Position numbers and translations under genes: made by a program. This document shows, in pieces, positions 1 through 64,000 of a stretch of DNA of 64,000 nt. A model generated the notes under the pieces. It was not told the DNA's origin. It saw only the letters and a program-made list of their open reading frames with translations, and did no database searches. Positions within the stretch are counted from its first letter, which is position 1, and every line of letters begins with the position of its first letter. Origin of the DNA: Nocardioides hwasunensis (lineage in GTDB: Bacteria; Actinomycetota; Actinomycetes; Propionibacteriales; Nocardioidaceae); NCBI RefSeq assembly GCF_014779665.1, contig NZ_JACXYY010000003.1:496001-560000 (forward strand), given 5' to 3'.

Positions 1-83
1 AGCATGGCTATACACGAGGGGACGGCGCTGACCGGCGCCGCCTGACCGGGCCGGACGGCCCACGTGTGCAGAGGGAGGACGAC

Positions 84-329
84 ATGAGTCAGTCCGAGAG
101 CGAAGGACCCGCCGACGGCGGTGCCGAGGGCACCCCGGGCGTGCAGGATGGTGGCGCCGACGGCGGTGCCGACTCGGGAGCCGAGGGTCCCGCCGACGGC
201 GGTGCTGAGGGCACCCCGGGCGTGCAGGACGGCGGTGCCGACGGTGGCGCCGAGGGTCCGGCCGACGGTGGTGCGGACGGCACCCCGGGCGTCCAGGACG
301 GTGGCGCCGACGGCGGTGCGGACAGCTAG
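84..329 (+). CDS. Short acidic repeat peptide, candidate substrate of the downstream oxygenase
   Basis: This 81-residue protein is not one I recognise. After a nine-residue start (MSQSESEGP region) it consists almost entirely of three 22-residue units that open with GPADGGA and continue (E/D)GTPGVQDGGADGGA. It is rich in Gly, Ala and Asp, strongly acidic, and has no Cys, Lys, Arg, aromatic residue or membrane segment. The ATG at 84 is chosen because GAGGGAGG at 71-78 lies just upstream; an in-frame start at 66 lies before that site. The stop is five bases from the JmjC/cupin gene, so the two are probably co-translated. I infer a ribosomally made substrate with three copies of a target for that oxygenase, but a structural or secreted disordered protein is also possible. 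Confidence 0.7.
   Translation: MSQSESEGPADGGAEGTPGVQDGGADGGADSGAEGPADGGAEGTPGVQDGGADGGAEGPADGGADGTPGVQDGGADGGADS
105..320 (+). repeat. Three 66-base in-frame repeats
   Basis: Units lie at 105-170, 186-251 and 255-320. Units 1 and 2 differ at seven codons, all synonymous. Units 2 and 3 differ at ten codons, nine synonymous and one Glu-to-Asp. The units are separated by DSGAE and by a single Glu, and the peptide ends with Asp-Ser after the third unit. Confidence 0.9.
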
Positions 330-334
330 TCCCG

Positions 335-1555
335 ATGCCGCTGCATGCTGACGACGGCAGGTCCGGGACTCCCGGGCCTGCCGCCGGCCGTCCCGCTCTG
401 GCTCGCCTCGTCGGTGACGTGGACGGCTTCGCCGAGAACACGTGGGCCCGCGGACCGCTGTTGCGCCCGTCGGCCGATCCCGACGGGTTCGACGACCTGC
501 TCACCGCGTCCGCCGTCGACGAGCTGGTGGCCGAGCGCGGCCTGCGTACGCCGTTCCTGCGGGTCGCCAGGTCGGGGTCGACGATGGCCAACCGCGCCTT
601 CACCGCACCGGGCGGACTCGGAGCCGGCATCGCCGACCAGGTCAGCGACGACAAGCTCACCGCGCTCTTCGCCGACGGCGCCACCCTCGTGCTGCAGGCG
701 CTGCACCGCACCTGGCGGCCGATCATCGACTTCTGCCAGCAGCTGGCCGCCGACCTCGGTCACCCGGTGCAGGCCAACGCCTACGTCACGCCCCCGCAGA
801 ACCAGGGCTTCGACGACCACTACGACGTGCACGACGTCTTCGTGCTCCAGATCGCGGGCCGCAAGAGGTGGTCGATCCACTCCCCCGTCCTGCCCTCGCC
901 GCTGCGCGACCAGCCGTGGACGGACCGCCGCGACGACGTGCGCCGCGCAGCCGAGGAGGAGCCGGTGATCGAGACCGTGCTCGAGCCCGGCGACGCGCTC
1001 TACCTGCCGCGCGGCTACCTCCACTCCGCGACGGCACTCGGCGGCGTCACCATCCACCTCACCCTCGGCGTGCACAGCTGGACCCGCCACGCCGTCGCCG
1101 AGGAGCTGGTGACGCTCGCGCTGCGCAGGCTCTCCGACGACGAGGACGCCCGCGCGTCGTTGCCGCTGGGCACCACCCTCGCGCCCGACGAGATCGACGC
1201 GGAGGTCGTCGGCAAGCTGCTGCGCGAAGCGCTCGACGGTCTCGACCCTGCCGAGATCGCCGAGCAGATGCGCGCGCGGCGACGCGACACCCAGCGCGCC
1301 GCACCCGTCGGCCCGCTGGCCCAGCACGCTCTGTCGACGTCGCTCGCCGATCACACCGTCCTACGCCTGCGCGACCACCTCGACGTCACGCTCACCGAGC
1401 ACACGGTGGTCTCGCGCGCCGGGTCGGTCGACGTCGCCGACGTGCCGACCGAGGTCGTACGTCGACTCCTGGCCGGCGAGCGCGTCACTGCCGGCGAGCT
1501 CGGGACCGGCGCGGCCCGCCGCATGATCGAGGCGGGACTGGTCGTCGCCGGATGA
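335..1555 (+). CDS. JmjC/cupin_4-family Fe(II) oxygenase
   Basis: This 406-residue protein matches the cupin_4/ribosomal-oxygenase type of JmjC protein, which uses Fe(II), 2-oxoglutarate and O2 to hydroxylate protein side chains. The Fe triad is visible: H162 and D164 in DDHYDVHDVF, followed by the family signature QIAGRKRWSIHSP, and H230 in YLPRGYLHSA. The region after about residue 250 is mostly helical with a C-terminal winged-helix-like end, as in this family. The ATG at 335 is five bases after the peptide stop, and the gene overlaps the ferredoxin-like gene by four bases (ATGA). Known relatives act on ribosomal proteins (His or Arg hydroxylation); the operon suggests that the adjacent repeat peptide is the substrate here, which is inference. 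Confidence 0.85.
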   Translation: MPLHADDGRSGTPGPAAGRPALARLVGDVDGFAENTWARGPLLRPSADPDGFDDLLTASAVDELVAERGLRTPFLRVARSGSTMANRAFTAPGGLGAGIADQVSDDKLTALFADGATLVLQALHRTWRPIIDFCQQLAADLGHPVQANAYVTPPQNQGFDDHYDVHDVFVLQIAGRKRWSIHSPVLPSPLRDQPWTDRRDDVRRAAEEEPVIETVLEPGDALYLPRGYLHSATALGGVTIHLTLGVHSWTRHAVAEELVTLALRRLSDDEDARASLPLGTTLAPDEIDAEVVGKLLREALDGLDPAEIAEQMRARRRDTQRAAPVGPLAQHALSTSLADHTVLRLRDHLDVTLTEHTVVSRAGSVDVADVPTEVVRRLLAGERVTAGELGTGAARRMIEAGLVVAG

Positions 1556-2463
1556 CGTTCCGCTGCTCCGACGAGGCCGCGGCACGTCGCGACCCGGTGA
1601 TCGGCACGGCTCCCCCGCAGCACGACTGGCTGCTCGTCGAGCATCCGGGTCCGTGGCCGATCACCGCGCCGTTCGGCGCCGACCTCCCCACGACCCTGCT
1701 GCGCGACCTCGGGCACCCCGAGCTGCGCACGCTCTTCGTGCGTCGACACGGTCGCGAGGGTGCTGCGGACCGGCTGACCGGGCCACGCCGGTGGTTCCGC
1801 TCGCGCGCCGGGGCGGTCCGCACCGGGCTCTGGCAGCACCCCGACGACCTGCTGGCCAGCCTCGGCGACGCGGGTGGCGAGGCCTATGCAGAGCCGCTCC
1901 TGCTCGTGTGTACCCATGGCGTCCACGACCTGTGCTGCGCCGTGAAGGGGCGCCCGGTCGCCGCCGCTCTCGCCGGCCGCTGGCCCGAGGCGACCTGGGA
2001 GTGCAGCCACCTGGGCGGGGACCGCTTCGCTCCCAACGTGCTCGTCCTCCCCGACCTCGGCTGCTACGGCGGGTTGGACGCCGACGACGCCGTGCCGACG
2101 GTCGAGGCCCACTTCGACCGGCGCATCGACACCACCTGGCTGCGCGGGGTCGCCGGTCTCCACCCGGCCGAGCAGGTCGCCCTCGGGGTCGTGCTCGAGC
2201 GGTGGGGCCCGGCCGCGATCAGCGATGCGACCGCCCACCTCGTCGAGCAGGACGGCACGTTCGACGCCGGGCGGTGGACGATCGACGTCGTCGGCACCGG
2301 CCCCCTGCCCGCCTCCACGCGGGTCGTGGTGGCCAGCAGCCGTCGCCCGGAGGCCCTCCTCACCTGCCGCACGCAGCGCGCCACCCGAGCACTCCAGTGG
2401 GACGTGCTCGAGGTCTCTGCCCCGCCCGTCCGGGGGTCCCACGCCCCTTCGGGTGATCGTTAG
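1552..2463 (+). CDS. Sucrase/ferredoxin-like (Apd1-type) [2Fe-2S] thioredoxin-fold protein
   Basis: The 303-residue product belongs to the sucrase/ferredoxin-like family, whose eukaryotic members (Apd1, Aim32) bind a [2Fe-2S] cluster with a Cx8C pair and an HxxxH pair. Here C120 and C129 form Cx8C in CTHGVHDLCC, followed by GRPVA. The second motif reads ECSHLGGDRFAPNV, so H153 is present but the second His position is D157. The start at 1552 overlaps the oxygenase stop (ATGA). As an electron-transfer protein it could reduce or reset the neighbouring iron oxygenase; that partnership is inferred only from the overlap. Confidence 0.8.
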   Translation: MTFRCSDEAAARRDPVIGTAPPQHDWLLVEHPGPWPITAPFGADLPTTLLRDLGHPELRTLFVRRHGREGAADRLTGPRRWFRSRAGAVRTGLWQHPDDLLASLGDAGGEAYAEPLLLVCTHGVHDLCCAVKGRPVAAALAGRWPEATWECSHLGGDRFAPNVLVLPDLGCYGGLDADDAVPTVEAHFDRRIDTTWLRGVAGLHPAEQVALGVVLERWGPAAISDATAHLVEQDGTFDAGRWTIDVVGTGPLPASTRVVVASSRRPEALLTCRTQRATRALQWDVLEVSAPPVRGSHAPSGDR

Positions 2464-2466
2464 CGT
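2461..2466 (+). promoter_or_regulatory. Possible -10 box of the alcohol dehydrogenase operon
   Basis: TAGCGT sits at the stop of the ferredoxin-like gene and 37 bases before the ATG at 2504. GAAGGA at 2491-2496 serves as ribosome binding site. No clear -35 is seen. Confidence 0.35.
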
Positions 2467-2503
2467 GGAACGCGTTCGACGCTCCACGATGGAAGGACCT
2501 CAC

Positions 2504-3565
2504 ATGACCACCACGATCTCCGCCCTGTCGACGCCGAAGGCGTCCGCGTCCTTCGAGGAGACGACGATCGAGCGCCGCGACCTGCGCGACGACGACGTAC
2601 GCATCGACATCCGCTGGGCCGGCATCTGCCACTCCGACATCCACCAGGCACGCGACGAGTGGGGCGGCGCGATCTTCCCGATGACGCCCGGCCACGAGAT
2701 CATCGGCACCGTCTCCGAGGTCGGCTCCGCCGTCACCGAGCACCAGGTCGGCGACACCGTGGGAGTCGGCTGCTTCGTCGACTCGTGCCTCGAGTGCGAG
2801 GCCTGCAAGGACGGCGAGGAGCAGTTCTGCAGCAAGGGCGTCGTCCAGACCTACAGCGCCGAGGACTACCACGGCGAGGTCACCTACGGCGGCTACAGCC
2901 GCCAGGTCGTCGTGCGCGACCACTTCGTGCTCACGATCCCCGACGGGGTCGACCTCGCCGGCACCACCCCGCTGCTCTGTGCCGGCATCACGACGTACGC
3001 CCCGCTCAAGCGCCACGGCGTCGGCGAGGGCACGCGCGTCGGCATCATCGGCATGGGCGGCCTGGGCCACGTCGCGGTCAAGATCGCCGCGGCGATGGGA
3101 GCCGACGTCGCCGTGCTCAGCCGTACGGACGCCAAGAAGGACGACGGGCTGGCGTTCGGCGCCAAGGACTACTTCGCGACCGAGGACGAGTCGGTCTTCG
3201 ACGAACTCGAGGGCAGCTTCGACCTGCTGGTCAACACCGTCGGATCCGCCGTTCCCCTCGACTCCTTCATGGGCCTGCTCGGCCGCGGCGGCACCATGGT
3301 CAACCTCGGCGCCCCGAGCGAGTCGCTGGAGACGTCGGCGTTCTCGCTGCTGACCAAGCGACGCGCGCTCGAGGGCTCGATGGTCGGCGGCCTGCCGCAG
3401 ACCCAGGAGATGCTCGACTTCTGCGCCGAGCACGGCATCACCGCCACCGTCGAGGTGATCTCCGCCGACCAGGTCGACGACTACTACGACAAGGTCGTCG
3501 ACGGCGAGGTGCGCTACCGCGCGGTGATCGATGCCGAGACGCTCGGTGAGGCGCCGACCTCGTGA
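2504..3565 (+). CDS. Zinc-dependent NAD(P) alcohol dehydrogenase (CAD/YahK type)
   Basis: This 353-residue medium-chain dehydrogenase probably interconverts aldehydes and primary alcohols in the cytosol. Catalytic-zinc ligands are C42 (GICHSD) and the GHE motif at 63-65. The structural zinc lobe has four cysteines, C95, C98, C101 and C109. The nucleotide-binding turn GMGGLGH lies near residue 185, with a Ser-Arg after the second strand that favours NADP. It is close to the cinnamyl-alcohol-dehydrogenase-like class that reduces aldehydes. The start at 2504 has GAAGGA nine bases upstream. It overlaps zwf by four bases (GTGA), so NADPH-producing and NADPH-using enzymes are co-translated. Confidence 0.88.
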
Positions 3566-4971
3566 GCGGGGCCACGGGCGACGACCTGGCACCCCACGTC
3601 CTCGTCGTCTTCGGGGCGACCGGTGACCTCGCCGCGCGCAAGCTGTTCCCGGGCCTCTACCGGCTGGCCGCGGCAGGGCGCCTGCCGGAGGACTACGCCG
3701 TCATCGGCAGCGGACGACACTCCCCCGGCACGGACGACGAGTTCCGTGAGCAGCTGGCCGAAGGCCTGCGCGACACGGTCGACGACCTCGACGACGACCT
3801 GGTCGCCGACCTGCTCGGCCGGGTCTCCTTCCAGACCTCGGACGCCGATGACGGCGCGGACCTCGCCGCCGCGGTGCGCGAGGCCGAGGACGGCCTCGGT
3901 GAGGACGTACGCCGACTCGTCTACCTCTCCGTGCCGCCGACCGCGATGCCCGGCATGGTCGGCATGCTCGACCGCGAGGGGCTGACCGACCGCGCCCGGC
4001 TGGTGATCGAGAAGCCCTTCGGCCTGGACCTCGAGTCCTTCAAGGAGCTCGACGACGCGCTGCACGATGCGGTCGAGGAGGACCAGGTCTTCCGGATCGA
4101 CCACTTCCTCGGCAAGGAGGCCGTGCAGAACATCCTGGCGCTCCGGTTCGCCAACGCGCTCTTCGAGCCGGCGTGGGACCGACGCAGCGTGGCCCAGGTG
4201 CAGATCGACGTGCCGGAGACGCTGCAGATGGAGGGTCGTGGCTCGTTCTACGAGTCGACCGGCTGCCTGCGCGACATGGTCTCCACCCACCTGTTCCAGA
4301 TCCTCGGCGTGGTCGCGTTGGAGGACCCGGGCGAGTGGTCCGCCGACGCGGTCCGGCAGGCCCGCAAGGACGCCTTCGACGCCCTGCGACCGCTGGACCC
4401 GGACGACGTCGTGCTCGGGCAGTACGACGGCTACCGCGACGAGGACGACGTCGACGACGACTCCGACGTGGAGACCTTCGTCGCGCTCACGGCCTACGTC
4501 GACAACGATCGTTGGCAGGGCGTGCCGTTCCTGCTGCGCACCGGCAAGGCGATGGCCGAGACCCGGCGCACCATCACCCTCCGCTTCCGCTCGCCCGACT
4601 CCAGCCTCTTCGGCGACGACGCGTCGCGAGGCGACGAGCTCGTCCTGGAGCTCACCGACGAGGCGCAGGTCTCCGTCGACCTGCTCGGCAAGCGGCCCGG
4701 TCCCGACATGGAGCTCGCGCGGGCCACGATGCGCCTCGACTACGAGGACGAGCTGCCCGACGACGAGCCGCTCGAGGCCTACGAGCGACTGCTCCTCGAC
4801 GTGCTCCGCGGCGACCACACCCTCTTCGCCCGGTCCGACGAGACCGAGCGGCTCTGGGAGGTCTGCCAGCCGGTGCTGGACGACCGGCCCGACCCTCAGC
4901 CCTACGAGCCGGGGTCCTGGGGGCCGCAGGCGGCCCTTGACCTCGCACCCGGCGGATGGCGGCTGGGATGA
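3562..4971 (+). CDS. zwf: Glucose-6-phosphate dehydrogenase
   Basis: The 469-residue enzyme oxidises glucose-6-phosphate to 6-phosphogluconolactone, the entry step of the oxidative pentose phosphate pathway. It has the N-terminal dinucleotide motif [10 protein letters not shown] (18-27), EKPFG (150-154) and the substrate site RIDHFLGKE (178-186) with the conserved His and Lys. At 469 residues it is somewhat shorter than the usual 480-515. It starts with GTG, overlapping the preceding stop. The following GH15 gene also overlaps by four bases, so the three genes form one transcription unit. Actinobacteria often carry such an accessory zwf outside the main transketolase/transaldolase cluster. 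Confidence 0.93.
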
Positions 4972-6794
4972 CGGGTGGGGTGACGGCTGCGGCCATCGCC
5001 GACCACGGGCTCATCGGCGACCTGCGCACCGCGGCCCTGGTGGCCACGGACGGCACGATCGACTGGTTCTGCCCGGGACGGTTCGACCAGCCCAGCATCT
5101 TCGGGTCGCTGCTCGACCCCGACGCCGGGTCGTGGCGCATCACCCCGGACGACGAGGACGCGCGCAGCCAGCAGTACTACTTTCCCGAGACCAACATCCT
5201 GGTCACCCGGTTCATGACCGAGCAGGGCGTCGCCGAGGTGCACGACTTCATGTCCGTCCTGCGCGCCCACGACCCGGACCACCGACAGCGCCTGGTCCGC
5301 CGGGTGGTCAACGTGCGGGGGTCCGTGCCGCTGACCATGCGTCTCGCGCCGCGTCCCGGCTACGGCGCCGAGGAGCCCACGCTGTCGGAGGAGTCCGGGG
5401 GCGTGCGCTTCGAGGACGGCGACGTGGCCCTCGTGCTGTCCAGCACCGTCGACCTCGTCGTCGATGGTGCCGATGCGGTGGCGGACGTCGACCTCGAGCC
5501 CGGCGAGGCTGCCCTGTTCGTGCTCGAGGTGCTCGCGCCCGACGAGGACGCTGCCGGTTGCGGCGCGGACGACATCGACGACCTCTTCGACCAGACGGCG
5601 GCGTTCTGGCGCGACTGGCTCTCGACCTGCACCTACACCGGCCGCTGGCGCGAGCGGGTCAACCGGTCCGCGCTGACCCTCAAGCTGCTGTGTCACGAGC
5701 CCACCGGCGGCATCGTCGCCGCCCCCACCACGAGCCTGCCCGAGGAGATCGGCGGCAGCCGCAACTGGGACTACCGCTTCGTGTGGGTCCGCGACGCCGC
5801 CTTCAGCGTCTACGCGCTGCTGCGACTCGGCTTCACCGACGAGGCGGCGGCGTTCGTCCAGTGGCTCTCCGAGCGGATGGGCGAGTCCTCCGCCGGCTCC
5901 GACTCCGACCTCGGTCCGCTGCGCGTGATGTACGACCTCGACGGGGAGGTGCCGCACGAGCGCGAGCTCGACCACCTCGCGGGTCATCGCGACTCCCGCC
6001 CGGTGCGCGTCGGCAACGCCGCCGTCGACCAGCTCCAGCTCGACGTCTATGGCGAGCTGATCGACTCGGTCTACCTCTTCGACAAGTACAGCCGCGGGAT
6101 CAGCCACGACGCGTGGCAGGACCTCTGGCGGATCGCCGACTGGCTGATGGCCAACTGGGACCGCGACGACGCCGGCATGTGGGAGGTGCGCGGCGAGCCC
6201 CGCGCGCACACCACCTCGCGCCTGATGTCGTGGGTCGCGGTCGAGCGGATGATGCGCGTCGCCCGCCGCCGCGGCCTCCCCGGCGACCTCACCGAGCTGG
6301 GCCGCGTCCGCGACGAGATCTACGACCGGATCATGCAGGACTGCTGGGACGAGGAGCTCGGCGCCTTCGTCAGCCACGTCGGCTCCGACACCCTCGACGC
6401 CGGTGTGCTGCTGATGCCGATGGTGAAGTTCATCGCCCCCAACGACCCGCGCTTCCTCTCCACCCTCGCGCTGGTCGAGGATCGACTGGTGACCGACAGC
6501 CTGGTCTTCCGCTACGACGCCGAGCGCTTCGACGACGGCGTGGGCTCCGCGGGCGAGGCCGGTGAGGGCACGTTCTCGCTCTGCTCGTTCTGGTACGTCG
6601 AGGCGCTCACCCGCGTCGGTCGCGTCGAGGACGCCCGGCTCGCGCTCGAGAAGATGTTCACCTACGCCAACCACCTCGGCCAGTACGCCGAGCAGGTCGG
6701 CCTCAACGGCCAGCAGTTGGGCAACTTCCCGCAGGCCTTCACCCACCTCAGCATGATCAGCGCGATCCTCAACCTGGACCGCGAGCTCGGCTGA
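4968..6794 (+). CDS. Glycoside hydrolase family 15 (glucoamylase/trehalase-like)
   Basis: This roughly 608-residue cytosolic protein matches GH15, inverting enzymes that release glucose from alpha-glucans or, in actinobacteria, split trehalose. The N-terminal [23 protein letters not shown] stretch, the (alpha/alpha)6-barrel motif [12 protein letters not shown] (from residue 266) and GEAGEGTF near the C-terminus, with the likely catalytic Glu near 533, are all present. There is no signal peptide. The ATG at 4968 overlaps the zwf stop (ATGA); an ATG at 4956 is the alternative. Released glucose could, after phosphorylation, feed zwf just upstream. The trehalase-versus-glucoamylase choice cannot be made from sequence. 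Confidence 0.85.
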
Positions 6795-6801
6795 GGAGCG
6801 G

Positions 6802-6839
6802 AAAACCCGTCGACACCACGGTCCGCCCCGGGTGAGGAT
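6802..6839 (+). promoter_or_regulatory. Possible WhiB7-type promoter for erm
   Basis: AAAA at 6802-6805 lies just upstream of TCGACA (6810-6815), a 5/6 match to TTGACA. An 18-base spacer separates it from GAGGAT at 6834-6839. An AT-rich patch beside the -35 is the known feature of WhiB7 targets such as actinobacterial erm genes. GAGGAT ends seven bases before the leader ATG, so the transcript may be leaderless; GAGGA could instead be read as a ribosome binding site. Confidence 0.4.
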
Positions 6840-6846
6840 CGACGCC

Positions 6847-6900
6847 ATGGGATCTCCCGGCAGCGCAGCCTTCTACGCCGTCCGCGACCGCATCGCCTGA
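6847..6900 (+). CDS. Leader peptide upstream of erm
   Basis: A 17-codon frame (MGSPGSAAFYAVRDRIA) begins at the first ATG after the predicted promoter and ends 133 bases before erm. Actinobacterial and Gram-positive erm genes are often preceded by such short frames, on which macrolide-stalled ribosomes alter mRNA folding. It is too short for coding statistics, so support comes from position, from GAGGA eight bases upstream and from the regulatory pairing described separately. Confidence 0.45.
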   Translation: MGSPGSAAFYAVRDRIA

Positions 6901-7026
6901 CGACGCGAGTGCTGCCCGGACCACCCGGGCCCGCCTCGCGCCGTCACCGAGTCGTCCTCGCACCTCGGAGCGGCCGCTGCGCCCTGCCCCGCGCACCGCG
7001 CCAGGTGCTTCCCCTCGATCCGGGAG
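6854..7026 (+). promoter_or_regulatory. Possible erm attenuator: leader codons pair with the erm ribosome binding site
   Basis: CTCCCGG at 6854-6860, inside the leader frame, is an exact complement of CCGGGAG at 7020-7026, which contains the erm Shine-Dalgarno. A local hairpin GCCCGG-ACCAC-CCGGGC lies between them at 6914-6930 and offers a competing fold for the same sequences. A ribosome held on the leader would free the erm start. Seven paired bases can arise by chance in GC-rich DNA, so this is suggestive only. Confidence 0.3.
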
Positions 7027-7033
7027 CACACCC

Positions 7034-7807
7034 ATGTCTCGTTCCACCTCTCGCTCGGTCCACGGTGGCCGCCACGAGCTCGGCCAGAACTTCCTCCACC
7101 ACGCGCCCACCCTCGACCGCATCGCCCGGCTCGTCGCCGACACCGACGGTGCGATCATCGAGCTCGGCGCCGGTGACGGCGCCCTCACCCGCGTCCTGGT
7201 CGGCCTCGGCCGCGACGTCACCGCCATCGACCTCGACGAGCACCTCGTGCGACGCCTGCGCACCGCCGTGCCGGACGCCCGCGTCGTGCACGCCGACGCG
7301 CTCACCCACCCGCTCGACCGCCCGGTCGTCGTCGGCAACGTCCCCTTCCACCTGACCACTCCCATCCTGCGGCGGCTGCTGCGCGAGCCCGCCTGGGAGC
7401 ACGCGGTCCTGCTCGTCCAGTGGGAGGTGGCACGCAAGCGCGCCGGGGTCGGTGGCGGCACGATGATGACCGCGCAGGCAGCACCGTGGTTCGACGTCGG
7501 GCTCGCCGGCCGCGTGCCCGCCCACGGCTTCACGCCGAAGCCGTCCGTCGACGGGGGCCTGCTGCGGATCGAGCGCCGCCCCGAGCCACTCGTGCCACCC
7601 GCACGGCGTACGGCCTACGAGCGGTTCGTGCACGGCGTCTTCACCGGCCGCGGCGGTTCGCTCCACCGCATCCTCCAGGCGGCCGCGCGCGTCGACGCCC
7701 GACGTGCGGACCTGGCGATGGAGCGCGCCCAGATCGATCGGCGCAGCCTGCCGCGCGACCTGACGCCGCGCCAGTGGGCCGACCTGTGGCACGCCGTGCG
7801 GGGCTGA
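7034..7807 (+). CDS. erm: 23S rRNA (adenine-N6) methyltransferase, Erm family
   Basis: The 257-residue protein is an Erm/KsgA-type SAM-dependent methyltransferase. Erm enzymes methylate A2058 of 23S rRNA and confer macrolide-lincosamide-streptogramin B resistance. It opens with GGRHELGQNFL (11-21), typical of Erm rather than KsgA. It has SAM motif IIELGAGDGALT (41-52) and the catalytic NVPFHLTT (102-109). GGGAG at 7022-7026 precedes the ATG at 7034. Long upstream spacing with a leader peptide fits inducible resistance. Neighbours are housekeeping, so it looks like an intrinsic gene rather than a mobile one. KsgA is the alternative but the N-terminus and length argue against it. Confidence 0.87.
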   Translation: MSRSTSRSVHGGRHELGQNFLHHAPTLDRIARLVADTDGAIIELGAGDGALTRVLVGLGRDVTAIDLDEHLVRRLRTAVPDARVVHADALTHPLDRPVVVGNVPFHLTTPILRRLLREPAWEHAVLLVQWEVARKRAGVGGGTMMTAQAAPWFDVGLAGRVPAHGFTPKPSVDGGLLRIERRPEPLVPPARRTAYERFVHGVFTGRGGSLHRILQAAARVDARRADLAMERAQIDRRSLPRDLTPRQWADLWHAVRG

Positions 7808-7819
7808 CCGGCGCCGCGC

Positions 7820-7838
7820 GTTCTGCTCTGAGCAGAAC
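7820..7838 (+). promoter_or_regulatory. Perfect 19-base palindrome upstream of the XRE regulator
   Basis: GTTCTGCTCTGAGCAGAAC is two 9-base arms around one T. It lies 12 bases after the erm stop and is centred about 49 bases before the regulator's start. No T tract follows, so an operator for the XRE regulator is more likely than an intrinsic terminator, although it may do both. Confidence 0.5.
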
Positions 7839-7865
7839 AACGGCGGCACGTCGACGCTGCGGGGC

Positions 7866-7871
7866 TAGATT
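7866..7871 (+). promoter_or_regulatory. -10 box, leaderless start of the XRE gene
   Basis: TAGATT ends six bases before the ATG at 7878. No good -35 is visible, which together with the upstream palindrome suggests an activator-dependent promoter. Confidence 0.45.
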
Positions 7872-7877
7872 CGGTCC

Positions 7878-8186
7878 ATGGGCGAGATCCTGGAGTTCCC
7901 CGCACCCGCACCGGCCGCGCCGGGTGAGCGGTCCGAGCAGCCCGAGCCCCTGTGGCGCGAGCTGGTCGGACGCGAGGTGCGTCGCGAGCGCGTGCGTCGC
8001 GGCGAGCGACTCGTCGACGTCTCCGGGCGTGCCGGCGTCTCCACGCAGTACCTCTCCGAGGTCGAGCGCGGTCTCAAGGACCCGTCCTCGGAGATGCTGC
8101 AGGCGATCGCCGGCGCGCTGGACCTGAGTGTCCGCGAGCTCGCCACCCGGGTGTCGGCCCCCACGGCGCTGGCGCTCGCCGCCTGA
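7878..8186 (+). CDS. XRE-family regulator, PopR/ClgR-like
   Basis: This 102-residue protein has an N-terminal variable stretch and a helix-turn-helix at about residues 25-85 (VREVRRERVRRGERLVDVS and VSTQYLSEVERGLKDPSSEM regions). It resembles ClgR and PopR, the activators of clpP genes in Streptomyces and relatives. It ends in ALALAA, like the ssrA tag and like the degradation signals reported for ClgR/PopR, so it may itself be a Clp substrate. It converges on two clpP genes whose 3' end is 14 bases away. I infer that it controls them. Autoregulation through the palindrome at 7820 is possible. Confidence 0.75.
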   Translation: MGEILEFPAPAPAAPGERSEQPEPLWRELVGREVRRERVRRGERLVDVSGRAGVSTQYLSEVERGLKDPSSEMLQAIAGALDLSVRELATRVSAPTALALAA

Positions 8187-8199
8187 GCCGCCTCCGGCG

Positions 8200-8802
8200 T
8201 CAGCCCAGCGCCGGGCCTTGCTCGTGCAGGACGGCGTCGACGATGCCGTAGTCGACCGCGGCCACGCCCGGCAGCACGAGCGTGCGGTCGGTGTCCTGCC
8301 GCACCTGCTCGGTCGTACGCCCGGTGTGCCGCGCCAGGATCTCCTCGAGCTCCAGCCTGACCCGGGCCACCTCGTCGGCCTCCAGGATCAGGTCGGGCAC
8401 GGTGCCGCGTCCCTGGGTCGCCGGCTGGTGGAGCACGACCCGGCCGTGCGGCAGGATCGCCCGGCTGCCCTCCGATCCCCCGGCCAGCAGCACCGCCGCC
8501 GTCCAGGCCGCCTGCCCCACGCAGACCGTCTCCACGCGCGGCTTGACGAACTGCATGGCGTCGTAGATCGCGAGCATCGCCGAGATCGAGCCGCCGGGTG
8601 AGTTGATGTAGAGGCTGATCGGCCGGTCCGGGTTCTCCGAGGACAGGTGCAGCAGCTGCGCGATGACCGCGTTGGCGACGCCGTCGTCGATCTCGGTGCC
8701 GAGGTAGACGATGCGCTCGGACAGCAGCCGGGAGTAGAGGTCGAGGGTGCGCTCGCCCCGTGGCGTCTGCTGGACGACGTACGGGATCGTGTAGGTGCTC
8801 AT
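8200..8802 (-). CDS. clpP: ClpP-family protein lacking the catalytic serine
   Basis: The 200-residue product has the full ClpP fold: SLYINSPGGSISAMLAIYD, then VGQAAWTAAVLLAGG, LPHGRVVLHQP and the C-terminal QDTDRTLVLPGVAAVDYGIVDAVL. The nucleophile position, normally Ser in GxAAS, is Trp (W100, codon TGG at 8503-8505 on the plus strand read CCA). His125 and Asp172 of the triad remain. The subunit should therefore be proteolytically dead yet able to form rings. Its ATG overlaps the stop of the active clpP upstream (ATGA), which favours a 1:1 mixed complex. A scaffold, pore or adaptor-docking role is my inference. Confidence 0.9.
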   Translation of the reverse strand: MSTYTIPYVVQQTPRGERTLDLYSRLLSERIVYLGTEIDDGVANAVIAQLLHLSSENPDRPISLYINSPGGSISAMLAIYDAMQFVKPRVETVCVGQAAWTAAVLLAGGSEGSRAILPHGRVVLHQPATQGRGTVPDLILEADEVARVRLELEEILARHTGRTTEQVRQDTDRTLVLPGVAAVDYGIVDAVLHEQGPALG

Positions 8803-9422
8803 CGGGCACCCGCCAGACCGGCTCCGGCCAGACCGACGGGGCGCTGCTGCGCCGGCGTCACGTGGTCGAGCGAGGTGATCACCTGGTCGACGAAGCCGTA
8901 GGCCAGCGCGTCCTCGGCGGTGAACCAGCGGTCGCGCCGTGAGTCGCCTTCGATCGTCTCCCGGCTCTGGCCGGTGTGCTGCGCGACCAGACCGATCACG
9001 GTGTCGCGCGTCAGGCGCAGGTCGTCGGCCTGGATCTCGATGTCCACCGCGGTCCCGCCGATCACTGCGGACCCCTGGTGCAGCAGCACCCGTGAGTGCG
9101 GGAGCGCGTAGCGCTTGCCGGGCGTCCCGGCCGACAGCAGGAACTGACCGGCACTGGCGGCCATGCCCATCGCGAGCGTGCTGACGTCGTTCGGGATCAG
9201 CGTCATCACGTCGTGGATGGCCAGCATCGCCGAGACCGAGCCGCCGGGTGAGTTGATCCAGAGGCTGATGTCGGCGCGCGGGTCCTCCGCGGAGAGCAGC
9301 AGCAGCTGGTGCATCAGCCGGTTGCCGTTGCCCTCGCGCAGCTCGTCGCCGAGGACGATGATGCGTTGGTGCATGAGGCGGCGGACCAGCTCGTCCTCGA
9401 TGCGTTCTGACGTGGGATTCAT
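8799..9422 (-). CDS. clpP: ATP-dependent Clp protease proteolytic subunit
   Basis: This 207-residue ClpP carries an intact triad: S90 in GMAASAGQF, H115 in SRVLLHQ and D164 in SRRDRWF. It would work with ClpX or ClpC ATPases to degrade proteins. Two ATGs are possible, 9428 and 9422; the second has better spacing from the purine run GGGGG and is used here. It is the first gene of a two-gene operon with the serine-less ClpP, and both face the XRE regulator. This resembles the clpP3-clpP4/popR layout of Streptomyces, a second Clp set in addition to the main clpP1P2 pair. Confidence 0.93.
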   Translation of the reverse strand: MNPTSERIEDELVRRLMHQRIIVLGDELREGNGNRLMHQLLLLSAEDPRADISLWINSPGGSVSAMLAIHDVMTLIPNDVSTLAMGMAASAGQFLLSAGTPGKRYALPHSRVLLHQGSAVIGGTAVDIEIQADDLRLTRDTVIGLVAQHTGQSRETIEGDSRRDRWFTAEDALAYGFVDQVITSLDHVTPAQQRPVGLAGAGLAGAR

Positions 9423-9470
9423 GCTCATGCCCCCACAGTGGCCGGCACTCCCGGTCCACCACAGGGTGTC

Positions 9471-9495
9471 CTGCCGTGGGCGGATCCGCCTGCAG
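9471..9495 (-). promoter_or_regulatory. Dyad upstream of the clpP pair
   Basis: GGCGGATCCGCC (9479-9490) is a perfect 12-base palindrome flanked by CTGC and GCAG. It lies between the 3' end of the MFS gene (ends at 9503) and the clpP start at 9422. It may be the MFS terminator or an operator for clpP; it does not resemble the palindrome at 7820. Confidence 0.35.
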
Positions 9496-9502
9496 CTGAT
9501 CG

Positions 9503-10747
9503 TCACCCGGCCGCGGTCGTCGCCTCCTCGAGGTCGCCCAGCAGCGGTGTGCTCCGCAGCTTCGTCGCCAGTGCCGCGGCCAGGCTGGCGGCCAGACCGA
9601 AAGCGGCCACGCGCAGCGCCCAGTCCGTGCCGACCGTCTCGGCCAGCACTCCGCCCAGTGCGGCGCCCAGAGGGCTGCCGCCCCACGCGACCAGGCGAGC
9701 CGTCGTGTTCACCCGGGACTGGAGGACCGCAGGTGTGACCACCTGGCGGGTGACGATGCCGTTGACGATGAGCGTGGTCGAGGCGAGGTGGAAGGCGGCG
9801 ACCGCCACCAGCGCCGGCACCAGCCGCCCGCTGGCCGACAGGGCGAGCACGCCGACGAGGGCGACGGCGAAGCCGCCCGTGGTGATCGCCCCCACCGCCA
9901 CGCGCCGCTGCAGCCGGGGAAGCATCGTGCTCGCCAGGAGCGAACCGGCTGCTCCGGCAGCGAAGAGCCAGCCGATCCGCGCGTCGTCGGCGCCGAGGCC
10001 CAGCTGCTGCACACCGACCACGACCAGCAGGCCCGTCACCGCTCCGCCCGCGAGGCTGTTGCCGATCCCGAGCAGGGTGAGCCGTCGCACCAGGGCGTGG
10101 TCGCGGATGAAGGCCAGACCCTCACCGATCTCGACCCGGAGCCGACGCCGCACCGGCGGTGGCGCGTCCGTCGCCGGCACCGCCAGCCCGGCGAGGACAG
10201 CGGCCGAGACGGCGTACGCCACTCCGTCGACGCCCAGGACCACCGCGGGCCCCAGCACGACGACGAGGACGCCGCTCACGACCGGTCCCACGAGCCCGAG
10301 CGTGGTTCCGACCGTCACCAGGACCGAGGTGGCCGACGGGATCCGCTCACGCTCGACCAGTGCCGGGACGAGCCCGAAGGTGGCGGCGTCGGTGAACACG
10401 AACGCCGTCGACACGACCGCCGCGACGGCCAGCACCTGCCCGACGGACAGCACACCGACCCACGTCGCCAGCGGGACGGTCAGCAGGGCGCCGGCGCTGA
10501 GCACCTCACCGACCACCAGGGTCCGGCGACGGTCCCATCGGTCGGCGAGCGCACCCGCGGGCAGCCCGACGACGAGGTAGGGAAGGGTCTCGACGACCGC
10601 GGTCAGGGCGGTCCAGGCAGCGCTCCCGGTCAGCTGGAACACCAGGATCGGCATCGCGACCTGCGCGAGGGTCCCACCCGCCATCGCGACGGTGCGGGCG
10701 AGGAGGAACCGGCGATAGTCCGGGACCTCCCACGCGGACGCACTCAC
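9503..10747 (-). CDS. MFS transporter, enterobactin-exporter (EntS)-like
   Basis: About 414 residues with roughly 12 hydrophobic segments and the loop motif GALADRWDRRRTL after the second one, typical of MFS efflux proteins. It belongs to the class that includes EntS and macrolide-efflux-like carriers. The GTG at 10747 overlaps the stop of the siderophore-type binding protein (GTGA), so import and export components are co-expressed. A role in siderophore release or recycling is inferred from that pairing; the sequence alone does not give the substrate. Confidence 0.8.
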   Translation of the reverse strand: MSASAWEVPDYRRFLLARTVAMAGGTLAQVAMPILVFQLTGSAAWTALTAVVETLPYLVVGLPAGALADRWDRRRTLVVGEVLSAGALLTVPLATWVGVLSVGQVLAVAAVVSTAFVFTDAATFGLVPALVERERIPSATSVLVTVGTTLGLVGPVVSGVLVVVLGPAVVLGVDGVAYAVSAAVLAGLAVPATDAPPPVRRRLRVEIGEGLAFIRDHALVRRLTLLGIGNSLAGGAVTGLLVVVGVQQLGLGADDARIGWLFAAGAAGSLLASTMLPRLQRRVAVGAITTGGFAVALVGVLALSASGRLVPALVAVAAFHLASTTLIVNGIVTRQVVTPAVLQSRVNTTARLVAWGGSPLGAALGGVLAETVGTDWALRVAAFGLAASLAAALATKLRSTPLLGDLEEATTAAG

Positions 10748-11679
10748 CCCTGGAGCTCGGGCACGGCCTCGTCGAGCACCAGGCCCAGCGAGATCGTGCC
10801 CCGTCCGGTGGCCCACACCCCGGCGTCGACCTCGACGACCCGGTCCTCACGCGCCGCGGTCATGCGCGCCCACACGGGGTCCTGCGCGAGTCGACCGGCC
10901 AAGGACTCCGCGTCGCTCCCCGACGAGAAGGTCTGGGCGAACACCACGTCCGGATCCACCTCGGCCACCTGCTCCACGGAGACGTTGGCGAAGGCATCGG
11001 CTGCGGCGGGCCACGGGTAGTCACCGACCTCCGCGAGCAGTGAGCCCACCGGGGTCTCGACCGAGTCGACGCCGAGGCTTCCCGGCTCGCCGAACATCGA
11101 CACCGTCGTGAGGCCGGTGGCCTCGAGGTCGGCGACCCGCTGCTCGAACGCCACCGCCGCCGCCTCGGCCTCGTCCTCGGTGCCGGTCAGCTCACCGACC
11201 AGACGCAGGAACGCCACCGAGTCCTGCCACGAGCGCGGGTCGACCAGGTAGAGCGGCGCGACCTCCTCGACCGCCTCGCGCAGTCCGTCGTGCGCGCCAC
11301 TCAGTCCGATCACCAGGTCCGGCTCGCTCAGCGCGACGTCCTCGACGTTCTCCTCGCCGAAGCCGCCGGTGATCTCGCGCATGTCGGAGCCCGGACCGAC
11401 ATAGCGGTCGTCGAGCGCCAGCTGGTCACGGTAGGCGACCGGAGTGATGCCGACCTCGACCAGCGCGTCGACGCAGATCATGGTGAGGCACGCGATGCGC
11501 TCGACCGGCCCCTCGAGGCTCACCTCCGCTCCGGCGTCGTCGGTCAGGGTCCGCGCGCCGGTGTCGGCGGAGCCGGCAGGACCGGCGTCGCCCGTCGCGT
11601 CCTCGGTGCTGGCGCAACCGGCGACGACGGGCAGCAGCACGGCGGTCAGGGCGAGCGCGGCGGCTCGGGTCAGGGTCAT
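10744..11679 (-). CDS. Iron-siderophore-type ABC transporter substrate-binding lipoprotein
   Basis: This 311-residue protein starts with a lipoprotein signal, hydrophobic MTLTRAAALALTAVLLPVVAGC, with the lipobox cysteine at residue 22. A periplasmic-binding-protein (cluster A-II, FepB/FhuD/BtuF) fold follows, with the RIACLTMICVDALVEVGITPVAY stretch and DLVIGLSG. GAGAGGA lies just before the ATG at 11679. It faces away from the two permeases and ATPase, separated by a 60-base regulatory region with a Fur-type box. The ligand may be a ferric siderophore, haem or another metal complex. Confidence 0.85.
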   Translation of the reverse strand: MTLTRAAALALTAVLLPVVAGCASTEDATGDAGPAGSADTGARTLTDDAGAEVSLEGPVERIACLTMICVDALVEVGITPVAYRDQLALDDRYVGPGSDMREITGGFGEENVEDVALSEPDLVIGLSGAHDGLREAVEEVAPLYLVDPRSWQDSVAFLRLVGELTGTEDEAEAAAVAFEQRVADLEATGLTTVSMFGEPGSLGVDSVETPVGSLLAEVGDYPWPAAADAFANVSVEQVAEVDPDVVFAQTFSSGSDAESLAGRLAQDPVWARMTAAREDRVVEVDAGVWATGRGTISLGLVLDEAVPELQG

Positions 11680-11706
11680 GGTGGGTCCTCTCGAAGTCGG
11701 AATGCG

Positions 11707-11725
11707 CATGATAACCATTCTCATG
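11707..11725. promoter_or_regulatory. Fur/Zur-type metalloregulator box between divergent genes
   Basis: CATGATAACCATTCTCATG is an imperfect 19-base dyad whose core TGATAAC-C-ATTCTCA (11709-11723) has the 7-1-7 form of Fur-family boxes. It is AT-rich in a GC-rich setting and lies between the binding protein (start 11679, minus) and the first permease (start 11740, plus). It does not fit the DtxR/IdeR consensus. Iron or zinc control cannot be separated by eye. Confidence 0.55.
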
Positions 11726-11739
11726 TACGGTCTCGATCC

Positions 11740-12729
11740 GTGTACCGCTCCCTCGTCGTCGCTGCCGGTGCTGCGGCCCTGCTGGCAGCGGCGCTGCTCA
11801 CCTCGCTCGCGGTCGGCGCCGCGACCCTGTCGCCGCCCGAGCTGCTGCTGGCGCTGACCGACCCCCAGCACCCGGTGCACGTGTCGGCACTCCACGTGCG
11901 CCTCCCGCGTGCGCTGCTCGGCGCGGTCGCGGGCGCCGGCCTGGCGGCCGCGGGTGTGCTGCTCCAGGACGCCTTGGGCAACCCCGTCGCCGGACCCGAG
12001 CTGCTGGGTGTGTCGTCCGGTGCGGCGGTGGTCGCGGCGACGGCCACGGTCCTCCACCTCCCGGTGCCGCTGCAGGTGCTGCCGCTGCTCTCGCTCGCCG
12101 GGGCGCTGGCCGCCGGCCTGGTGGTGGTCCTCGCCGTCGGACCGGGCTCCGGCCCCGGGGCGTCCACGAGGGTCGTGCTCGTCGGCGCGGCCGTCACCGC
12201 CGCCTGCGGGGGCGTGGTGGTGGCAGTGATCGGGCTCGGCACGGAGGGCGACGTGGTGCTGCTCATGCGCTACCTCCTCGGCAGCCTGAGCGCTCGCGGG
12301 TGGAACGACCTCGCCGTCGTGGCGCTGGGCGTCGTACCGGCCCTGCTCGCGGCGCTGCTCCTCACCCGTTCCGTGGCCGCCCTGCGCCTCGGCGACCACG
12401 TCGCGACCGGGCTGGGGGTCTCCGTGGCCCGGGTCCGGCTGATGGCGCTGCTGGTCGCCTCCCTCGCCGCCGCGACCGTGGCCGCGATCTGCGGGCCCGT
12501 GGCCTACGTCGCGCTGCTCGCACCACACGTGGCACGGGCAGCGGCCGGCACCACCTCCACCCCGCTCGTGCTGCTGGTGGCCGCTCCCGTCGGCTCGACC
12601 CTGCTCGTGGTCGCCGACCTGGCTTCCCGGACCGCCTTCTACCCCGTCGAGGTCCCGGTCGGCATCGCCACGACGCTGGTCGGCGTGCCGCTCCTCGCCC
12701 TGCTCACCCTGCGCGGGCGGCCCGCATGA
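11740..12729 (+). CDS. FecCD-family ABC transporter permease 1
   Basis: The 329-residue protein has about nine to ten hydrophobic segments. It carries the FecCD signatures RLPRALLGAVAGAGLAAAGVLLQ and GNPVAGPELLGVSSGA, plus the C-terminal coupling region GPVAYVALLAPHVAR. It forms the membrane channel with the next gene product. The GTG at 11740 is 15 bases from the Fur-type box. It overlaps the second permease by four bases. Confidence 0.9.
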   Translation: MYRSLVVAAGAAALLAAALLTSLAVGAATLSPPELLLALTDPQHPVHVSALHVRLPRALLGAVAGAGLAAAGVLLQDALGNPVAGPELLGVSSGAAVVAATATVLHLPVPLQVLPLLSLAGALAAGLVVVLAVGPGSGPGASTRVVLVGAAVTAACGGVVVAVIGLGTEGDVVLLMRYLLGSLSARGWNDLAVVALGVVPALLAALLLTRSVAALRLGDHVATGLGVSVARVRLMALLVASLAAATVAAICGPVAYVALLAPHVARAAAGTTSTPLVLLVAAPVGSTLLVVADLASRTAFYPVEVPVGIATTLVGVPLLALLTLRGRPA

Positions 12730-13706
12730 GTCGGTTGCTCCGTGCCGTGCTCCTGGTCCTCTCGGCAGCGTCGGTGGCCGTCGGCCTGGTGGCGGCGCAC
12801 CTGCTCGTCGGACGCTCGGAGCTGTCCGCGGGCGAGGTGGTCGAGGTGCTGACCGGACGCTCGGACCACGGCGCCGCCCGGGTGATCGTGCTCAGGTACC
12901 GCCTCCCGCGGGTGCTCCTGGGCCTCGGCGCCGGTGCGCTGCTGGCAATGTCCGGCGTGCTCGTGCAGGCAGTCGTGCGCAACCCCCTGGCCGAGCCCGC
13001 GACGACCGGCGTGGGCTCGGGCGCGGCCCTCGGCGTCGTGGCGGCGACGATGCTCGGGTTCCACGCGACGTACGCCGCCGCGCTGGTCGGTGCACTCGGC
13101 GCCGGCCTCCTGCTGCTCCTGCTCGGGCGCCGCTCCCCCGCCGTGGCGGGCATCCTCCTGGGTGCCGTGCTCGCAGCCGTCACCGCGCTGCTCCTCGTCG
13201 TCGACTCCAGCCCCACGTCGTCGGTGATGCGCTGGCTGGTCGGCTCGCTCAACGCGCGCACGGCCGGCGACTGGTCGGCGCTGTGGCCGTGGCTGGCCAC
13301 GCTGCCCGTCGCCGCCTGGCTGCTCGCGCCCTGGATGAACGCGTGGGCGCTCGGAGCCGCCCAGGCGATCAGCCTGGGCGTGCCGGTGCGCACCACCCGG
13401 GTCGTCGTCCTGGTCGTGGCCGTCGTGGCGGCAGCGGTCGCCATCGCCGCGGCCGGCGCGGTCGCGTTCGTGGGGCTGGTCGCCCCGCACGTCGCACGGC
13501 TGCTCGTGGGCTCCGACCACCGCCTGCTGGTGCCCGTGTCAGCCGCGCTCGGGGCCGTGCTGCTCGCGGGCTCGGACCTCATCGCCTTCTCGGTCGGCAT
13601 CGACCTGCCGGGCGCGCGGGACGTGGCGGGCGTGCCCGTCGGCGCCGTCACCGCGCTGCTCGGCGCCCCCGTCCTGGTCCACCTCGTCCGCAAGGAGCTG
13701 CGTTGA
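12726..13706 (+). CDS. FecCD-family ABC transporter permease 2
   Basis: This 326-residue membrane protein shows the same family marks: RLPRVLLGLGAGALLAMSGVL, RNPLAEPATTGVGSGAALG and AGAVAFVGLVAPHVARLLVG. With permease 1 it forms a heterodimeric channel in the cytoplasmic membrane. The ATG overlaps the previous stop, and its own stop overlaps the ATPase start (TTGA). Confidence 0.9.
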   Translation: MSRLLRAVLLVLSAASVAVGLVAAHLLVGRSELSAGEVVEVLTGRSDHGAARVIVLRYRLPRVLLGLGAGALLAMSGVLVQAVVRNPLAEPATTGVGSGAALGVVAATMLGFHATYAAALVGALGAGLLLLLLGRRSPAVAGILLGAVLAAVTALLLVVDSSPTSSVMRWLVGSLNARTAGDWSALWPWLATLPVAAWLLAPWMNAWALGAAQAISLGVPVRTTRVVVLVVAVVAAAVAIAAAGAVAFVGLVAPHVARLLVGSDHRLLVPVSAALGAVLLAGSDLIAFSVGIDLPGARDVAGVPVGAVTALLGAPVLVHLVRKELR

Positions 13707-14491
13707 AGGTCCCGACCGAGCCTGTCCTGCGAGCCCGCGCCCTCGGCGTCGGCTATCGCGACCGCCAGGTCATCCACGCCCTCGACCTGCGTATCGAGCC
13801 CGGCTCGGTGACCGCGCTGGTCGGCCCCAACGGGTCCGGCAAGTCCACGCTGCTGCACGCCCTGGCGCGGGTGCTGACACCCACCGACGGCGTCGTCGAG
13901 CTCGACGGCACACCGATCACGTCCCAGCGCAGCGTCGCGGTCGCGCGTCGGCTCGCGCTGCTGCCCCAGTCGGCTCTCGCGCCACCCGGCGCGACCGTCA
14001 CCGAGGTGGTCGACCAGGGGCGCTACCCGAGGACAGGAGCCCTCGGGATGCTGCGCCGCGGTCCCGACGACGCCGTCCGCGAGGCGCTCGGGCTCACCGG
14101 GCTCGAAGACCTGGCCCGCACGCCCGTGGCACAGCTGTCGGGCGGGCAGCGGCAGCGGGTGTGGATCGCCATGGCCCTCGCGCAGCAGACCGACCTGCTG
14201 CTGCTCGACGAGCCGACCACCTACCTCGACGTGCGCCACCAGCTCGACCTCATGGAGCTCGTGGTCCGCCTGCGCGACGAGCAGGGGAAGACGATCGTCA
14301 TGGTGCTGCACGACCTCAACCAGGCCGCACGCCACGCCGACCGGATCGTGGCGCTGCGCGACGGCCGGATCCTGGCCGACGGCCCGCCGGCCGAGGTGCT
14401 GACACCGCGCGTGCTCCACGAGGTGTTCGACATCGACGCGCTGGTGCTCACCGACCCGGTCACCTCGCGTCCGATGTTCGTCGCACGCTAG
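13703..14491 (+). CDS. FecE-type ABC transporter ATPase
   Basis: The 262-residue subunit powers the importer. Walker A is GPNGSGKST (41-49), the signature is LSGGQRQR (145-152), and Walker B LLLLDEPTTYLD has D169 and the catalytic E170. A switch His follows in MVLHDLNQA. It begins with TTG in a four-base overlap with permease 2, which explains the rare start codon. It ends nine bases before the convergent amidohydrolase gene. Confidence 0.93.
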   Translation: MKVPTEPVLRARALGVGYRDRQVIHALDLRIEPGSVTALVGPNGSGKSTLLHALARVLTPTDGVVELDGTPITSQRSVAVARRLALLPQSALAPPGATVTEVVDQGRYPRTGALGMLRRGPDDAVREALGLTGLEDLARTPVAQLSGGQRQRVWIAMALAQQTDLLLLDEPTTYLDVRHQLDLMELVVRLRDEQGKTIVMVLHDLNQAARHADRIVALRDGRILADGPPAEVLTPRVLHEVFDIDALVLTDPVTSRPMFVAR

Positions 14492-14499
14492 ATCACGTC

Positions 14500-16128
14500 T
14501 CACGCCTCGTGGACGCACTCCCCGTCGATCCAGGTCGAGCGGACGCGCGCGGCGCCGATCTCGTCGGGTGTCGCGAAGGGGTCGCGGTCCAGCACGACGA
14601 GGTCGGCGACGGAGCCCGGCGCGATCGTGCCGGCGTCGTCACGGTGGTTGACCCACGCCGACCCGCTCGTGTAGGCGGCGAAGGCCACCTCGATCGGCAG
14701 CGCCTGCTCGGGGAGGAACGGGTCGGTGCCTGCCGGCGCCGGCTCGCCGTACGCCGTGCGGTGCACCGCGGTGTGGATCGCAGCCAGCGGGTCGGGGGTG
14801 CTCACCGGCCAGTCACTTCCGGCCACGAGCCGCGCCCCGGTCCGGTGCAGGTCGCCGAAGGGGTACTGCCGCGCCGCCCGCGCCGCACCGAGGAAGGGGA
14901 CCGTCAGCTCGGTCATCTGGTCGTCGTGGCACGCCCAGAGCGCCTGGATGTTGGCGGCGACGCCGAGGGCGGCGAACCGGCCCACGTCGTCGGGGTGCAC
15001 GAGCTGGAGGTGGGCGACGTGGTGGCGCCGGTCGGGACTCGTGCCCTCGAGGGCGTCCAGCGCCTCGCGCACGCCGCGGTCGCCCAGGCCATGGACGTGC
15101 ACCTGGAAGCCGTGCCGGTCGAGCTCGGCGACGTGTCCGCGCAGTGCGGCGGGATCGACGAACGAGATGCCCGCGTTGCCCGTCGCATGGCCGCACCGGT
15201 CGAGGTAGGGCTCGACGAGCGCGGCTGTCTGGTTCTCGGCGACACCGTCCTGCATGATCTTGACCGCGCTCGCGACGAATCGTCCGCGTGACCACTCCGT
15301 CCGCTTCGCCACGAGCTCGGCGACCTGCTCGCTGCCCCGGCTCCGGTCCCACCACAGGGCGCCGACCACCGTGCCGGTGAGGTCACCGGTGCCGGCTGCC
15401 CGGGCGTACGTCGGTCCGCCGTCGCGCATGTTGGCGTAGGTCCCGACGATCGCGTCCTGCCAGCTCGTGACCCCGAGCGAGTGAAGGAACCGCTGGCCCT
15501 CCATCAGTCCGGCGTGCATCGCGGCGTCGTCGGCGGCGGGCAGCACGTGGGCGATCAGGTCCATCGCGCCCTCGTGCAGCACCCCCGTGGGCTCGCCGTC
15601 GGCATCGCGCTCGATGCGCCCGTCGAGCGGGTCCGGGGTGGCACGGGTGATCCCAGCGAGCTCCAGCGCGCGGGAGCTGATCCACATCCCGTGGTGGTCG
15701 CGGTTGACCAGCGCGACCGGGCGGTCGGGCACGGCCTCATCGAGCGCCGCTGCGGTCGGGAGTCCTCCGGGGAACGCGGCCATCGCCCAGCCGCCGCCCT
15801 GCACCCACTCCCGTCCGGGGTGCGAGGCGGCATACGCCTGCACGTGAGCGAGGTAGCGACCGCTGTCGACCGGCAGCTCGCTCAGATCACAGCCGAGCCG
15901 CTCGAGACCGCCCTGGATCGGGTGGACGTGGGCGTCGGTGAAGCCGGGCAGCAGCAGAGCGCCGGCGACGTCGACGACCCGCGCACCCGAGGTGGCGATG
16001 TCCTCACCGATCGCGCGGACCCGGCCGTGCTCGACGACCACGTCGCCGACGCGGCCGCGATAGGCGTGCCCGTCGAAGACGACGGCGTTGCGGAAGACCG
16101 TGGTGCTCACCGGCCCATCCTGCGTCAC
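14500..16128 (-). CDS. Amidohydrolase, YtcJ-like
   Basis: This 542-residue protein belongs to the amidohydrolase_3 branch of metal-dependent hydrolases. The N-terminal beta-sandwich leads to the metal motif FTDAHVHP with H67 and H69. More His residues lie in the barrel (VNRDHHGMW, HVHGLGDRG, HHVAHLQLVH), and SDWPV..PDPLAAI carries the late Asp. Members hydrolyse exocyclic formamides or unknown amides; the substrate here is not known. The first ATG (16128) is used, but a GTG at 16110 reading VSTTVFRN is an alternative and has GGATGG upstream. It is transcribed toward the transporter operon and stands alone. Confidence 0.8.
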   Translation of the reverse strand: MTQDGPVSTTVFRNAVVFDGHAYRGRVGDVVVEHGRVRAIGEDIATSGARVVDVAGALLLPGFTDAHVHPIQGGLERLGCDLSELPVDSGRYLAHVQAYAASHPGREWVQGGGWAMAAFPGGLPTAAALDEAVPDRPVALVNRDHHGMWISSRALELAGITRATPDPLDGRIERDADGEPTGVLHEGAMDLIAHVLPAADDAAMHAGLMEGQRFLHSLGVTSWQDAIVGTYANMRDGGPTYARAAGTGDLTGTVVGALWWDRSRGSEQVAELVAKRTEWSRGRFVASAVKIMQDGVAENQTAALVEPYLDRCGHATGNAGISFVDPAALRGHVAELDRHGFQVHVHGLGDRGVREALDALEGTSPDRRHHVAHLQLVHPDDVGRFAALGVAANIQALWACHDDQMTELTVPFLGAARAARQYPFGDLHRTGARLVAGSDWPVSTPDPLAAIHTAVHRTAYGEPAPAGTDPFLPEQALPIEVAFAAYTSGSAWVNHRDDAGTIAPGSVADLVVLDRDPFATPDEIGAARVRSTWIDGECVHEA

Positions 16129-16339
16129 GCACGCCGACCGAGGCGTCAGCCGCGCGAGACATGATCACCTGACGACGGAGGAAGTCGATCCGGGCGTTCG
16201 CGTGGGACGATCGGCATCTCCTTGTGGAGCGAGGCGAGGGCGCCGCCCAAGCACACCCGAACACCGCCGCACCGGCCACCGGCGGACCCGGGAGCAGCGG
16301 TCACCGGGTGATCGTCGTGGACGTGGGTACCCCGCAGAC
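16129..16339 (+). other. Intergenic region with a small dyad
   Basis: No gene is seen. TCACC-G-GGTGA lies at 16301-16311. GGGTAC at 16325-16330 resembles the -10 of SigB/SigF-type promoters, ten bases before the LuxR-type gene, but no matching -35 is evident. Confidence 0.3.
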
Positions 16340-17035
16340 ATGTCTCTTCGCATCGCCCTCGCCAACCACGACGAGGTCGTCGTCCTCGGCGTGACCTACG
16401 CCCTCGCCCGCTACGGCCGGGACATGGAGCTGGTCGAGCTGCGAGCCACCGGCGCGGCGCCCGTCGACCTGGTCCTGCACGACCCCGCCTCCGGCGTGCC
16501 GGGCCCGCACGCCGTCATGGACCGCCTGGTCGCCGACCCCCAGGTCGGACGCATCGTGGCGTTCACGTGGAGCGTCGAGTCGTACGCCGCCGGCTGGCTG
16601 TCCGCCCACGGCTACGACGCGTGCCTGTCCATCCGGCTCCCCGGCGTGACCCTCGTCGACTCGCTGTGCGCCGTCCACCGCGGCCGCCCGGTGCACGAGT
16701 CCCCGCACGGTCCGACCGGGACCGGGTCGGCGCAGCCGGGGTTCGCCTGGCCCGAGTCGGACTTCCCCGGCCAGGAGGCCGGACTCACCGCCCGCGAGGC
16801 GGACGTGCTCTCCCTCATCTCCAGCGGGCTCAGCAACCGGGAGATCTCGACCCAGCTGAACCTGTCGATCAACTCGGTGAAGACCTACATCCGGGGCGCC
16901 TACCGCACGATCGGGGTCGACAGCCGGACGAAGGCGGTGCTGTGGTCGATCATGCACGGCCTGCGCACCCCGACCGCGCCGCCGGACGACGCCGGCAGCC
17001 GAGCACGCGGCGCCGCTCCCCCGCGAATCCCCTAG
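16340..17035 (+). CDS. LuxR/NarL-type regulator with degenerate receiver
   Basis: The 231-residue protein has an N-terminal region shaped like a receiver domain (LRIALANHDEVVVLGVTYAL). It lacks the usual cluster of acidic residues and phospho-Asp context, so phosphorylation is doubtful. A linker leads to a C-terminal LuxR helix-turn-helix at about 150-205 (GLTAREADVLSLISSGLSN and SINSVKTYIRGAYRTIGV). No histidine kinase is adjacent. The neighbouring transporter operon starts 28 bases downstream and may be a target. Confidence 0.8.
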   Translation: MSLRIALANHDEVVVLGVTYALARYGRDMELVELRATGAAPVDLVLHDPASGVPGPHAVMDRLVADPQVGRIVAFTWSVESYAAGWLSAHGYDACLSIRLPGVTLVDSLCAVHRGRPVHESPHGPTGTGSAQPGFAWPESDFPGQEAGLTAREADVLSLISSGLSNREISTQLNLSINSVKTYIRGAYRTIGVDSRTKAVLWSIMHGLRTPTAPPDDAGSRARGAAPPRIP

Positions 17036-17049
17036 TCACCGAGGTCCGA

Positions 17050-17055
17050 TACGTT
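17050..17055 (+). promoter_or_regulatory. -10 box of the AtoE-type gene
   Basis: TACGTT ends eight bases before the ATG at 17064, which fits a leaderless or near-leaderless transcript. No -35 stands out. Confidence 0.4.
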
Positions 17056-17063
17056 CGCTGACC

Positions 17064-18491
17064 ATGTCGACCGTCGCCAGCACCGAACAGGAACGCGGCC
17101 TCGCCCGCCTCGCCCAGCGCAGCGCGGCGTGGACCGAGAAGTGGTTCCCAGACGCCTACGTCTTCGCCCTCGCGGGCGTGGTCATCGTCTGCGTGGCAGC
17201 GATGGTCAACGGCGCCAGCCCGGTCACCGTCGCGGAGACCTTCGGCGGCGGCTTCTGGGACCTGGCCACCTTCACCCTGCAGATGGCGATGGTCGTGCTG
17301 ACGGGCTACGTCGTCGCGACCTCGCCGCCGGTCGCCCGGATCATCGAGCGGATCGCGCTCTATCCCTCGACGCCGCGCGGCTCGGTCGCCTTCGTCGCGC
17401 TGCTGTCGTGCCTGGTCTCGATGCTCAACTGGGGCCTGAGCCTGGTCTTCAGCGGCCTGCTCGCCCGGGCGATCGCGAGGCGCACCGACCTGCGGGCGGA
17501 CTACCGCGCGCTCGGGGCGGCGGCGTACCTCGGCCTCGGAGCCGTCTGGGCCCTCGGCCTCTCCTCGTCGGCCGCCCAGCTCCAGGCGACGGCGGCCTCG
17601 CTGCCGCCCGAGCTGCTGGAGATCACCGGCGTGCTCGACTTCGGCGCGACGATCCTCACCTGGCAGTCGCTCGTGATGGCCGCGGTCCTGATCGCGCTGA
17701 GCGTCGCCGTCGCGTGGGCGTCCGCGCCGCAGGGCAAGGCCGTGAAGACCGCCGACGACATGGGCATCGACCTGTCCGACGAGGTCGCGCCGCCGAGTGG
17801 GCGCACCCGCCCGGGCGAGTGGCTGGAGTACTCCCGCATCCTGCCGATCCTCGTGGGCCTGCTCACGCTCGGCTGGCTGGTCCAGCAGCTCGCCACCCTG
17901 CCGTTCCTCACCGTGATCAGCAGCCTCAACGGCTACCTGATGGTCTTCCTCATCCTCGGGCTCGTGCTCCACGGGACGCCGCGCGGCTTCCTCAACGCCG
18001 TCGCTCGTGCGGTCCCGACCACCGCCGGCGTTCTCGTGCAGTTCCCGCTGTACGCCGCCATGGCCGCCGTCCTGACCCGCGCCGAGGGCCGCGGCGGGGT
18101 CACCGTCTCGCACCACCTGGCCGACCTGTTCACCAGCATCGGCGGTGGTGGCGCCTTCGCGATCGTCATCGCGATCTACACCGCCCTGCTCGGCCTGCTG
18201 GTCCCCTCCGGCGGCGGCAAGTGGCTGGTCGAGGCGCCCTACGTCATGCAGTCGGCGACCGACGTCGGCATGAACCTCGGCTGGACGGTGCAGATCTACA
18301 ACGCCGCCGAGGCCCTGCCCAACCTCGTCAACCCGTTCTTCATGCTGCCGCTGCTCGCGGTGCTCGGCGTGCGGGCGCGTGACCTCGTCGGCTTCACGTT
18401 CCTGCAGTTCCTCTTCCACCTGCCGGTGGTGCTGCTGCTGCTCTGGTTGCTCGGCATGACCTTCGAGTTCGTCCCGCCGGTGATGCCATGA
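17064..18491 (+). CDS. Short-chain fatty acid transporter, AtoE family
   Basis: This 475-residue integral membrane protein has about 11-12 hydrophobic segments and family marks WFPDAYVFALAG, LNWGLSLVFSGLLAR and the late PSGGGKWLVEAPYVM. AtoE-type carriers take up short-chain fatty acids such as acetoacetate or butyrate. An N-terminal amphipathic stretch precedes the first membrane segment. The last four bases overlap a periplasmic-binding-protein homologue. No acyl-CoA enzymes lie beside it, so its substrate remains open. Confidence 0.85.
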   Translation: MSTVASTEQERGLARLAQRSAAWTEKWFPDAYVFALAGVVIVCVAAMVNGASPVTVAETFGGGFWDLATFTLQMAMVVLTGYVVATSPPVARIIERIALYPSTPRGSVAFVALLSCLVSMLNWGLSLVFSGLLARAIARRTDLRADYRALGAAAYLGLGAVWALGLSSSAAQLQATAASLPPELLEITGVLDFGATILTWQSLVMAAVLIALSVAVAWASAPQGKAVKTADDMGIDLSDEVAPPSGRTRPGEWLEYSRILPILVGLLTLGWLVQQLATLPFLTVISSLNGYLMVFLILGLVLHGTPRGFLNAVARAVPTTAGVLVQFPLYAAMAAVLTRAEGRGGVTVSHHLADLFTSIGGGGAFAIVIAIYTALLGLLVPSGGGKWLVEAPYVMQSATDVGMNLGWTVQIYNAAEALPNLVNPFFMLPLLAVLGVRARDLVGFTFLQFLFHLPVVLLLLWLLGMTFEFVPPVMP

Positions 18492-19201
18492 GCACCGGCG
18501 CGCACCTCGCCGACGTCGTCGCGCCGACGGGCACGCTCCGCGTCGTCGTCAACCTCGGCAACCCGGTCCTTGCGCAGGGCACGGCCCAGGAGCCGCGCGG
18601 GGTCACGGTCGCGATCGCCGGCTCGGTCGCGGACTGGCTCGGGGTCCCGCTCGAGCTGCACTGCGTTGACGCCGCCCGCGACTCCTACGCCGCCATCGTC
18701 GAGGGGCGCGTCGACCTCTGCTTCCTCGCCAACGAGCCGGCCCGTGAGGAGGGCGTCGTCTTCACCGCCCCCTACGTCCTCATCGAGGGGGTCTACGTCA
18801 CCGATGCCGACTCGCCGCTGACGACGTCGGGCGAGGTCGATCGCGACGGCGTGCGGATCGGCGTGCGGCAGGGGTCGGCGTACGACCTGTTCCTCACCCG
18901 CAGCCTCCAGCACGCCGAGATCGTCCGCGCAGCCGAGGCGACCGACGTCTTCGAGGAGCAGGGCCTCGACGTGGCGGCCGGTGTGCGCCAGCCGATGGAG
19001 GACTACGTCGCGGCGAGCGGACGGCGGATCCTCGAGCCGGCGTTCATGGAGATCCGGCAGTCGGTCGGCCTGCCCCGCTCGCTCGACCCGGCCGCGGTGA
19101 GCGCGGTCGCGGCGCACCTCGAGCAGCTCAAGGCCTCCGGCTTCGTCCGCGACGAGCTCGCCCGCAGCGGCGTCGAGGCGACGGTGGCGCCGCCGGCCTG
19201 A
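18488..19201 (+). CDS. Binding-protein-like (SBP_bac_3) protein without a signal peptide
   Basis: The 237-residue product matches the type II periplasmic binding fold used for amino acids and organic acids: TGTLRVVVNLGNPVL, the VEGRVDLCFLANEPAREEGVVFTAPYV segment and IGVRQGSAYDLFL. It begins directly at the fold with no hydrophobic leader, so it should be cytosolic. It could be an enzyme of the cyclohexadienyl-dehydratase type, which shares the fold, or a ligand sensor. The ATGA overlap with the AtoE-like gene ties it to transport. Confidence 0.75.
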   Translation: MSTGAHLADVVAPTGTLRVVVNLGNPVLAQGTAQEPRGVTVAIAGSVADWLGVPLELHCVDAARDSYAAIVEGRVDLCFLANEPAREEGVVFTAPYVLIEGVYVTDADSPLTTSGEVDRDGVRIGVRQGSAYDLFLTRSLQHAEIVRAAEATDVFEEQGLDVAAGVRQPMEDYVAASGRRILEPAFMEIRQSVGLPRSLDPAAVSAVAAHLEQLKASGFVRDELARSGVEATVAPPA

Positions 19202-19213
19202 CCGCTGCGGGGT

Positions 19214-19219
19214 TAGCGT
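19214..19219 (+). promoter_or_regulatory. -10 box, leaderless start
   Basis: TAGCGT ends six bases before the GTG at 19226 and lies only 13 bases after the preceding stop, so the small gene probably has its own promoter. Confidence 0.45.
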
Positions 19220-19225
19220 GGAGCC

Positions 19226-19519
19226 GTGGACGACGACCAGCTCCGGCGCGCGGCGGACGCGGCGATGCTGCCGATCGTCGCCTCGCTCGGAGCAGTCGGC
19301 GTGCTCGAGGCCCACTGGCTCCCCGACCGAGCCGGTGATCCCGTGGTGTGGATCCGCGTGCAGGACGAGGCCGGACGCGTCGCGGTGGAGTCCTACAGCT
19401 GGGTGCTCCCCCAGGTGCAGGCGATGCTGATGCGGCTCGGGCTGGCGCCGGAGAAGGTGCTCGCACTGCGGATGGAGGTCACCTCCGGCGAGGCGGAGGA
19501 CCGGCTCTTCGCGGAGTGA
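19226..19519 (+). CDS. Conserved-looking small hypothetical protein
   Basis: A 97-residue soluble, acidic protein with alternating helix and strand pattern (EAHWLPDRAGDPVVWIRVQ and VAVESYSWVLPQVQAML). I do not recognise a family. The GTG start fits the -10 box six bases upstream. It converges on the MarR gene, and the two stop codons share a small palindrome. Confidence 0.6.
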   Translation: MDDDQLRRAADAAMLPIVASLGAVGVLEAHWLPDRAGDPVVWIRVQDEAGRVAVESYSWVLPQVQAMLMRLGLAPEKVLALRMEVTSGEAEDRLFAE

Positions 19520-19529
19520 GCCTCACTCG
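19513..19529. terminator. Bidirectional hairpin spanning two convergent stops
   Basis: GAGTGA-GCC-TCACTC (19514-19528) contains both the TGA of the 97-residue gene and the TGA of the MarR gene read on the other strand. Confidence 0.4.
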
Positions 19530-19990
19530 TCGCGACGCACCGAGGCCTCGATGGCCTCGTCGACCGCGTCGTTGAAGCGGGCCAGACCACCGGCGAGCTC
19601 GGCGACCGCCCGCTCCCCCAGTGTGCTCACGACCTCGCGCAGCCCCTCGGCCCGCGCCTGCGACTCGCGGCGGTAGGCCTCCTGGCCGGCCTCGGTCGCC
19701 CGCACCAGCATCGCCGGCGAGTCGCGGTGGTCGTAGCGCTCGATCCAGCCGCGGCCGACCGCGGCGTGCACCTGCCGGTTGATCGTCGACTGCTCGAGCT
19801 GGAGGTGCTCGGCGAGCCCACGCAGCGTGTGGGGTCCGTGCTCGACGACGAGCCAGAGGATCCTGAAGGCCGAGGCGTCCAGCGAGGTCGCCGACGATCC
19901 GGTCTCGCGTCGGCGGCCGAGTCTCATGAGCTCCTGCCGGAGGGCGGTCAGGGTCTCGTCCGTGACCCTGGACCCGTCAGGCGTGGGCAC
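19523..19990 (-). CDS. MarR-family regulator
   Basis: The protein has the MarR winged helix: ASAFRILWLVVEHGPHTLRG, AEHLQLEQSTINRQVHAAVG and the wing RYDHRDSPAMLVRATEAG. The start is uncertain. A GTG at 19990 gives 155 residues including the usual first helix and overlaps the MFS stop. An ATG at 19927 has a perfect AGGAG five bases upstream but cuts that helix. It follows the MFS gene in the same operon, the common arrangement for a repressor of its own pump. A palindrome abutting the MFS start is the likely operator. Confidence 0.82.
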   Translation of the reverse strand: MPTPDGSRVTDETLTALRQELMRLGRRRETGSSATSLDASAFRILWLVVEHGPHTLRGLAEHLQLEQSTINRQVHAAVGRGWIERYDHRDSPAMLVRATEAGQEAYRRESQARAEGLREVVSTLGERAVAELAGGLARFNDAVDEAIEASVRRDE

Positions 19991-21449
19991 CGGCGGGGGT
20001 CTCGTCGGTGGTCTCGTCCGCTCTCTCGTCGGGGGCGCCACCGATCGCATCGGTCCGGCGCCGGACGACCGGCACGAGGGAGGCGAGCGCGACGCCGACG
20101 AAGGCGGCGACCGCGCCCACCACGAAGCACCAGCGGAAGGCCGACTCGCTCGGGACCGCGAACCCGCCCAGGTCGACGGTGCTGCTGGTGAGCAGCGTGG
20201 CCATCACGGCGGCGGCGAGCGTCGTCCCGGTCGAGCGCATCAGGCCGTTGACACCGACCGCGGAGCCCGCCTCGTGGGCAGGGACCGAGTCGAGGATCAG
20301 CGTGGGCATCGCGGCGTAGCCGATGCCGACCCCGGCGGAGGCGACGCAGGAGGCGACGAGCAGCTGCCACGGGGCGGCCATCATCACCAGCGCGACGAGG
20401 TAGCCCGCGCCGAGCACGGTCGCACCGATCATCAGCGTCCGCTTGGCCCCGATGCTCTTCATCAGGCTGCTCGAGACCGGGGCGAAGACCAGCATCATCA
20501 GGCCCGCGGGGGCCATCCACAGCCCGGCCGCGAGGATCGACTGCCCCAGCCCGTATCCGGTGGTCTCCGGCATCTGGAGCAGCTGGGGCACCACGATCGA
20601 CTGCGCCATCATGCCGAAGCCGATCGCGACGGCGGCGAGGTTGGTCATCAGCACCGCGGGCGAGGCGGTGGTGCGCAGGTCGACCAGGGGCTCGGCCCGG
20701 CGGAGCTCGAAGGCGCCCCAGGCGAGCAGGACGACCACGCCGAGGACGATCGCGCCCCAGGTGCGGCCGCTGTCCCACCCCCAGGTGCTGCCCTTGGAGA
20801 CACCCACGAGGAACGCCGAGAGGCCGATGGCCAGGCCGATGGTGCCCGGCACGTCGAGCGTGCCCTCGTGGCCGTCGTGCACGTGCGGGACCGCGAACCA
20901 GGTGAGGGCGGTGATGACCGCGGAGAGACCGGCCGCCACCCAGAAGAGCGTGTGCCAGTCACCGGAGTCGGCGATCCAGGCAGCCAGCGGCAGGCCGATC
21001 GCGCCGCCGACGCCGAGGGTGGCGCTCATCGTGGCGACTCCGGTCGAGGCCATGTCCGGCGGCGCGAACTGACGGATGAAGGAGATGCCCACCGGGATGA
21101 ACCCCATCGCCAGACCCTGGAGCGCGCGGCCGACGAGGACCGGGACGAGCGAGTCGGAGAGGGCGCAGACCGCCGAGCCGACCGTGAGGAGGGCGGCGCT
21201 GGCGGCGAGGACGCGCTGCTTGCCGACCATGTCGGCGATGCGGCCGGCGACCGGCATGGTCACGGCCGCGGCGAGCAGCGTGATGGTGATGACCCACGAC
21301 GCGTTGGACGCCGACGTGTCGAGCAGCTGCGGCAGCTCGCTCTGGATCGGGATCACCATGGTCTGGGTCAGGGCGGCGCTGAGACCGCCGACGCACAGGA
21401 CCGCGATGGCGAGTCCCGGGCGCGAGGCGACATCCGTGCGAGAGGGCAT
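19977..21449 (-). CDS. MFS drug:H+ antiporter, DHA2 (14-TMS) family
   Basis: The 490-residue protein has about 14 hydrophobic segments, with GRIADMVGKQRVL after segment 2 and GRALQGLAMGFIPVGISFI matching motif C-like regions of multidrug pumps. Such carriers export diverse organic compounds using the proton gradient. The start codon lies immediately next to a perfect palindrome, and the downstream MarR gene overlaps its 3' end. Physiological substrate unknown. Confidence 0.87.
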   Translation of the reverse strand: MPSRTDVASRPGLAIAVLCVGGLSAALTQTMVIPIQSELPQLLDTSASNASWVITITLLAAAVTMPVAGRIADMVGKQRVLAASAALLTVGSAVCALSDSLVPVLVGRALQGLAMGFIPVGISFIRQFAPPDMASTGVATMSATLGVGGAIGLPLAAWIADSGDWHTLFWVAAGLSAVITALTWFAVPHVHDGHEGTLDVPGTIGLAIGLSAFLVGVSKGSTWGWDSGRTWGAIVLGVVVLLAWGAFELRRAEPLVDLRTTASPAVLMTNLAAVAIGFGMMAQSIVVPQLLQMPETTGYGLGQSILAAGLWMAPAGLMMLVFAPVSSSLMKSIGAKRTLMIGATVLGAGYLVALVMMAAPWQLLVASCVASAGVGIGYAAMPTLILDSVPAHEAGSAVGVNGLMRSTGTTLAAAVMATLLTSSTVDLGGFAVPSESAFRWCFVVGAVAAFVGVALASLVPVVRRRTDAIGGAPDERADETTDETPAGAHA

Positions 21450-21466
21450 GTGTGTAAGTTACACAC
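21450..21466 (-). promoter_or_regulatory. Probable MarR operator abutting the MFS start
   Basis: GTGTGTAAGTTACACAC is a perfect 17-base palindrome with a single central base. It directly precedes the ATG at 21449, with TTGTCA (minus strand, 21480-21475) as a possible -35. A bound dimer would block initiation. Confidence 0.6.
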
Positions 21467-21515
21467 GTTGCTCATGACAACCAATTCCCGCGACATCGGC
21501 GGGTGCGCCGTGTGC

Positions 21516-21890
21516 TCAGCGGCGCCGGATCCGGATCGGTCCCTTCGCGGTGGACGGGTCGACCACGCGCCCCTTCTGGGTGATCTCGACCTCGCCGCGG
21601 TCGACGAGACGGCGCGCCGCACGCCGGGCGGGCTCCATCAGCGCTCGCCACGCCTCCTCGTCCTCGCCGCCCACCAGGCGGGCCGCATCGGAGGGGCAGA
21701 TCGTCGCGGTCCGGGCCCGCTGTCCCAGGAGCGTCGTGATCGCCTCCTCGAGCCGCTGGTCGACCGAGGAGACCCCTCGCCTGCGACAGGCGGTCGAGCA
21801 GTAGCGCACCGACTCCCAGTCGCGCTCCCACTTCTTGCGCCACTCGATCGTGCGACCGCACGACTGGCAGGTCTTCGGTGCGGGAGGCAT
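21516..21890 (-). CDS. DUF2256-DUF3253 fusion protein
   Basis: The 124-residue protein has an N-terminal zinc-ribbon of the DUF2256 type, [21 protein letters not shown], with Cys at 8, 11, 31 and 35. A DUF3253 helical domain follows from about residue 42 to the end. DUF2256 is usually linked to cryptochrome/photolyase-like genes, but none lies nearby. The function is unknown; the basic C-terminal end could bind nucleic acid. Confidence 0.75.
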
Positions 21891-21905
21891 GCGGCCAGTC
21901 TGCTC

Positions 21906-22991
21906 CTAGCGCACCAGCGAGGCGTAGAGGTCGGCGTGGAAGTCGGCGATGCGTGCTCGCTGGGCACGACGCTCGGCGACGGTGGCGGCACCCCAGCCCG
22001 GGTGTGCCACCGCGTCCTCGAGCGCTGCGCGCAGCGACGACCCGTCGAACCCGATGCCGTCGTTGCGGTAGGAGAAGACGGGAGCCTGGTCGGCGTAGTA
22101 GCCACAGTCGGGTGCCACGACGGTCGTGCCTACGTCGCGACAGGCCTCGAGCCACCCGGAGTGGGTGCCGAACCGGTAGGGCAGCACCGACACGTCCAAC
22201 GACGCGAGGTAGGCGTACAGCTCGGCGTCGGTCATGAAGTCGTGGACGTGGAGGTCGACCAGCCCCCGGTCGGCCGCGAGGCGCAGCTGCCGGGCCAGGT
22301 GCGCGTCGTACCTGGCACCGTCGGGCTCCAGCACGTCGCGGTGGCCGTTGACCTGCAGCACGGCGTGCGGGGTCGCACTGACGAACGCCAGGATCGTCGA
22401 GAGCAGCTCCAGGGGGTTCATGCTGGCGCGGAGGCTCTTCACGTGCAGGCCGATGCGGGGGCCGCGCCGCCTGCTCCGCTCGCCCCGCAGGGCGACGCGG
22501 GCCATGGTGGCCAGGTCGACCACGTGGGGGTGCGGCACGACGTGCGCCGTGCGCCCCCAGCGCATCGTGATCTCCTCCGCGGCTCCCTCGGTCAGGGTCA
22601 CGAGGGCATCGGCCGCCGGCACCAGCACGTCGAGCTGGGCGTCGTGCAGCGTGCGGTCCTCGTGGTGCGGGTTGCGCAGGTCGTGGACCGTGTAGACGAT
22701 CGGCGTGCCCTTGCGGCGCAGGGCGTCGACCACCGTCTGCAGGCCCTCCGGCGACCACGCGTCGAAGCCGAACTGCAGGTGGAACACGTCGAAGTGCTCG
22801 CGCGCGATCCAGTCCGGGTCGAGCATGACCGGGGGCCACCACGTCTGCTGGGCCGGACGGCGCGGGTCGTCGGGGTCCGGGTCGGGCAGTCGGGTCACGC
22901 GCTCCTCCACCTCGGCGGCGAGATGACGGACGTAGACGTGCCGCCCCGGGACGGACGCCACGATGAGCGGGTCGGCGACCGGGGTCGTCAT
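21906..22991 (-). CDS. Glycosyltransferase, GT-B fold (group 1-like)
   Basis: About 361 residues. The middle carries FDVFHLQFGFDAWS and IVYTVHDLRNPHH, typical of the acceptor domain of GT-B enzymes. The second half has DVSVLPYRFGTHSGWLEACRDVGTTVVAP, the usual nucleotide-sugar region with a conserved acidic residue. No membrane segment is present. CAGGAG lies just upstream of the ATG at 22991, which overlaps the preceding glycosyltransferase gene (ATGA). It is the last of four glycosyltransferase genes. Confidence 0.78.
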   Translation of the reverse strand: MTTPVADPLIVASVPGRHVYVRHLAAEVEERVTRLPDPDPDDPRRPAQQTWWPPVMLDPDWIAREHFDVFHLQFGFDAWSPEGLQTVVDALRRKGTPIVYTVHDLRNPHHEDRTLHDAQLDVLVPAADALVTLTEGAAEEITMRWGRTAHVVPHPHVVDLATMARVALRGERSRRRGPRIGLHVKSLRASMNPLELLSTILAFVSATPHAVLQVNGHRDVLEPDGARYDAHLARQLRLAADRGLVDLHVHDFMTDAELYAYLASLDVSVLPYRFGTHSGWLEACRDVGTTVVAPDCGYYADQAPVFSYRNDGIGFDGSSLRAALEDAVAHPGWGAATVAERRAQRARIADFHADLYASLVR

Positions 22992-23818
22992 GCGAGGCTC
23001 CTGCGGGTCCATCCGCCGCCGGGCAGTCGGTCGACGAGCCCCAGCTCCTCGAACGCCTCCAGCCATCCGCCCATGGGCCAGCGCCCCCAGCGGCGGGCGA
23101 AGATCGCGCCGTTGCGGAGGATGGCGTCGAGGTGCTGCGTCGGCGGCGTCTCGGTGGGGTGGTGCTGGTGGTAGGCGCGGGCATCGCCGAGCCAGCCGAG
23201 CGTGCGCCCGGAGGCCACCCACGAGTGGCCCAGGTCGGTGTCCTCTCCCCCGTAGCCGGCGTACTCCTCCCAGAAGCCGCCGACTCGAGCCCACGCGTCG
23301 GCGTGCACGGCGTAGGACAGGGACCAGAACAGGTCCGGGTCGCCGCCGCTCCACCGCTGGCCCGGGCCCGGAGCGGGCCGCGCCGGGTGCGGGTCGTCGA
23401 GATCGGCGAGCCCCGACGGCTCGACCTCCCGCGCCGACGGCGGCAGGTAGGTCACCGGTCCCGACCACAGCACGTCGGGTTCCGAGCGGACGGCATCGGC
23501 GTACGACGCCACGAGCCCGGCGCCCACGAGGCAGTCGACGTCGAGGCCGATGACCACCGTGGCCCCGGCGTCGATCGCGACCGACGCGCCGAGGTTGCGG
23601 GATGCGGCCAGGGGCAGCCCGCGCTGGTCGGCCGGTCCACGAACCACCACGGTCGGGAGGGACCCCGCCGGCTGCCACGCCTCGAGCGTCGGGTCGTCCA
23701 ACGCGACGACGACGTGGAGGTCGGGGTGACGGGTGCCCGCGAGCAACGACTCGCGTTGACGGCGCAGGTGCTCGTGCCGGCGGTGGGCGATGGTGACCAC
23801 GGCCGTCATGTCGCTCAC
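22988..23818 (-). CDS. Glycosyltransferase family 2 with galactosyltransferase-type C-terminus
   Basis: The 276-residue protein has a GT-A fold: TAVVTIAHRRHEHLRRQ at the N-terminus, a DxD-like metal site VVIGLDVDCLVG, and FWEEYAGYGGEDTDLGHSW, the glyco_transf_7C signature with the catalytic acidic pair. The GTG at 23818 overlaps the preceding stop (GTGA); an ATG at 23809 is possible. It probably adds a sugar to a cell-surface glycan together with its neighbours. Confidence 0.82.
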   Translation of the reverse strand: MSDMTAVVTIAHRRHEHLRRQRESLLAGTRHPDLHVVVALDDPTLEAWQPAGSLPTVVVRGPADQRGLPLAASRNLGASVAIDAGATVVIGLDVDCLVGAGLVASYADAVRSEPDVLWSGPVTYLPPSAREVEPSGLADLDDPHPARPAPGPGQRWSGGDPDLFWSLSYAVHADAWARVGGFWEEYAGYGGEDTDLGHSWVASGRTLGWLGDARAYHQHHPTETPPTQHLDAILRNGAIFARRWGRWPMGGWLEAFEELGLVDRLPGGGWTRRSLA

Positions 23819-24810
23819 GACCTGATCCCCGCTGAGAGAGCGACGCTCGCGATGACGGCCACGAACCGGTCGGCGGCGCGTCCGTCGTGCCAGGGGTGCC
23901 AGCGGTCGGCGTCGAGCGCCGCCGTCTCGGCGAGGAGCTCGCTCCAGCCGGACGTGGGCAGGTGGGGCAGCACGCGGCACGGCCACTCGGGGCCGGCGAG
24001 GACCGCCGCGGTGGTGGCCTGCTCGTCGAAGGGGCGCGCCGACGGCACCACCACGGCGGGACGGCGGGCGGCGGCGACGTCCGCGACCGCACCCTGCCCT
24101 GCCTGGAGGACCACCACGTCGGCCGACTGCATGGCCGCCCCCGGGTCGTCGCTCCACTCCCCCGTGCCGCCGAGGACCTGCCAGGACCAGTCGGGGGTGT
24201 CGGCCATGATGCGTTCCACGTGCTCGCGTGACGGATGGCCACCCCCACGCCCGGACAGCAGCAGGGCCGAGCGGCGACCCACCGTCGCGGCCCGCGCCAC
24301 TCCGACGGGCACGCGGGACAGCCCGCCCACCTGGTGGAGGCGGCCGCGGTCGACCGCGGTGAGTCCGCGCACCATGTCGCTGGCCTCCGGGGGCCACGCG
24401 GCCACCAGCGCGCTGCTCGCGGCGTACCCGGTCCGGTGGGCCCGGTCGCCACGGTCTCCCGGCATCACCACGGAGACGACCGGTACGCCGTGCAGGCGAG
24501 CGAGGAGCGCGACCTCGACCGAGACGTCGCTGACCAGGACGTCGGGCCGGGCACGGGCGATCCACGCCGAGATGGCAGCCATGCGACGACGCAGTCCCTC
24601 GTCGCCCCGGGGCGCCCAGTGCAGCGACCCGCCGGCAGTCGGGTCCGCCGGCGTCGCGCCGAGGTCGTCCCGGTCGAGCTGGACCCAGTCGCCGGGCCAG
24701 TCGTCAGGCGGGCCGAGCGTCGACAGACCCGTGACGGATGCCTGCTCCGCCACGGCGCGTGCCCGGTTGAGGTGCCCGGTGCCGACATGGTGGACGTAGT
24801 AGCCGATCAC
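23815..24810 (-). CDS. MurG-like GT-B glycosyltransferase
   Basis: This 331-residue protein starts IGYYVHHVGTGHLNRA, the glycine-rich N-terminal loop of MurG/GT28-like enzymes. It continues with DVLVSDVSVEVALLARLHGVPVV and, in the C-terminal half, LLLSGRGGGHP and AGQGAVADVAAARRPAVVVP. It is cytosolic. The GTG overlaps the stop of the GT4 gene (GTGA). The donor and acceptor sugars cannot be told. Confidence 0.78.
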   Translation of the reverse strand: MIGYYVHHVGTGHLNRARAVAEQASVTGLSTLGPPDDWPGDWVQLDRDDLGATPADPTAGGSLHWAPRGDEGLRRRMAAISAWIARARPDVLVSDVSVEVALLARLHGVPVVSVVMPGDRGDRAHRTGYAASSALVAAWPPEASDMVRGLTAVDRGRLHQVGGLSRVPVGVARAATVGRRSALLLSGRGGGHPSREHVERIMADTPDWSWQVLGGTGEWSDDPGAAMQSADVVVLQAGQGAVADVAAARRPAVVVPSARPFDEQATTAAVLAGPEWPCRVLPHLPTSGWSELLAETAALDADRWHPWHDGRAADRFVAVIASVALSAGIRS

Positions 24811-25883
24811 GCGGCCGGCTCCAGGAGGAGCGAGGCGAAGAGCGTCTCGTACTCGTCGACCATCCGCGCGAGCCCGTGGGCAGCGGTGGCGTGTGCCCGG
24901 ACCGCACGTCGGTCGAGTCGCGCGGCGTCGTCGATCGCCCCTGCCAGAGCACCGATGTCGTGGGCAGCGGCGAGTCGCCCCGAGTCGGCGGTGACCACCT
25001 CGACCAGGCCGCCTCGCGCGTATCCCGCCACCGGCGTCCCGCACGACATCGCCTCCGCGGCCACCAGCCCGAACGGCTCGTCCCAGGTGGGGGTCACGAG
25101 TGCCACCTGCGAGGATCCCACCAGCTGACACAGGTCGCGCTGGCCGAGGTGGCCGGCGTAGCGGGCGTCTGCTCCCAGCCGGTGGCGGATCTCCGTCTCG
25201 AAGTAGTCCTCGTCCATGATCGGTCCGGCCAGCACGATCGCCCGGCCGCTCGCGCGGGCCGCGTCGATCGCCTCGTGGGGTGCCTTCTCCGGCGCGATCC
25301 GTCCGGACCAGACGGCGTCGAGGCCGCCCGGCCCCTCCGACCACCGGTCCGGGTCGACGCCGTTGAGGATGGTGCGGGTGGTCGTGGCGTGGGCCCATGC
25401 GCGACCCATGGCGGCGCTGACCGTGACGAAGGTGCTGCCGGCGCCGGCGATCTCGATCGCCGACTCCAGCCACGGGACGGGCGGCGTGTGCAGGATCGTC
25501 ACCATCGGCACCGGCACGACCGGCGCCATCGCCACGGGCAGGTGGTGGAGGCTGTTGTTGAGCACCACGTCGAACTCCTGCCGACCGCTGCCCATGAGGC
25601 GCATCATCAGCGTCAGGTAGGCGTGGTGCTCCTGCATCCAGACCTCCGGAGGAGCAGCGACGTCCGCCCGTGCGGCTCGGCTGGCCCGGAACGGCGGCAC
25701 GTCGAGGATCTCGACCGGGCACCCGAGGTGCGACCCGGGAGCGGCGAACACCGAGACGTGGTGGCCGCGCCTCTGGAGCTCGGTCGCGAGGGTCGACGTG
25801 TGCGCCTCGAGACCTCCCGCGAAGGGCTCACGGATCGGGAACCTGCTGGAGGCGATGAGACACACCCGCAACCCCCCGATCAA
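24807..25883 (-). CDS. Glycosyltransferase family 4
   Basis: The 358-residue enzyme has the GT4 features FAGGLEAHTSTLATELQRRGH near the N-terminus, TILNGVDPDRW and WSGRIAPEKAPHEAI at the domain border. The donor site PTWDEPFGLVAAEAMSCGTPV has the EX7E pair. The start appears to be TTG at 25883, sharing TTGA with the stop of a 17-codon upstream frame; a TTG at 25871 giving LRVCLIASS is the alternative. It is the first of four overlapping glycosyltransferase genes, so the products probably build one oligosaccharide. Confidence 0.83.
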   Translation of the reverse strand: MIGGLRVCLIASSRFPIREPFAGGLEAHTSTLATELQRRGHHVSVFAAPGSHLGCPVEILDVPPFRASRAARADVAAPPEVWMQEHHAYLTLMMRLMGSGRQEFDVVLNNSLHHLPVAMAPVVPVPMVTILHTPPVPWLESAIEIAGAGSTFVTVSAAMGRAWAHATTTRTILNGVDPDRWSEGPGGLDAVWSGRIAPEKAPHEAIDAARASGRAIVLAGPIMDEDYFETEIRHRLGADARYAGHLGQRDLCQLVGSSQVALVTPTWDEPFGLVAAEAMSCGTPVAGYARGGLVEVVTADSGRLAAAHDIGALAGAIDDAARLDRRAVRAHATAAHGLARMVDEYETLFASLLLEPAA

Positions 25884-25933
25884 CGGGCGTGCTCAGCGAT
25901 CTGCAGACGGGACGCGGGAAACATGGGGCGCAT
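25880..25933 (-). CDS. 17-codon leader frame coupled to the glycosyltransferase operon
   Basis: MRPMFPASRLQIAEHAR begins at an ATG with AGGAG exactly five bases upstream, the best ribosome binding site in this region. Its TGA overlaps the TTG start of the GT4 gene. Translation of the operon may thus depend on termination at this frame. It could also mark a start-region frameshift of the GT4 gene. Confidence 0.45.
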   Translation of the reverse strand: MRPMFPASRLQIAEHAR

Positions 25934-25975
25934 GACGACTCCTAGGTGCGGGAGGCCTCGAGGCGAGGGCTCGCG

Positions 25976-25991
25976 CACGGGGGTACCCGTG
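25976..25991. promoter_or_regulatory. Inverted repeat between the divergent glycosyltransferase and sigma genes
   Basis: CACGGG-GGTA-CCCGTG is a perfect 6-base dyad. It lies 43 bases from the leader frame and 140 bases from the sigma gene, and includes GGGTAC, which resembles a SigB/SigF -10. The regulator is unknown. Confidence 0.35.
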
Positions 25992-26051
25992 TCCGGCGAG
26001 GTGATCCACGTGGCCCCCGTGAGGGTGTGGAGCAGACGTCGGGGAGATGAC

Positions 26052-26083
26052 TAGGTTGGTGCTGCGGGGCACCTCCGGTGCCC
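26052..26083 (+). promoter_or_regulatory. Promoter -10 and 5' hairpin of the sigma gene
   Basis: TAGGTT (26052-26057) is followed by GGGCACC-TCC-GGTGCCC at 26067-26083, a 7-bp hairpin that would sit at the very 5' end of the mRNA. Coding starts at 26131. Confidence 0.4.
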
Positions 26084-26130
26084 GACCATCCCGGACCCCG
26101 ATGGCGCAGTCCATCAGGCACGGAGGGCCC

Positions 26131-26955
26131 ATGCGCAGCAGGCACAGCTTCGATCGAGCCAGCGCCGACCGCGAGCGCGTCACCGACGAGCTGACCGCGC
26201 GGCTCCGCGACGGTGGCGTGGCCCTCGACCCGGGCACGCACCGCGAGATCGTGCTCGAGCTGACGCTCGCCAACATGCCCGTCGCCCGCCGCATCGCCCG
26301 CAAGTTCGAGGGTCGCGGCTGTGATGCGGTCGACCTGGAGCAGACGGCGTACCTCGCGCTGGTCAAGGCAGCCCAGCGGTTCGACGCGGCGGCCGGTCAC
26401 GACTTCCTCAGCTATGTGGTCCCCTGCATCACCGGCGAGGTCAAGCGGCTCTTCCGCGACCACGGGTGGATGGTGCGTCCCCCGCGAGCCGTGCAGGAGC
26501 TGCAGGCGCTCGTCGAGGTCGAGCGGACGCGGCCGATGCCGGTGACCGGCCGGCCGCCGAACGATCGCGACGTGGCAGCGCGGCTCGACGTCCCGCTCGA
26601 CGCGGTGCGTCAGGCGCTGGCCGCCCGTGGTTGCTTCTCTCCGACGTCCCTGGACCGGCCAGTGCCGGGCACCGTGGACCTGGCGTTCGCCGACACCCTG
26701 GTGGACGGCCGCTCGGCGCAGGGCTACGCCTCGGCCGAGGCACGTGCCGTCCTCGGTCCCGGCCTGTCCGCACTCGGAGCGGCCGACCGCCGGCTGCTGC
26801 AGCTGAGCTTCGTCGAGGAGCGCACGCAACGTGAGATCGGTGACGAGCTCGGCCTGAGCCAGTCACAGGTCTCCCGCCTCATCCAGGACGTCCTCGGTCG
26901 GCTCCGCGACCACGTCGCGGGCACGACCCGAGCGACGATCGGGACGGCCGCGTGA
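26131..26955 (+). CDS. SigB/SigF-type RNA polymerase sigma factor
   Basis: The 274-residue protein has sigma-70 region 2 at about 40-118 (DAVDLEQTAYLALVKAAQRFDA and DFLSYVVPCITGEVKRLFRDHGWMVRPPR), region 3 to about 190 and region 4 near the end (LLQLSFVEERTQREIGDELGLSQSQVSRLI). The RDxxWxVRxPR signature marks the stress/sporulation SigB-SigF-SigG group. GGAGGG at 26122-26127 fixes the ATG at 26131 over upstream in-frame ATGs. No anti-sigma or anti-anti-sigma gene lies beside it; two GAF-ANTAR proteins follow. Confidence 0.88.
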   Translation: MRSRHSFDRASADRERVTDELTARLRDGGVALDPGTHREIVLELTLANMPVARRIARKFEGRGCDAVDLEQTAYLALVKAAQRFDAAAGHDFLSYVVPCITGEVKRLFRDHGWMVRPPRAVQELQALVEVERTRPMPVTGRPPNDRDVAARLDVPLDAVRQALAARGCFSPTSLDRPVPGTVDLAFADTLVDGRSAQGYASAEARAVLGPGLSALGAADRRLLQLSFVEERTQREIGDELGLSQSQVSRLIQDVLGRLRDHVAGTTRATIGTAA

Positions 26956-26964
26956 GCGCAGGCG

Positions 26965-26970
26965 TAGGCT
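26965..26970 (+). promoter_or_regulatory. -10 box upstream of the first GAF-ANTAR gene
   Basis: TAGGCT lies ten bases after the sigma-factor stop and 48 bases before the first possible start codon (ATC at 27019). Confidence 0.4.
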
Positions 26971-27042
26971 GACGCTCACAGCGGCGAACCGCGTCGTCCC
27001 ACGGACCGAGGTCACGCCATCAGCGAGCAACCGCACGACCGT

Positions 27043-27771
27043 GTGGGCGCTGCAGCGCTCGAGTGGTGCCGCCGGCTCGTCGATGCCCAGCCCACTGCCG
27101 GGTCCCTCGACGATCCCGTCGCCGACCACCTCGGACGGGTCTGCCTGGCTGCCCGGTCGGGACTCGAGATGGCGAGCGCCGTCGTGCTCGTCCGCGCCGG
27201 CGGCGAGAGCGAGACACTGGCGGCGTCCTCCGACCCGCTCGGCGCTGGTGCCGCGGAGCTCGAGCACACCCTCGGCGAGGGCCCGTCCCGCGACGCCCTG
27301 CGCCTCGGCCGCCCTGTCCTGCGGGCCGATCTCCTCGACGGCGATCCGAGGTGGGTGGCGTACGGGCCCGGACTGGCTGGTCGCGGCCTGCGATCGGTCT
27401 TCGCGTTCCCCCTCCACGTGGGCGCGGCCAGGTTCGGGGTGCTCACGATGTACGGCCGCGAGCCGCAACAGCTCGATCCGCTCCGCACCACGCGCTGCCT
27501 GGCCATGGCCGAGCTCGCCACGCAGGTCCTGCTGCGCAGCACCGAAGCCGGACCCCAGGGCGGACTGGCCCGCGCCCTCGACGATGCCATGGACCTCCGG
27601 GTGGAGATCTTCCAGGCCCAGGGCATGGCGATGGTCACCCTGCGCACCGACCTCGCCACCGCACTCGCCCGGATGCGGGCCCACGCCTACGAGACCGAAC
27701 GAAGCCTCCACGAGGTGTCGCTCGACATCCTCGCCGGCCGCTTGACGCTCACCGACGAAAGGTCAGACTGA
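27043..27771 (+). CDS. GAF-ANTAR domain protein 1
   Basis: The GAF domain (about 25-150) has HTLGEGPSRDALRLGRPVL and GLRSVFAFPLHVGAARFGVLTMY. A C-terminal three-helix ANTAR domain follows (about 172-230, MDLRVEIFQAQGMAMVTLRTDLATALARMRAHAYE), which binds paired hairpins in mRNA as an antiterminator. The start is unsettled: GTG at 27043 is the first standard codon, but the frame reads naturally from an ATC at 27019 (SEQPHDRV). No upstream ATG, GTG or TTG exists before the sigma stop. The ligand is unknown. Confidence 0.8.
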   Translation: MGAAALEWCRRLVDAQPTAGSLDDPVADHLGRVCLAARSGLEMASAVVLVRAGGESETLAASSDPLGAGAAELEHTLGEGPSRDALRLGRPVLRADLLDGDPRWVAYGPGLAGRGLRSVFAFPLHVGAARFGVLTMYGREPQQLDPLRTTRCLAMAELATQVLLRSTEAGPQGGLARALDDAMDLRVEIFQAQGMAMVTLRTDLATALARMRAHAYETERSLHEVSLDILAGRLTLTDERSD

Positions 27772-27836
27772 TGAAGGTGCCGTCCGTGCACTGGCACACG
27801 CCCGCTGCGGTGACCACCGAAGGGGAACGACGATGA
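27771..27836 (+). CDS. 21-residue frame bridging the two GAF-ANTAR genes
   Basis: This short frame (MKVPSVHWHTPAAV and seven more residues) starts inside the stop of the first gene (TGATG) and stops inside the start of the second (ATGA). AAAGG lies eight bases before its ATG. The double overlap suggests it is translated to couple the genes. It may have no product function of its own. Confidence 0.4.
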   Translation: MKVPSVHWHTPAAVTTEGERR

Positions 27837-28549
27837 TCTCGACCGAACGGCTCTCGGCACTCTTCGTGGAGGTCGCCGACACCCTGGTCGACGACTTCGA
27901 CCTCGTGGACTTCCTGCACAACCTCACCGACCACGCCGCCGCCGTCAGCGGTGCGGACGCGGTGGGGCTGCTCCTCGCCGACCACCACCGCGTCCTGCGG
28001 TTCATGGCCGCGTCCAACGACACCGGGGAGATGCTCGAGCTCTTCCAGCTGCAGAACTCCGAAGGGCCGTGCCTCGACTGCTTCACCACGGGCGACCCGG
28101 TGGTCAACGCCGAGCTCGTGAATGCCGCGGAGCGGTGGCCGCGCTTTGCCCCCGCGGCGACGGCGGCCGGGTTGCGGTCCGTGCACGCCTTCCCGCTGCG
28201 CCTGCGCGAGGAGACCATCGGCGCGCTGAACCTGTTCAGCCGGACCGGGTCGCGCTTCGCCTCGGACGAGGTCGGGGTCGTCCAGGCCCTGGCGGACGTC
28301 GCGACCATCGCCATCCTGCAGGAGCGCAGCATCCTGCGTGCCGAGGTCCTGACCGAGCAGCTCCAGGGCGCGCTCAACAGTCGGATCGTCATCGAGCAGG
28401 CGAAGGGTGCTCTCGCCCAGATGGAGGGGTCTACGCCCGAGGAGGCGTTCGACCTCATGCGCTCGCGTGCCCGAGCCACCAGACGACGGCTCGTCGAGGT
28501 GGCGGCAGACGTGCTCGACAGCATCGGGCAGCAGCGCGACAGGCCCTGA
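27833..28549 (+). CDS. GAF-ANTAR domain protein 2
   Basis: The 238-residue protein has a GAF domain (about 20-160: SGADAVGLLLADHHRVLRFMA, NSEGPCLDCFTTGDPVV, GLRSVHAFPLRLREETIGALNLF) and an ANTAR domain at about 170-230 (LQGALNSRIVIEQAKGALAQ and EEAFDLMRSRARATRRRL). The Cys pair in GPCLDC could bind a metal or sense redox. GGGGAA precedes the ATG. It is a likely paralogue of the upstream protein, with better preserved ANTAR residues. Confidence 0.85.
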   Translation: MISTERLSALFVEVADTLVDDFDLVDFLHNLTDHAAAVSGADAVGLLLADHHRVLRFMAASNDTGEMLELFQLQNSEGPCLDCFTTGDPVVNAELVNAAERWPRFAPAATAAGLRSVHAFPLRLREETIGALNLFSRTGSRFASDEVGVVQALADVATIAILQERSILRAEVLTEQLQGALNSRIVIEQAKGALAQMEGSTPEEAFDLMRSRARATRRRLVEVAADVLDSIGQQRDRP

Positions 28550-28585
28550 CGTCCTCGCCCTCGCACGACCTGTTTCACTGAGAGC

Positions 28586-29563
28586 ATGCGTGCACTCGTC
28601 CAGCCCCAGTTCGGCAACCCGTCCGAGGTCCTCTCCGTCCAGGAGGTGCCGACCCCCGAGCCCGGGCCGGGGCAGGCGCTCGTCCGCGTGCTCCTGTCCC
28701 CCATCCACAACCACGACCTCTGGACGGTGCGTGGCAGCTACGGCTTCAAGCCCGAGATGCCCGCTCGCGCCGGCACCGAGCTCGTCGGTGTGGTCGGGGC
28801 GCTCGGCGAGGGGACCGACGGTCCCGAGATCGGCACCCGGGTCGCGATCGGCGGCGCCTTCGGCGCCTGGGCCGAGTACGTCCTTGCGCCCGCGAAGGCG
28901 CTGATCCCGGTCCCCGACGAGATGAGCGACGAGGCCGCCTCCCAGCTCGTCTCGATGCCGTTCAGCGCGATCGCCCTGCTCGACTTCCTCGAGCTCTCCG
29001 AGGGCGACTGGTTCGTGCAGAACGCCGCCAACGGCGCCGTGGGGCGCCTGCTGTCCCAGCTGGCCCGGGCACGTGGCGTGCACGTGCTCGGGCTCGTACG
29101 CCGTGCGGCGGGTGTCGACGAGCTGCGCGAGCAGGGCATCGACGACGTCGTCGCCACAGACGAGGACGGCTGGCAGGACCGGGTCCGCGAGATCGTCGCA
29201 AACGCCCCGATCGTCGCCGGAGTCGACTCCGTCGGCGGCGCCGCTGCCGGTGACATCGTCTCCCTGCTGGCCGAGGACGGCGTGCTCGTCGTGTTCGGCG
29301 CGATGGCCTCCCCGACCCTCGAGATCGGGTCGGGCGACGTGATCTTCAAGCAGGTCGTGATCAAGGGCTTCTGGGGCAGCAAGGTCTTCGGCGCCATGTC
29401 GGGCGACAAGCGCGCCGGCCTCATGGGTGAGCTGGTCAGCGGCATTGCGTCCGGAGCGCTCACCCTCCCGGTCGAGAAGGTCTTCGCGCTCGAGGACATC
29501 GCCGACGCCGCTCGGGCCAGCGGCGAGCCCGGCCGGCGCGGCAAGATCCTGCTGCGCCCCTGA
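28586..29563 (+). CDS. Zinc-free medium-chain dehydrogenase (quinone-oxidoreductase-like)
   Basis: The 325-residue protein fits the NADPH:quinone reductase/enoyl-reductase branch. It has RVLLSPIHNHDLWTVRG and GTELVGVVGALGEG in the catalytic domain, then NAANGAVGRLLSQLARARGV as the nucleotide-binding turn. The zinc ligands of alcohol dehydrogenases are absent. The ending GRRGKILLRP is typical of the branch. It probably reduces quinones or enones with NADPH. It ends convergently with a monooxygenase-like gene. Confidence 0.82.
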   Translation: MRALVQPQFGNPSEVLSVQEVPTPEPGPGQALVRVLLSPIHNHDLWTVRGSYGFKPEMPARAGTELVGVVGALGEGTDGPEIGTRVAIGGAFGAWAEYVLAPAKALIPVPDEMSDEAASQLVSMPFSAIALLDFLELSEGDWFVQNAANGAVGRLLSQLARARGVHVLGLVRRAAGVDELREQGIDDVVATDEDGWQDRVREIVANAPIVAGVDSVGGAAAGDIVSLLAEDGVLVVFGAMASPTLEIGSGDVIFKQVVIKGFWGSKVFGAMSGDKRAGLMGELVSGIASGALTLPVEKVFALEDIADAARASGEPGRRGKILLRP

Positions 29564-29579
29564 CGGGGCCTGCCGTCAG
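29560..29579. terminator. Bidirectional hairpin spanning two convergent stops
   Basis: CTGACGG-GGCCTG-CCGTCAG (7-bp stem) includes the TGA at 29561-29563 and the opposite-strand TGA at 29578-29576. Confidence 0.5.
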
Positions 29580-29899
29580 TCGACCTGCATCTCGCCGAGC
29601 TCGGACCAGTCGTCCTGGTCGACGGACTGGCTGACGATCTTCGGGGTCGACGCCAGGTAGGGCGGCAGCTCGGACTGGGCGGCCTTGAAGTGGTCGGAGC
29701 CGACATGGGCGCCGCCGGCGTCGCCATCGCGGAACGCCTCGATGAGGACGTACTCGTGCGGGTCGTCGAGGCTGCGCGACCAGTCGAACCAGAGGCAGCC
29801 CTCCTCGGCACGGGTGGCCTCGGTGAAGGCTCGCGAGATGGCGGGCCAGTCGTCGGCGTGCTCCGGCTTCACCTGGAACTTGGCGGTGATGAAGATCAA
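29576..29899 (-). CDS. Antibiotic biosynthesis monooxygenase (ABM)-domain protein
   Basis: A 107-residue small dimeric alpha-beta barrel protein: IFITAKFQVKPEHADDWPAIS, EEGCLWFDWSRSLDDPHEYVLIEAFRDGDAGGAHVGSDHF. Family members are cofactor-free quinol or polyketide monooxygenases, or stress proteins. The start is TTG at 29899, backed by GAGGAGAG five bases upstream; no ATG fits. Together with the neighbouring quinone-reductase-like enzyme it might handle quinones. Confidence 0.78.
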   Translation of the reverse strand: MIFITAKFQVKPEHADDWPAISRAFTEATRAEEGCLWFDWSRSLDDPHEYVLIEAFRDGDAGGAHVGSDHFKAAQSELPPYLASTPKIVSQSVDQDDWSELGEMQVD

Positions 29900-29957
29900 T
29901 GCTCTCTCCTCGGGCGGTGACGGGGTGCGGTGTCGTCCCGACCCTACGAGCAGCACC

Positions 29958-29963
29958 TAGGCT
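29958..29963 (+). promoter_or_regulatory. -10 box of the exonuclease gene
   Basis: TAGGCT lies 13 bases before the ATG at 29977. No ribosome binding site is seen, so the mRNA leader is very short. Confidence 0.45.
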
Positions 29964-29976
29964 GGCCGCGATCGCC

Positions 29977-30996
29977 ATGACCCAGCCCTCGACCCAGCCC
30001 TCGCCCCGCGCCGCCTCCCGCGCCCGGCGGCTGCTGCTCGTGGTCGACGCCCCCTCCCTGCTGCACCGCAACCACCACGCGCGCGCCCACACCCGGCTCA
30101 CGGATCGGCAGGGCCGCCCGGTCTGGGCGCTGCAGGGGATGCTGCGCCAGATCCTCGAGTCGATCGACACCATCGCACCCGACGCGGTGATCTTCGGTCT
30201 CGACGACCGCACCGGGTCGGTGCGCCGTGACGCCTACCCCGACTACAAGGCGGGTCGGGCCGAGAAGGACCCCGAGCTCGTCGACCAGCTCGACCGCGCC
30301 GGTGCGCTGCTCGATGCCCTGGGGCTGGCCACGATCACCCCACCCGGCCTGGAGGCCGACGACGTCAACGCCTCGGGCGCGACGTGGGCGGAGAGCAACG
30401 GCTGGGACTGCGTGATCATCACCTCCGACCGTGACGCCTTCGCCCACATCAGCCCGCACACGCAGGTGCTGCGCCTCATCGACGGCGGGATCCACGGCTC
30501 CCCGATGCTCAACCCGGCCAAGCTGTTCAACATGTACGGCGTCCGCGCGGCCAACTACCTCGCCTTCGCTGCCATGCGTGGCGACTCCAGCGACAACCTT
30601 CCGGGCGTGCAGGGCATCGGCGAGAAGACAGCGGCGATCCTGCTCGACGTCGCCGGCTCGATGGACGCCGTCTGGGCCGACATCGACCACGAGGGCGGTC
30701 GCAACCTCCTCGCCGCCCTCGACGACTGGTCGGCCGAGACCGGCGGCCGCCGCCTCGGCGCGACCGTCGTACGCCGCCTGATGGCCGACGGCGCCCGTGA
30801 GCGCTACGACTTCAACGTCGAGATGATGTCGGGCAAGCACGACCTCGACCTCGGCCTCACGCCCGACGTGCCGGGATCGCGCGGGTTGCTGCCGCTCGAC
30901 TTCGACCGGGTCAGCCGGGTGGTGGGCTTCCTCGACAACGACTTCACCACCGACTTCGCGGTGCGGGTGCTGACCAGCAGGCCCGCTTCAGGCTGA
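29977..30996 (+). CDS. 5'-3' exonuclease (FEN/PolI N-terminal type)
   Basis: The 339-residue protein is a stand-alone version of the 5'-nuclease domain of DNA polymerase I. The metal-binding acids are visible in LLLVVDAPSLLHRNHHA, DAVIFGLDDRTGSVRRDAYPDYKAGR, GLEADDVNA and IITSDRDAF. The helix-hairpin-helix region is MRGDSSDNLPGVQGIGEKTA. It removes flaps or RNA primers in replication and repair. It ends inside the convergent MerR gene by nine bases. Confidence 0.9.
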   Translation: MTQPSTQPSPRAASRARRLLLVVDAPSLLHRNHHARAHTRLTDRQGRPVWALQGMLRQILESIDTIAPDAVIFGLDDRTGSVRRDAYPDYKAGRAEKDPELVDQLDRAGALLDALGLATITPPGLEADDVNASGATWAESNGWDCVIITSDRDAFAHISPHTQVLRLIDGGIHGSPMLNPAKLFNMYGVRAANYLAFAAMRGDSSDNLPGVQGIGEKTAAILLDVAGSMDAVWADIDHEGGRNLLAALDDWSAETGGRRLGATVVRRLMADGARERYDFNVEMMSGKHDLDLGLTPDVPGSRGLLPLDFDRVSRVVGFLDNDFTTDFAVRVLTSRPASG

Positions 30997-31266
30997 GGTG
31001 CCGCCGAGCCGCGCCCGCAACCGCTCGACCTCCTCCTCGAGCTCGAGCACGAGGGCGATGCCGGCCAGGTTCAGGCCGTCGGCGAGCAGCGTACGGATGC
31101 GCACGAGCCGATCGACGTCATCTGCGCTGTAGAGCCGCGAGCCTCCGGACGTCCGGTCCGGGGTGAGCAGTCCGCGTCGCTCGTAGACCCGGAGGTTCTG
31201 GATCTCCATCGCCACCATCTCCGCCGCGACCGAGATGGCGTAGACGCCCTTGTCGCTCGCCGTCAT
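30988..31266 (-). CDS. MerR-family regulator, HspR-like
   Basis: The 92-residue protein has the MerR helix-turn-helix YAISVAAEMVAMEIQNLRVYERRGLL, wing TPDRTSGGSRLYSADDVDRL and a short C-terminal coiled coil. It lacks metal-binding cysteines. Sequence and position next to a divergent Hsp20 gene point to an HspR-type heat-shock repressor. The canonical HAIR operator was not found; a different dyad lies between the genes. Its last nine bases overlap the end of the exonuclease gene. Confidence 0.83.
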   Translation of the reverse strand: MTASDKGVYAISVAAEMVAMEIQNLRVYERRGLLTPDRTSGGSRLYSADDVDRLVRIRTLLADGLNLAGIALVLELEEEVERLRARLGGTSA

Positions 31267-31308
31267 GGGTCCTCCGTCGGGTGCTCAGAAAATTCTTGGC
31301 CTGGCGGC

Positions 31309-31361
31309 TTGATCCTGCCGGTGATCTTGACTATATAAAACCTGTATCACTCAGTACAGGT
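31309..31361. promoter_or_regulatory. Divergent MerR/Hsp20 control region
   Basis: Toward Hsp20, TTGATC (31309-31314), a 17-base spacer and TATATA (31332-31337) form a promoter. Toward MerR, TATAGT (minus strand, 31335-31330) is a -10. The dyad ACCTGTA-N8-TACAGGT (31340-31361) covers the Hsp20 transcription start. This is one of the most AT-rich spots in the window. Confidence 0.55.
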
Positions 31362-31404
31362 TGTGGGTCCTCGCGGGACTCACCCGGCAGATCCAGGAGG
31401 AGAC

Positions 31405-31842
31405 ATGTTGCTTCGAAACACCGACCCGTTCCGTGACCTCGACCGCCTCACCCAGCAGCTCATGGGCACGACCAACCGTCCCGCGGTGATGCCGATGGAC
31501 GCGTGGCGAGAGGGCGATCGCTTCGTCATCGAGTTCGACCTGCCCGGGGTCAGCGCGGAGAGCATCGACCTCGACGTCGAGCGCAACGTGCTGACGGTCC
31601 GAGCCGAGCGAGTGGCCCGCAACGGCGACTGGGAGGCACTGGCCGCCGAGCGACCGCGGGGTGCCTTCAGCCGCCAGCTGATCCTCGGCGACAACCTCGA
31701 CCTCGATCGCATCGAGGCCTCCTACACCGACGGCGTGCTGAGGCTGGAGGTGCCGGTCGCCGAGCGCGCGAAGCCCCGCAAGATCCAGATCGCTCGCGAG
31801 TCCGACAGCGCGCGCGAGCGCGCGGAGCTCAGCGCCTCGTAG
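31405..31842 (+). CDS. Hsp20/alpha-crystallin small heat-shock protein
   Basis: The 145-residue chaperone has an alpha-crystallin domain at about 28-130 ([73 protein letters not shown]). It holds unfolding proteins in soluble oligomers without ATP. AGGAGGAG at 31395-31402 gives strong translation from the ATG at 31405. The divergent HspR-like gene suggests heat-induced derepression. Confidence 0.93.
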
Positions 31843-31865
31843 GAGGCCGGTCCTTCCATCCCCGT

Positions 31866-31912
31866 GCCGTGGTGGTCGCAGCCCTTGCGCAGCGTGCTGC
31901 GACCGCCACGGC
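31866..31912. terminator. Long bidirectional terminator hairpin
   Basis: GCCGTGGTGGTCGCAGC (31866-31882) pairs with 31896-31912 along 17 bases with one G-U wobble, around a 13-base loop. It lies between the convergent Hsp20 and GPP34 genes. No T tract follows on either side. Confidence 0.7.
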
Positions 31913-31941
31913 CCGACCACTCACCCCCGGCGTCGGCTCGG

Positions 31942-32613
31942 TCAGGAGCCGCTGGTGATCACCGGCACCATGACCGCCGTCATGACCGCGACGTTCATCG
32001 CGGCGATCGCCTGCGCGACCGCCTGGGCGACCGCATCACCGGCCACGACCTCCTCGGACACCTGCTCGATGCGGGCCTCGAGCTCCTTCTTCGAGAGCGT
32101 GCCCTTCTCCTCGGCAAGCACCTTCTCCGCCATGCCGAGGCCCTGGAGGACCGCCAGCAGCGTCGCGTCGGCAGGCTGCGGCGTGCCTCCCAGCAGCACG
32201 GTCCGCAGCTGCTCGCGGACGCGGCGCTCCGGCTCTGGGTCGATGACCGGGTACTTCGCGGGGACGAGGCCGAGTGCGCGCTTCTCCTCGATGCGGATCA
32301 CGCCCTGCCCGGCGAGGGCCGCGGCCACGTGCTCCTCGACCGCGACCTTGCCGTCGGTGATGAGGGACGACAGCTTCTTGCCGTCCTTCTCCTGCAGCCT
32401 GGCCAGTGACGCGTCCAGGGCGGGATGACCGGTCGGGCCGGTGTCGAGGACGGTCATCCGCGGGTCCTTGTCGTCGCTGAGCGTCACGCGCTCGACGAGC
32501 ACCAGGTCGGTGATGGCAGCGGCAGCGAGGCCGTACGTGCTCGCGGCGAACGCGCTCTCGGCCTTGCCGTCGTCGCGACGCAGGAGCAGGAAGAGGGACT
32601 CCGAGATCAACAT
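31942..32613 (-). CDS. GPP34 (GOLPH3-like) protein A
   Basis: The 223-residue protein matches the Golgi phosphoprotein 3 family, whose eukaryotic members bind phosphatidylinositol-4-phosphate. It has LISESLFLLLRRDDGKAE, YGLAAAAITDLVLVERVTLSDDKDPRM and a basic loop RIEEKRALGLVPAKYPVIDP. Actinobacteria carry several such genes of unknown role, perhaps binding anionic phospholipid. A C-terminal Ala/Val-rich hydrophobic tail may be membrane-associated. It is a paralogue of the next gene upstream. Confidence 0.85.
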   Translation of the reverse strand: MLISESLFLLLRRDDGKAESAFAASTYGLAAAAITDLVLVERVTLSDDKDPRMTVLDTGPTGHPALDASLARLQEKDGKKLSSLITDGKVAVEEHVAAALAGQGVIRIEEKRALGLVPAKYPVIDPEPERRVREQLRTVLLGGTPQPADATLLAVLQGLGMAEKVLAEEKGTLSKKELEARIEQVSEEVVAGDAVAQAVAQAIAAMNVAVMTAVMVPVITSGS

Positions 32614-32620
32614 GCCTCCG

Positions 32621-32626
32621 ACCCTA
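32621..32626 (-). promoter_or_regulatory. -10 box of GPP34 gene A
   Basis: On the minus strand TAGGGT is followed by CGGAGGC and the ATG at 32613. The GGAGG also reads as a ribosome binding site, so the true transcript start may lie further upstream. Confidence 0.4.
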
Positions 32627-32698
32627 GGCACGATCGGGTGTCGACGGATCCCCCGACTGACGGAGATCCACCCTGCTCACCCGGGCCGCCACGTGCAC

Positions 32699-33373
32699 TC
32701 AGCTGCTGGCCGCTCCAGCGGCCGCCGCACCGGCCGCTGCCGTCGCCGCCGCCATGACGGCGGCGTTCATGGCAGCGACAGCCCGGGTCACGGCCGCGCC
32801 CGCCTCCACCTCGCAGGCGACCTCGTCGATGCGCTTCTTCAGCTCGCGCCTCCCCAGGGTGCCCTTCTCCTCCGACAGGACCTTCGACACCACCCCCAGT
32901 CCCTGCAGCACGCCGAGCAGCGCGGAGTCGGCCGGCTGCGGCGACCCGCCCGCGAGGACCGTCCGCAGACGCTCGCGGATGCGGCGCTCGGGCTCGGAGT
33001 CGATCACCGGGTACCTGGCGGGCACGAGGCCCAGCGCTCGCTTCTCCTCGATCTCGACGACGCCTGCCGCGGCGAGGTGCTCGGCCACGTGGCGCTCCGC
33101 CGCCACCTGGGAGTCGGTGACGAGCGAGGACAGCCGCTTGCCGTCCTTCTCCCTCAGACGCGCGAGCGCCGCGTCCGTCGCCGGGTGCCCGACCGGCGTG
33201 GGATCGGTGACGGTCACGCGCGGGTCCTTGTCCTCGCTGAGACTGACGCGCTCGGCGACGACGAGGTCGGTGATGATCGTGGCGGCGAGACCGTAGCCAC
33301 GCTGGGCCGTCGCGCTCTCGGGCCTTCCGTCGTCGCGGCGCAGGAGCAGGAAGAGTTCCTCGGAGATCAGCAT
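32699..33373 (-). CDS. GPP34 (GOLPH3-like) protein B
   Basis: This 224-residue paralogue aligns with the downstream GPP34 protein along its whole length (LISEELFLLLRRDDGRPES, TDLVVAERVSLSEDKDPRVTV, VEIEEKRALGLVPARYPVID). The tail is an Ala-rich stretch that differs from copy A. Even the bases before the start codon are almost the same in both genes, pointing to a tandem duplication that included the promoter. Confidence 0.85.
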   Translation of the reverse strand: MLISEELFLLLRRDDGRPESATAQRGYGLAATIITDLVVAERVSLSEDKDPRVTVTDPTPVGHPATDAALARLREKDGKRLSSLVTDSQVAAERHVAEHLAAAGVVEIEEKRALGLVPARYPVIDSEPERRIRERLRTVLAGGSPQPADSALLGVLQGLGVVSKVLSEEKGTLGRRELKKRIDEVACEVEAGAAVTRAVAAMNAAVMAAATAAAGAAAAGAASS

Positions 33374-33379
33374 CCTCCG

Positions 33380-33385
33380 ACCCTA
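33380..33385 (-). promoter_or_regulatory. -10 box of GPP34 gene B
   Basis: TAGGGT on the minus strand, six bases before the ATG at 33373. It overlaps the last codon of the upstream membrane-protein gene and matches the copy A promoter. Confidence 0.4.
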
Positions 33386-34009
33386 GGCAGCGACGTCGCG
33401 CTCCGGATCCGTCTGCTGGTGGAGATCGAGGGACATCAGGCGGGCCGCGAGGTCCACCGCAGGGCCGAGGAGGGCGATGACGGCGAGCGTGCCGACACCG
33501 ACCGTCGCGCCGAGCAGCCACCCGCCCAGCGCGCCCCCGCCCTGAACGAGGCCGTAGCTCCACCTGAAGGCGACCGGAGGGTCCCAGGCCAGGGCGGCCG
33601 CCTCGGCCGGACCGGCGCCAGTGTGGCTGCCCAGGTAGAGCGCGATCCCGATCGCGAGCACGGGGAACGCCGCGGCGAGCAGTCCGACCCGCCAGGCGAC
33701 GCCATCGGGCGTCTCGAGCAGGTCCAGCACCACCGACACGACCACGCCGACCAGCACGACCTGCACGACGGTGCCGATCCCCGGGTAGACCCTGCGAGCG
33801 GCGGCCAGCGCCACCAGGACGACGCCGACGACCAGGTTGATGATCCAGAACGCCACGCCGGTGCTCAGCGTCAGCCCGTTGACGAACGTGGAATAGCCGT
33901 CGGAGCCGAGGTCGGCGGACAGCAGCATCGCCACTCCGGTCCCGAGCACGACGCAGCCGACGAGGAGCATGGCCGTACGCCGGGGGCTGGGGAGCACGGA
34001 CGTCAGCAT
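33383..34009 (-). CDS. YczE/YitT-type membrane protein
   Basis: The 208-residue protein has about five hydrophobic segments, with GTGVAMLLSADLGSDGYSTF and VYPGIGTVVQVVLVGVVVSVVLDL typical of YczE/YyaS-type proteins. The function is not established; YczE of Bacillus has been linked to lipopeptide production. The ATG at 34009 begins just before the upstream gene's stop; longer in-frame starts would run through the nucleotidyltransferase gene. Confidence 0.65.
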   Translation of the reverse strand: MLTSVLPSPRRTAMLLVGCVVLGTGVAMLLSADLGSDGYSTFVNGLTLSTGVAFWIINLVVGVVLVALAAARRVYPGIGTVVQVVLVGVVVSVVLDLLETPDGVAWRVGLLAAAFPVLAIGIALYLGSHTGAGPAEAAALAWDPPVAFRWSYGLVQGGGALGGWLLGATVGVGTLAVIALLGPAVDLAARLMSLDLHQQTDPERDVAA

Positions 34010-34010
34010 C

Positions 34011-34835
34011 TCAGCAGCGCGGCCGCGTTGCTCCACCGCGGAGGAGGGACAACTCGTCCCCCCACCCCTCGACGATGGGGGCCAGGAGCGGCTCCCCACG
34101 AGCGCTGTCGAAGGTGGCACAGGCGTCCTCGACCCGAGCGAACGTGGCACGGATCGCTGCCGGGTCGCCGTCGAGCGTCGCCTCCAGCAGGCTCAGCAGC
34201 GCGTCCGCCTCCCAGCCCGGCAGCGGGTGCTCGCGGAGCTCCCACGGCAGGTACTTGTGATACGGGCGGACCCGGCCCGCGAGCGTGAAGACGGTGTCGA
34301 GGAGCCACGGCACCGACTCGGCCGCGTCGAGCCGTCGTTCGAGTGCCCGACCGTCGCGGTCGTTCTTGAGGGCGCGGTAGGCGTAGTTGATCCACCCGTC
34401 CAGCCGGTCGTGCACGACGAGGATCTCCTCGGCCTCGGTCTCCGACACGGTCGCCTGACGTTCCAGCAGTGGCGCGAGCCGCCCGCCGGTGCGGTCGAGG
34501 AGGACCGGCGCCCACGCGAACGACCAGCGGTACCACCACCCGTCACTGCCGAACGACGGCACGTCCTCCAGCTCCGACAGGGCGACCGGGATCTCGTCGA
34601 TGGTCGTCGACTTCATGGTGCTGCGCCCGTGTGCGCCCTCGTCGGTCAGGACGACGTAGACATCGAGGTCCGATCGATGGGTGTCCAACCCCCGACCCAC
34701 AGAACCGGACAGCACCAGTCCCAGGAGGTCGGATCCGTGCGCACCCTCGTTGCGGGACGCGACCTCGATCAGGGCATCTCGTCTGCTGGTCGAGAGCGAC
34801 GGAGGGAGGATGAGTTCGGTGGACACGCTGCTCAC
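34011..34835 (-). CDS. Nucleotidyltransferase-domain protein
   Basis: The 274-residue protein has the Pol-beta-type nucleotidyltransferase motif VLSGSVGRGLDTHRSDLDVYVV, with GS at 44-45 and metal-binding D56 and D58. A helical C-terminal half carries several conserved-looking Trp and Tyr residues (WINYAYRALKNDRDG, PYHKYLPWELREHPLPGW), as in aminoglycoside-nucleotidyltransferase-like proteins. The GTG at 34835 has GAGGA upstream. The substrate is unknown; no HEPN partner is adjacent. Confidence 0.72.
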   Translation of the reverse strand: MSSVSTELILPPSLSTSRRDALIEVASRNEGAHGSDLLGLVLSGSVGRGLDTHRSDLDVYVVLTDEGAHGRSTMKSTTIDEIPVALSELEDVPSFGSDGWWYRWSFAWAPVLLDRTGGRLAPLLERQATVSETEAEEILVVHDRLDGWINYAYRALKNDRDGRALERRLDAAESVPWLLDTVFTLAGRVRPYHKYLPWELREHPLPGWEADALLSLLEATLDGDPAAIRATFARVEDACATFDSARGEPLLAPIVEGWGDELSLLRGGATRPRC

Positions 34836-34880
34836 GCCGGCATCCTCGCAGCGCGCACGCGGCTCGGGCGACCGCTTTGT

Positions 34881-34960
34881 TCGGCGGTGGCTGAGCAGGT
34901 TGCGCACCCCCGCCTGCCGGTTGAGCAGGTCGCGCAGCGACCGTGTCGAAACCAAGGCCA
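34881..34960. repeat. REP-like element upstream of the HNH gene
   Basis: TGAGCAGGTTGCGCA (34892-34906) recurs with one change at 34922-34936. The second copy runs into the hairpin GGTCGC-GCA-GCGACC (34928-34942) followed by GTGTCGAAACC. From memory, similar sequences are scattered in Nocardioides genomes, often beside 13E12-type genes. Copies elsewhere cannot be checked here. Confidence 0.5.
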
Positions 34961-35022
34961 CCCCCGTCGACATCAGTCCTCACAGATCCGATTCCGCGAT
35001 GGCCGTTGTCGGTGGTCGCCGA

Positions 35023-35028
35023 TACAAT
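35023..35028 (+). promoter_or_regulatory. -10 box, leaderless start of the HNH gene
   Basis: TACAAT, a 5/6 match to TATAAT, ends seven bases before the ATG at 35036. No good -35 at 17 bases; TTGTCG at 35006-35011 is too close. Confidence 0.5.
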
Positions 35029-35035
35029 CGAACAC

Positions 35036-36427
35036 ATGATCGACATTCTGGCAGCCGTACCCGAGGCAGAGGCAGACGACCTCTCCGCCTCGGCGCTGCT
35101 CGCCTCGATCCGCTCGGCCCGCGATGTCGAGCACGCCGCTGCAGCCGAGCAGCTCGACCTCGCCGCCCGGTGGGCCGACCTCCACCCACCCGAGTCCATC
35201 CACTCCGCCGCGTCGTTCACCGTTCCGGGGTGTGAGCACGAGGAACCCATCGCCGGCAACGGGTGCCCACTGGTCGCGGAGTTCTGCATCGCCGAGCTCG
35301 GCACCGTCCTCGGGATCTCCACTCTGTCGGCCAAGAAGCTCATCGGGCACTCGCTCGAGCTCCGCCACCGGCTCCCCCGCCTCTGGGCACAGGTCCAGGC
35401 TGGTGTCGTGCCCGCGTGGCGGGCCAGGTCGGTAGCCGAGGCCACCATCCACACCAGCCCAGTCCTCACCATCGAGGCCGCGGGGTGGGTCGACGCCCAG
35501 GTCGCCGCTGTTGCTGCACGTGTCGGTCCCGCGCAGCTCGACCGGCTCGTCGCCGAGACCATCACCCGCTTCGACCTCGCCGACCCCGACCCGGCCGCCG
35601 ATCCCGAGGACGGCTACCTCCACGTCGACCCCAGGCACGTGACCGTGCACGGCCAGGACATCCACTTCGCCGGCACCGTCTGCATCGAGGCCGAGGTCGA
35701 CCTCGCCGACAGCCTCGACCTCGACCGTGCCCTCGCGCATGGTGCGAAGGCGCGCAAGGCGATGGGATCGACCGAGTCCCTCGACGTCCGACGCGCCAAG
35801 GCACTCGGTGACCTCGCCCGCACCCAGACCGCTCTCGACCTCTTCCACCAGAGCACCCGATCAGCCAAGCCTGCTGCAGACGACGATGGGCTCCCGGCGG
35901 CGCGGCAGGTCGTGCTCTATGCCCACTTCGACGCCACTATGTCCGGCCAGCAGACCGTGTTCGGTCCGACCGGCCGCATGGAGCACGGCCGGCGCCTCGC
36001 CCTGCTGGACCAGGTCCAGGCGTGGTGCGCCGGCTCCCGCACCACCGTGACCGTCAAGCCCGTCATCGACCTCCACCACCAGCTCGTCACCCCGGCGTAC
36101 GAGATCCCCGACCGTATCCGCGAGCACGTCATCCTCCGCGACCGCACCTGCGTGTTCCCCTGGTGCAGCCGACCAGCAAGGGCCTGCGACATCGACCACA
36201 TCATCGCCTTCGACCACGAAGCAGATGCCGACGGCAGACCTCAGACCGGACCCACCACCACATCGAACCTCGCTCCGTTGTGCCGGACCCACCACCGCCT
36301 CAAGACCCACACCGGTTGGCGCTACCGCATGGTCGAACCCGGTGTCTTCGAGTGGACCAGCCCCCACGAGCATCGCTACCGACGCGACCACACCGGCACC
36401 ACCCGCATCGACGAACCACCCGACTGA
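35036..36427 (+). CDS. HNH endonuclease, DUF222/13E12 family
   Basis: The 463-residue protein has an N-terminal DUF222 helical region (about 10-300) and a C-terminal HNH nuclease domain at about 365-425: TCVFPWCSRPARACDIDHIIAF..TSNLAPLCRTHHRLKT, with zinc-binding cysteines and the DHI and HH catalytic residues. This family is multi-copy in Mycobacterium (REP13E12) and Nocardioides and behaves like a mobile or selfish element; a phage integration site within it is known in mycobacteria. The start is set by the -10 box seven bases upstream. A REP-like repeat precedes it. Confidence 0.88.
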   Translation: MIDILAAVPEAEADDLSASALLASIRSARDVEHAAAAEQLDLAARWADLHPPESIHSAASFTVPGCEHEEPIAGNGCPLVAEFCIAELGTVLGISTLSAKKLIGHSLELRHRLPRLWAQVQAGVVPAWRARSVAEATIHTSPVLTIEAAGWVDAQVAAVAARVGPAQLDRLVAETITRFDLADPDPAADPEDGYLHVDPRHVTVHGQDIHFAGTVCIEAEVDLADSLDLDRALAHGAKARKAMGSTESLDVRRAKALGDLARTQTALDLFHQSTRSAKPAADDDGLPAARQVVLYAHFDATMSGQQTVFGPTGRMEHGRRLALLDQVQAWCAGSRTTVTVKPVIDLHHQLVTPAYEIPDRIREHVILRDRTCVFPWCSRPARACDIDHIIAFDHEADADGRPQTGPTTTSNLAPLCRTHHRLKTHTGWRYRMVEPGVFEWTSPHEHRYRRDHTGTTRIDEPPD

Positions 36428-36428
36428 C

Positions 36429-36460
36429 CGGGTCTCGCGACAGGACTCCGTCCTGACCCG
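36429..36460 (+). terminator. Terminator-like hairpin after the HNH gene
   Basis: CAGGAC-TCC-GTCCTG (36441-36455) is enclosed by CGGGT (36429-36433) and ACCCG (36456-36460). It begins two bases after the stop. Confidence 0.5.
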
Positions 36461-36470
36461 ACCAACGACC

Positions 36471-36495
36471 CCGAGCCGACTCCGAGCCGACTCCG
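36471..36495 (+). repeat. Short tandem repeat in a gene-free stretch
   Basis: CCGAGCCGACT occurs twice in tandem and is followed by CCG. The rest of 36461-36720 contains no gene or strong signal that I can support. Confidence 0.5.
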
Positions 36496-36720
36496 CCAAC
36501 TGCGAGCACGCCCCACACCCCCGCCCGTCCTACGACGGCGGGGGCAGAGGCATGTCGCGCACACGCCCGCAACCGGTGTCACCTACAGCAGGGACGGCGT
36601 CGGCTCGCATCACCGACATCGAGCTGGAGCACGCCGATCGCTTGTCGCAGCCCAGCCCGGCGTCCTACCCGGACGGTGCCGTACCGCAGTGAACGGGTAA
36701 ACAGCGCCGGTGCCTCCAGC

Positions 36721-37290
36721 TCACTCCGTGACCTCGACCGGCATGCCAGTCGACCTCGCGTCGGGATCACCCTCGGGCCGGCGGACGGCACGCGACTTGA
36801 GGAAGGCAGCGACCGCAGCACCCAGGAGGGCGCCCAGCGTGTTCAGCAGGATGTCGTCGACATCGCCGAACATGCCCGAGAGCATCTGCCAGACCTCGGT
36901 CGAGGTCGAGAAGACGAGACCGGCGAGGGTGGCCACCAGCACCGGTCGCCGCGCGGACAGCACCGCGATCAACCAGCCGACAGGCACGAACATCGCGACG
37001 TTGCCGAAGATGTTGACGAGGCCCAGCGCCCTGTTGACGCTTCCCCACTCACCTCGGATCGTCTCGCCCAGGCGCCAGCTGAATTCACCGTCCTCATTCG
37101 AGAGGACGCCGCGAGCAGTGAGGGCGAGGATCGTCTTGACGGTGACCACGAGCATGGCGATCGTGAGGGCTCGGGTCACTCGTGAGCGGACGACCGCGAC
37201 GTGGACCGCGGCCGCGAGCCCGACGGTGGCGACGACCAGCGTCGGCACGGGCCCGAGCGGCAGGTAGCGCCAGACGTCGTCGTCCAACAT
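36721..37290 (-). CDS. VanZ-like membrane protein
   Basis: This 189-residue protein has five hydrophobic segments and the VanZ-family core NIFGNVAMFVPVGWLIAVL, STSTEVWQMLSGMFGDVDDILLNTLGALLG. VanZ confers low-level teicoplanin resistance in enterococci; most homologues have unknown roles in envelope processes. The ATG at 37290 is seven bases from a TAGATT -10 box. Confidence 0.83.
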   Translation of the reverse strand: MLDDDVWRYLPLGPVPTLVVATVGLAAAVHVAVVRSRVTRALTIAMLVVTVKTILALTARGVLSNEDGEFSWRLGETIRGEWGSVNRALGLVNIFGNVAMFVPVGWLIAVLSARRPVLVATLAGLVFSTSTEVWQMLSGMFGDVDDILLNTLGALLGAAVAAFLKSRAVRRPEGDPDARSTGMPVEVTE

Positions 37291-37297
37291 AGGGCTG

Positions 37298-37303
37298 AAT
37301 CTA
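37298..37303 (-). promoter_or_regulatory. -10 box, leaderless start of the VanZ-like gene
   Basis: TAGATT on the minus strand ends seven bases before the ATG at 37290 and overlaps the stop codon of the GrpB-like gene. Confidence 0.45.
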
Positions 37304-37906
37304 AGGGCGTGGCGAAGCAGAAGGACGTTCCGGCACCCCACTGCCGAGCCTCGACTCCCGTCCCCGTTCCTTGATCGCGGTGACGACCTCGGTCTTGGCG
37401 TCGGCGTAGGCGTTCATGTCGGCCCAGTCCTGCTCGAGCAGCGCGCGCTTGGTGCGCTCGTACAGCGCACGGTCGTCGTCATCGGTCCGCAACCGGTCCC
37501 GGAAGATCAGGTAGTCCCCGGCGAGCGGGTCACCCGCCTCCATCACATGGATGTGCGCGTCGAGCGCGGGCGTGCGCACCAGTCGGTGCCCCGGCTCGCG
37601 CACCCGCAGGACGTAGCCGGCGGCCACCAGCTGGTCGAGGTAGTCCTCCTCCGCCGTGATGTCCGCGACGGTGATCAGGACGTCGATGATCGGCTTGGCC
37701 GCGAGACCCGGCACCGACGTCGATCCGATGTGCTCGACCTGGAGAGCGGCCGGACCCAGCGCCGCGCGGATGCGGGTCTCGTGCTCGGCGTACGCCTCGG
37801 CCCACCGGGGGTCGTGGTCGGTCAGGAAGAGCGCACGCTTCACGACACCGCCGATGATCTCGACCGTGGTCACGTCGCGTCGACGGGGCTTCCTGTCGGT
37901 GGGCAT
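37301..37906 (-). CDS. GrpB/UPF0157-family nucleotidyltransferase-like protein
   Basis: The 201-residue protein has the family core LQVEHIGSTSVPGLAAKPIIDVLI, an acidic nucleotidyltransferase-like motif, followed by YLIFRDRLRTDDDDRALYERTKRALL. Some members carry CoaE or are linked to CoA metabolism; the activity of the stand-alone form is not established. GAGG precedes the ATG at 37906, and an in-frame longer start at 37969 lacks such a site. Confidence 0.8.
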   Translation of the reverse strand: MPTDRKPRRRDVTTVEIIGGVVKRALFLTDHDPRWAEAYAEHETRIRAALGPAALQVEHIGSTSVPGLAAKPIIDVLITVADITAEEDYLDQLVAAGYVLRVREPGHRLVRTPALDAHIHVMEAGDPLAGDYLIFRDRLRTDDDDRALYERTKRALLEQDWADMNAYADAKTEVVTAIKERGRESRLGSGVPERPSASPRP

Positions 37907-37963
37907 GCCTCGATTCTTCCACCGCGTCGCATCGCGTCCGGACACGCCCGGAGGTGACGATCC

Positions 37964-37985
37964 GTTCACCCGATGTGCACCTGCA
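37964..37985 (+). promoter_or_regulatory. PHO-box-like direct repeat
   Basis: GTTCACC (37964) and GTGCACC (37975) are 11 bases apart, the unit spacing of actinobacterial PhoP boxes. It lies 79-100 bases before a secreted phosphoesterase. Confidence 0.5.
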
Positions 37986-38063
37986 GGCCCCTCCGGCGCG
38001 GCGGGCGGCGTACGAGAGTGAGGACGCCCTCCCGCTGGAACTCGGACCGCGAAGGAACCTCAC

Positions 38064-40352
38064 ATGCGCCTGCCCGTTCGTCGTACGGCGATCGCCACCG
38101 TCGCCACGCTCTGCACCTCGCTCCTCCTCGCCGCACCCGGCCACGCCGGTCCGGGCGGCGGACACGAAGGCGGACACGAAGGCGGACACGGAGGTAGACA
38201 CGGTGGGCACGACCACCGCGGCCACGGTGGCGGCACGAGCCGCTGGGTGGACGTCCCGACGCTCGTCGGACGCGCCACGATCGACGCCGACCACCTGGCT
38301 CCCGGCCCGCCGTCCGGCGCGCAGATGACACCGGCCAACGGTCGGACGGGCCCGTTCCCCGGCCAGGTCGTCCCCGGCTTCTCCGCGATGCTCGACAACG
38401 GCGACGGCACCTTCTGGGCGATGCCCGACAACGGCTTCGGCGCGAAGGGCAACTCCGCGGACTTCCTGCTCCGGATGTATCTGGTGCGCCCCAGCTTCGA
38501 GGGAGCCGGCGGCGACGGGTCGGTCGACCTGCCGGAGCTCATCTCGTTCGCGGACCCCGATCAGAGGGCGGGCTTCCCGATCGTCAACGACGACACCGAG
38601 GAGCGCCTGCTCACCGGCGCGGACTTCGACATCGAGTCGGTCGTGCGCCTGCGCGACGGCAGCTTCCTGGTCGGCGAGGAGTTCGGCCCGTACCTCCTGC
38701 ACTTCGACACCGACGGCGTCCTGCTCGACGCGCCCGTGCCGCTCCCCGGCGTCCAGTCCCCGCAGAACCCGGACCTCGGCGGGGCGCAGCCCACCCTGCC
38801 GGCCAGCAAGGGCTTCGAGGCGACGGCGTACGACGGCTCGCGCTACGCCTACCCGATCCTCGAGGGCGCGCTGATCGCGGAGACCGACCAGCGCGTGCGT
38901 CGGATCAGCCAGCTCGACACCCGCACCATGCGCTACACCGGCAAGACGTGGACCTATCGCACCGTCGAGGCGGCCAACCTGGTCGGCGACGCCTTCATGA
39001 CCGGCCGCGACCGGATGCTCATCCTCGAGCGCGACAACTTCGGCGGCGCGCAGGCCGTCACCAAGCGCGTCGTCGAGGTCGACCTCCGCAGGGCCGAGCC
39101 CGCCGGACACCTCGTCACCGAGCCCGTCCTCGACCTGCTCAAGATCGCCAACCCCGACGGCATCGGCGAGGGCGACGGCTACGGCACCGGTGAGGAGTTC
39201 TCGTTCCCGTTCGTCTCCGACGAGACGGTCGTCCAGATGCGGGACGGCAGCTTCGTCCTCACCAACGACAACAACTACCCCGGTGACGACGCCCGCGTGG
39301 ACGGCGAGCCCGACGACATCGAGATCATCCACGTCGAGCTGCGGCGCCAGAAGCTTCGCACCGGCGGGCCGACGGTCTTCGCCCACCGCGGCGCCTCGGG
39401 CTACCGCCCCGAGCACACCATCGCCGCCTACGAGCTCGCCGCCCGCCAGTGCGCCGACTTCGTCGAGCCCGACCTCGTGATGACCAGGGACGGCGTGCTC
39501 GTCGACCGCCACGAGCCCGAGATCGGCGGCACCACCGACGTCGCCACTCGCGCCGAGTTCGCCGACCGCAGGGCCACCAAGCAGGTCGACGGTCGCGCAG
39601 TGACCGGCTGGTTCACCGAGGACTTCACCCTCGCCGAGCTCAGGACCCTGCGGGCCAAGGAGCGGCTGCCGCAGCTCCGCCCGGAGAGCACGACCTACGA
39701 CGGGCTCTACCAGGTGCCCACCCTCGACGAGGTCCTCGCCTTCGCCCGCCGCACCGAGACCTGCGACGGCGAGCCGATCGGCGTGATCCCCGAGATCAAG
39801 CACAGCACCTACCTCGCCGACGCCGGCCTGCCGGCCGAGCAGCCGCTGCTCGACGCGCTCGCCCGCAACGGCGTCCGTCCCGGTGACACCCCGGTCGTGA
39901 TCCAGAGCTTCGAGGTGGGCAACCTCCAGCGCCTCTCTCGGATGACTCGCTTCGACCTCGTCCAGCTCGTCGACTGCGCCGGCGCGCCCTACGACCAGGT
40001 CAGGGCCGGCACCGGGGTGACGTACGCCGACCTGGTGACCCGCGACGGCATGCGCAAGATCGCGAGGTACGCCGACAGCGCCGGACTGTGCAAGGACGTG
40101 ATGATCCCGCGCCGGGCCGACGGCAGCCTGGGCAGGCCGACGGACGCGATCCGCAACGCCCACCGGGCCGGGCTCACCGTGACCGGCTGGACCTTCCGCC
40201 GGGAGAACTCGTTCCTGCCGCTGGAGTTCCGCTCCTCGGCCGACCCGGCCGCGGCAGGCGACGTCGCCGGCGAGATCCGGACCTTCCTCCGCGCCGGCAT
40301 GGACGACTTCTTCACCGACCACCCCGACATCGGCGCCGCCGTGGCCGGCTAG
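38064..40352 (+). CDS. Secreted phytase-like esterase fused to glycerophosphodiester phosphodiesterase
   Basis: The 762-residue protein has a Sec signal peptide (about 1-28) and a His/Gly-rich stretch with His at 34, 38, 42, 46, 49, 51 and 54. An esterase-like-phytase beta-propeller domain follows (about 60-410: FSAMLDNGDGTFWAMPDNGFGAK, FDIESVVRLRDGSFLVGEEFGPYLLHFD). The last part is a GDPD barrel (about 435-758) with the catalytic HRG at 441-443, later EPDLVMTRDGVLVDRHEPE. It should release glycerol-3-phosphate and phosphate from phosphodiesters outside the cell. A PHO-box-like repeat upstream fits phosphate control. Confidence 0.87.
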   Translation: MRLPVRRTAIATVATLCTSLLLAAPGHAGPGGGHEGGHEGGHGGRHGGHDHRGHGGGTSRWVDVPTLVGRATIDADHLAPGPPSGAQMTPANGRTGPFPGQVVPGFSAMLDNGDGTFWAMPDNGFGAKGNSADFLLRMYLVRPSFEGAGGDGSVDLPELISFADPDQRAGFPIVNDDTEERLLTGADFDIESVVRLRDGSFLVGEEFGPYLLHFDTDGVLLDAPVPLPGVQSPQNPDLGGAQPTLPASKGFEATAYDGSRYAYPILEGALIAETDQRVRRISQLDTRTMRYTGKTWTYRTVEAANLVGDAFMTGRDRMLILERDNFGGAQAVTKRVVEVDLRRAEPAGHLVTEPVLDLLKIANPDGIGEGDGYGTGEEFSFPFVSDETVVQMRDGSFVLTNDNNYPGDDARVDGEPDDIEIIHVELRRQKLRTGGPTVFAHRGASGYRPEHTIAAYELAARQCADFVEPDLVMTRDGVLVDRHEPEIGGTTDVATRAEFADRRATKQVDGRAVTGWFTEDFTLAELRTLRAKERLPQLRPESTTYDGLYQVPTLDEVLAFARRTETCDGEPIGVIPEIKHSTYLADAGLPAEQPLLDALARNGVRPGDTPVVIQSFEVGNLQRLSRMTRFDLVQLVDCAGAPYDQVRAGTGVTYADLVTRDGMRKIARYADSAGLCKDVMIPRRADGSLGRPTDAIRNAHRAGLTVTGWTFRRENSFLPLEFRSSADPAAAGDVAGEIRTFLRAGMDDFFTDHPDIGAAVAG

Positions 40353-40361
40353 CGCACGTCG

Positions 40362-40367
40362 TAGGTT
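40362..40367 (+). promoter_or_regulatory. -10 box of the EEP gene
   Basis: TAGGTT lies ten bases after the previous stop and 33 bases before the ATG at 40401; GGAAAGG at 40382-40388 is the ribosome binding site. Confidence 0.35.
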
Positions 40368-40400
40368 GGCCACACCCCTCTCGGAAAGGTCTTCACCTCC

Positions 40401-41729
40401 ATGACTTCTCGACTCACGCGCGCCGCCGTCACGGCGCTCGCGCTCGCCGGCCTCGCCACTCCCGCGCTCGTCACGCCCGCCGTCGCCGGCGGTGGACCCG
40501 GCCGCGGACATGGCGGCCACGGACCGGGACACGGCCACGGGCACGGGCCGGGACACGGCCACGCGAAGGGTGACGTCCGGTTCTCGACGTTCAACGCCTC
40601 GCTCAACCGCAACGGCGCCGGTGACCTCGTCCGCGACCTGTCGACGACCGACAACGCCCAGGCGGCCGCGGTCGCCGAGACGATCCAGCGCACCGACCCC
40701 GACGTGCTGCTCATCAACGAGTTCGACTACGTCGAGGGCGGCCGGGCCGCCGAGCTGTTCCGCGCCAACTACCTCGAGGTCCCCCACAACGGCGCGAAGC
40801 CGGTGGACTACCCCTACTACTACGTCGCGCCGGTCAACACCGGCGTGCCGAGCGGCTTCGACCTCGACAACAACGGCGTGGTCGGCGAGCCCGGCACCCA
40901 GGCGGGCGGCGACGACTCGTTCGGCTTCGGGCTCTACCCCGGCCAGTACGGCATAATCGTCTACTCCAAGCACCCCATCGGCACCCGCGACGTGCGCACC
41001 TTCCAGCACTTCCTCTGGAAGGACATGCCTGATGCGGCGCTCCCGGACGACCCGTCGACGCCCGAGCCCGCCGACTGGTACTCCCCCGAGGAGCTCGACG
41101 TCCTCCGGCTGTCGTCGAAGTCGCACTGGGACGTGCCGATCCAGCTGCCCGGACGGCAGACCGTGCACTTCCTGGTCTCGCACCCGACTCCCCCTACCTT
41201 CGACGGCCCCGAGGACCGCAACGGCCGGCGCAACCACGACGAGATCCGGTTCTGGGCCGACTACGTCAGCGGCGGGCACCACGCCTCCTACATCTACGAC
41301 GACGGCGGCGAGCGCGGCGGTCTCGGCCGGGGCGAGCAGTTCGTCATCGCGGGCGACCAGAACGCCGACCCCTTCGACGGCGACTCCTACGACGGGGCGA
41401 TCCGGCAGCTGCTCGACCACCCGCGCATCACCGACCCGCACCCGACCTCCCCGGGTGCCGTGGAGCAGTCGGAGCTGCAGGCAGGCGCCAACCTCGCCCA
41501 CACCGGACCGGCCGCGGAGGACACCGCGGACTTCGCCGACACCCCGCCCGGCAACCTGCGGGCCGACTACGTCCTGCCCAGCGAGCGCCTCACTCCGAAG
41601 CGGGCGGGCGTGTTCTGGCCGCTGGCGAGCGACCCGCTGTTCGGCCTCGTCGGCACCTTCCCGTTCCCGGCGAGCGACCACCGGCTCGTGTGGCTCGACG
41701 TCAAGGTCGGCGCAGCACACCACCGCTGA
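40401..41729 (+). CDS. Secreted endonuclease/exonuclease/phosphatase (EEP) family protein
   Basis: The 442-residue protein has a Sec signal peptide ending near residue 29 and a GH-repeat stretch with His at 37, 40, 44, 46, 48, 52 and 54. An EEP domain follows: RFSTFNASLNR, DPDVLLINEF with the metal-binding Glu, FLVSHPTPP, VIAGDQNADP and FPFPASDHRLVWLDV with the catalytic Asp-His. Such enzymes cleave DNA or phosphodiesters outside the cell. It stands between two other secreted phosphatases with the same His-rich leader. Confidence 0.85.
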   Translation: MTSRLTRAAVTALALAGLATPALVTPAVAGGGPGRGHGGHGPGHGHGHGPGHGHAKGDVRFSTFNASLNRNGAGDLVRDLSTTDNAQAAAVAETIQRTDPDVLLINEFDYVEGGRAAELFRANYLEVPHNGAKPVDYPYYYVAPVNTGVPSGFDLDNNGVVGEPGTQAGGDDSFGFGLYPGQYGIIVYSKHPIGTRDVRTFQHFLWKDMPDAALPDDPSTPEPADWYSPEELDVLRLSSKSHWDVPIQLPGRQTVHFLVSHPTPPTFDGPEDRNGRRNHDEIRFWADYVSGGHHASYIYDDGGERGGLGRGEQFVIAGDQNADPFDGDSYDGAIRQLLDHPRITDPHPTSPGAVEQSELQAGANLAHTGPAAEDTADFADTPPGNLRADYVLPSERLTPKRAGVFWPLASDPLFGLVGTFPFPASDHRLVWLDVKVGAAHHR

Positions 41730-41762
41730 TCCTGCAGCGATGTCGCGAAGGGGACGGCCGGT

Positions 41763-41784
41763 GTTCACCGCTCGTCCACCTGCC
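41763..41784 (+). promoter_or_regulatory. PHO-box-like direct repeat
   Basis: GTTCACC (41763) and GTCCACC (41774) are 11 bases apart, about 70 bases before the phoX-like start. Confidence 0.5.
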
Positions 41785-41855
41785 GGCTCCGCGGTGGGCG
41801 ATGCAGGCACCGAGGGTCGGAGGGTCATCCCCCGCTTCTCGGAAGGTCCCTCACC

Positions 41856-43898
41856 ATGAGCCCCCGCACCCCCCTGCCCCTGCTCCCCATGGCCGATCGC
41901 ACCCACGGCAACCGCAGCGCGGTGACCTGCCACCTGCGCTGCGGTGACGCCTGCTTCGCCGCCGCTCCCAACGGCACCGACACGTCGTACTTCCGCGACG
42001 TCGCCGCCCAGGCCCTGAGCCGCCGCACGGTGGTCGGCAGCGGTGTCGCAGCTGCCGCCCTCACCGCCGTGCCGGCCCTCCCGGCCGCCGCGAAGCCCGG
42101 CACGGGCGGGCCCGGTCACGGCCACCCCGGGCACGGACATCGCGACCCACTGCCCTTCACCGCGATCGCGCCCGTCGCCACGACGGTCGACACGGTGACC
42201 GTCCCGGCCGGCTACCGCTGGGACCCGATCCTGCGCTGGGGCGACCCGATCCTGCGCGGCGCTCCCGCCTTCGACGGTGCCCACCAGACTCCCGAGGCGC
42301 AGGCCGGCCAGTTCGGCTACAACAACGACTACCTCGACATCATCGAGACGAACCGCTCCGGCACGAAGGCGCTGCTCGTGTGCAACCACGAGTACACCAA
42401 CGAGACCATCATGTTCCCGCCCGGCACCGACTCCGAGACCGTCATCCGCACGGCCTGGGCGGCCCACGGCATGTCCGTCGTCGAGCTCACCCGCCGGCGT
42501 CGCGGGGAGAGGTGGACCTACGTCCCCGGTGCCCGCCTCAACCGCCGGATCACCCTGGACACGCCCTTCGTCCTCGACGGCCCGGCCGCCGGCTCCGACC
42601 TGTTCAAGACGGCCGAGGACCCGACCGGCCGCACCGTGCGCGGCACGATGAACAACTGCGCCGGCGGCACCACCCCGTGGGGCACCGTGCTGTCGGGCGA
42701 GGAGAACTTCAACCAGTACTTCCGCGCCACCGGGACCGACCCGAAGGAGGCCCGCTACGGCCTCTCCGCCACCCAGGACACCCGCAACTGGCGCTCGGTC
42801 GACCCGCGCTGGGACGCCACCACGGCTGACTACGAGAACGAGCCGAACCGGTTCGGCTGGATCGTCGAGATCGACCCGTCCGACCCGCGCTCGACCCCGG
42901 TCAAGCACACCGCGATGGGCCGCTTCAAGCACGAGGGCGCCAACGTCATCCTCAACGGCGACGGGCACGTGGTGGCCTACATGGGCGACGACGAGCGCTT
43001 CGACTACCTCTACCGCTTCGTGTCGAAGGACCGGGTCCGCGGCGGCGGGCACCACCGGGCCGGACGCCGGCACGGGCAGCGCTCACCGCTCAGCGAGGGT
43101 GACCTCTCGGTTGCGCGGTTCACCGGCGACGGGCTCGAGGACGGGGTCAGCGACGGCACCGGCGAGTGGATCCCGCTCACCCGCGACGGCCGGTCGATGG
43201 TGCCGGGCTTCAGCCTCGAGGAGGTGCTGGTCTACACGCGCCTGGCCGCCGACGCGGTGATGCCGACCAAGATGGACCGGCCCGAGGACGTCGAGCCGAG
43301 CACGCACAACGGCCGGATCTACGTCGCCTGCACCAACAACACCGATCGCGGCAAGCCGGGCAAGGAAGGCCCGACCGAGCCCAACCCGCGTGCGGCCAAC
43401 AAGGACGGCCACATCGTCGAGATCGTCCCCGACGGCGCCGACCACACCCGGACCACCTTCACCTGGAACCTGCTGCTCGTCTGCGGGGACGCGGCGTCGG
43501 CCGGCACCTACTTCGGCGGCTGGACCGGCCCGGTGTCGCCGATCTCCTGTCCCGACAACGTCGCGTTCGACAGCGTCGGCAACCTCTGGATCTCGACCGA
43601 CGGGCAGCCGAGCGCGATCAAGCTCAGCGACGGCCTCTTCAAGGTGCCCGTCGAGGGTCCCGAGCGTGGTCACGTGCAGCAGTTCCTGGCGGTCCCCTCG
43701 GGCGCCGAGACCTGCGGCCCGGTGATCCACGACCGGGACGGCTCGGTCTTCGTCGCCGTCCAGCACCCGGGCGAGGACGGCTCGTGGGAGGCGCCGCAGT
43801 CCCGCTTCCCGGACTTCGTGCCCACCGGCGCCGCCAGCCGCCCCGGCCAGTTCTCCGGTCCGCGGCCCACCGTCGTGCAGGTGACGCGCAGCCGCTGA
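41856..43898 (+). CDS. phoX: PhoX-family alkaline phosphatase, Tat-exported
   Basis: The 680-residue protein matches PhoX/DUF839. A long N-terminal region leads to a twin-arginine signal SRRTVVGSG (55-63) and a hydrophobic Ala stretch, then a His/Gly segment with His at 88, 90, 93 and 95. Domain marks are LLVCNHEYTNE, NNCAGGTTPWGTVLSGEENF and FGWIVEIDP; PhoX enzymes use Fe and Ca. It liberates phosphate from organic monoesters. Tat genes lie 2.7 kb downstream. The first 50 residues before the RR motif, with three Cys and no membrane segment, are typical of PhoX precursors. Confidence 0.92.
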   Translation: MSPRTPLPLLPMADRTHGNRSAVTCHLRCGDACFAAAPNGTDTSYFRDVAAQALSRRTVVGSGVAAAALTAVPALPAAAKPGTGGPGHGHPGHGHRDPLPFTAIAPVATTVDTVTVPAGYRWDPILRWGDPILRGAPAFDGAHQTPEAQAGQFGYNNDYLDIIETNRSGTKALLVCNHEYTNETIMFPPGTDSETVIRTAWAAHGMSVVELTRRRRGERWTYVPGARLNRRITLDTPFVLDGPAAGSDLFKTAEDPTGRTVRGTMNNCAGGTTPWGTVLSGEENFNQYFRATGTDPKEARYGLSATQDTRNWRSVDPRWDATTADYENEPNRFGWIVEIDPSDPRSTPVKHTAMGRFKHEGANVILNGDGHVVAYMGDDERFDYLYRFVSKDRVRGGGHHRAGRRHGQRSPLSEGDLSVARFTGDGLEDGVSDGTGEWIPLTRDGRSMVPGFSLEEVLVYTRLAADAVMPTKMDRPEDVEPSTHNGRIYVACTNNTDRGKPGKEGPTEPNPRAANKDGHIVEIVPDGADHTRTTFTWNLLLVCGDAASAGTYFGGWTGPVSPISCPDNVAFDSVGNLWISTDGQPSAIKLSDGLFKVPVEGPERGHVQQFLAVPSGAETCGPVIHDRDGSVFVAVQHPGEDGSWEAPQSRFPDFVPTGAASRPGQFSGPRPTVVQVTRSR

Positions 43899-43939
43899 CA
43901 CCGGCATCTCCGCGCGACACCGCATCCGTGGCGTGGTCG

Positions 43940-43955
43940 GACCCGTCGCCGGGTC
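43940..43955 (+). terminator. Small hairpin after phoX
   Basis: GACCCG-TCGC-CGGGTC lies 42 bases after the phoX stop and before the ankyrin gene start at 43975. No T tract. Confidence 0.35.
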
Positions 43956-43974
43956 GATGTGGTCTGATCACGCC

Positions 43975-44631
43975 ATGGAGCAGCAGCGGGGCACGTGGCC
44001 GGGGGTCGTGGACCCCGAGGTCCTCAAGGACACCGTGGTCGCGGCGTCCCACCGGCTGGCGGACGCCGCCAAGGTCGGTGCGTGGGACACCGTCCTGCAC
44101 CAGCTGACGTCGTCCCACGCAGTCGGGGCCAACCAGTGGCGCATCGGCGGCTCGAGCTGGTTCAGCCCGCTGCACCAGGCCGCGTGGCTCGGCGCACCCG
44201 TCGGCGTCGTGGACCGGCTCGTGGAGCTCGGCGCCTGGCGCTCGCTCCGCACCGCGGACGGCGCCCGCCCGGTGGACCTCGCCCGCGACCGCGGCCACGC
44301 GCACCTGGTCGATGCGCTCGCCACCTCGGAGGTGACCGCGTCCCTGCGCCGGAGGCACGACGCCTGGGACAGCCACCTCGACGCCCTCGTCGCCGAGCGG
44401 ACCGACGGCCTGCCACCGGTCGCCTACCGACCGGTGGCCACCGAGGTCGCCGCACTGGAGCCGCTGGACTCGCTGTGGTTCCCCTATCCGGGGATGTACG
44501 GCGGGTTCTCCCTGAGCCTGCACCGCAACCGCCTCGTGGTGGAGAGCTGGTGCCGGGTGGCGGGCGGGTCCGGCCAGGCCCACGTGATCACCAGCGGCGG
44601 CTGCGTCCTGGTCGAGGAGGGCTTCGTGTGA
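43975..44631 (+). CDS. Ankyrin-repeat protein
   Basis: The 218-residue protein contains about two ankyrin repeats (about 40-115: WFSPLHQAAWLGAPVGVVDRLVELGAWRSLRTADGARPVDLARDRGHAHLVDAL). An unassigned C-terminal region carries conserved-looking aromatic residues (LDSLWFPYPGMYGGFSLSLH). It has no signal peptide. An ATG at 43933 is in frame, but the ATG at 43975 gives a more normal N-terminus. It overlaps the ceramidase-like gene by four bases. Confidence 0.72.
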   Translation: MEQQRGTWPGVVDPEVLKDTVVAASHRLADAAKVGAWDTVLHQLTSSHAVGANQWRIGGSSWFSPLHQAAWLGAPVGVVDRLVELGAWRSLRTADGARPVDLARDRGHAHLVDALATSEVTASLRRRHDAWDSHLDALVAERTDGLPPVAYRPVATEVAALEPLDSLWFPYPGMYGGFSLSLHRNRLVVESWCRVAGGSGQAHVITSGGCVLVEEGFV

Positions 44632-45404
44632 GGACTCCTCCGATCGCCGTCGCCAGCGCGGTCGCGGTGAGCTCGACCGCGCTGCTCGTGGTGGCGATCG
44701 GGCAGGGCTGGCTCGGGCCGGACGTCGGCCGAGGCGCGAACTTCTGCGAGGCGGCGCGCGACGGCCTCGTGCGGCAGCCGGCCAACACGCTCTCCAACCT
44801 CGGCTTCGTCGTCGCCGGACTGCTGGTCGCCCGTCGCGCCGGCAGCCGGTCCCCCGACAGCGTGCTGCCGATGCGGGTCGCCACCTTCTACGCGTGCGTC
44901 GTCGTGCTGCTCGGCCCCGGCTCCGCGGCGATGCACGCGACCCAGAGCGCGTGGGGCGGGCACCTCGACATGCTGAGCATGTACCTCGTCGCCGGCTTCG
45001 CCGCCTCGTGGGCGTGGGTGCGCTGGACCCGGAGAGGCACGGCGGCCTTCGCGACGGCGTACGTCGCCTGCGTCGCGGCGTGCGAGGCCGCCGGGCTCTG
45101 GTCCGGCCCCGTGCCCGTCGTCCACTACGCCGGCAACCTGGCGTTCGGCCTCCTCCTGGTCGCGGCCGTGGTGCTGGAGTTCCTCGTCTGGCGGCGCGCG
45201 GAGTCGGTGCTGGTCCTCCGCCACGGCGTCGTCGCCCTCGCCGCGATGCTCCTCGCCTTCACCGTCTGGCTGCTCAGCAACGCCGGCTGGTGCGACCCGC
45301 ACTCGCTCCTGCAGGGCCACGCCGTCTGGCACCTGCTGTGCGCGGTCGCGGCCTACTGGCTGTTCCGGATGTACGCCTCGGAGCGCCTGCGCCCCGCAGC
45401 CTGA
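44628..45404 (+). CDS. Ceramidase/CREST-superfamily-like membrane protein
   Basis: The 258-residue protein has seven hydrophobic segments and the CREST-type pattern ANFCEAARDGLVRQPANTLSNLGFV, GPGSAAMHATQSAWGGHLDMLSMY and LLQGHAVWHLLCAVAAYWLF, with Ser, Asp and three His that could hold a zinc. Relatives include alkaline ceramidases and PAQR receptors, all metal-dependent amidases or lipases. The GTG overlaps the ankyrin stop (GTGA). Since most bacteria of this group lack sphingolipids, the true substrate is open. Confidence 0.75.
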   Translation: MRTPPIAVASAVAVSSTALLVVAIGQGWLGPDVGRGANFCEAARDGLVRQPANTLSNLGFVVAGLLVARRAGSRSPDSVLPMRVATFYACVVVLLGPGSAAMHATQSAWGGHLDMLSMYLVAGFAASWAWVRWTRRGTAAFATAYVACVAACEAAGLWSGPVPVVHYAGNLAFGLLLVAAVVLEFLVWRRAESVLVLRHGVVALAAMLLAFTVWLLSNAGWCDPHSLLQGHAVWHLLCAVAAYWLFRMYASERLRPAA

Positions 45405-45571
45405 AACTCATCCATCCGGGTGGAGATGGTCGAGCTAGTCAGATTCGGCCCAATCCGTTGTCGCCCACTGTGCCGAACGTCCTAGGTCACACCAATCGGG
45501 CCTCAGTCCCGGTGGGCCGTCGGAGGCTCGGCGACCTCGAAGCGACAGCGACACCTCTGAATGGAGTACGC

Positions 45572-46492
45572 ATGTTCGGCAAGGCAGTAGTCACAGACAT
45601 GATCAACCGAAGCGCCGAGAACGAGACCGACCGGCGCCTGTTCCTCAAGTCGGCGGGAGTCGCCGGTCTCGGCGTCGTCGGCGCGGGAGCACTCGGCGGG
45701 ATGACCGCTGCGCCCGCGCAGGCCGCAGGCGTCAGCGACGGAGCGGTCCTCAACTTCGCGCTCAACCTCGAGTACCTGGAGGCGGAGTTCTACCAGTACG
45801 CCGCCTTCGGCAAGGGCCTCGACGACAAGCTCACCTCCGGCAAGGGCAAGAAGGGCGGTGTGAAGGGCGGCCGTCAGGTGCAGTTCGCCACGCCGGCGAT
45901 CCGCAAGTACGCCGAGGAGATCGCCACCGACGAGCTCGACCACGTCAGCTTCCTGCGCAAGGCGCTGGGCGGCGCCAAGGTGGCGCGTCCGGCCATCAAC
46001 ATCCAGGAGAGCTTCACCGCCGCGGCGACCGCGGCCGGCCTGATCCAGCCCGGCCAGACCTTCGACCCCTACGCCAACGAGGACAACTTCCTCCTCGCTG
46101 CGTTCGTCTTCGAGGACGTGGGCGTCACGGCCTACAAGGGCGCCGCTCCGCTCATCACCAACAAGACCTACCTGGAGGCTGCCGCCGGCATCCTGGCCGT
46201 CGAGGCCTACCACGCCGGCATCGTGCGCAGCGCGCTCTACTCCAAGGGTCTGCAGGACGCCGCCAAGGCCATCTCCAAGGCGCGTGACAGCCTCGACGGC
46301 AAGTCGACCAAGGACCAGGGCATCGGCTCGGAGGCCGGCAAGGCCAACCTCGTCCCCACGGACAAGAACGGCATCGCCTTCAGCCGCACGCCGGGCCAGG
46401 TCCTCAACGTGGTCTACCTCAACCCGAAGTCCGTCACCAAGGGCGGCTTCTTCCCCCGCGGCGTCAACGGCGCCGTCAACAAGAGCTCGTGA
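45572..46492 (+). CDS. Ferritin-like (PF13668-type) protein with a twin-arginine-like leader
   Basis: The 306-residue protein begins with a polar stretch and DRRLFLKSAGVAGLGVVGAGALGG (about 20-45), an RR-containing leader of Tat type, ending near APAQAA. A ferritin-like four-helix domain follows, with acidic and His positions in NLEYLEAEFYQYAAF, ATDELDHVSFLRKALG and VEAYHAGIVRSALY. The family binds metals but its reaction is not known. A strong ribosome binding region (TGGAG) precedes the ATG at 45572. Tandem hairpins end its transcript just before tatB. Confidence 0.83.
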   Translation: MFGKAVVTDMINRSAENETDRRLFLKSAGVAGLGVVGAGALGGMTAAPAQAAGVSDGAVLNFALNLEYLEAEFYQYAAFGKGLDDKLTSGKGKKGGVKGGRQVQFATPAIRKYAEEIATDELDHVSFLRKALGGAKVARPAINIQESFTAAATAAGLIQPGQTFDPYANEDNFLLAAFVFEDVGVTAYKGAAPLITNKTYLEAAAGILAVEAYHAGIVRSALYSKGLQDAAKAISKARDSLDGKSTKDQGIGSEAGKANLVPTDKNGIAFSRTPGQVLNVVYLNPKSVTKGGFFPRGVNGAVNKSS

Positions 46493-46502
46493 CCTCCGTG
46501 TC

Positions 46503-46527
46503 GCGATCGAGCGCTCTGCTCGTTCGC
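46503..46527 (+). terminator. Hairpin 1 after the ferritin-like gene
   Basis: GCGA-t-CGAGC, loop GCTCT, GCTCG-t-TCGC forms a nine-pair stem with one T-T mismatch, 10 bases after the stop. Confidence 0.6.
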
Positions 46528-46550
46528 GGCACCGGTCCCGAACGCTCACC

Positions 46551-46584
46551 GGTGGTCCGGGCGTCGCGAGGCGCCCGGACCGCC
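46551..46584 (+). terminator. Hairpin 2 after the ferritin-like gene
   Basis: GGTCCGGGCG (46554-46563) and CGCCCGGACC (46572-46581) form a perfect 10-bp stem that can extend by outer G-C pairs. It ends 24 bases before the tatB ATG. Confidence 0.65.
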
Positions 46585-46607
46585 GGGAGCGGCTGAGAGG
46601 AGATCAC

Positions 46608-47003
46608 ATGTTCGGCATCGGACTGCCCGAGCTCGCCGTCATCGCGTTCTTCGGGGTCATCTTGATGGGCCCCGACAAGCTCCCCGGACTGGCCAAGCAG
46701 CTGGGTCAGGGGATCAAGGCCGCCAAGCGCATGGGTGACTCCGTGCGCGACGACCTCCGTACCTCCCTCGGTGACGACTACGCCGACCTCGAGCTGCGCG
46801 ACCTCAACCCGCGCGAGATGGTCCGGCGCCAGGTCATGGAGGTCCTCGCCGAGCGTGACGAGGACGAGTCGGACTCGGACGACGAGGACGACGACACCTA
46901 CAACACCGACGACGAGGACGACGCCGACGAGCCCGCCGGCGCCACCGACGCACTACCCGCAGGAGCGGTGCACCCGCTCCGCGACGAGAGGAAGACAGCA
47001 TGA
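46608..47003 (+). CDS. tatB: Sec-independent translocase protein TatB
   Basis: The 131-residue protein has the TatB start MFGIGLPELAVIAFFGVILMGPDKLPGLAKQ: one membrane helix, a hinge and an amphipathic helix. A very acidic Asp/Glu tail follows (about 82-107). TatB works with TatC to recognise twin-arginine precursors. GAGAGGAG precedes the ATG. It overlaps tatA by four bases. Confidence 0.88.
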   Translation: MFGIGLPELAVIAFFGVILMGPDKLPGLAKQLGQGIKAAKRMGDSVRDDLRTSLGDDYADLELRDLNPREMVRRQVMEVLAERDEDESDSDDEDDDTYNTDDEDDADEPAGATDALPAGAVHPLRDERKTA

Positions 47004-47302
47004 CTTCCACCATCACCCCGCTGCTGATCGGAGGGCTGGGCGGCATGGAGCTGATCATCATCTTGGCCGTGCTCCTCCTGCTGTTCGGAGCCTCCAAGCT
47101 CCCCGACCTCGCTCGCGGCTCCGGCCAGGCGCTGCGCATCTTCAAGTCCGAGACCAAGGGTCTGATGGACGACGACAAGCCGGCCAGCGCCGACAAGGCG
47201 AAGACGGCTGCCCCGGTCTCCGAGCCCGTCCTCACCGAGACGGTCGTGGCTGAGCCGGTCGTCGTCGAGACGCCCCGCGAGCACGACGCTCCGCGCGGCT
47301 GA
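47000..47302 (+). CDS. tatA: Sec-independent translocase protein TatA
   Basis: The 100-residue protein has one N-terminal membrane helix (MELIIILAVLLLLFGASKLPDLARGSGQALRIFKSE) followed by an amphipathic helix and a flexible Val/Glu/Pro tail. TatA oligomers form the translocation pore. It begins in the stop of tatB and ends 11 bases before tatC. Confidence 0.9.
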   Translation: MTSTITPLLIGGLGGMELIIILAVLLLLFGASKLPDLARGSGQALRIFKSETKGLMDDDKPASADKAKTAAPVSEPVLTETVVAEPVVVETPREHDAPRG

Positions 47303-47313
47303 GAGGACCTCAG

Positions 47314-48144
47314 ATGTCGATCGCCACTGCCGTCAACGTGCTGCGGATCGCCCCCAGCCAGCCGGGCTCCACGCCCGGCAGCATGTCGCTGGCCGGCCAC
47401 CTCCGCGAGGCGAGGGCCCGGCTCATCCGCTGTGCGCTCGTGCTGGTGGTGGCGTTCTTCGTCGCCCTCCCCTTCTACGACCAGCTGCTCTCGCTGGTGC
47501 TCGGCCCCTACAACCAGGCGCAGCAGCTCATCGGGGAGGACACCGTCAGCACGGCCTACGTGGCCGGCGCGACGGGTCCCCTCATGCTCAACCTCAAGCT
47601 CTGCGGCGTCGCCGCCCTCGTCGCGGCCAGCCCCTACTGGCTCTGGCAGGCGTGGTCCTTCATCGTGCCCGGTCTGCTGGCCCGGGAGAAGCGCTGGTCC
47701 AAGGTCTTCGCCGCCATCGCCGGCCCGCTCTTCATCGCAGGCGTGGCCCTGGGCTACTACGTGCTGCCCAAGGGCCTCGGGGTGCTGATCGGGTTCACCC
47801 CGGCCGGCATGGAGAACCTCGTCGAGTTCGGCGACTACTTCTCGTTCTTCAGCCGGATGCTCCTGGTCTTCGGACTGGCCGTGGAGATCCCGTTCTTCCT
47901 GGTGCTGCTCAACCTGGCGGGCGTCGTCACCGGCGCGCAGCTCGGCAAGCACCGCAACATCATCCTGATGTCGGCCGTGGTCTTCGCCGCCGTCGCGACA
48001 CCCTCCACCGACCCGTTCTCGATGCTGATGCTCGCCATCCCGATGATGGTGCTGTTCATCCTGGCCGAGGTCATCACCCGACTCATCGACCGCCGTCGCC
48101 GTGCCCGGGCGCTGGCCCAGGTCGCCCCGTGGACCGAGGACTGA
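47314..48144 (+). CDS. tatC: Sec-independent translocase protein TatC
   Basis: The 276-residue protein has six membrane segments and the TatC marks MSLAGHLREARARLIRC, PYWLWQAWSFIVPGLLAREKRW and FGLAVEIPFFLVLLNLAGVVT. It is the receptor for twin-arginine signals. The first 25 residues extend beyond the usual start; a downstream ATG reading MSLAGHLRE is possible. Local Tat cargoes include PhoX, the 5'-nucleotidase and the ferritin-like protein. Confidence 0.93.
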   Translation: MSIATAVNVLRIAPSQPGSTPGSMSLAGHLREARARLIRCALVLVVAFFVALPFYDQLLSLVLGPYNQAQQLIGEDTVSTAYVAGATGPLMLNLKLCGVAALVAASPYWLWQAWSFIVPGLLAREKRWSKVFAAIAGPLFIAGVALGYYVLPKGLGVLIGFTPAGMENLVEFGDYFSFFSRMLLVFGLAVEIPFFLVLLNLAGVVTGAQLGKHRNIILMSAVVFAAVATPSTDPFSMLMLAIPMMVLFILAEVITRLIDRRRRARALAQVAPWTED

Positions 48145-48152
48145 GGACCGAG

Positions 48153-49445
48153 ATGTTCCAGACCAAGAAGTACGCCGCTCCCCCGACCCGTCGTGCGTCG
48201 GGGGACGCGGTCTCCCTTGCGGAGCCGGGGCCTCCGGGCGGTCCGCGACGGGCGATGGGCCGGCTGTGGCCCCTGCTGGGACCGGCGTTCGTCACCGCGG
48301 TGGCCTACGTCGATCCCGGCAACTTCGCGACCAACATCTCCGCCGGGTCCATCTACGGATACCTGCTGGTCTGGGTGGTGGTCGTCAGCAACGTGATGGC
48401 GATGCTCATCCAGTACCTCTCCGCCAAGGCGGGCGTCGCCACCGGCATGAGCCTGCCCGCGCTGTGCCGGGCCCACCTGCCCCGCCGTGTGGTGCGCGGA
48501 CTGTGGGGGCAGGCCGAGCTGGTCGCCATCGCGACCGACCTCGCGGAGGTCGTCGGCGGCGCGCTGGCGCTCAAGCTCCTGTTCGACCTGCCGCTCATCG
48601 TCGGTGGAACGATCACCGCGGTCGTGGCGTTCGCCATGCTCGGCCTCAAGAACCGCGGCCACCGCCACTTCGAGGCCGCCATCGTCGGCCTGCTCGGCGT
48701 GATCCTCGTGGGCTTCGTCTACGACGTCGCCATCAGTGGCATCGACTCGATGGCCGTGCTCGACGGCACGCTGCCCCGCTTCGACGGCGCCGAGAGCGTG
48801 ATGCTCGCCGCCGGGATGCTCGGGGCCACCGTCATGCCCCACGCGATCTACCTCCACAGTGCGCTCACCAGCGAGCGCCACCGCCCGCGCACCGACACCG
48901 AGCGACGCACGATCATGCGTGGCCAGCGCGTCGACGTGATCGTCGCGATGACCATCGCCGGCCTGATGAACCTCTCGCTCCTGCTCGTGGCGGCCTCGGC
49001 CCTCTCGGGCCAGGGCATCGACACCATCGAGGGTGCGCACGCCGGCCTGGGCGAGTCCCTCGGCAAGGGCGCGGCACTCCTCTTCGCCCTCGGCCTGCTG
49101 GCCTCGGGCTTCGCCTCGAGCAGCGTCGGCACCCTGTCGGGCCAGGTGATCATGGAGGGCTTCATCCGCCGCCGGATCCCGGTGACCCTGCGCCGCCTCA
49201 TCACGCTGCTGCCCGCCCTGGTCATCCTGGGCATGGGCGTGGACCCGACCGCGGCACTGGTCGGCTCGCAGGTCGTGCTCTCGTTCGGCATCCCGTTCGC
49301 GCTGGTCCCGCTCGTCTGGTTCACCGCGCGCAAGGACGTGATGGGCTCGCTCGTCAATCGGCCGGTCACCACGATCGCCGGGGGCCTGGCCGCCGGGGTG
49401 ATCATCGTCCTCAACGCCGTCCTGCTGGTGCAGCTGGCCTCGTAG
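48153..49445 (+). CDS. mntH: Nramp-family divalent metal transporter
   Basis: The 430-residue protein has about 11 membrane segments. TM1 carries the metal-binding AYVDPGNFATN, and TM6 has GATVMPHAIYLHSAL with the conserved MPH. It takes up Mn2+ (or Fe2+) with protons. It starts eight bases after tatC and probably belongs to the same transcript. Metal supply may serve the nearby metallophosphatases, which is inference. Confidence 0.9.
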   Translation: MFQTKKYAAPPTRRASGDAVSLAEPGPPGGPRRAMGRLWPLLGPAFVTAVAYVDPGNFATNISAGSIYGYLLVWVVVVSNVMAMLIQYLSAKAGVATGMSLPALCRAHLPRRVVRGLWGQAELVAIATDLAEVVGGALALKLLFDLPLIVGGTITAVVAFAMLGLKNRGHRHFEAAIVGLLGVILVGFVYDVAISGIDSMAVLDGTLPRFDGAESVMLAAGMLGATVMPHAIYLHSALTSERHRPRTDTERRTIMRGQRVDVIVAMTIAGLMNLSLLLVAASALSGQGIDTIEGAHAGLGESLGKGAALLFALGLLASGFASSSVGTLSGQVIMEGFIRRRIPVTLRRLITLLPALVILGMGVDPTAALVGSQVVLSFGIPFALVPLVWFTARKDVMGSLVNRPVTTIAGGLAAGVIIVLNAVLLVQLAS

Positions 49446-49521
49446 TGGGTTGACCGGGACCGAGACGGTGTAGGTAGATGGACCGACCCCCGTCTCGGAA
49501 CTCTCGGAAAGTGGTTGACCC

Positions 49522-51384
49522 ATGACCTCGTCCACCCCTGCACCCACGCCCGCGCCGAGTCCTGCTCGTCGCAGCGTGCTCACCGGCGCCGCAGCACTCA
49601 CCGCGGCCGGTTTCGTCGCCCACCCGGCGCCGGCCGACGCGCACGGCGGTGGTCGCCACGGCGGGCACCACGGGCACCGCTCGACACGGCTGACCGTGCT
49701 CGGCACGACCGACCTGCACGGCAACGTCCTCAACTGGGACTACTTCAAGAACCTCGAGTTCGACAACGCCACCCACGACGACATCGGCATCGCCAAGGCC
49801 GCCACCCTGATCAAGGCCGCCCGCCAGCGGCTGCGGCACCAGCCGGTGCTGACGCTCGACGCCGGCGACACCATCCAGGGCACGCCCCTGGCCTACTACT
49901 ACGCCCGCATCGAGCCCATCACCGGCGGCACCGTCCACCCGATGGCACGCGCCATGAACCTCGTCGGCTACGACGCCGCCGCGCTCGGCAACCACGAGTT
50001 CAACTACGGCATCGACACCCTGCGCACCTTCGAGTCGCAGCTGGACTTCCCGCTGCTCGGCGCCAACGCGGTCGACCCGGCCACGGGTCGACCCGTCTTC
50101 CCGCCCTATGTCATCAAGAAGCTCCGCGTCCACGGTGGCCCCCACCTCACCGTCGGCGTCCTGGGCCTGACGAACCCCGGTGTGGCCCTGTGGGACAAGG
50201 CCAACGTTGAGGGCCGCATCGAGTTCCCGGGCCTCGTCGAGCAGGCGAGGAAGTTCGTGCCGGAGCTCAGGCGCCGCGGGTGCGACGTGGTGGTGATCAG
50301 CGCCCACAGCGGCGCCGACACCTCGTCGTCGTACGGCGACGCGCTGCCGTGGCCGGAGAACGCCGCGTCCCTCGTGGCCGAGCAGGTGCCCGGCGTCGAC
50401 GCGATCCTCGTCGGGCACGCCCACAAGGAGATCCCCGAGCGGTTCGTCACCAACGTGCGCACCGGACAGCAGGTGCTGCTCTGCGAGCCGCTCTACTGGG
50501 GCATGCGGGTCGCCGTGATGGACCTCGACCTCCGTCACGAGCGCGGCCGGTGGAAGGTGGTCGCCGCCCACGGGCAGACCCTCAACTCCAACACCGTCGC
50601 CGGCGACCCGGCCGTCCTCGCCGCCGTGCAACGTCAGCACGACACGGTCGTGGGCTACGTCAACTCCCCCGTCGGCACCTCGGCCGCGGCCCTCTCGGCC
50701 GCTCGCGCGGTCGTCGAGGACGTGCCGATCATCGACTTCGTGCAGTTCGTGCAGGCCGACGCGGTCAAGGCCGGGCTCGTCGGTGCCGACGCCGCGCTCC
50801 CGGTGCTGTCGATCGCCGCGCCGTTCAACCGCTCCGCGTCGTTCCCCGCCGGGGAGGTCACCGTGCGTGACGTGGCAGGTCTCTACATCTACGACAACAC
50901 GCTGCTCGCCGTGAAGGTCACCGGTGCGCAGGTGAAGGACTACCTCGAGTTCTCCGCGCGCTACTTCCAGCAGGTCTCCGGGGCCGGGCCGTTCACCCTG
51001 GACCAGGTGACGAACGCCGTGACGCCGACGGCTCCCAACGGCACCCCCGACTACAACTTCGACTCCGTGGCCGGCCTCGACGCCCCGCTGACCTACGACA
51101 TCGACATCGCCCAGCCCGCCGGGTCGCGCATCGTCGGGCTCGCCTACGACGGGCAGCCCGTGACCGCCGACCGGGAGTTCGCGCTGGCGGTGAACAACTA
51201 CCGGCAGTCCGGAGGCGGTGGCTTCCCCCACGTGTCGACAGCGCCGGTGGTCTACAACCGGCAGAACGAGATCCGACAGCTCCTCATCGACTGGGTGACG
51301 GCCCACGGCACGATCGACCCGGCCGAGTTCGCCTCGGTCGACTGGCGCCTGGTCTCCGGCGGACGGCCGGTGAGCGTCTCGTGA
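49522..51384 (+). CDS. Tat-exported 5'-nucleotidase/2',3'-cyclic phosphodiesterase family protein
   Basis: The 620-residue protein has a twin-arginine signal ARRSVLTGAAALTAAG (15-30) and a His-rich stretch (His at 41, 46, 49, 50, 52). A calcineurin-like metallophosphatase domain follows (LGTTDLHGNV, LDAGDTIQGTP, ALGNHEFNYG, VGHAHKEIPE). The C-terminal nucleotidase domain has VYNRQNEIRQ near its end and FAVNNYRQSGGGGFP-type substrate residues. It would dephosphorylate nucleotides outside the cell. It shares its His-rich leader with the three phosphoesterases upstream. Confidence 0.9.
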   Translation: MTSSTPAPTPAPSPARRSVLTGAAALTAAGFVAHPAPADAHGGGRHGGHHGHRSTRLTVLGTTDLHGNVLNWDYFKNLEFDNATHDDIGIAKAATLIKAARQRLRHQPVLTLDAGDTIQGTPLAYYYARIEPITGGTVHPMARAMNLVGYDAAALGNHEFNYGIDTLRTFESQLDFPLLGANAVDPATGRPVFPPYVIKKLRVHGGPHLTVGVLGLTNPGVALWDKANVEGRIEFPGLVEQARKFVPELRRRGCDVVVISAHSGADTSSSYGDALPWPENAASLVAEQVPGVDAILVGHAHKEIPERFVTNVRTGQQVLLCEPLYWGMRVAVMDLDLRHERGRWKVVAAHGQTLNSNTVAGDPAVLAAVQRQHDTVVGYVNSPVGTSAAALSAARAVVEDVPIIDFVQFVQADAVKAGLVGADAALPVLSIAAPFNRSASFPAGEVTVRDVAGLYIYDNTLLAVKVTGAQVKDYLEFSARYFQQVSGAGPFTLDQVTNAVTPTAPNGTPDYNFDSVAGLDAPLTYDIDIAQPAGSRIVGLAYDGQPVTADREFALAVNNYRQSGGGGFPHVSTAPVVYNRQNEIRQLLIDWVTAHGTIDPAEFASVDWRLVSGGRPVSVS

Positions 51385-51397
51385 GCCGCGCCGCCGC

Positions 51398-52429
51398 TCA
51401 GACGTAGTCCTTGGCGACGAAGCGGCCGTCCGGCGTGACCGGGTTGTCCTCGTTGATCGCGACGACGTTCTCGCCGGGCTCGGGGAGCTGCTCGGGCCGG
51501 TGGTCGAGGTGGACGCCGGCGATCATGCAGCGCACGGACCCGCCGGCGAGCTCGATGGTGGGGATGTCGACGTCGACGATCTCGCACGACTCCTCGATCG
51601 CTGCGACCTGGTCGGGGCGCAGCGAGCGTCGTGCCCGGGCCGACATGGCCATCACGTAGCGGCGCCTGCCCGTCGGCGTACGGCCGCAGAGCTCGACGGC
51701 GTTGCCGGCGAACTCGCGGACCTGCTCCTCGGTCAGCTCGACGATCGTCCGACCGGTGACGGCGAGGCGCTCACGCACCTGCTCGCGGCGGTCCTCGTCG
51801 GGGATCATCTCCAGCGCGATCATGGCGACCTCGGTGCCGATGCAGGCGATGACGTTGGTGTGGTAGACCGGCACGCCGTCCGCGTCGAAGGCGTCGAAGG
51901 CCATCGGCTCGTAGGTGAAGTCGGTGCAGAAGCGCTCGAGGACCGCGACGTCGGCGCGGTGGCTGCGCGCGGTGTAGGCCACCCGCGAGACGTGGTCGAG
52001 CACCATCGCACCGGTGCCCTCGAGGAAGATCCCGTCGGGCTCGAGCCCGGAGTAGTCGACGATCGCCTGGACGCGGTACTCCGACTTGAGCATCTCCAGG
52101 ACGTCCGCCCGGCGCTCGTGGCGCCGGTTGGAGGCATACATCGGGTAGACCGCGACCGTGCCGCCCGCGTGGGTGGAGACCCAGTTGTTGGGGAACACGC
52201 TGTCGGGTCGGGTGTGGTCGTCGTCGTCGAAGACGTGGACCCGTACGCCGACCGCGCGCAGGGCAGCCGCCAGGGCGTCCATCTCGGCCAGCGCCTTCGC
52301 CGCGGTCGTGTCGTCCGACTGTCCCGGGGGCGCATCGGCCTGGAACGCGTTGTCCGCCGCCGTCGCCGGGTTGGGGACGAAGCTCGTCGCGCGGATCAGG
52401 ATGACAGCGGAAGGGGCCTGGGCACTCAC
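51398..52429 (-). CDS. ctlX: CtlX-like citrulline/arginine hydrolase (amidinotransferase superfamily)
   Basis: The 343-residue protein fits the guanidine-modifying enzyme superfamily, closest in pattern to CtlX. It has DSVFPNNWVSTHAGGTVAVYPM, GIFLEGTGAMVLDH with the substrate-binding acids, YHTNVIACIG with the catalytic His and GGSVRCMIAGVHL with the nucleophile C301. Such enzymes hydrolyse citrulline, arginine or methylarginines. The start is uncertain between GTG 52429 and GTG 52447; neither has a clear ribosome binding site. Confidence 0.83.
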   Translation of the reverse strand: MSAQAPSAVILIRATSFVPNPATAADNAFQADAPPGQSDDTTAAKALAEMDALAAALRAVGVRVHVFDDDDHTRPDSVFPNNWVSTHAGGTVAVYPMYASNRRHERRADVLEMLKSEYRVQAIVDYSGLEPDGIFLEGTGAMVLDHVSRVAYTARSHRADVAVLERFCTDFTYEPMAFDAFDADGVPVYHTNVIACIGTEVAMIALEMIPDEDRREQVRERLAVTGRTIVELTEEQVREFAGNAVELCGRTPTGRRRYVMAMSARARRSLRPDQVAAIEESCEIVDVDIPTIELAGGSVRCMIAGVHLDHRPEQLPEPGENVVAINEDNPVTPDGRFVAKDYV

Positions 52430-52476
52430 GGGAGGAATGTAGGTCACCCCGGGCCCCGTGGTCAGATCCCGACCGC

Positions 52477-53577
52477 TCAGGTCCCGACGGCCTCGGCCAG
52501 CCGCGCGGCCACCTCGACCGGGTCGTGGTCCACCGCCGCGTCGTAGCAGGTCAGCTCGGTCTCGACCCAGCCCGGCACGTCGGTGTCGTGCCACAGCCCC
52601 GACGGGGTGATGCCGTGCTCCTCGGTGAAGGTCACGACGCGCTCGTTGACCTCGGCGGCGGTGCCGGGTGCGTAGGCCAGGAAGGTCGCGACGTGCGGCA
52701 CCTCGGGGAAGGTGCGGATGCCCCGCTGCTGCAGGGCGGCTGCGAGGGCGATCGCCCACGCACGGTAGTCGCCGAACCTCGTCAGGTGCTCGCGCAGGCC
52801 GATCAGCCCCCCGACGGCGGCTGCCGTCATCGAGAAGAGCGTCCCGCCCATCCGCTGCCGCCACGACCGCAGCTCACCGGCGAGGTCGTCCGGGCACACG
52901 ACGAGCGCACCGCTGGAGGCGCCCAGCCCCTTGTAGAGCGAGACGTACATGGAGTCGAAGAGCGCCGCCGCCTCGGAGTGGCTGCGGTCCCAGTGCGGCA
53001 CCGACTCCCAGATGCGGGCCCCGTCGGCGTGCAGGGGGACGCCGCGCTCGCGTGCCGCCGCGGACAGCTCGACGAGCTCGTCCCAGGTGGGCAGCAGGCA
53101 GCCGCCGTCGCGCAGCGGGAGCTCGACCAGCGCGGCACCGAGCCGGCCGCCGACCCTCGCCAGCGCGGCGGCGGTCGGGGTCTCGCGACCGGTCGTGAGC
53201 CACTCCAGCTCGAGACCGAGCACCCGACGCGGCCCGTCCTGCTCGTGGTGCACGAGGTGGGACAGGTCGGGCAGCGCCACCCGGCGCGACGCCGACCGGT
53301 CGCACCAGGAGCGCAGGGTGGCCTGCTGGGCCATCACGCCGCTGGGGAACATCACGGCTGCGGGCTTGCCCAGCAGCTCGGCGACCTCGCCCTCGAGCTG
53401 CGCGACGGCCCCGCGCGCACCGTAGGCGTCACGCTCGATCCCGTGCTCCTCGGCGAAGGCCGCGAGGTCGTGGAACATCGCCGCCGGGGTGACCGGGGCA
53501 CGCCAGAAGACCGTCTGCGCCGACGCAGACGCCGCGCGGAACCGCGCAGTGAGGTCGGCGGCCGGGTCAGCGCTCAC
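52477..53577 (-). CDS. PLP-dependent threonine-aldolase/beta-eliminating lyase family enzyme
   Basis: The 366-residue fold-type I PLP enzyme has the cofactor regions AAVMFPSGVMAQQ, PLHADGARIWES with the pyridine-binding Asp, and the Schiff-base lysine K216 in YVSLYKGLGASSGALV. The family splits beta-hydroxy amino acids such as threonine to glycine and aldehyde. The GTG at 53577 overlaps the stop of a small upstream gene (GTGA). Confidence 0.87.
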   Translation of the reverse strand: MSADPAADLTARFRAASASAQTVFWRAPVTPAAMFHDLAAFAEEHGIERDAYGARGAVAQLEGEVAELLGKPAAVMFPSGVMAQQATLRSWCDRSASRRVALPDLSHLVHHEQDGPRRVLGLELEWLTTGRETPTAAALARVGGRLGAALVELPLRDGGCLLPTWDELVELSAAARERGVPLHADGARIWESVPHWDRSHSEAAALFDSMYVSLYKGLGASSGALVVCPDDLAGELRSWRQRMGGTLFSMTAAAVGGLIGLREHLTRFGDYRAWAIALAAALQQRGIRTFPEVPHVATFLAYAPGTAAEVNERVVTFTEEHGITPSGLWHDTDVPGWVETELTCYDAAVDHDPVEVAARLAEAVGT

Positions 53578-53777
53578 GCCTGGCGCTTGAACCAGTACGT
53601 CGTCTCGGCGCCGGGGAGGACCTGCACCAGCTCCCAGCCGTTGACGCCCAGCGTGGAGAGGAGGTCCTCCCACGACTCGGTGCCCTCCACGAGTGCCTCG
53701 GGGTCGGCGTTGTAGCCGCCGACCTCCACGTTGCCCTGATCGTCGACGGTGATCTCGAGGTGCGCCCAGGAAGCCAT
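53574..53777 (-). CDS. Small conserved-looking protein (DUF4177-like size)
   Basis: A 67-residue acidic protein, WAHLEITVDDQGNVEVGGYNADPEALVEG and WEDLLSTLGVNGWELVQVLPG, with strand-strand-helix-strand pattern ending in WFKRQ. The NGWELVQV segment resembles small DUF4177-type proteins. It has no signal or metal site. It is translationally coupled to the aldolase-like gene. Confidence 0.6.
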   Translation of the reverse strand: MASWAHLEITVDDQGNVEVGGYNADPEALVEGTESWEDLLSTLGVNGWELVQVLPGAETTYWFKRQA

Positions 53778-53905
53778 GACGCGATCCTGCCACAGCATCC
53801 TCAACCGCCGAGCGGCCACTCGTGCCGAGCATCGGCGCCGAGCCCGGAGGACGGAGTGACCGGACACGCGGCAAGACTGGCAGGCCGGCGACCCGTCACC
53901 CTCAC

Positions 53906-53911
53906 TAGGCT
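53906..53911 (+). promoter_or_regulatory. -10 box of the cob operon
   Basis: TAGGCT ends nine bases before the cobT ATG at 53921. The short leader leaves no room for a cobalamin riboswitch. Confidence 0.5.
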
Positions 53912-53920
53912 GGCTGAGCC

Positions 53921-54961
53921 ATGGACCAGACCGCACGCATCCTCCCGCCCTCGCCCGACATCGCCGCCCGCGCGCACGAGCGGCTCGCCGGACTCGCCAC
54001 TCCCCCGGGCGCCCTCGGCCGGGTCGGCGAGATCGGCGCGTGGATCGCCGCCGCGCAGGGCGAGGTGCCGCCGCGACCGCTGACCGACGTACGCCTCGTG
54101 GTGCTCGCCGGTGACCACGGTGTCGCCGCGCACGGGGTGTCGGCCTACCCGCCGGCGATCACCGAGGCGATGGTCCGCACGATCGTCGCCGGCCAGGCCG
54201 GCGTCTCCGCCCTCGCGAGGGAGCACGGTGTGACGGTGACCGTCCTCGACGTCGCCGTCGACGCCGACCTCTCCGACCTGCCCGCCGCCGTGACCGGGCG
54301 GAAGGTGCGGCGCGGATCGGGCGCGATCCACCTCGAGGACGCGCTCACCCGCGCCGAGGCCGAGCGCTCGCTCGCGCTCGGCGCGGAGGTGGCGGGCGAG
54401 CTCGTCGACGACGGGGCGCAGCTGCTGATGACCGGCGACCTGGGCATCGGCAACACCACTCCGGCCGCGGCACTCGTCGCCGCCGTCCTGGGCCTGCCGG
54501 CCGACGAGGTCACCGGTCGCGGCACCGGCATCGACGACGACGGGTGGGCCCGCAAGCGCGACGTGATCGCCGCCGCGCTCGAGCGTGTCGAGGGGCGCAC
54601 CGCCGACCCGGTCGAGGTGCTCGCCGCACTCGGCAGCGCGGACCTCGCCGCCACCGTCGGCTTCCTGATCGAGGCCGCCACCCGAGGTGTCCCGGTCGTC
54701 CTCGACGGCCTCATGTCGGTCGCGTGCGCGGTCGTGGCGCAGGCGCTCGCGCCCGGCGCGGCCGCCTGGTGGGTCGCCGGCCACCGGTCCACCGAGCCGG
54801 CCCAGACCCACGCGCTGAAGTCGCTCGGCCTCGAGCCGCTGCTCGACCTCGGCATGCGCCTCGGCGAGGGGTCCGGGGCCGTGGCTGCGCTGCCCGTCCT
54901 GCGCTCCGGCGTGGCAGTCCTGCGCGACGTGGCACTGCTCTCGGAGATCATGCCCGGGTGA
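53921..54961 (+). CDS. cobT: Nicotinate-nucleotide--dimethylbenzimidazole phosphoribosyltransferase
   Basis: The 346-residue enzyme makes alpha-ribazole phosphate from dimethylbenzimidazole and nicotinate mononucleotide for the lower ligand of cobalamin. Marks are PPGALGRVGEIGAWIA, VVLAGDHGVAAHGVSAYP, TGDLGIGNTTPAAAL and the catalytic Glu E316 in MRLGEGSGA. It is the first gene of cobT-cobS-cobU, the nucleotide-loop assembly steps. Confidence 0.95.
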   Translation: MDQTARILPPSPDIAARAHERLAGLATPPGALGRVGEIGAWIAAAQGEVPPRPLTDVRLVVLAGDHGVAAHGVSAYPPAITEAMVRTIVAGQAGVSALAREHGVTVTVLDVAVDADLSDLPAAVTGRKVRRGSGAIHLEDALTRAEAERSLALGAEVAGELVDDGAQLLMTGDLGIGNTTPAAALVAAVLGLPADEVTGRGTGIDDDGWARKRDVIAAALERVEGRTADPVEVLAALGSADLAATVGFLIEAATRGVPVVLDGLMSVACAVVAQALAPGAAAWWVAGHRSTEPAQTHALKSLGLEPLLDLGMRLGEGSGAVAALPVLRSGVAVLRDVALLSEIMPG

Positions 54962-54968
54962 TGGTCCC

Positions 54969-55733
54969 GTGATCCTGCGCGACGCCTGGCTCCTGGCGAC
55001 CGGCACCCTCACCGCGGTCCGCGTGCCACCCCCGGGGCGGGTCGACCGGTCGGTCGCCGGTCTCGCGATGGCGCTCGCGCCCCTGGCCGTGCTGCCGCTC
55101 GGCCTCGCCGCGGCGCTGGTCGTGCTGGTGGGCGGCTGGATCGACCTGCCACCGCTCGCGACGGCGTACGTCGTGCTGCTCGCGCTCGCGCTCGGCACCC
55201 GCGCCTTCCACTGGGACGGCCTCGCCGACACCGCCGACGGGCTGACTGCGTCCTACTCCGCCGAGCGCTCGCTCGAGGTGATGCGCACGGGTCCGGTGGG
55301 CCCGGCGGGCGTCGTCGCCGTGGTGCTGGTGGCCGGGCTCCAGGTGGCCGGCCTCACCGCCGTCGTCCGCCACGAGCACGCCTGGTGGGCCGTCGGGCTG
55401 CTGGTCTGCGCCTCCCGGGCGTGCCTCGCGCTGGCCTGCGTGCGCGGCGTGCCTGCCGCCCGCGTCGAAGGGCTCGGCGCGATGCACATCGGGTCGGTGC
55501 CCGTCGTGCTCGCGGTCTCGTCGCTGCTCGTCAGCGTCGTCGCAGTCGCCCTCGCCGGCCTCGGGCTGGGATCGGCGTGGCCCGCGGTGGCAGGGCTGCT
55601 GGTCATGGTGGCCGCGGTCCTCGCCCTGCTGCTGAGGTGCGTACGCCGCCTCGGCGGGATCACCGGCGACGTCCTGGGCGCGGCGGTCGAGCTGTCGTTC
55701 GCCGTCCTCGTGCTGGCGGCGTCGACCGTCTGA
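54969..55733 (+). CDS. cobS: Adenosylcobinamide-GDP ribazoletransferase
   Basis: The 254-residue membrane protein joins adenosylcobinamide-GDP and alpha-ribazole to give adenosylcobalamin. It has about six hydrophobic segments and the family motif RAFHWDGLADTADGLTAS, where the acidic residues bind Mg2+, and RTGPVGPAGVVAVVLV. The GTG start is seven bases after cobT. Confidence 0.92.
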   Translation: MILRDAWLLATGTLTAVRVPPPGRVDRSVAGLAMALAPLAVLPLGLAAALVVLVGGWIDLPPLATAYVVLLALALGTRAFHWDGLADTADGLTASYSAERSLEVMRTGPVGPAGVVAVVLVAGLQVAGLTAVVRHEHAWWAVGLLVCASRACLALACVRGVPAARVEGLGAMHIGSVPVVLAVSSLLVSVVAVALAGLGLGSAWPAVAGLLVMVAAVLALLLRCVRRLGGITGDVLGAAVELSFAVLVLAASTV

Positions 55734-55777
55734 GGTCCGGAGCGTCAAGCCTTCCCTGCTCTGACAGGATGCGCGCC

Positions 55778-56305
55778 ATGCGGATCCTGGTCACCGGCGG
55801 CGTGCGGTCCGGCAAGTCGACCCACGCCGAGGCCCTGCTCGGCGACGAGCCCGCGACCTACGTCGCGCCCGGCCCCTCGCCCGACGTGGAGACCGACCCG
55901 GACTGGGCCGCCCGCATCGACGCGCACCGCGTCCGTCGACCCGGCTCGTGGACGACCCTGGAGACCCAGGACCTCGCCTCGGCGATCGGCGACGCCCACG
56001 TGCCCGTGCTGGTCGACTGCCTCGGCACGTGGCTCACCGCCGTGGTCGACGCCGCCGAGGCGTGGGAGCAGGACAGCGACGACGTGCTCGGTCTCGTCCT
56101 GGCCCGTGTCGACGAGGTGGTCGAGGCTCTCGCCGCCTGCGAGCAGGACGTCGTCCTGGTGACCAACGAGGTGGGCCTCGGCGTCGTGCCCGAGCACCGG
56201 TCGGGCCGGCTCTTCCGCGACCTGCTGGGCACGGTCAACCAGCGCGTGGCCGCGGCCTGCGACGAGGTCCATCTCGTCGTCGCAGGCCGCGTGCTGCGGC
56301 TCTGA
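55778..56305 (+). CDS. cobU: Adenosylcobinamide kinase/guanylyltransferase
   Basis: The 175-residue enzyme phosphorylates adenosylcobinamide and adds GMP. The P-loop GGVRSGKST (7-15), the catalytic His region DAHRVRRP (H50) and VDCLGTWLT plus VTNEVGLGVVPEHRSGRLFRD are all present. An ATG at 55769 is also in frame. A CAGGAT box ends seven bases before the ATG at 55778. It converges on a secreted metalloprotease-like gene. Confidence 0.92.
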   Translation: MRILVTGGVRSGKSTHAEALLGDEPATYVAPGPSPDVETDPDWAARIDAHRVRRPGSWTTLETQDLASAIGDAHVPVLVDCLGTWLTAVVDAAEAWEQDSDDVLGLVLARVDEVVEALAACEQDVVLVTNEVGLGVVPEHRSGRLFRDLLGTVNQRVAAACDEVHLVVAGRVLRL

Positions 56306-56322
56306 GCCTCCGTCCGGCTCAG
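56302..56322. terminator. Bidirectional hairpin spanning two convergent stops
   Basis: CTGAGCC-N7-GGCTCAG has a 7-bp stem that contains the cobU TGA and the opposite-strand stop of the HExxH gene. Confidence 0.5.
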
Positions 56323-57935
56323 CCGACCGCCAGGTAGCCGACGTCGGCGACGAGGCCGTCGTCGGGGCTGGTCCCGCCGCAGGCCTGCGCGCTGCCGCCG
56401 CCGCACCCGGTCATCCGGGTGCTGCCGTTGGCGAGGGTCACCTCGACCGAGGCGACCTTGGCGGAGGCGAACGGCACGACCGTGACGCCGTAGCCCTGCT
56501 TGTTGGTGCGCACGTGCGTCGTCGAGGTGCTGCCGTCGACGCGGTGCACCGTGACGACGGCCCGGACCGGCGTCGAGCGACCGAGGTCAACTGCGACGGT
56601 GAGCCACTTGCTGCCCGCGAAGGGCTGGACCGCACCGGTGGCGCTGGTGAGGTGGTCGAGGCGCGCACGGTGGGTGGCGATCGGCCTCTTCTTGGCGAGC
56701 TGGATCGTGGGGAGGGTGTTCGGGGCCGTCGGGTACGCCTGCTCGACGGCCTCGCTGTAGACGTCGCTCGGGTGCTGGTTGGCGTCCGCGAAGGCGGCGT
56801 ACTGCTCGGGCGTCGACGTGCCACGCGCGACGAGGACCTTGTCGATCGCCTGGAGGGAGTGGCGGGTGTTGACGCCCTTCGTGGTGTCGAGGGCCTCCCA
56901 GACCTGACGGACGAGGTTCGGCACGCCCGCGGTCGTGTCGGCGTGCTTCTCGGTCAGGAAGCGCCAGAAGCCCCAGTTGCCGTAGGCGTTGAGGTCGAAG
57001 GTGTCGAGGCTCGTGGACGGCCCGGCGAGCGGGTAGCCGAGGTAGTCCGGGTCGCCCATCTGGCCGTAGTTGAGGAAGAACGCGTTGTCGTTGACATCGG
57101 TGTAGAGCACGTCCTCCATCGCGGTCGCCGTGGACTCCATCAACCAACCGTCGTCCTCGGCGTCGTAGGCGAACTGGACGGCGTGGAAGTACTCGTGGGC
57201 GACGGTGATCTGGAGTGCCGCGGTCGGGTCGAGCCACGGGGTGCTCGCATAGTCGTTGTCGAAGCCGCAGTAGGCATACCAGGCGCTGCCGACGACGGGG
57301 CCGTCCGCGTCGGAGCGGCAGTATCCGAGAGCACCGACGGAGTCGATGTCACCGAGGTAGAAGTCCATCCGGGTGTCGCCCTCCTGCCCGGCGTCGCGCA
57401 GGGGACGCTTGAAGCCCGCCGCGGCGTAGACGCCGGCCACGTGGGTGATCGTGTCGAACGCGGTGGCGGCGAAGGCCGGCGTCGTGGCGTGCTGGCCCTC
57501 CTCGACCCAGTGCAGGCAGAAGGTCGCGCTGCACTGCGTCTGCAGATCGGCCTCGGGGCCGTAGGAGATGTCGCGCGGGTCGTCGGGGTCGTCCGGCGGC
57601 GTGGTCGGGCGCGCGAGCAGGCGTTCGGCCGTTGCCCGGTCGGAGCCGCGCAGGGCGTGCTTGGCGACGAACAGGTCGCGCATCGCCAGGGTCAGGTCCG
57701 TGCGCTCGTCGGGCGCGGCCGCGGGCTCGCTGACCACAGCGGACTCCGCCGCGGCCAACGCCTCCTCGGCGATCGTCGTCTCGCCGGGGCGCGTCGTCGC
57801 GTCCGGGGTCGCTGTCGGGTCGGTGGCGTACGTCGGCGACGCCGCGATCGTGGTGCCGAGGGTCAGCGCGAGGACGGCTGAGAGCAGGACGGCGCGAGCG
57901 TGCGAACGGGAGTGCGAGCGGGGGTGGGGGCGCAT
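56319..57935 (-). CDS. Secreted protein with HExxH metalloprotease motif
   Basis: The roughly 538-residue protein has a signal peptide (RPHPRSHSRSHARAVLLSAVLALTLGTTIAASP). A helical region follows, then a zinc-protease-like site TVAHEYFHAVQFAYDAEDDGWLMES, with H247, E248 and H251 and a downstream Glu in the MES sequence. The C-terminal part is beta-rich. Four Cys in the middle (CSATFC, YCRSDADG, YCGFDND) and two near the end suggest disulfides. I do not recognise the family; it resembles MXAN-type uncharacterised metallopeptidases. An ATG at 57995 is possible, but the shorter start gives a proper signal peptide. Confidence 0.7.
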   Translation of the reverse strand: MRPHPRSHSRSHARAVLLSAVLALTLGTTIAASPTYATDPTATPDATTRPGETTIAEEALAAAESAVVSEPAAAPDERTDLTLAMRDLFVAKHALRGSDRATAERLLARPTTPPDDPDDPRDISYGPEADLQTQCSATFCLHWVEEGQHATTPAFAATAFDTITHVAGVYAAAGFKRPLRDAGQEGDTRMDFYLGDIDSVGALGYCRSDADGPVVGSAWYAYCGFDNDYASTPWLDPTAALQITVAHEYFHAVQFAYDAEDDGWLMESTATAMEDVLYTDVNDNAFFLNYGQMGDPDYLGYPLAGPSTSLDTFDLNAYGNWGFWRFLTEKHADTTAGVPNLVRQVWEALDTTKGVNTRHSLQAIDKVLVARGTSTPEQYAAFADANQHPSDVYSEAVEQAYPTAPNTLPTIQLAKKRPIATHRARLDHLTSATGAVQPFAGSKWLTVAVDLGRSTPVRAVVTVHRVDGSTSTTHVRTNKQGYGVTVVPFASAKVASVEVTLANGSTRMTGCGGGSAQACGGTSPDDGLVADVGYLAVG

Positions 57936-58025
57936 GGACGGAATCACACCAGCACCACGGGCCTCGGCGCCAGCATCCGGAAGTCTGTTCATCACGTGGA
58001 CATCGGCGGCGTCGTGGACCGCACG

Positions 58026-58763
58026 TCAGCCCAGCAGCAGCACGTAGGAGCCGAGGGCGACGAGCCAGGACATGAAGGAGCCGAGCAGGAAGTACTCGGT
58101 CATCTCGTGCACGGTCTGCTGCTCGTGGCGCGAGGAGAGCTCCGGGAAGCGCAGCAGGCCCTTGGCCGCGACCACCACGCTGGCCGCGGTCACCTGGCCG
58201 CCGAGCGCGAGGGCGAGGATGAAGACCCGCTCCAGCGGTCCGAGGAGTCGGCCGCCCTTGAGCTGGGTCGGCGGCATCCCACCGTCCCTGCGGGGGTTGA
58301 TGGTGCCGGTGGACTTGAGGACCAGCCGCACGAGCACGTTGCCCGTCGAGAGCTGGATCCCGAACGCCCCGAGCAGGAGCAGGAACCGGTCGGCCGGGAG
58401 ACCGTCCAGCACCGGCAGCGAGACCGAGTCGAGCCACCGGACCAGGGGTCCGGACGCCTCGGGCGCCAGGCCGGAGCACGCGATCGCGGCGACCAGCGCC
58501 AGCACGAAGAGACCGAGCGGCAGCCATGCGGCCGCCTGGGCGGGATGACCGAAGCCCCACGTGACCGCGAACCCCCACACGAGCACGACCGCGGCGATGA
58601 CGAACAGCGCGACCACGTCGCGGCCGGTCGTCATCCCGACGAGCAGGCCGACGGTGAGCGCCACCAGCGCTCCCACGACCTGCGGCAGCACCTTCACCTT
58701 GCGCGCCGAGTGGGTCAGGTCAGTGGCTGCCAGGCCGATCAGCAGCATCGCGAGCCAGCTCAT
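58026..58763 (-). CDS. Membrane protein of unknown function, SatD operon partner
   Basis: The 245-residue protein has about six hydrophobic segments and a polar C-terminal loop (INPRRDGGMPPTQLKGGRLLGPLERVFIL), followed by a basic/His stretch RFPELSSRHEQQTVHEMTEYFLLGS that looks conserved. GGAGGAGG precedes the ATG at 58763. It follows the SatD-family gene at 34 bases; membrane partners of SatD are common, so the two probably act together. The function is unknown. Confidence 0.68.
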   Translation of the reverse strand: MSWLAMLLIGLAATDLTHSARKVKVLPQVVGALVALTVGLLVGMTTGRDVVALFVIAAVVLVWGFAVTWGFGHPAQAAAWLPLGLFVLALVAAIACSGLAPEASGPLVRWLDSVSLPVLDGLPADRFLLLLGAFGIQLSTGNVLVRLVLKSTGTINPRRDGGMPPTQLKGGRLLGPLERVFILALALGGQVTAASVVVAAKGLLRFPELSSRHEQQTVHEMTEYFLLGSFMSWLVALGSYVLLLG

Positions 58764-58797
58764 CCCCTGCCTCCTCCCACGATCCTCTCGCCGACTG

Positions 58798-59445
58798 TCA
58801 CAGGTCGCGCACCAGCTCGTCTGCAGCCAGCAGGACTCCGATGCCGTCGGCACGGATCCTCTGCGACACCGCCGACGGACTGATGCCCAGCTCGTCGGCG
58901 ATCTCGTGCTGCTGCCGTCCCCTCAGCAGACCATCCAGCACCGACATCGACCGCTCCGACATGCCGCTCACGATCTGGTCCCGCGTCATCAGTGCCGCGT
59001 TGACCGCGGCAGCGTCGGGTCCCTGCTCGCCCTCGGCGGCGACGTACGCCGTGCGCACCGCACGCATCGACGCCTTCCGTCCGTAGGCCTCGACCGTCTC
59101 GATCGCGGATCGTGCCGCCCACCACCCGGGCCCGTCCTCGACCCGGGGTTCCTCGGACAGCACCTGCACCCGTCCCCGTCCGATGCCCTGCCGGACGTCG
59201 ACCTCGGGCAGCAGCGACAGGCGCAGCCGCAGGGTCGCGGCCATCGCCGTGCCGAGAGTGGCGAAGATCCCCTGGAACTCGTCGCCGGTGCCGATGCGCA
59301 GCGGCACCGTGGGCGCGTAGGTCGCGTTGACGTCGTCGACGGCTCGCGCGAACAGCGCGTGCACGTGCGTGCGGTCCCTGCTCCGACGGGAGCCGACCAG
59401 GTCACCGATCACGGTGAATGAAGCCTCTTGCTTCATATCGTCCAT
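58798..59445 (-). CDS. SatD-family protein with C-terminal helix-turn-helix
   Basis: The 215-residue protein opens with FTVIGDLVGSRRSRDR, the SatD-family start, and has IGTGDEFQGIFATLGTAMAATLRLRLSLLPE. It ends with a DNA-binding helix-turn-helix, LLRGRQQHEIADELGISPSAVSQRIRADG. The sat genes of streptococci are linked to acid tolerance and secretion. The ATG at 59445 is six bases after a TATGAT box (leaderless), and an inverted repeat covers the start, so self-repression is likely. An internal ATG at 59436 is the alternative. Confidence 0.78.
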   Translation of the reverse strand: MDDMKQEASFTVIGDLVGSRRSRDRTHVHALFARAVDDVNATYAPTVPLRIGTGDEFQGIFATLGTAMAATLRLRLSLLPEVDVRQGIGRGRVQVLSEEPRVEDGPGWWAARSAIETVEAYGRKASMRAVRTAYVAAEGEQGPDAAAVNAALMTRDQIVSGMSERSMSVLDGLLRGRQQHEIADELGISPSAVSQRIRADGIGVLLAADELVRDL

Positions 59446-59457
59446 ATGAAGATCATA
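59418..59457 (-). promoter_or_regulatory. satD promoter and repeated operator
   Basis: CTTCATAT-CGTCC-ATATGAAG (59431-59451) is a perfect 8-bp dyad over the start codon. A further ATGAAG at 59418 and CTTCAT at 59487 extend the series. TATGAT (minus strand, 59457-59452) is the -10. Confidence 0.6.
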
Positions 59458-59488
59458 CCTTCTTCTGGCCGAGATGAACACATCTCCT

Positions 59489-62485
59489 TCATTCCCAGAA
59501 GACGTGCTCCACCACCGCGTGGGCGCGTCGCGTGGTGCGGAGGTAGTCGTTGACCATCTCGTCCGAGGAGCCCTGCGGATAGCCCAGCACCCGCGCCACC
59601 GCTGCGCGCTCGCGGGCGTCGCGGGGCAGCTGGTCCGAGGGCCTGCCGCGCACCAGCGTCACCGCGTTGCGGACCCGGCTCACCAGCCGCCAGGCCTCGG
59701 CCAGTGTCTCCGCGTCCGCCCCGGCGACCAGCCCGGCTCCGGCTGCGGCCTCGAGGGCCGGCAGGGTCTGGGGCGTCCGGAGCGCCTCGACGCGTCCCGC
59801 GTGACGCATCTGGAGCAGCTGCACGGTCCACTCGACGTCGGCGAGCCCTCCTCGGCCCAGCTTGAGGTGGGTGTGCCGGTCGGCTCCACGTGGAAGGCGC
59901 TCGTCGTCGACCCGCGCCTTGATGCGGCGCACCTCCACGACGTCGCGCTCCGAGATGCCGTCGGCGGGGAAGCGGAGCGGGTCGATCAGTGCGGTGAACC
60001 GACGACGCAGGTCCTCGTCGCCGACCACCGCGTCGGCGCGCAGCAGGGCCTGGAACTCCCACACGTGCGACCACTTGGCGTAGTAGGCGGCGAACGACTC
60101 CAGCGTGCGCACCATCGGCCCGTTCTTCCCCTCGGGCCGGAGGTCCGCGTCGACCTCGAGCGGCGGGTCGCTGGCGGGCAGCGACAGCAGCCGACGGAGC
60201 TCGGAGACCACGGCCTGCGCGAACGAGGACGCCGCCTGCGCCTCGGCGCCCTCGACCGGCTCGTGGACGAACATCACGTCGGCGTCACTGCCGTAGGACA
60301 GCTCGAAGCCGCCGTAGCGACCCATCGCGACCACCGCGATCCGGCTGGCGGGCGCGTCGAGCCCGCGCTGGCGGCGCACCGACTCCGTCGCGATGTCGAG
60401 CGTGGCCTGCAGGGTGGCGTCGGTGAGCCGGCTCAGACCTTGCCCCACCAGCGCCACGTCGGTCCCGGCCACCAGGTCACCGCAGGCGATCCGCAGCAGC
60501 TCGCGCCGGCGTACGGCACGCACCGCGCCGACCGCCGACTCCGCGGAGTCGGCGCGCTCGGCGAGCGCCTGCATCTCGGCGAGCGCGGCCTCCGCGCTCA
60601 GCGGCACCAGCGACTCCCCGAGCATCTTCACGCCGCGCGGCTCGCGCTCGAGGAGGTCGGTGGCGTAGCGGGAGGTGCCGAGGAGGTAGGCCAGCCGCTG
60701 TGCCACCTCGCCCTCGTCGCGGAGCATCGTGAGGTACCACGGGGAGCGGCCCAGGCTCTCGCTGAGCCGGCGGAAGCCGAACAGGCCGGCGTCGGGGTCG
60801 GGCGAGTCGGCGAACCACTCCAGCAGCACCGGCAGCAGGGTGCGCTGGATGTCGGAGGTGCGCGAGATCCCGCTGGTCAGCGCCTCGAGGTGGCGCAGCG
60901 CCGCCCTGGGATCGGCGTACCCGAGCGCGGACAGGCGTGCCTCGGCGGCCTCCAGCGAGAGTCGCGCCTCCGTGCCGGGGAGCCTGGCGACGGCACCGAG
61001 GAGCGGGCGGTAGAAGAGCTTCTCGTGGAGCCGGCGCACCTCGCGACGGTGGTAGCGCCACTCCTTGTCGAGCGCCGCGGCCGGTTCGGACAGGTGGCCC
61101 AGCGACCGGCCGAGGCGACGCAGGGATGCCGCGTCGTCGGGCACCACGTGCGTACGCCGGAGCTGGTGCAGCTGCATCCGGTGCTCGAGCGTGCGGAGGA
61201 ACGTGTAGGCCTCGTGGAGCTTCTCGCCGTCGTCGCGACCGACGTAGCCGCCCTCCGTCAGCCGGGCCAGCGCGCTCAGGGTGGCGCCCTCCCGCAGCGA
61301 CGCGTCGGCGCGGCCGTGCACGAGCTGGAGCAGCTGGACGGCGAACTCGACGTCGCGCAGGCCGCCCGAGCCGAGCTTCAGCTGGCGCTCGGCCTCGTGG
61401 GCCGGGATGTGGTCGATCACCCGGCGGCGCATGGCCTGGACGTCGGAGACGAAGCCGTCGCGCTCGGCGACGCTCCACACCATCGGCTCGACCATCTCGA
61501 CGTAGGCCCGGCCGAGCTCGAGGTCGCCGGCGACCGGTCGTGCCTTCAGCAGGGCCTGGAACTCCCAGGTCTTGGCCCACTTCTCGTAGTAGCCGCGGTG
61601 GCTGGCGAGGGTGCGGACCAGCGGGCCCTGGCTGCCCTCCGGACGCAGGTTGGCGTCGACCGGCCAGATCGTGCCCTCGCGGGTGTGGTCGGAGCAGATC
61701 CGCATCAGGTGCGAGGCGAGCTGCGTGGCGGTGCGCAGCGCCAGCCCGTCGTCGGCGGGCTCCCCCGAGTCGAGCACACCGGGCTCGAAGACGTAGACCA
61801 CGTCGACGTCGGAGATGTAGTTGAGCTCGTGCCCACCGCACTTGCCCATCGCGATCACGGCGAGGCGGGCGGCGTGGGCTGCCTCCCCGACGCGGGCGCG
61901 CGCGATCGCCAGGGCTCCCTCGAGGGTCGCGGCCGCGAGGTCGGAGATCTCCGCCGCGGCGTCGTCGAGGCTGACGTGGTGCGCGAGGTCGCGAGCGGCG
62001 AGCCGGAGCAGGATCCGGCGGTACTCCACGCGCAGGGCGTCGACCGCCTCCGCGTCGGGGAGGCCGGCGACCGGCCCCGGTGCCTGCGGGTCGGCACCGA
62101 CCGCAGTCAGCATCGCCTCGCGGACGGCGTACGCCGCAGCGCGGGTGCTGCCGAGGGTCGGGTCGGTGAGCTCGCGCCAGTGGTCGGGGTGCCGGACCAG
62201 GTGGTGGGTCAGCGCGGCGCTCGCCCCCAGGACGCTGCACAGCCGCATCGCGGTGCCCTCGTCGTCGGCGACCTCGGCCAGCATCGCGGCCCCCGCGTCC
62301 GGCCCCGCCGCCTCGTCGAGCGCCTCGACGAGACGCAGCAGGCCGTCGAGGGCGGCGTCCGGGTCGGCGGTCGCGGCGAGCTTGTCGGTCAACGGCCTGC
62401 CTGCGGCACCGAGCCTCTCGATGCCCCGAGCGGCCGCAGCGCCGTCGACGAACCCGATGCGCACGTAGGAGCCCGACGACGTCAT
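59489..62485 (-). CDS. glnE: Glutamine synthetase adenylyltransferase/adenylyl-removing enzyme
   Basis: The 998-residue bifunctional enzyme has two nucleotidyltransferase domains. The N-terminal one has GKCGGHELNYISDVDVVYVFEP at about 212-235, usually the deadenylylating half. The C-terminal one has MGRYGGFELSYGSDADVMFVHEP at about 715-740. Helical domains link them. It adjusts glutamine synthetase to nitrogen supply. AAGGAG precedes the ATG at 62485, which overlaps the amidotransferase stop (ATGA). It follows a glutamine synthetase gene, as in the actinobacterial glnA2-glnE order. Confidence 0.96.
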   Translation of the reverse strand: MTSSGSYVRIGFVDGAAAARGIERLGAAGRPLTDKLAATADPDAALDGLLRLVEALDEAAGPDAGAAMLAEVADDEGTAMRLCSVLGASAALTHHLVRHPDHWRELTDPTLGSTRAAAYAVREAMLTAVGADPQAPGPVAGLPDAEAVDALRVEYRRILLRLAARDLAHHVSLDDAAAEISDLAAATLEGALAIARARVGEAAHAARLAVIAMGKCGGHELNYISDVDVVYVFEPGVLDSGEPADDGLALRTATQLASHLMRICSDHTREGTIWPVDANLRPEGSQGPLVRTLASHRGYYEKWAKTWEFQALLKARPVAGDLELGRAYVEMVEPMVWSVAERDGFVSDVQAMRRRVIDHIPAHEAERQLKLGSGGLRDVEFAVQLLQLVHGRADASLREGATLSALARLTEGGYVGRDDGEKLHEAYTFLRTLEHRMQLHQLRRTHVVPDDAASLRRLGRSLGHLSEPAAALDKEWRYHRREVRRLHEKLFYRPLLGAVARLPGTEARLSLEAAEARLSALGYADPRAALRHLEALTSGISRTSDIQRTLLPVLLEWFADSPDPDAGLFGFRRLSESLGRSPWYLTMLRDEGEVAQRLAYLLGTSRYATDLLEREPRGVKMLGESLVPLSAEAALAEMQALAERADSAESAVGAVRAVRRRELLRIACGDLVAGTDVALVGQGLSRLTDATLQATLDIATESVRRQRGLDAPASRIAVVAMGRYGGFELSYGSDADVMFVHEPVEGAEAQAASSFAQAVVSELRRLLSLPASDPPLEVDADLRPEGKNGPMVRTLESFAAYYAKWSHVWEFQALLRADAVVGDEDLRRRFTALIDPLRFPADGISERDVVEVRRIKARVDDERLPRGADRHTHLKLGRGGLADVEWTVQLLQMRHAGRVEALRTPQTLPALEAAAGAGLVAGADAETLAEAWRLVSRVRNAVTLVRGRPSDQLPRDARERAAVARVLGYPQGSSDEMVNDYLRTTRRAHAVVEHVFWE

Positions 62486-63243
62486 GGCGACGGCTCCTTC
62501 CCCGCATCGTCTGCCACCAGGGCGGCGAACCGCGTGGCCACCGGTTGCCACCACGACGTCAGCGCGGCCGTGGCCGCCTCGATCGAGGTCAGGACCGCCT
62601 GCGGGTCGAAGGTCTCGTCCTCGCGCTCGGTCGCGAGCCAGCGCTCGATGATCGCGGCGTCAGCCTCCGGGTGGGACTGGACGCCCCAGACGCGTGGTGC
62701 GAACCGGGCGACCTGCACCTCGCCGCCCGGGGTGCGCGCCAGCACCACGGCGCCGTCGGGCAGCTCCACCACGACGTCGTCGTTCCAGTGGATCGCGCGC
62801 TCGTCGCCGGAGCAGACGCCGAAGAGCTCGTCGGTCGCTGCGTCGTCGCTCCAGCCGAGCGGTTGCAGACCGACGGTGCGCCCGAGCGGGTTGCGCCCGA
62901 CGACCCCGCCGAGCGCGGTGGCGACCAGCTGGTGGCCCAGGCAGATGCCGAGCAGCGGTGTGCCGACGGCGACCGCGTCCCGGATGCCCGCCTTCAGCGG
63001 CGACAGCCACGGGTGCAGGTGGTCGTCGTCGGCGCCCATCTCGCCGCCCAGCACCAGCACGCCGTCGTACGACGTCAGGGCGGGCAGTGCGTCACCCGCG
63101 TAGGGCCGGCAGACCTCGAGCGTGCAGCCCGCCCCGGTCAGCCACTCCCCGACCAGTGCCGGCGGGCACGACTCCTCGTGCTCGACGGCCAGCACGCGCG
63201 GGCTCGCCACGCCGACGGCGTGGTCGGAGGCGGCAGGATTCAT
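62482..63243 (-). CDS. Class I glutamine amidotransferase-like protein
   Basis: The 253-residue protein has the class I triad: nucleophile C101 in LLGICLGHQ, H191 and E193 in GVQSHPEAD. It resembles GMP-synthase-type stand-alone amidotransferases, some of which act as gamma-glutamyl hydrolases in polyamine or folate breakdown. It lies between glnA and glnE, so a link to glutamine metabolism is likely, but the acceptor is not known. Its start is seven bases after the glnA stop. Confidence 0.85.
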   Translation of the reverse strand: MNPAASDHAVGVASPRVLAVEHEESCPPALVGEWLTGAGCTLEVCRPYAGDALPALTSYDGVLVLGGEMGADDDHLHPWLSPLKAGIRDAVAVGTPLLGICLGHQLVATALGGVVGRNPLGRTVGLQPLGWSDDAATDELFGVCSGDERAIHWNDDVVVELPDGAVVLARTPGGEVQVARFAPRVWGVQSHPEADAAIIERWLATEREDETFDPQAVLTSIEAATAALTSWWQPVATRFAALVADDAGKEPSP

Positions 63244-63249
63244 CGTGGG

Positions 63250-64000
63250 TCAGAGGACCGGGAGCATGCGGTCGCGCTCGAACGCGGAGACCTGCCCGCG
63301 GTACTCCTCCCACTCGGCGCGCTTGTTGCGCAGGAAGAAGTCGAAGACGTGCTCGCCCAGGGTCTCGGCCAGGAGCTCGGAGTCCTCGGCGATCCCGATC
63401 GCGTCCCACAGGCTGCGCGGCAGCGGGGTGATGCCCAGCGCCCGGCGCTCGCGCTCGGTGAGCGACCAGACGTCGTCCTCGGCCTCGCGCGGCAGCTCGT
63501 AGCCCTCCTCGATGCCCTTCATGCCGGCCGCGAGCACCACGGCGAAGGCGAGGTAGGGGTTGCACGCGGCGTCTATCGTGCGCAGCTCGACGCGGGTGGA
63601 CTGGCCCTTGTTGGGCTTGTACATCGGCACCCGGACCATCGCCGAGCGGTTGTTGTGACCCCAGCACACGCCCGACGGCGCCTCGCCACCGCCGAGGAGG
63701 CGCTTGTAGGAGTTGACCCACTGGTTGGTCACCACGCTGATCTCGCTGGCGTGGCGCAGGATGCCGGCGATGAACTGCCGGCCGGTCTTCGAGAGCTGGT
63801 ACTCGGCACCGGCCTCGAAGAAGGCGTTGCGGTCGCCCTCGAAGAGCGAGACGTGGGTGTGCATGCCCGAGCCCGGGTGCGTGGTGAACGGCTTGGGCAT
63901 GAAGGAGGCCCAGATGTCCTGGCCGAGCGCGACCTCACGGATGACGGTGCGGAAGGTCATGATGTTGTCGGCCGTGGTGAGCGCGTCGGCGTAGCGGAGG
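63250..64000 (-). CDS. glnA: Glutamine synthetase, type I (GlnA2-like), 3' part
   Basis: The visible 250 or so residues are the C-terminal part of a type I glutamine synthetase; the 5' end lies beyond the window. Motifs include FMPKPFTTHPGSGMHTHVSL with metal-binding Glu/His residues, NRSAMVRVP and STRVELRTIDAACNPYLAFAVVLAAGMKGIE. The adenylylation-loop position reads EEGYELPREAEDDV, so a Tyr is present, though the loop differs from the standard DLYELPPEE. The order glnA, amidotransferase, glnE matches the glnA2-glnE locus of mycobacteria and relatives. Confidence 0.93.
   Translation of the reverse strand, partial: LRYADALTTADNIMTFRTVIREVALGQDIWASFMPKPFTTHPGSGMHTHVSLFEGDRNAFFEAGAEYQLSKTGRQFIAGILRHASEISVVTNQWVNSYKRLLGGGEAPSGVCWGHNNRSAMVRVPMYKPNKGQSTRVELRTIDAACNPYLAFAVVLAAGMKGIEEGYELPREAEDDVWSLTERERRALGITPLPRSLWDAIGIAEDSELLAETLGEHVFDFFLRNKRAEWEEYRGQVSAFERDRMLPVL

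Follow-up and report, generated by a model that had tools for sequence, protein, structure and literature searches.

Can a ClpP subunit that carries a tryptophan in place of its catalytic serine be more than a damaged protein, and what is its relation to the neighbouring subunit, whose active site is complete? The question is raised by a pair of clpP genes of Nocardioides hwasunensis located in the window analysed here (the whole stretch of DNA, 64,000 nucleotides). The features on which the discussion turns are these, in window coordinates; papers are cited throughout by PMC number.

8799..9422, minus strand: upstream ClpP, ClpP3-like (P0002), 207 residues; PF00574, 211.5 bits
9155-9153 (S90), 9080-9078 (H115) and 8933-8931 (D164), minus strand: triad codons of P0002, from sequence and alignment
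8200..8802, minus strand: downstream ClpP, ClpP4-like (P0001), 200 residues; PF00574, 216.8 bits; W100, H125, T174
8503..8505, minus strand: TGG codon of W100, at the nucleophile position, from sequence
8281..8283, minus strand: codon of T174, at the position of the catalytic Asp, from alignments
8284..8289, minus strand: D172-R173, putative inter-ring contact pair, acidic/basic in 165/165 triad-broken subunits; role after PMC6110781
8799..8802, minus strand: ATGA start-stop overlap of the two clpP genes, from sequence
9470..9499, no strand assigned: PopR-box-like near-palindrome, agreeing with 19/24 positions of the S. lividans PopR box
7878..8186, plus strand: popR-like HTH regulator, 102 aa, C-terminus ALALAA; PF01381; convergent with the clpP genes

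The locus and its two catalytic triads

Both proteins match the PF00574 profile (peptidase family S14) over the whole domain and far above its cut-off of 20.2 bits; two general subfamily models of ClpP also recognise P0001 above their cut-offs, and no equivalog model does. VCVGQAAWTAAVLL is the part of P0001, read from window 8200-8802 on the minus strand, that contains W100. For P0002, a second in-frame ATG lies 6 bases further upstream (9428). The ATGA overlap of the two genes, described as translationally coupled in the earlier note, is present in the sequence.

The triad columns of P0002 are S90-H115-D164, the very residues named in the earlier note and those that an active Ser-His-Asp peptidase requires. 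Those of P0001 are W100-H125-T174, which do not make up such a set. The Trp at the nucleophile position (TGG at 8505-8503) and the remaining His125 had thus been read correctly, but Asp172, which had been taken for the third catalytic residue, has to be reassigned. In alignments with PDB chains and in the tblastn columns, the catalytic Asp of homologues (the last D of DTDRD) falls on T174 of the TDRT motif of P0001; D172-R173, two residues before this column, is equivalent to Asp170/Arg171 of SaClpP, which form a salt bridge across the ring-ring interface (PMC6110781). Two of the three triad residues of P0001 are therefore gone, and only His125 remains.

The host genome contains two clpP pairs, corresponding to its four ClpP matches, and the housekeeping pair, located on another contig, has intact triads. 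P0001 is 49% identical to housekeeping ClpP2 and 45% to ClpP1, P0002 58% identical to ClpP1 and 42% to ClpP2; by this measure P0001 resembles ClpP2, and P0002 resembles ClpP1. The nearest named loci to P0001 are those of Nocardioides. A search for an ATPase dedicated to the pair returned three ClpB_D2-small matches genome-wide, none of them on the contig of the pair.

The presence of a popR-like neighbour, also suspected at the outset, is confirmed and extends well beyond this genome. A convergent popR-like homologue occupies the same place in 207 of the 244 distinct loci whose flank extends over 500 bases or more (146/162 broken, 61/82 intact), and 190 of these 207 homologues end in Ala-Ala. 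In PopR, a C-terminal Ala-Ala is a degron. The box of the window, scored against the S. lividans PopR box given in PMC9775585, is separated by 47 bases from the ATG (9422) of the upstream clpP gene. The same box is found exactly (24/24) in 8 loci of SGD/SGE type; a score of at least 16/24 is reached in 203 of the 248 loci with an upstream region, against 7/248 after shuffling, and at least 17/24 in 22 of 23 W-type loci, against 0/23. A genome-wide scan with a degenerate PopR box gave no excess of sites over the reversed control, so that the candidate box of the window rests on its position and conservation and not on its rarity. Taking together the second clpP pair, the convergent popR-like gene ending in Ala-Ala, the PopR-box-like site and the ATGA overlap, we regard this locus, on the strength of its sequence, as the Nocardioides version of the Streptomyces clpP3-clpP4-popR locus.

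Other genes of the window can be mentioned in passing. Directly before the popR-like gene, at 7034-7807 (plus strand), there is a gene of the rRNA adenine dimethylase family (PF00398, 113.9 bits), possibly Erm-like. Phosphorus-scavenging genes lie at 38064-43898 and 49522-51384 (plus strand): a phytase-like/GDPD fusion, an endonuclease/phosphatase, a PhoX alkaline phosphatase and a 5'-nucleotidase. Finally, an open frame of 1209 aa at 59474-63103 (plus strand), a candidate gene only, has no Pfam match at E <= 0.001.

Triad loss in the downstream subunit across Actinomycetes

The earlier note had called for an alignment of second clpP genes, and its outcome is strongly one-sided. If "broken" designates any triad column other than S, H, D (including D to E and D to N, some of which are perhaps still active), the downstream triad is broken in 165 and intact in 84 of 249 distinct pairs, and the upstream triad is SHD in all 249. 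The substitution of Ser by Trp in a coupled pair, first singled out as a peculiarity, is real, but it is just one of several that have affected the same subunit across Actinomycetes.

The pattern is the same at two scales. Among 393 genomes drawn from the class Actinomycetes, such a gene occurs in 120 (match threshold E <= 1e-66, which favours relatives of P0001), with 77 downstream triads broken and 43 intact; the states include AHD (23), SGD (18), GHD (7), EHN (6), EHH (5), WHT (4) and SHN (4), besides others. The upstream partner is SHD in 119 of the 119 cases where it was found; in the one locus without an upstream match, the contig begins there. Within the genus, 118 genomes were searched and 76 have such a gene (rows scoring above the housekeeping copies): the downstream triads are SHD in 25, WHT in 16, AHD in 15, SDD in 8, GQD in 8, GED in 2, WHD in 1 and AQD in 1, i.e. 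51 of 76 are broken, and upstream SHD is retained in 76/76. As controls we used the housekeeping copies of 40 genomes of the genus plus that of the window, where both ClpP1 (41/41) and ClpP2 (41/41) are SHD. In the samples examined, only one pair is affected, and in it only one subunit. The 84 pairs with an intact downstream triad indicate that this loss is tolerated, not required.

A few details define these counts. The named loci are the nearest relatives of P0001 and not a random draw. The family matches of the window's own genome (L001-L004) were kept out of the pair counts, L001 being one of the 41 controls. Also outside the 249 are L230 (contig edge, EHN) and 11 partnerless single ClpP loci (L167, L170, L171, L173-L175, L177 and L180-L183), all 11 of them SHD; L330-L335 enter the genus tally only and are absent from the tree. 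In the three loci inspected for in-frame stops (L137, L199, L200), these stand at the 3' end, beyond the conserved domain.

In a maximum-likelihood tree calculated after removal of the triad columns, we counted at least 10 changes between the intact and broken states, and residue changes of 14 (Ser), 8 (His) and 17 (Asp); these numbers are minima on one best tree and give no direction of change, and strongly supported branches underlie only 4 of the 10 intact/broken contrasts. The W-type proteins are the clearest case, since 23 of 24 form one clade with a support of 94, made of the W/H/T group (19) and the W/H/D group (4); the remaining one, L051, is placed elsewhere with low support. Asp being the usual residue at the third triad position, the Trp lineage most likely replaced Ser by Trp first and Asp by Thr later. 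The Streptomyces-type SGD/SGE group (20) and the E-type, A-type, G-type and SDD groups stand apart on the tree. A few intact sequences (L052, L057, L058; L075) lie inside broken groups, which calls for regain or for additional losses. Single ClpPs of other classes are interspersed with the downstream sequences, which may accordingly not be one clade. The g4 genomes are taken here as Streptomyces because they have the PopR box (exact in several) and because their SGD state is also that of the named S. fungicidicus.

Three further observations can be recorded. clpP pairs with a convergent HTH gene also occur on large plasmids, in Streptomyces (L308), Prescottella (L310) and Tsukamurella (L311), with broken downstream triads (SGD, GHQ and AHD, respectively). 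Among L211, L215, L239 and L244 and L217, L223 and their relatives (g276, g290, g293), an SHN group stands beside a group with Glu at the Ser position (EHN/EHH). The SHN state, with Asp replaced by Asn and Ser kept, is reminiscent of Listeria ClpP1, and such subunits are perhaps still active. Lastly, the residue that follows the upstream catalytic Ser is Ala in 108 of 123 pairs with the downstream Ser lost and in 19 of 126 with it kept, the usual alternative being Met. The active subunit may have acquired a different substrate pocket, a reading not separable from ancestry, as the tree offers too few independent contrasts to test an association with the change in the partner.

What the broken subunit retains, and possible readings of its role

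In the W/H/T group, the median dN/dS is 0.140 for the downstream and 0.145 for the upstream gene (171 pairs each; Nei-Gojobori, pairs with dS 0.05-1.5), so that constraint in the Trp lineage is equally strong on the dead subunit and on its partner. The corresponding downstream/upstream medians are 0.163/0.172 for SGD, 0.270/0.263 for SDD, 0.301/0.352 for AHD and 0.425/0.477 for SHD, where the higher values come from more divergent sets and may be inflated by saturation of dS. Given such strong constraint, we consider the gene of P0001 to be neither an error nor in decay, and the view that a dead subunit is encoded together with an active one, already put forward in the earlier note, is well supported by sequence.

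What has been preserved can be specified. With the pocket columns defined after E. coli positions given in PMC9765437, the residues that should receive the loops of a Clp-ATPase are S63/Y65/F85 in P0001 and S53/W55/L75 in P0002. Downstream, Tyr65 is found in 249/249 pairs and position 85 is occupied by F, Y or H in 249/249; upstream, residue 55 is Y/F in 101/249 and residue 75 is Leu in 181/249. The aromatic docking pocket expected on one subunit type of an asymmetric core is therefore present, and on the downstream subunit. The same columns read S-Y-F in 35 of 41 housekeeping ClpP2 and F-H-Y in 41/41 housekeeping ClpP1, so that a cutting subunit with a deviating pocket is no peculiarity of this pair. 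The acidic/basic ring pair is kept in all 165 broken subunits, including the 52/52 that lost the catalytic Asp. An AlphaFold2 model of P0001 has the ClpP fold (pLDDT 86.4) and aligns to PDB entries with TMq of 0.85-0.92 over the best 50 matches listed, among them chains of M. tuberculosis ClpP1P2. In the broken subunits catalysis has thus gone, but the docking residues and the ring contacts have stayed.

We think it rather probable that the pair assembles into a mixed ClpP core where cutting is left to the upstream subunit alone and the downstream pseudoprotease docks the ATPase and admits substrate, the triad of the latter having been lost repeatedly in Actinomycetes. P0002 would be the cutting subunit. 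P0001, predicted to fold as ClpP and to retain both the aromatic pocket for the ATPase loops and the ring-joining residues, would be the ATPase-facing, substrate-admitting half of the barrel, and its active sites would be dispensable, hence their repeated loss. The recurrence of one-sided disarming suggests that the downstream subunit has turned from a blade into a docking platform. This division of labour is inferred from the ClpP1P2 experiments together with the ClpP2-like character of P0001 and the ClpP1-like character of P0002: in S. hawaiiensis ClpP1P2, the S131A mutation of ClpP2 leaves full activity and removal of the ClpP2 pocket stops degradation (PMC9765437), and M. tuberculosis with clpP2 S110A grows normally, its authors proposing that ClpP2 is the ATPase dock and ClpP1 the cutter (PMC9067928). 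By analogy with ClpP1P2 of Mycobacterium and Streptomyces, the two subunits would sit in separate rings of a mixed tetradecamer, one of them perhaps the obligate inactive ring suggested in the earlier note, with the ATPase presumably docked on the dead side; we assume that P0001 pairs with P0002 rather than with the housekeeping subunits, and PopR would presumably induce the pair when ClpP1P2 fails.

A bolder version of this scenario, which we find doubtful, is that the backup Clp of Actinomycetes has repeatedly been fixed half-dead, with one heptameric ring retained purely to dock the ATPase and to form an antechamber for the substrate. The old active sites would then hold residues that differ between lineages (Trp here; Gly-Pro, Ala-Val, Phe or Glu elsewhere) and that adjust gating or the release of products, and in the Trp lineage the side chain would plug the specificity pocket and lock the ring in one conformation.

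The most serious competitor, to which we would give somewhat less than an even chance, holds that the unneeded triad of a rarely used backup has simply drifted neutrally, the Trp having no function and the protein being kept as a scaffold or to close the ring. It overlaps with the division of labour proposed above, and the two differ in whether the loss was useful. Neutral drift would account for the many different substitutions seen at all three positions, for the 84 of 249 pairs that are still intact and for the dispensability of the Ser of the second subunit in the M. tuberculosis and Streptomyces ClpP1P2 experiments (PMC9067928, PMC9765437). It fits less well with a Trp100-Thr101 doublet fixed in 24/24 members of the W lineage, with a whole-protein dN/dS as low as that of the partner, or with what look like settled states elsewhere (Gly then Pro in 25/33, Ala then Val in 30/53), although shared ancestry may explain the latter.

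We regard as unlikely the idea that the dead subunit enters the housekeeping ClpP1P2 core and regulates it in a dominant-negative manner. The 49% identity of P0001 to housekeeping ClpP2 and the constraint on its gene are compatible with it, but a lone inhibitor would not need a co-encoded active partner, let alone one whose triad is kept in 249/249 pairs, and clpP3clpP4 of S. lividans supports life in the absence of clpP1clpP2 (PMC9765437). It is much less probable still that the nucleophile has shifted by one residue and that the subunit remains active through Thr101. This Thr follows W in 24/24 W-type proteins and His125 is kept, but the catalytic Asp is gone as well (T174), and a hydroxyl residue at +1 is frequent in the Ser-type itself (77/126) and absent in 32/53 of the A-type and 29/33 of the G-type. 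As for an error of sequencing or assembly at the TGG codon, which the earlier note had named as its refutation, its probability is negligible and we reject it, since TGG is present in 24/24 distinct W-type sequences (that of the window included) and Trp in 17 of 76 same-genus genomes, named Nocardioides assemblies likewise, and all these relatives would have to share the error.

Comparison with known two-ClpP systems

Such alleles had already been noted, in one sentence, for Streptomyces coelicolor and Nocardia (PMC9067928). In the literature searched, largely without subscription journals and partly consisting of incomplete texts, we found no description of Ser-to-Trp in ClpP, of double triad loss, of a survey of triad loss in clpP3clpP4 or of its one-sidedness. 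The scale of the loss, its one-sidedness and the Trp state thus appear to be new. Close relatives with intact and broken triads offer natural material for studying the purpose of the second set of active sites. For the little-studied ClpP3P4 core, the division of labour proposed here also predicts the subunit that an active-site inhibitor must hit.

The closest known system is clpP3-clpP4-popR of Streptomyces, which shares with the present locus a second clpP pair besides clpP1P2, the gene order, the convergent HTH gene and the PopR box (24/24 positions there, 19/24 here). In the g4 genomes and in the named S. fungicidicus, the downstream subunit is broken too, but there by a change of His to Gly, whereas here Ser and Asp have been lost (W, T). 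Viability of S. lividans requires either clpP1clpP2 or clpP3clpP4 (PMC9765437); if its ClpP4 is broken as in the g4 genomes, growth is already being sustained by a half-dead core.

ClpR of cyanobacteria, plastids and apicoplasts is likewise a ClpP homologue without a working triad that works together with active ClpP (PMC7966870). P0001 resembles it in lacking a working triad, a likeness drawn from the description of ClpR; here, in contrast, the organisms are Actinomycetes, intact and broken relatives exist side by side, and the gene overlaps that of the active partner. In Listeria monocytogenes, one subunit of a two-ClpP system also has a non-canonical triad, ClpP1 carrying Asn172 and gaining an active triad in the heterocomplex (PMC9765437), but in our case the nucleophile itself is gone.

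Finally, in ClpP1P2 of Mycobacterium and Streptomyces, according to the reports cited above, cutting falls to one subunit and docking of the ATPase to the other, and the Ser of the second subunit is dispensable, just as we propose for the present pair, with the difference that both triads are intact there and the asymmetry is here fixed in the genome. The asymmetry of ClpP had been revealed before by engineered mutants of these bacteria; here nature has repeated the experiment, always on the same subunit in the genomes sampled.
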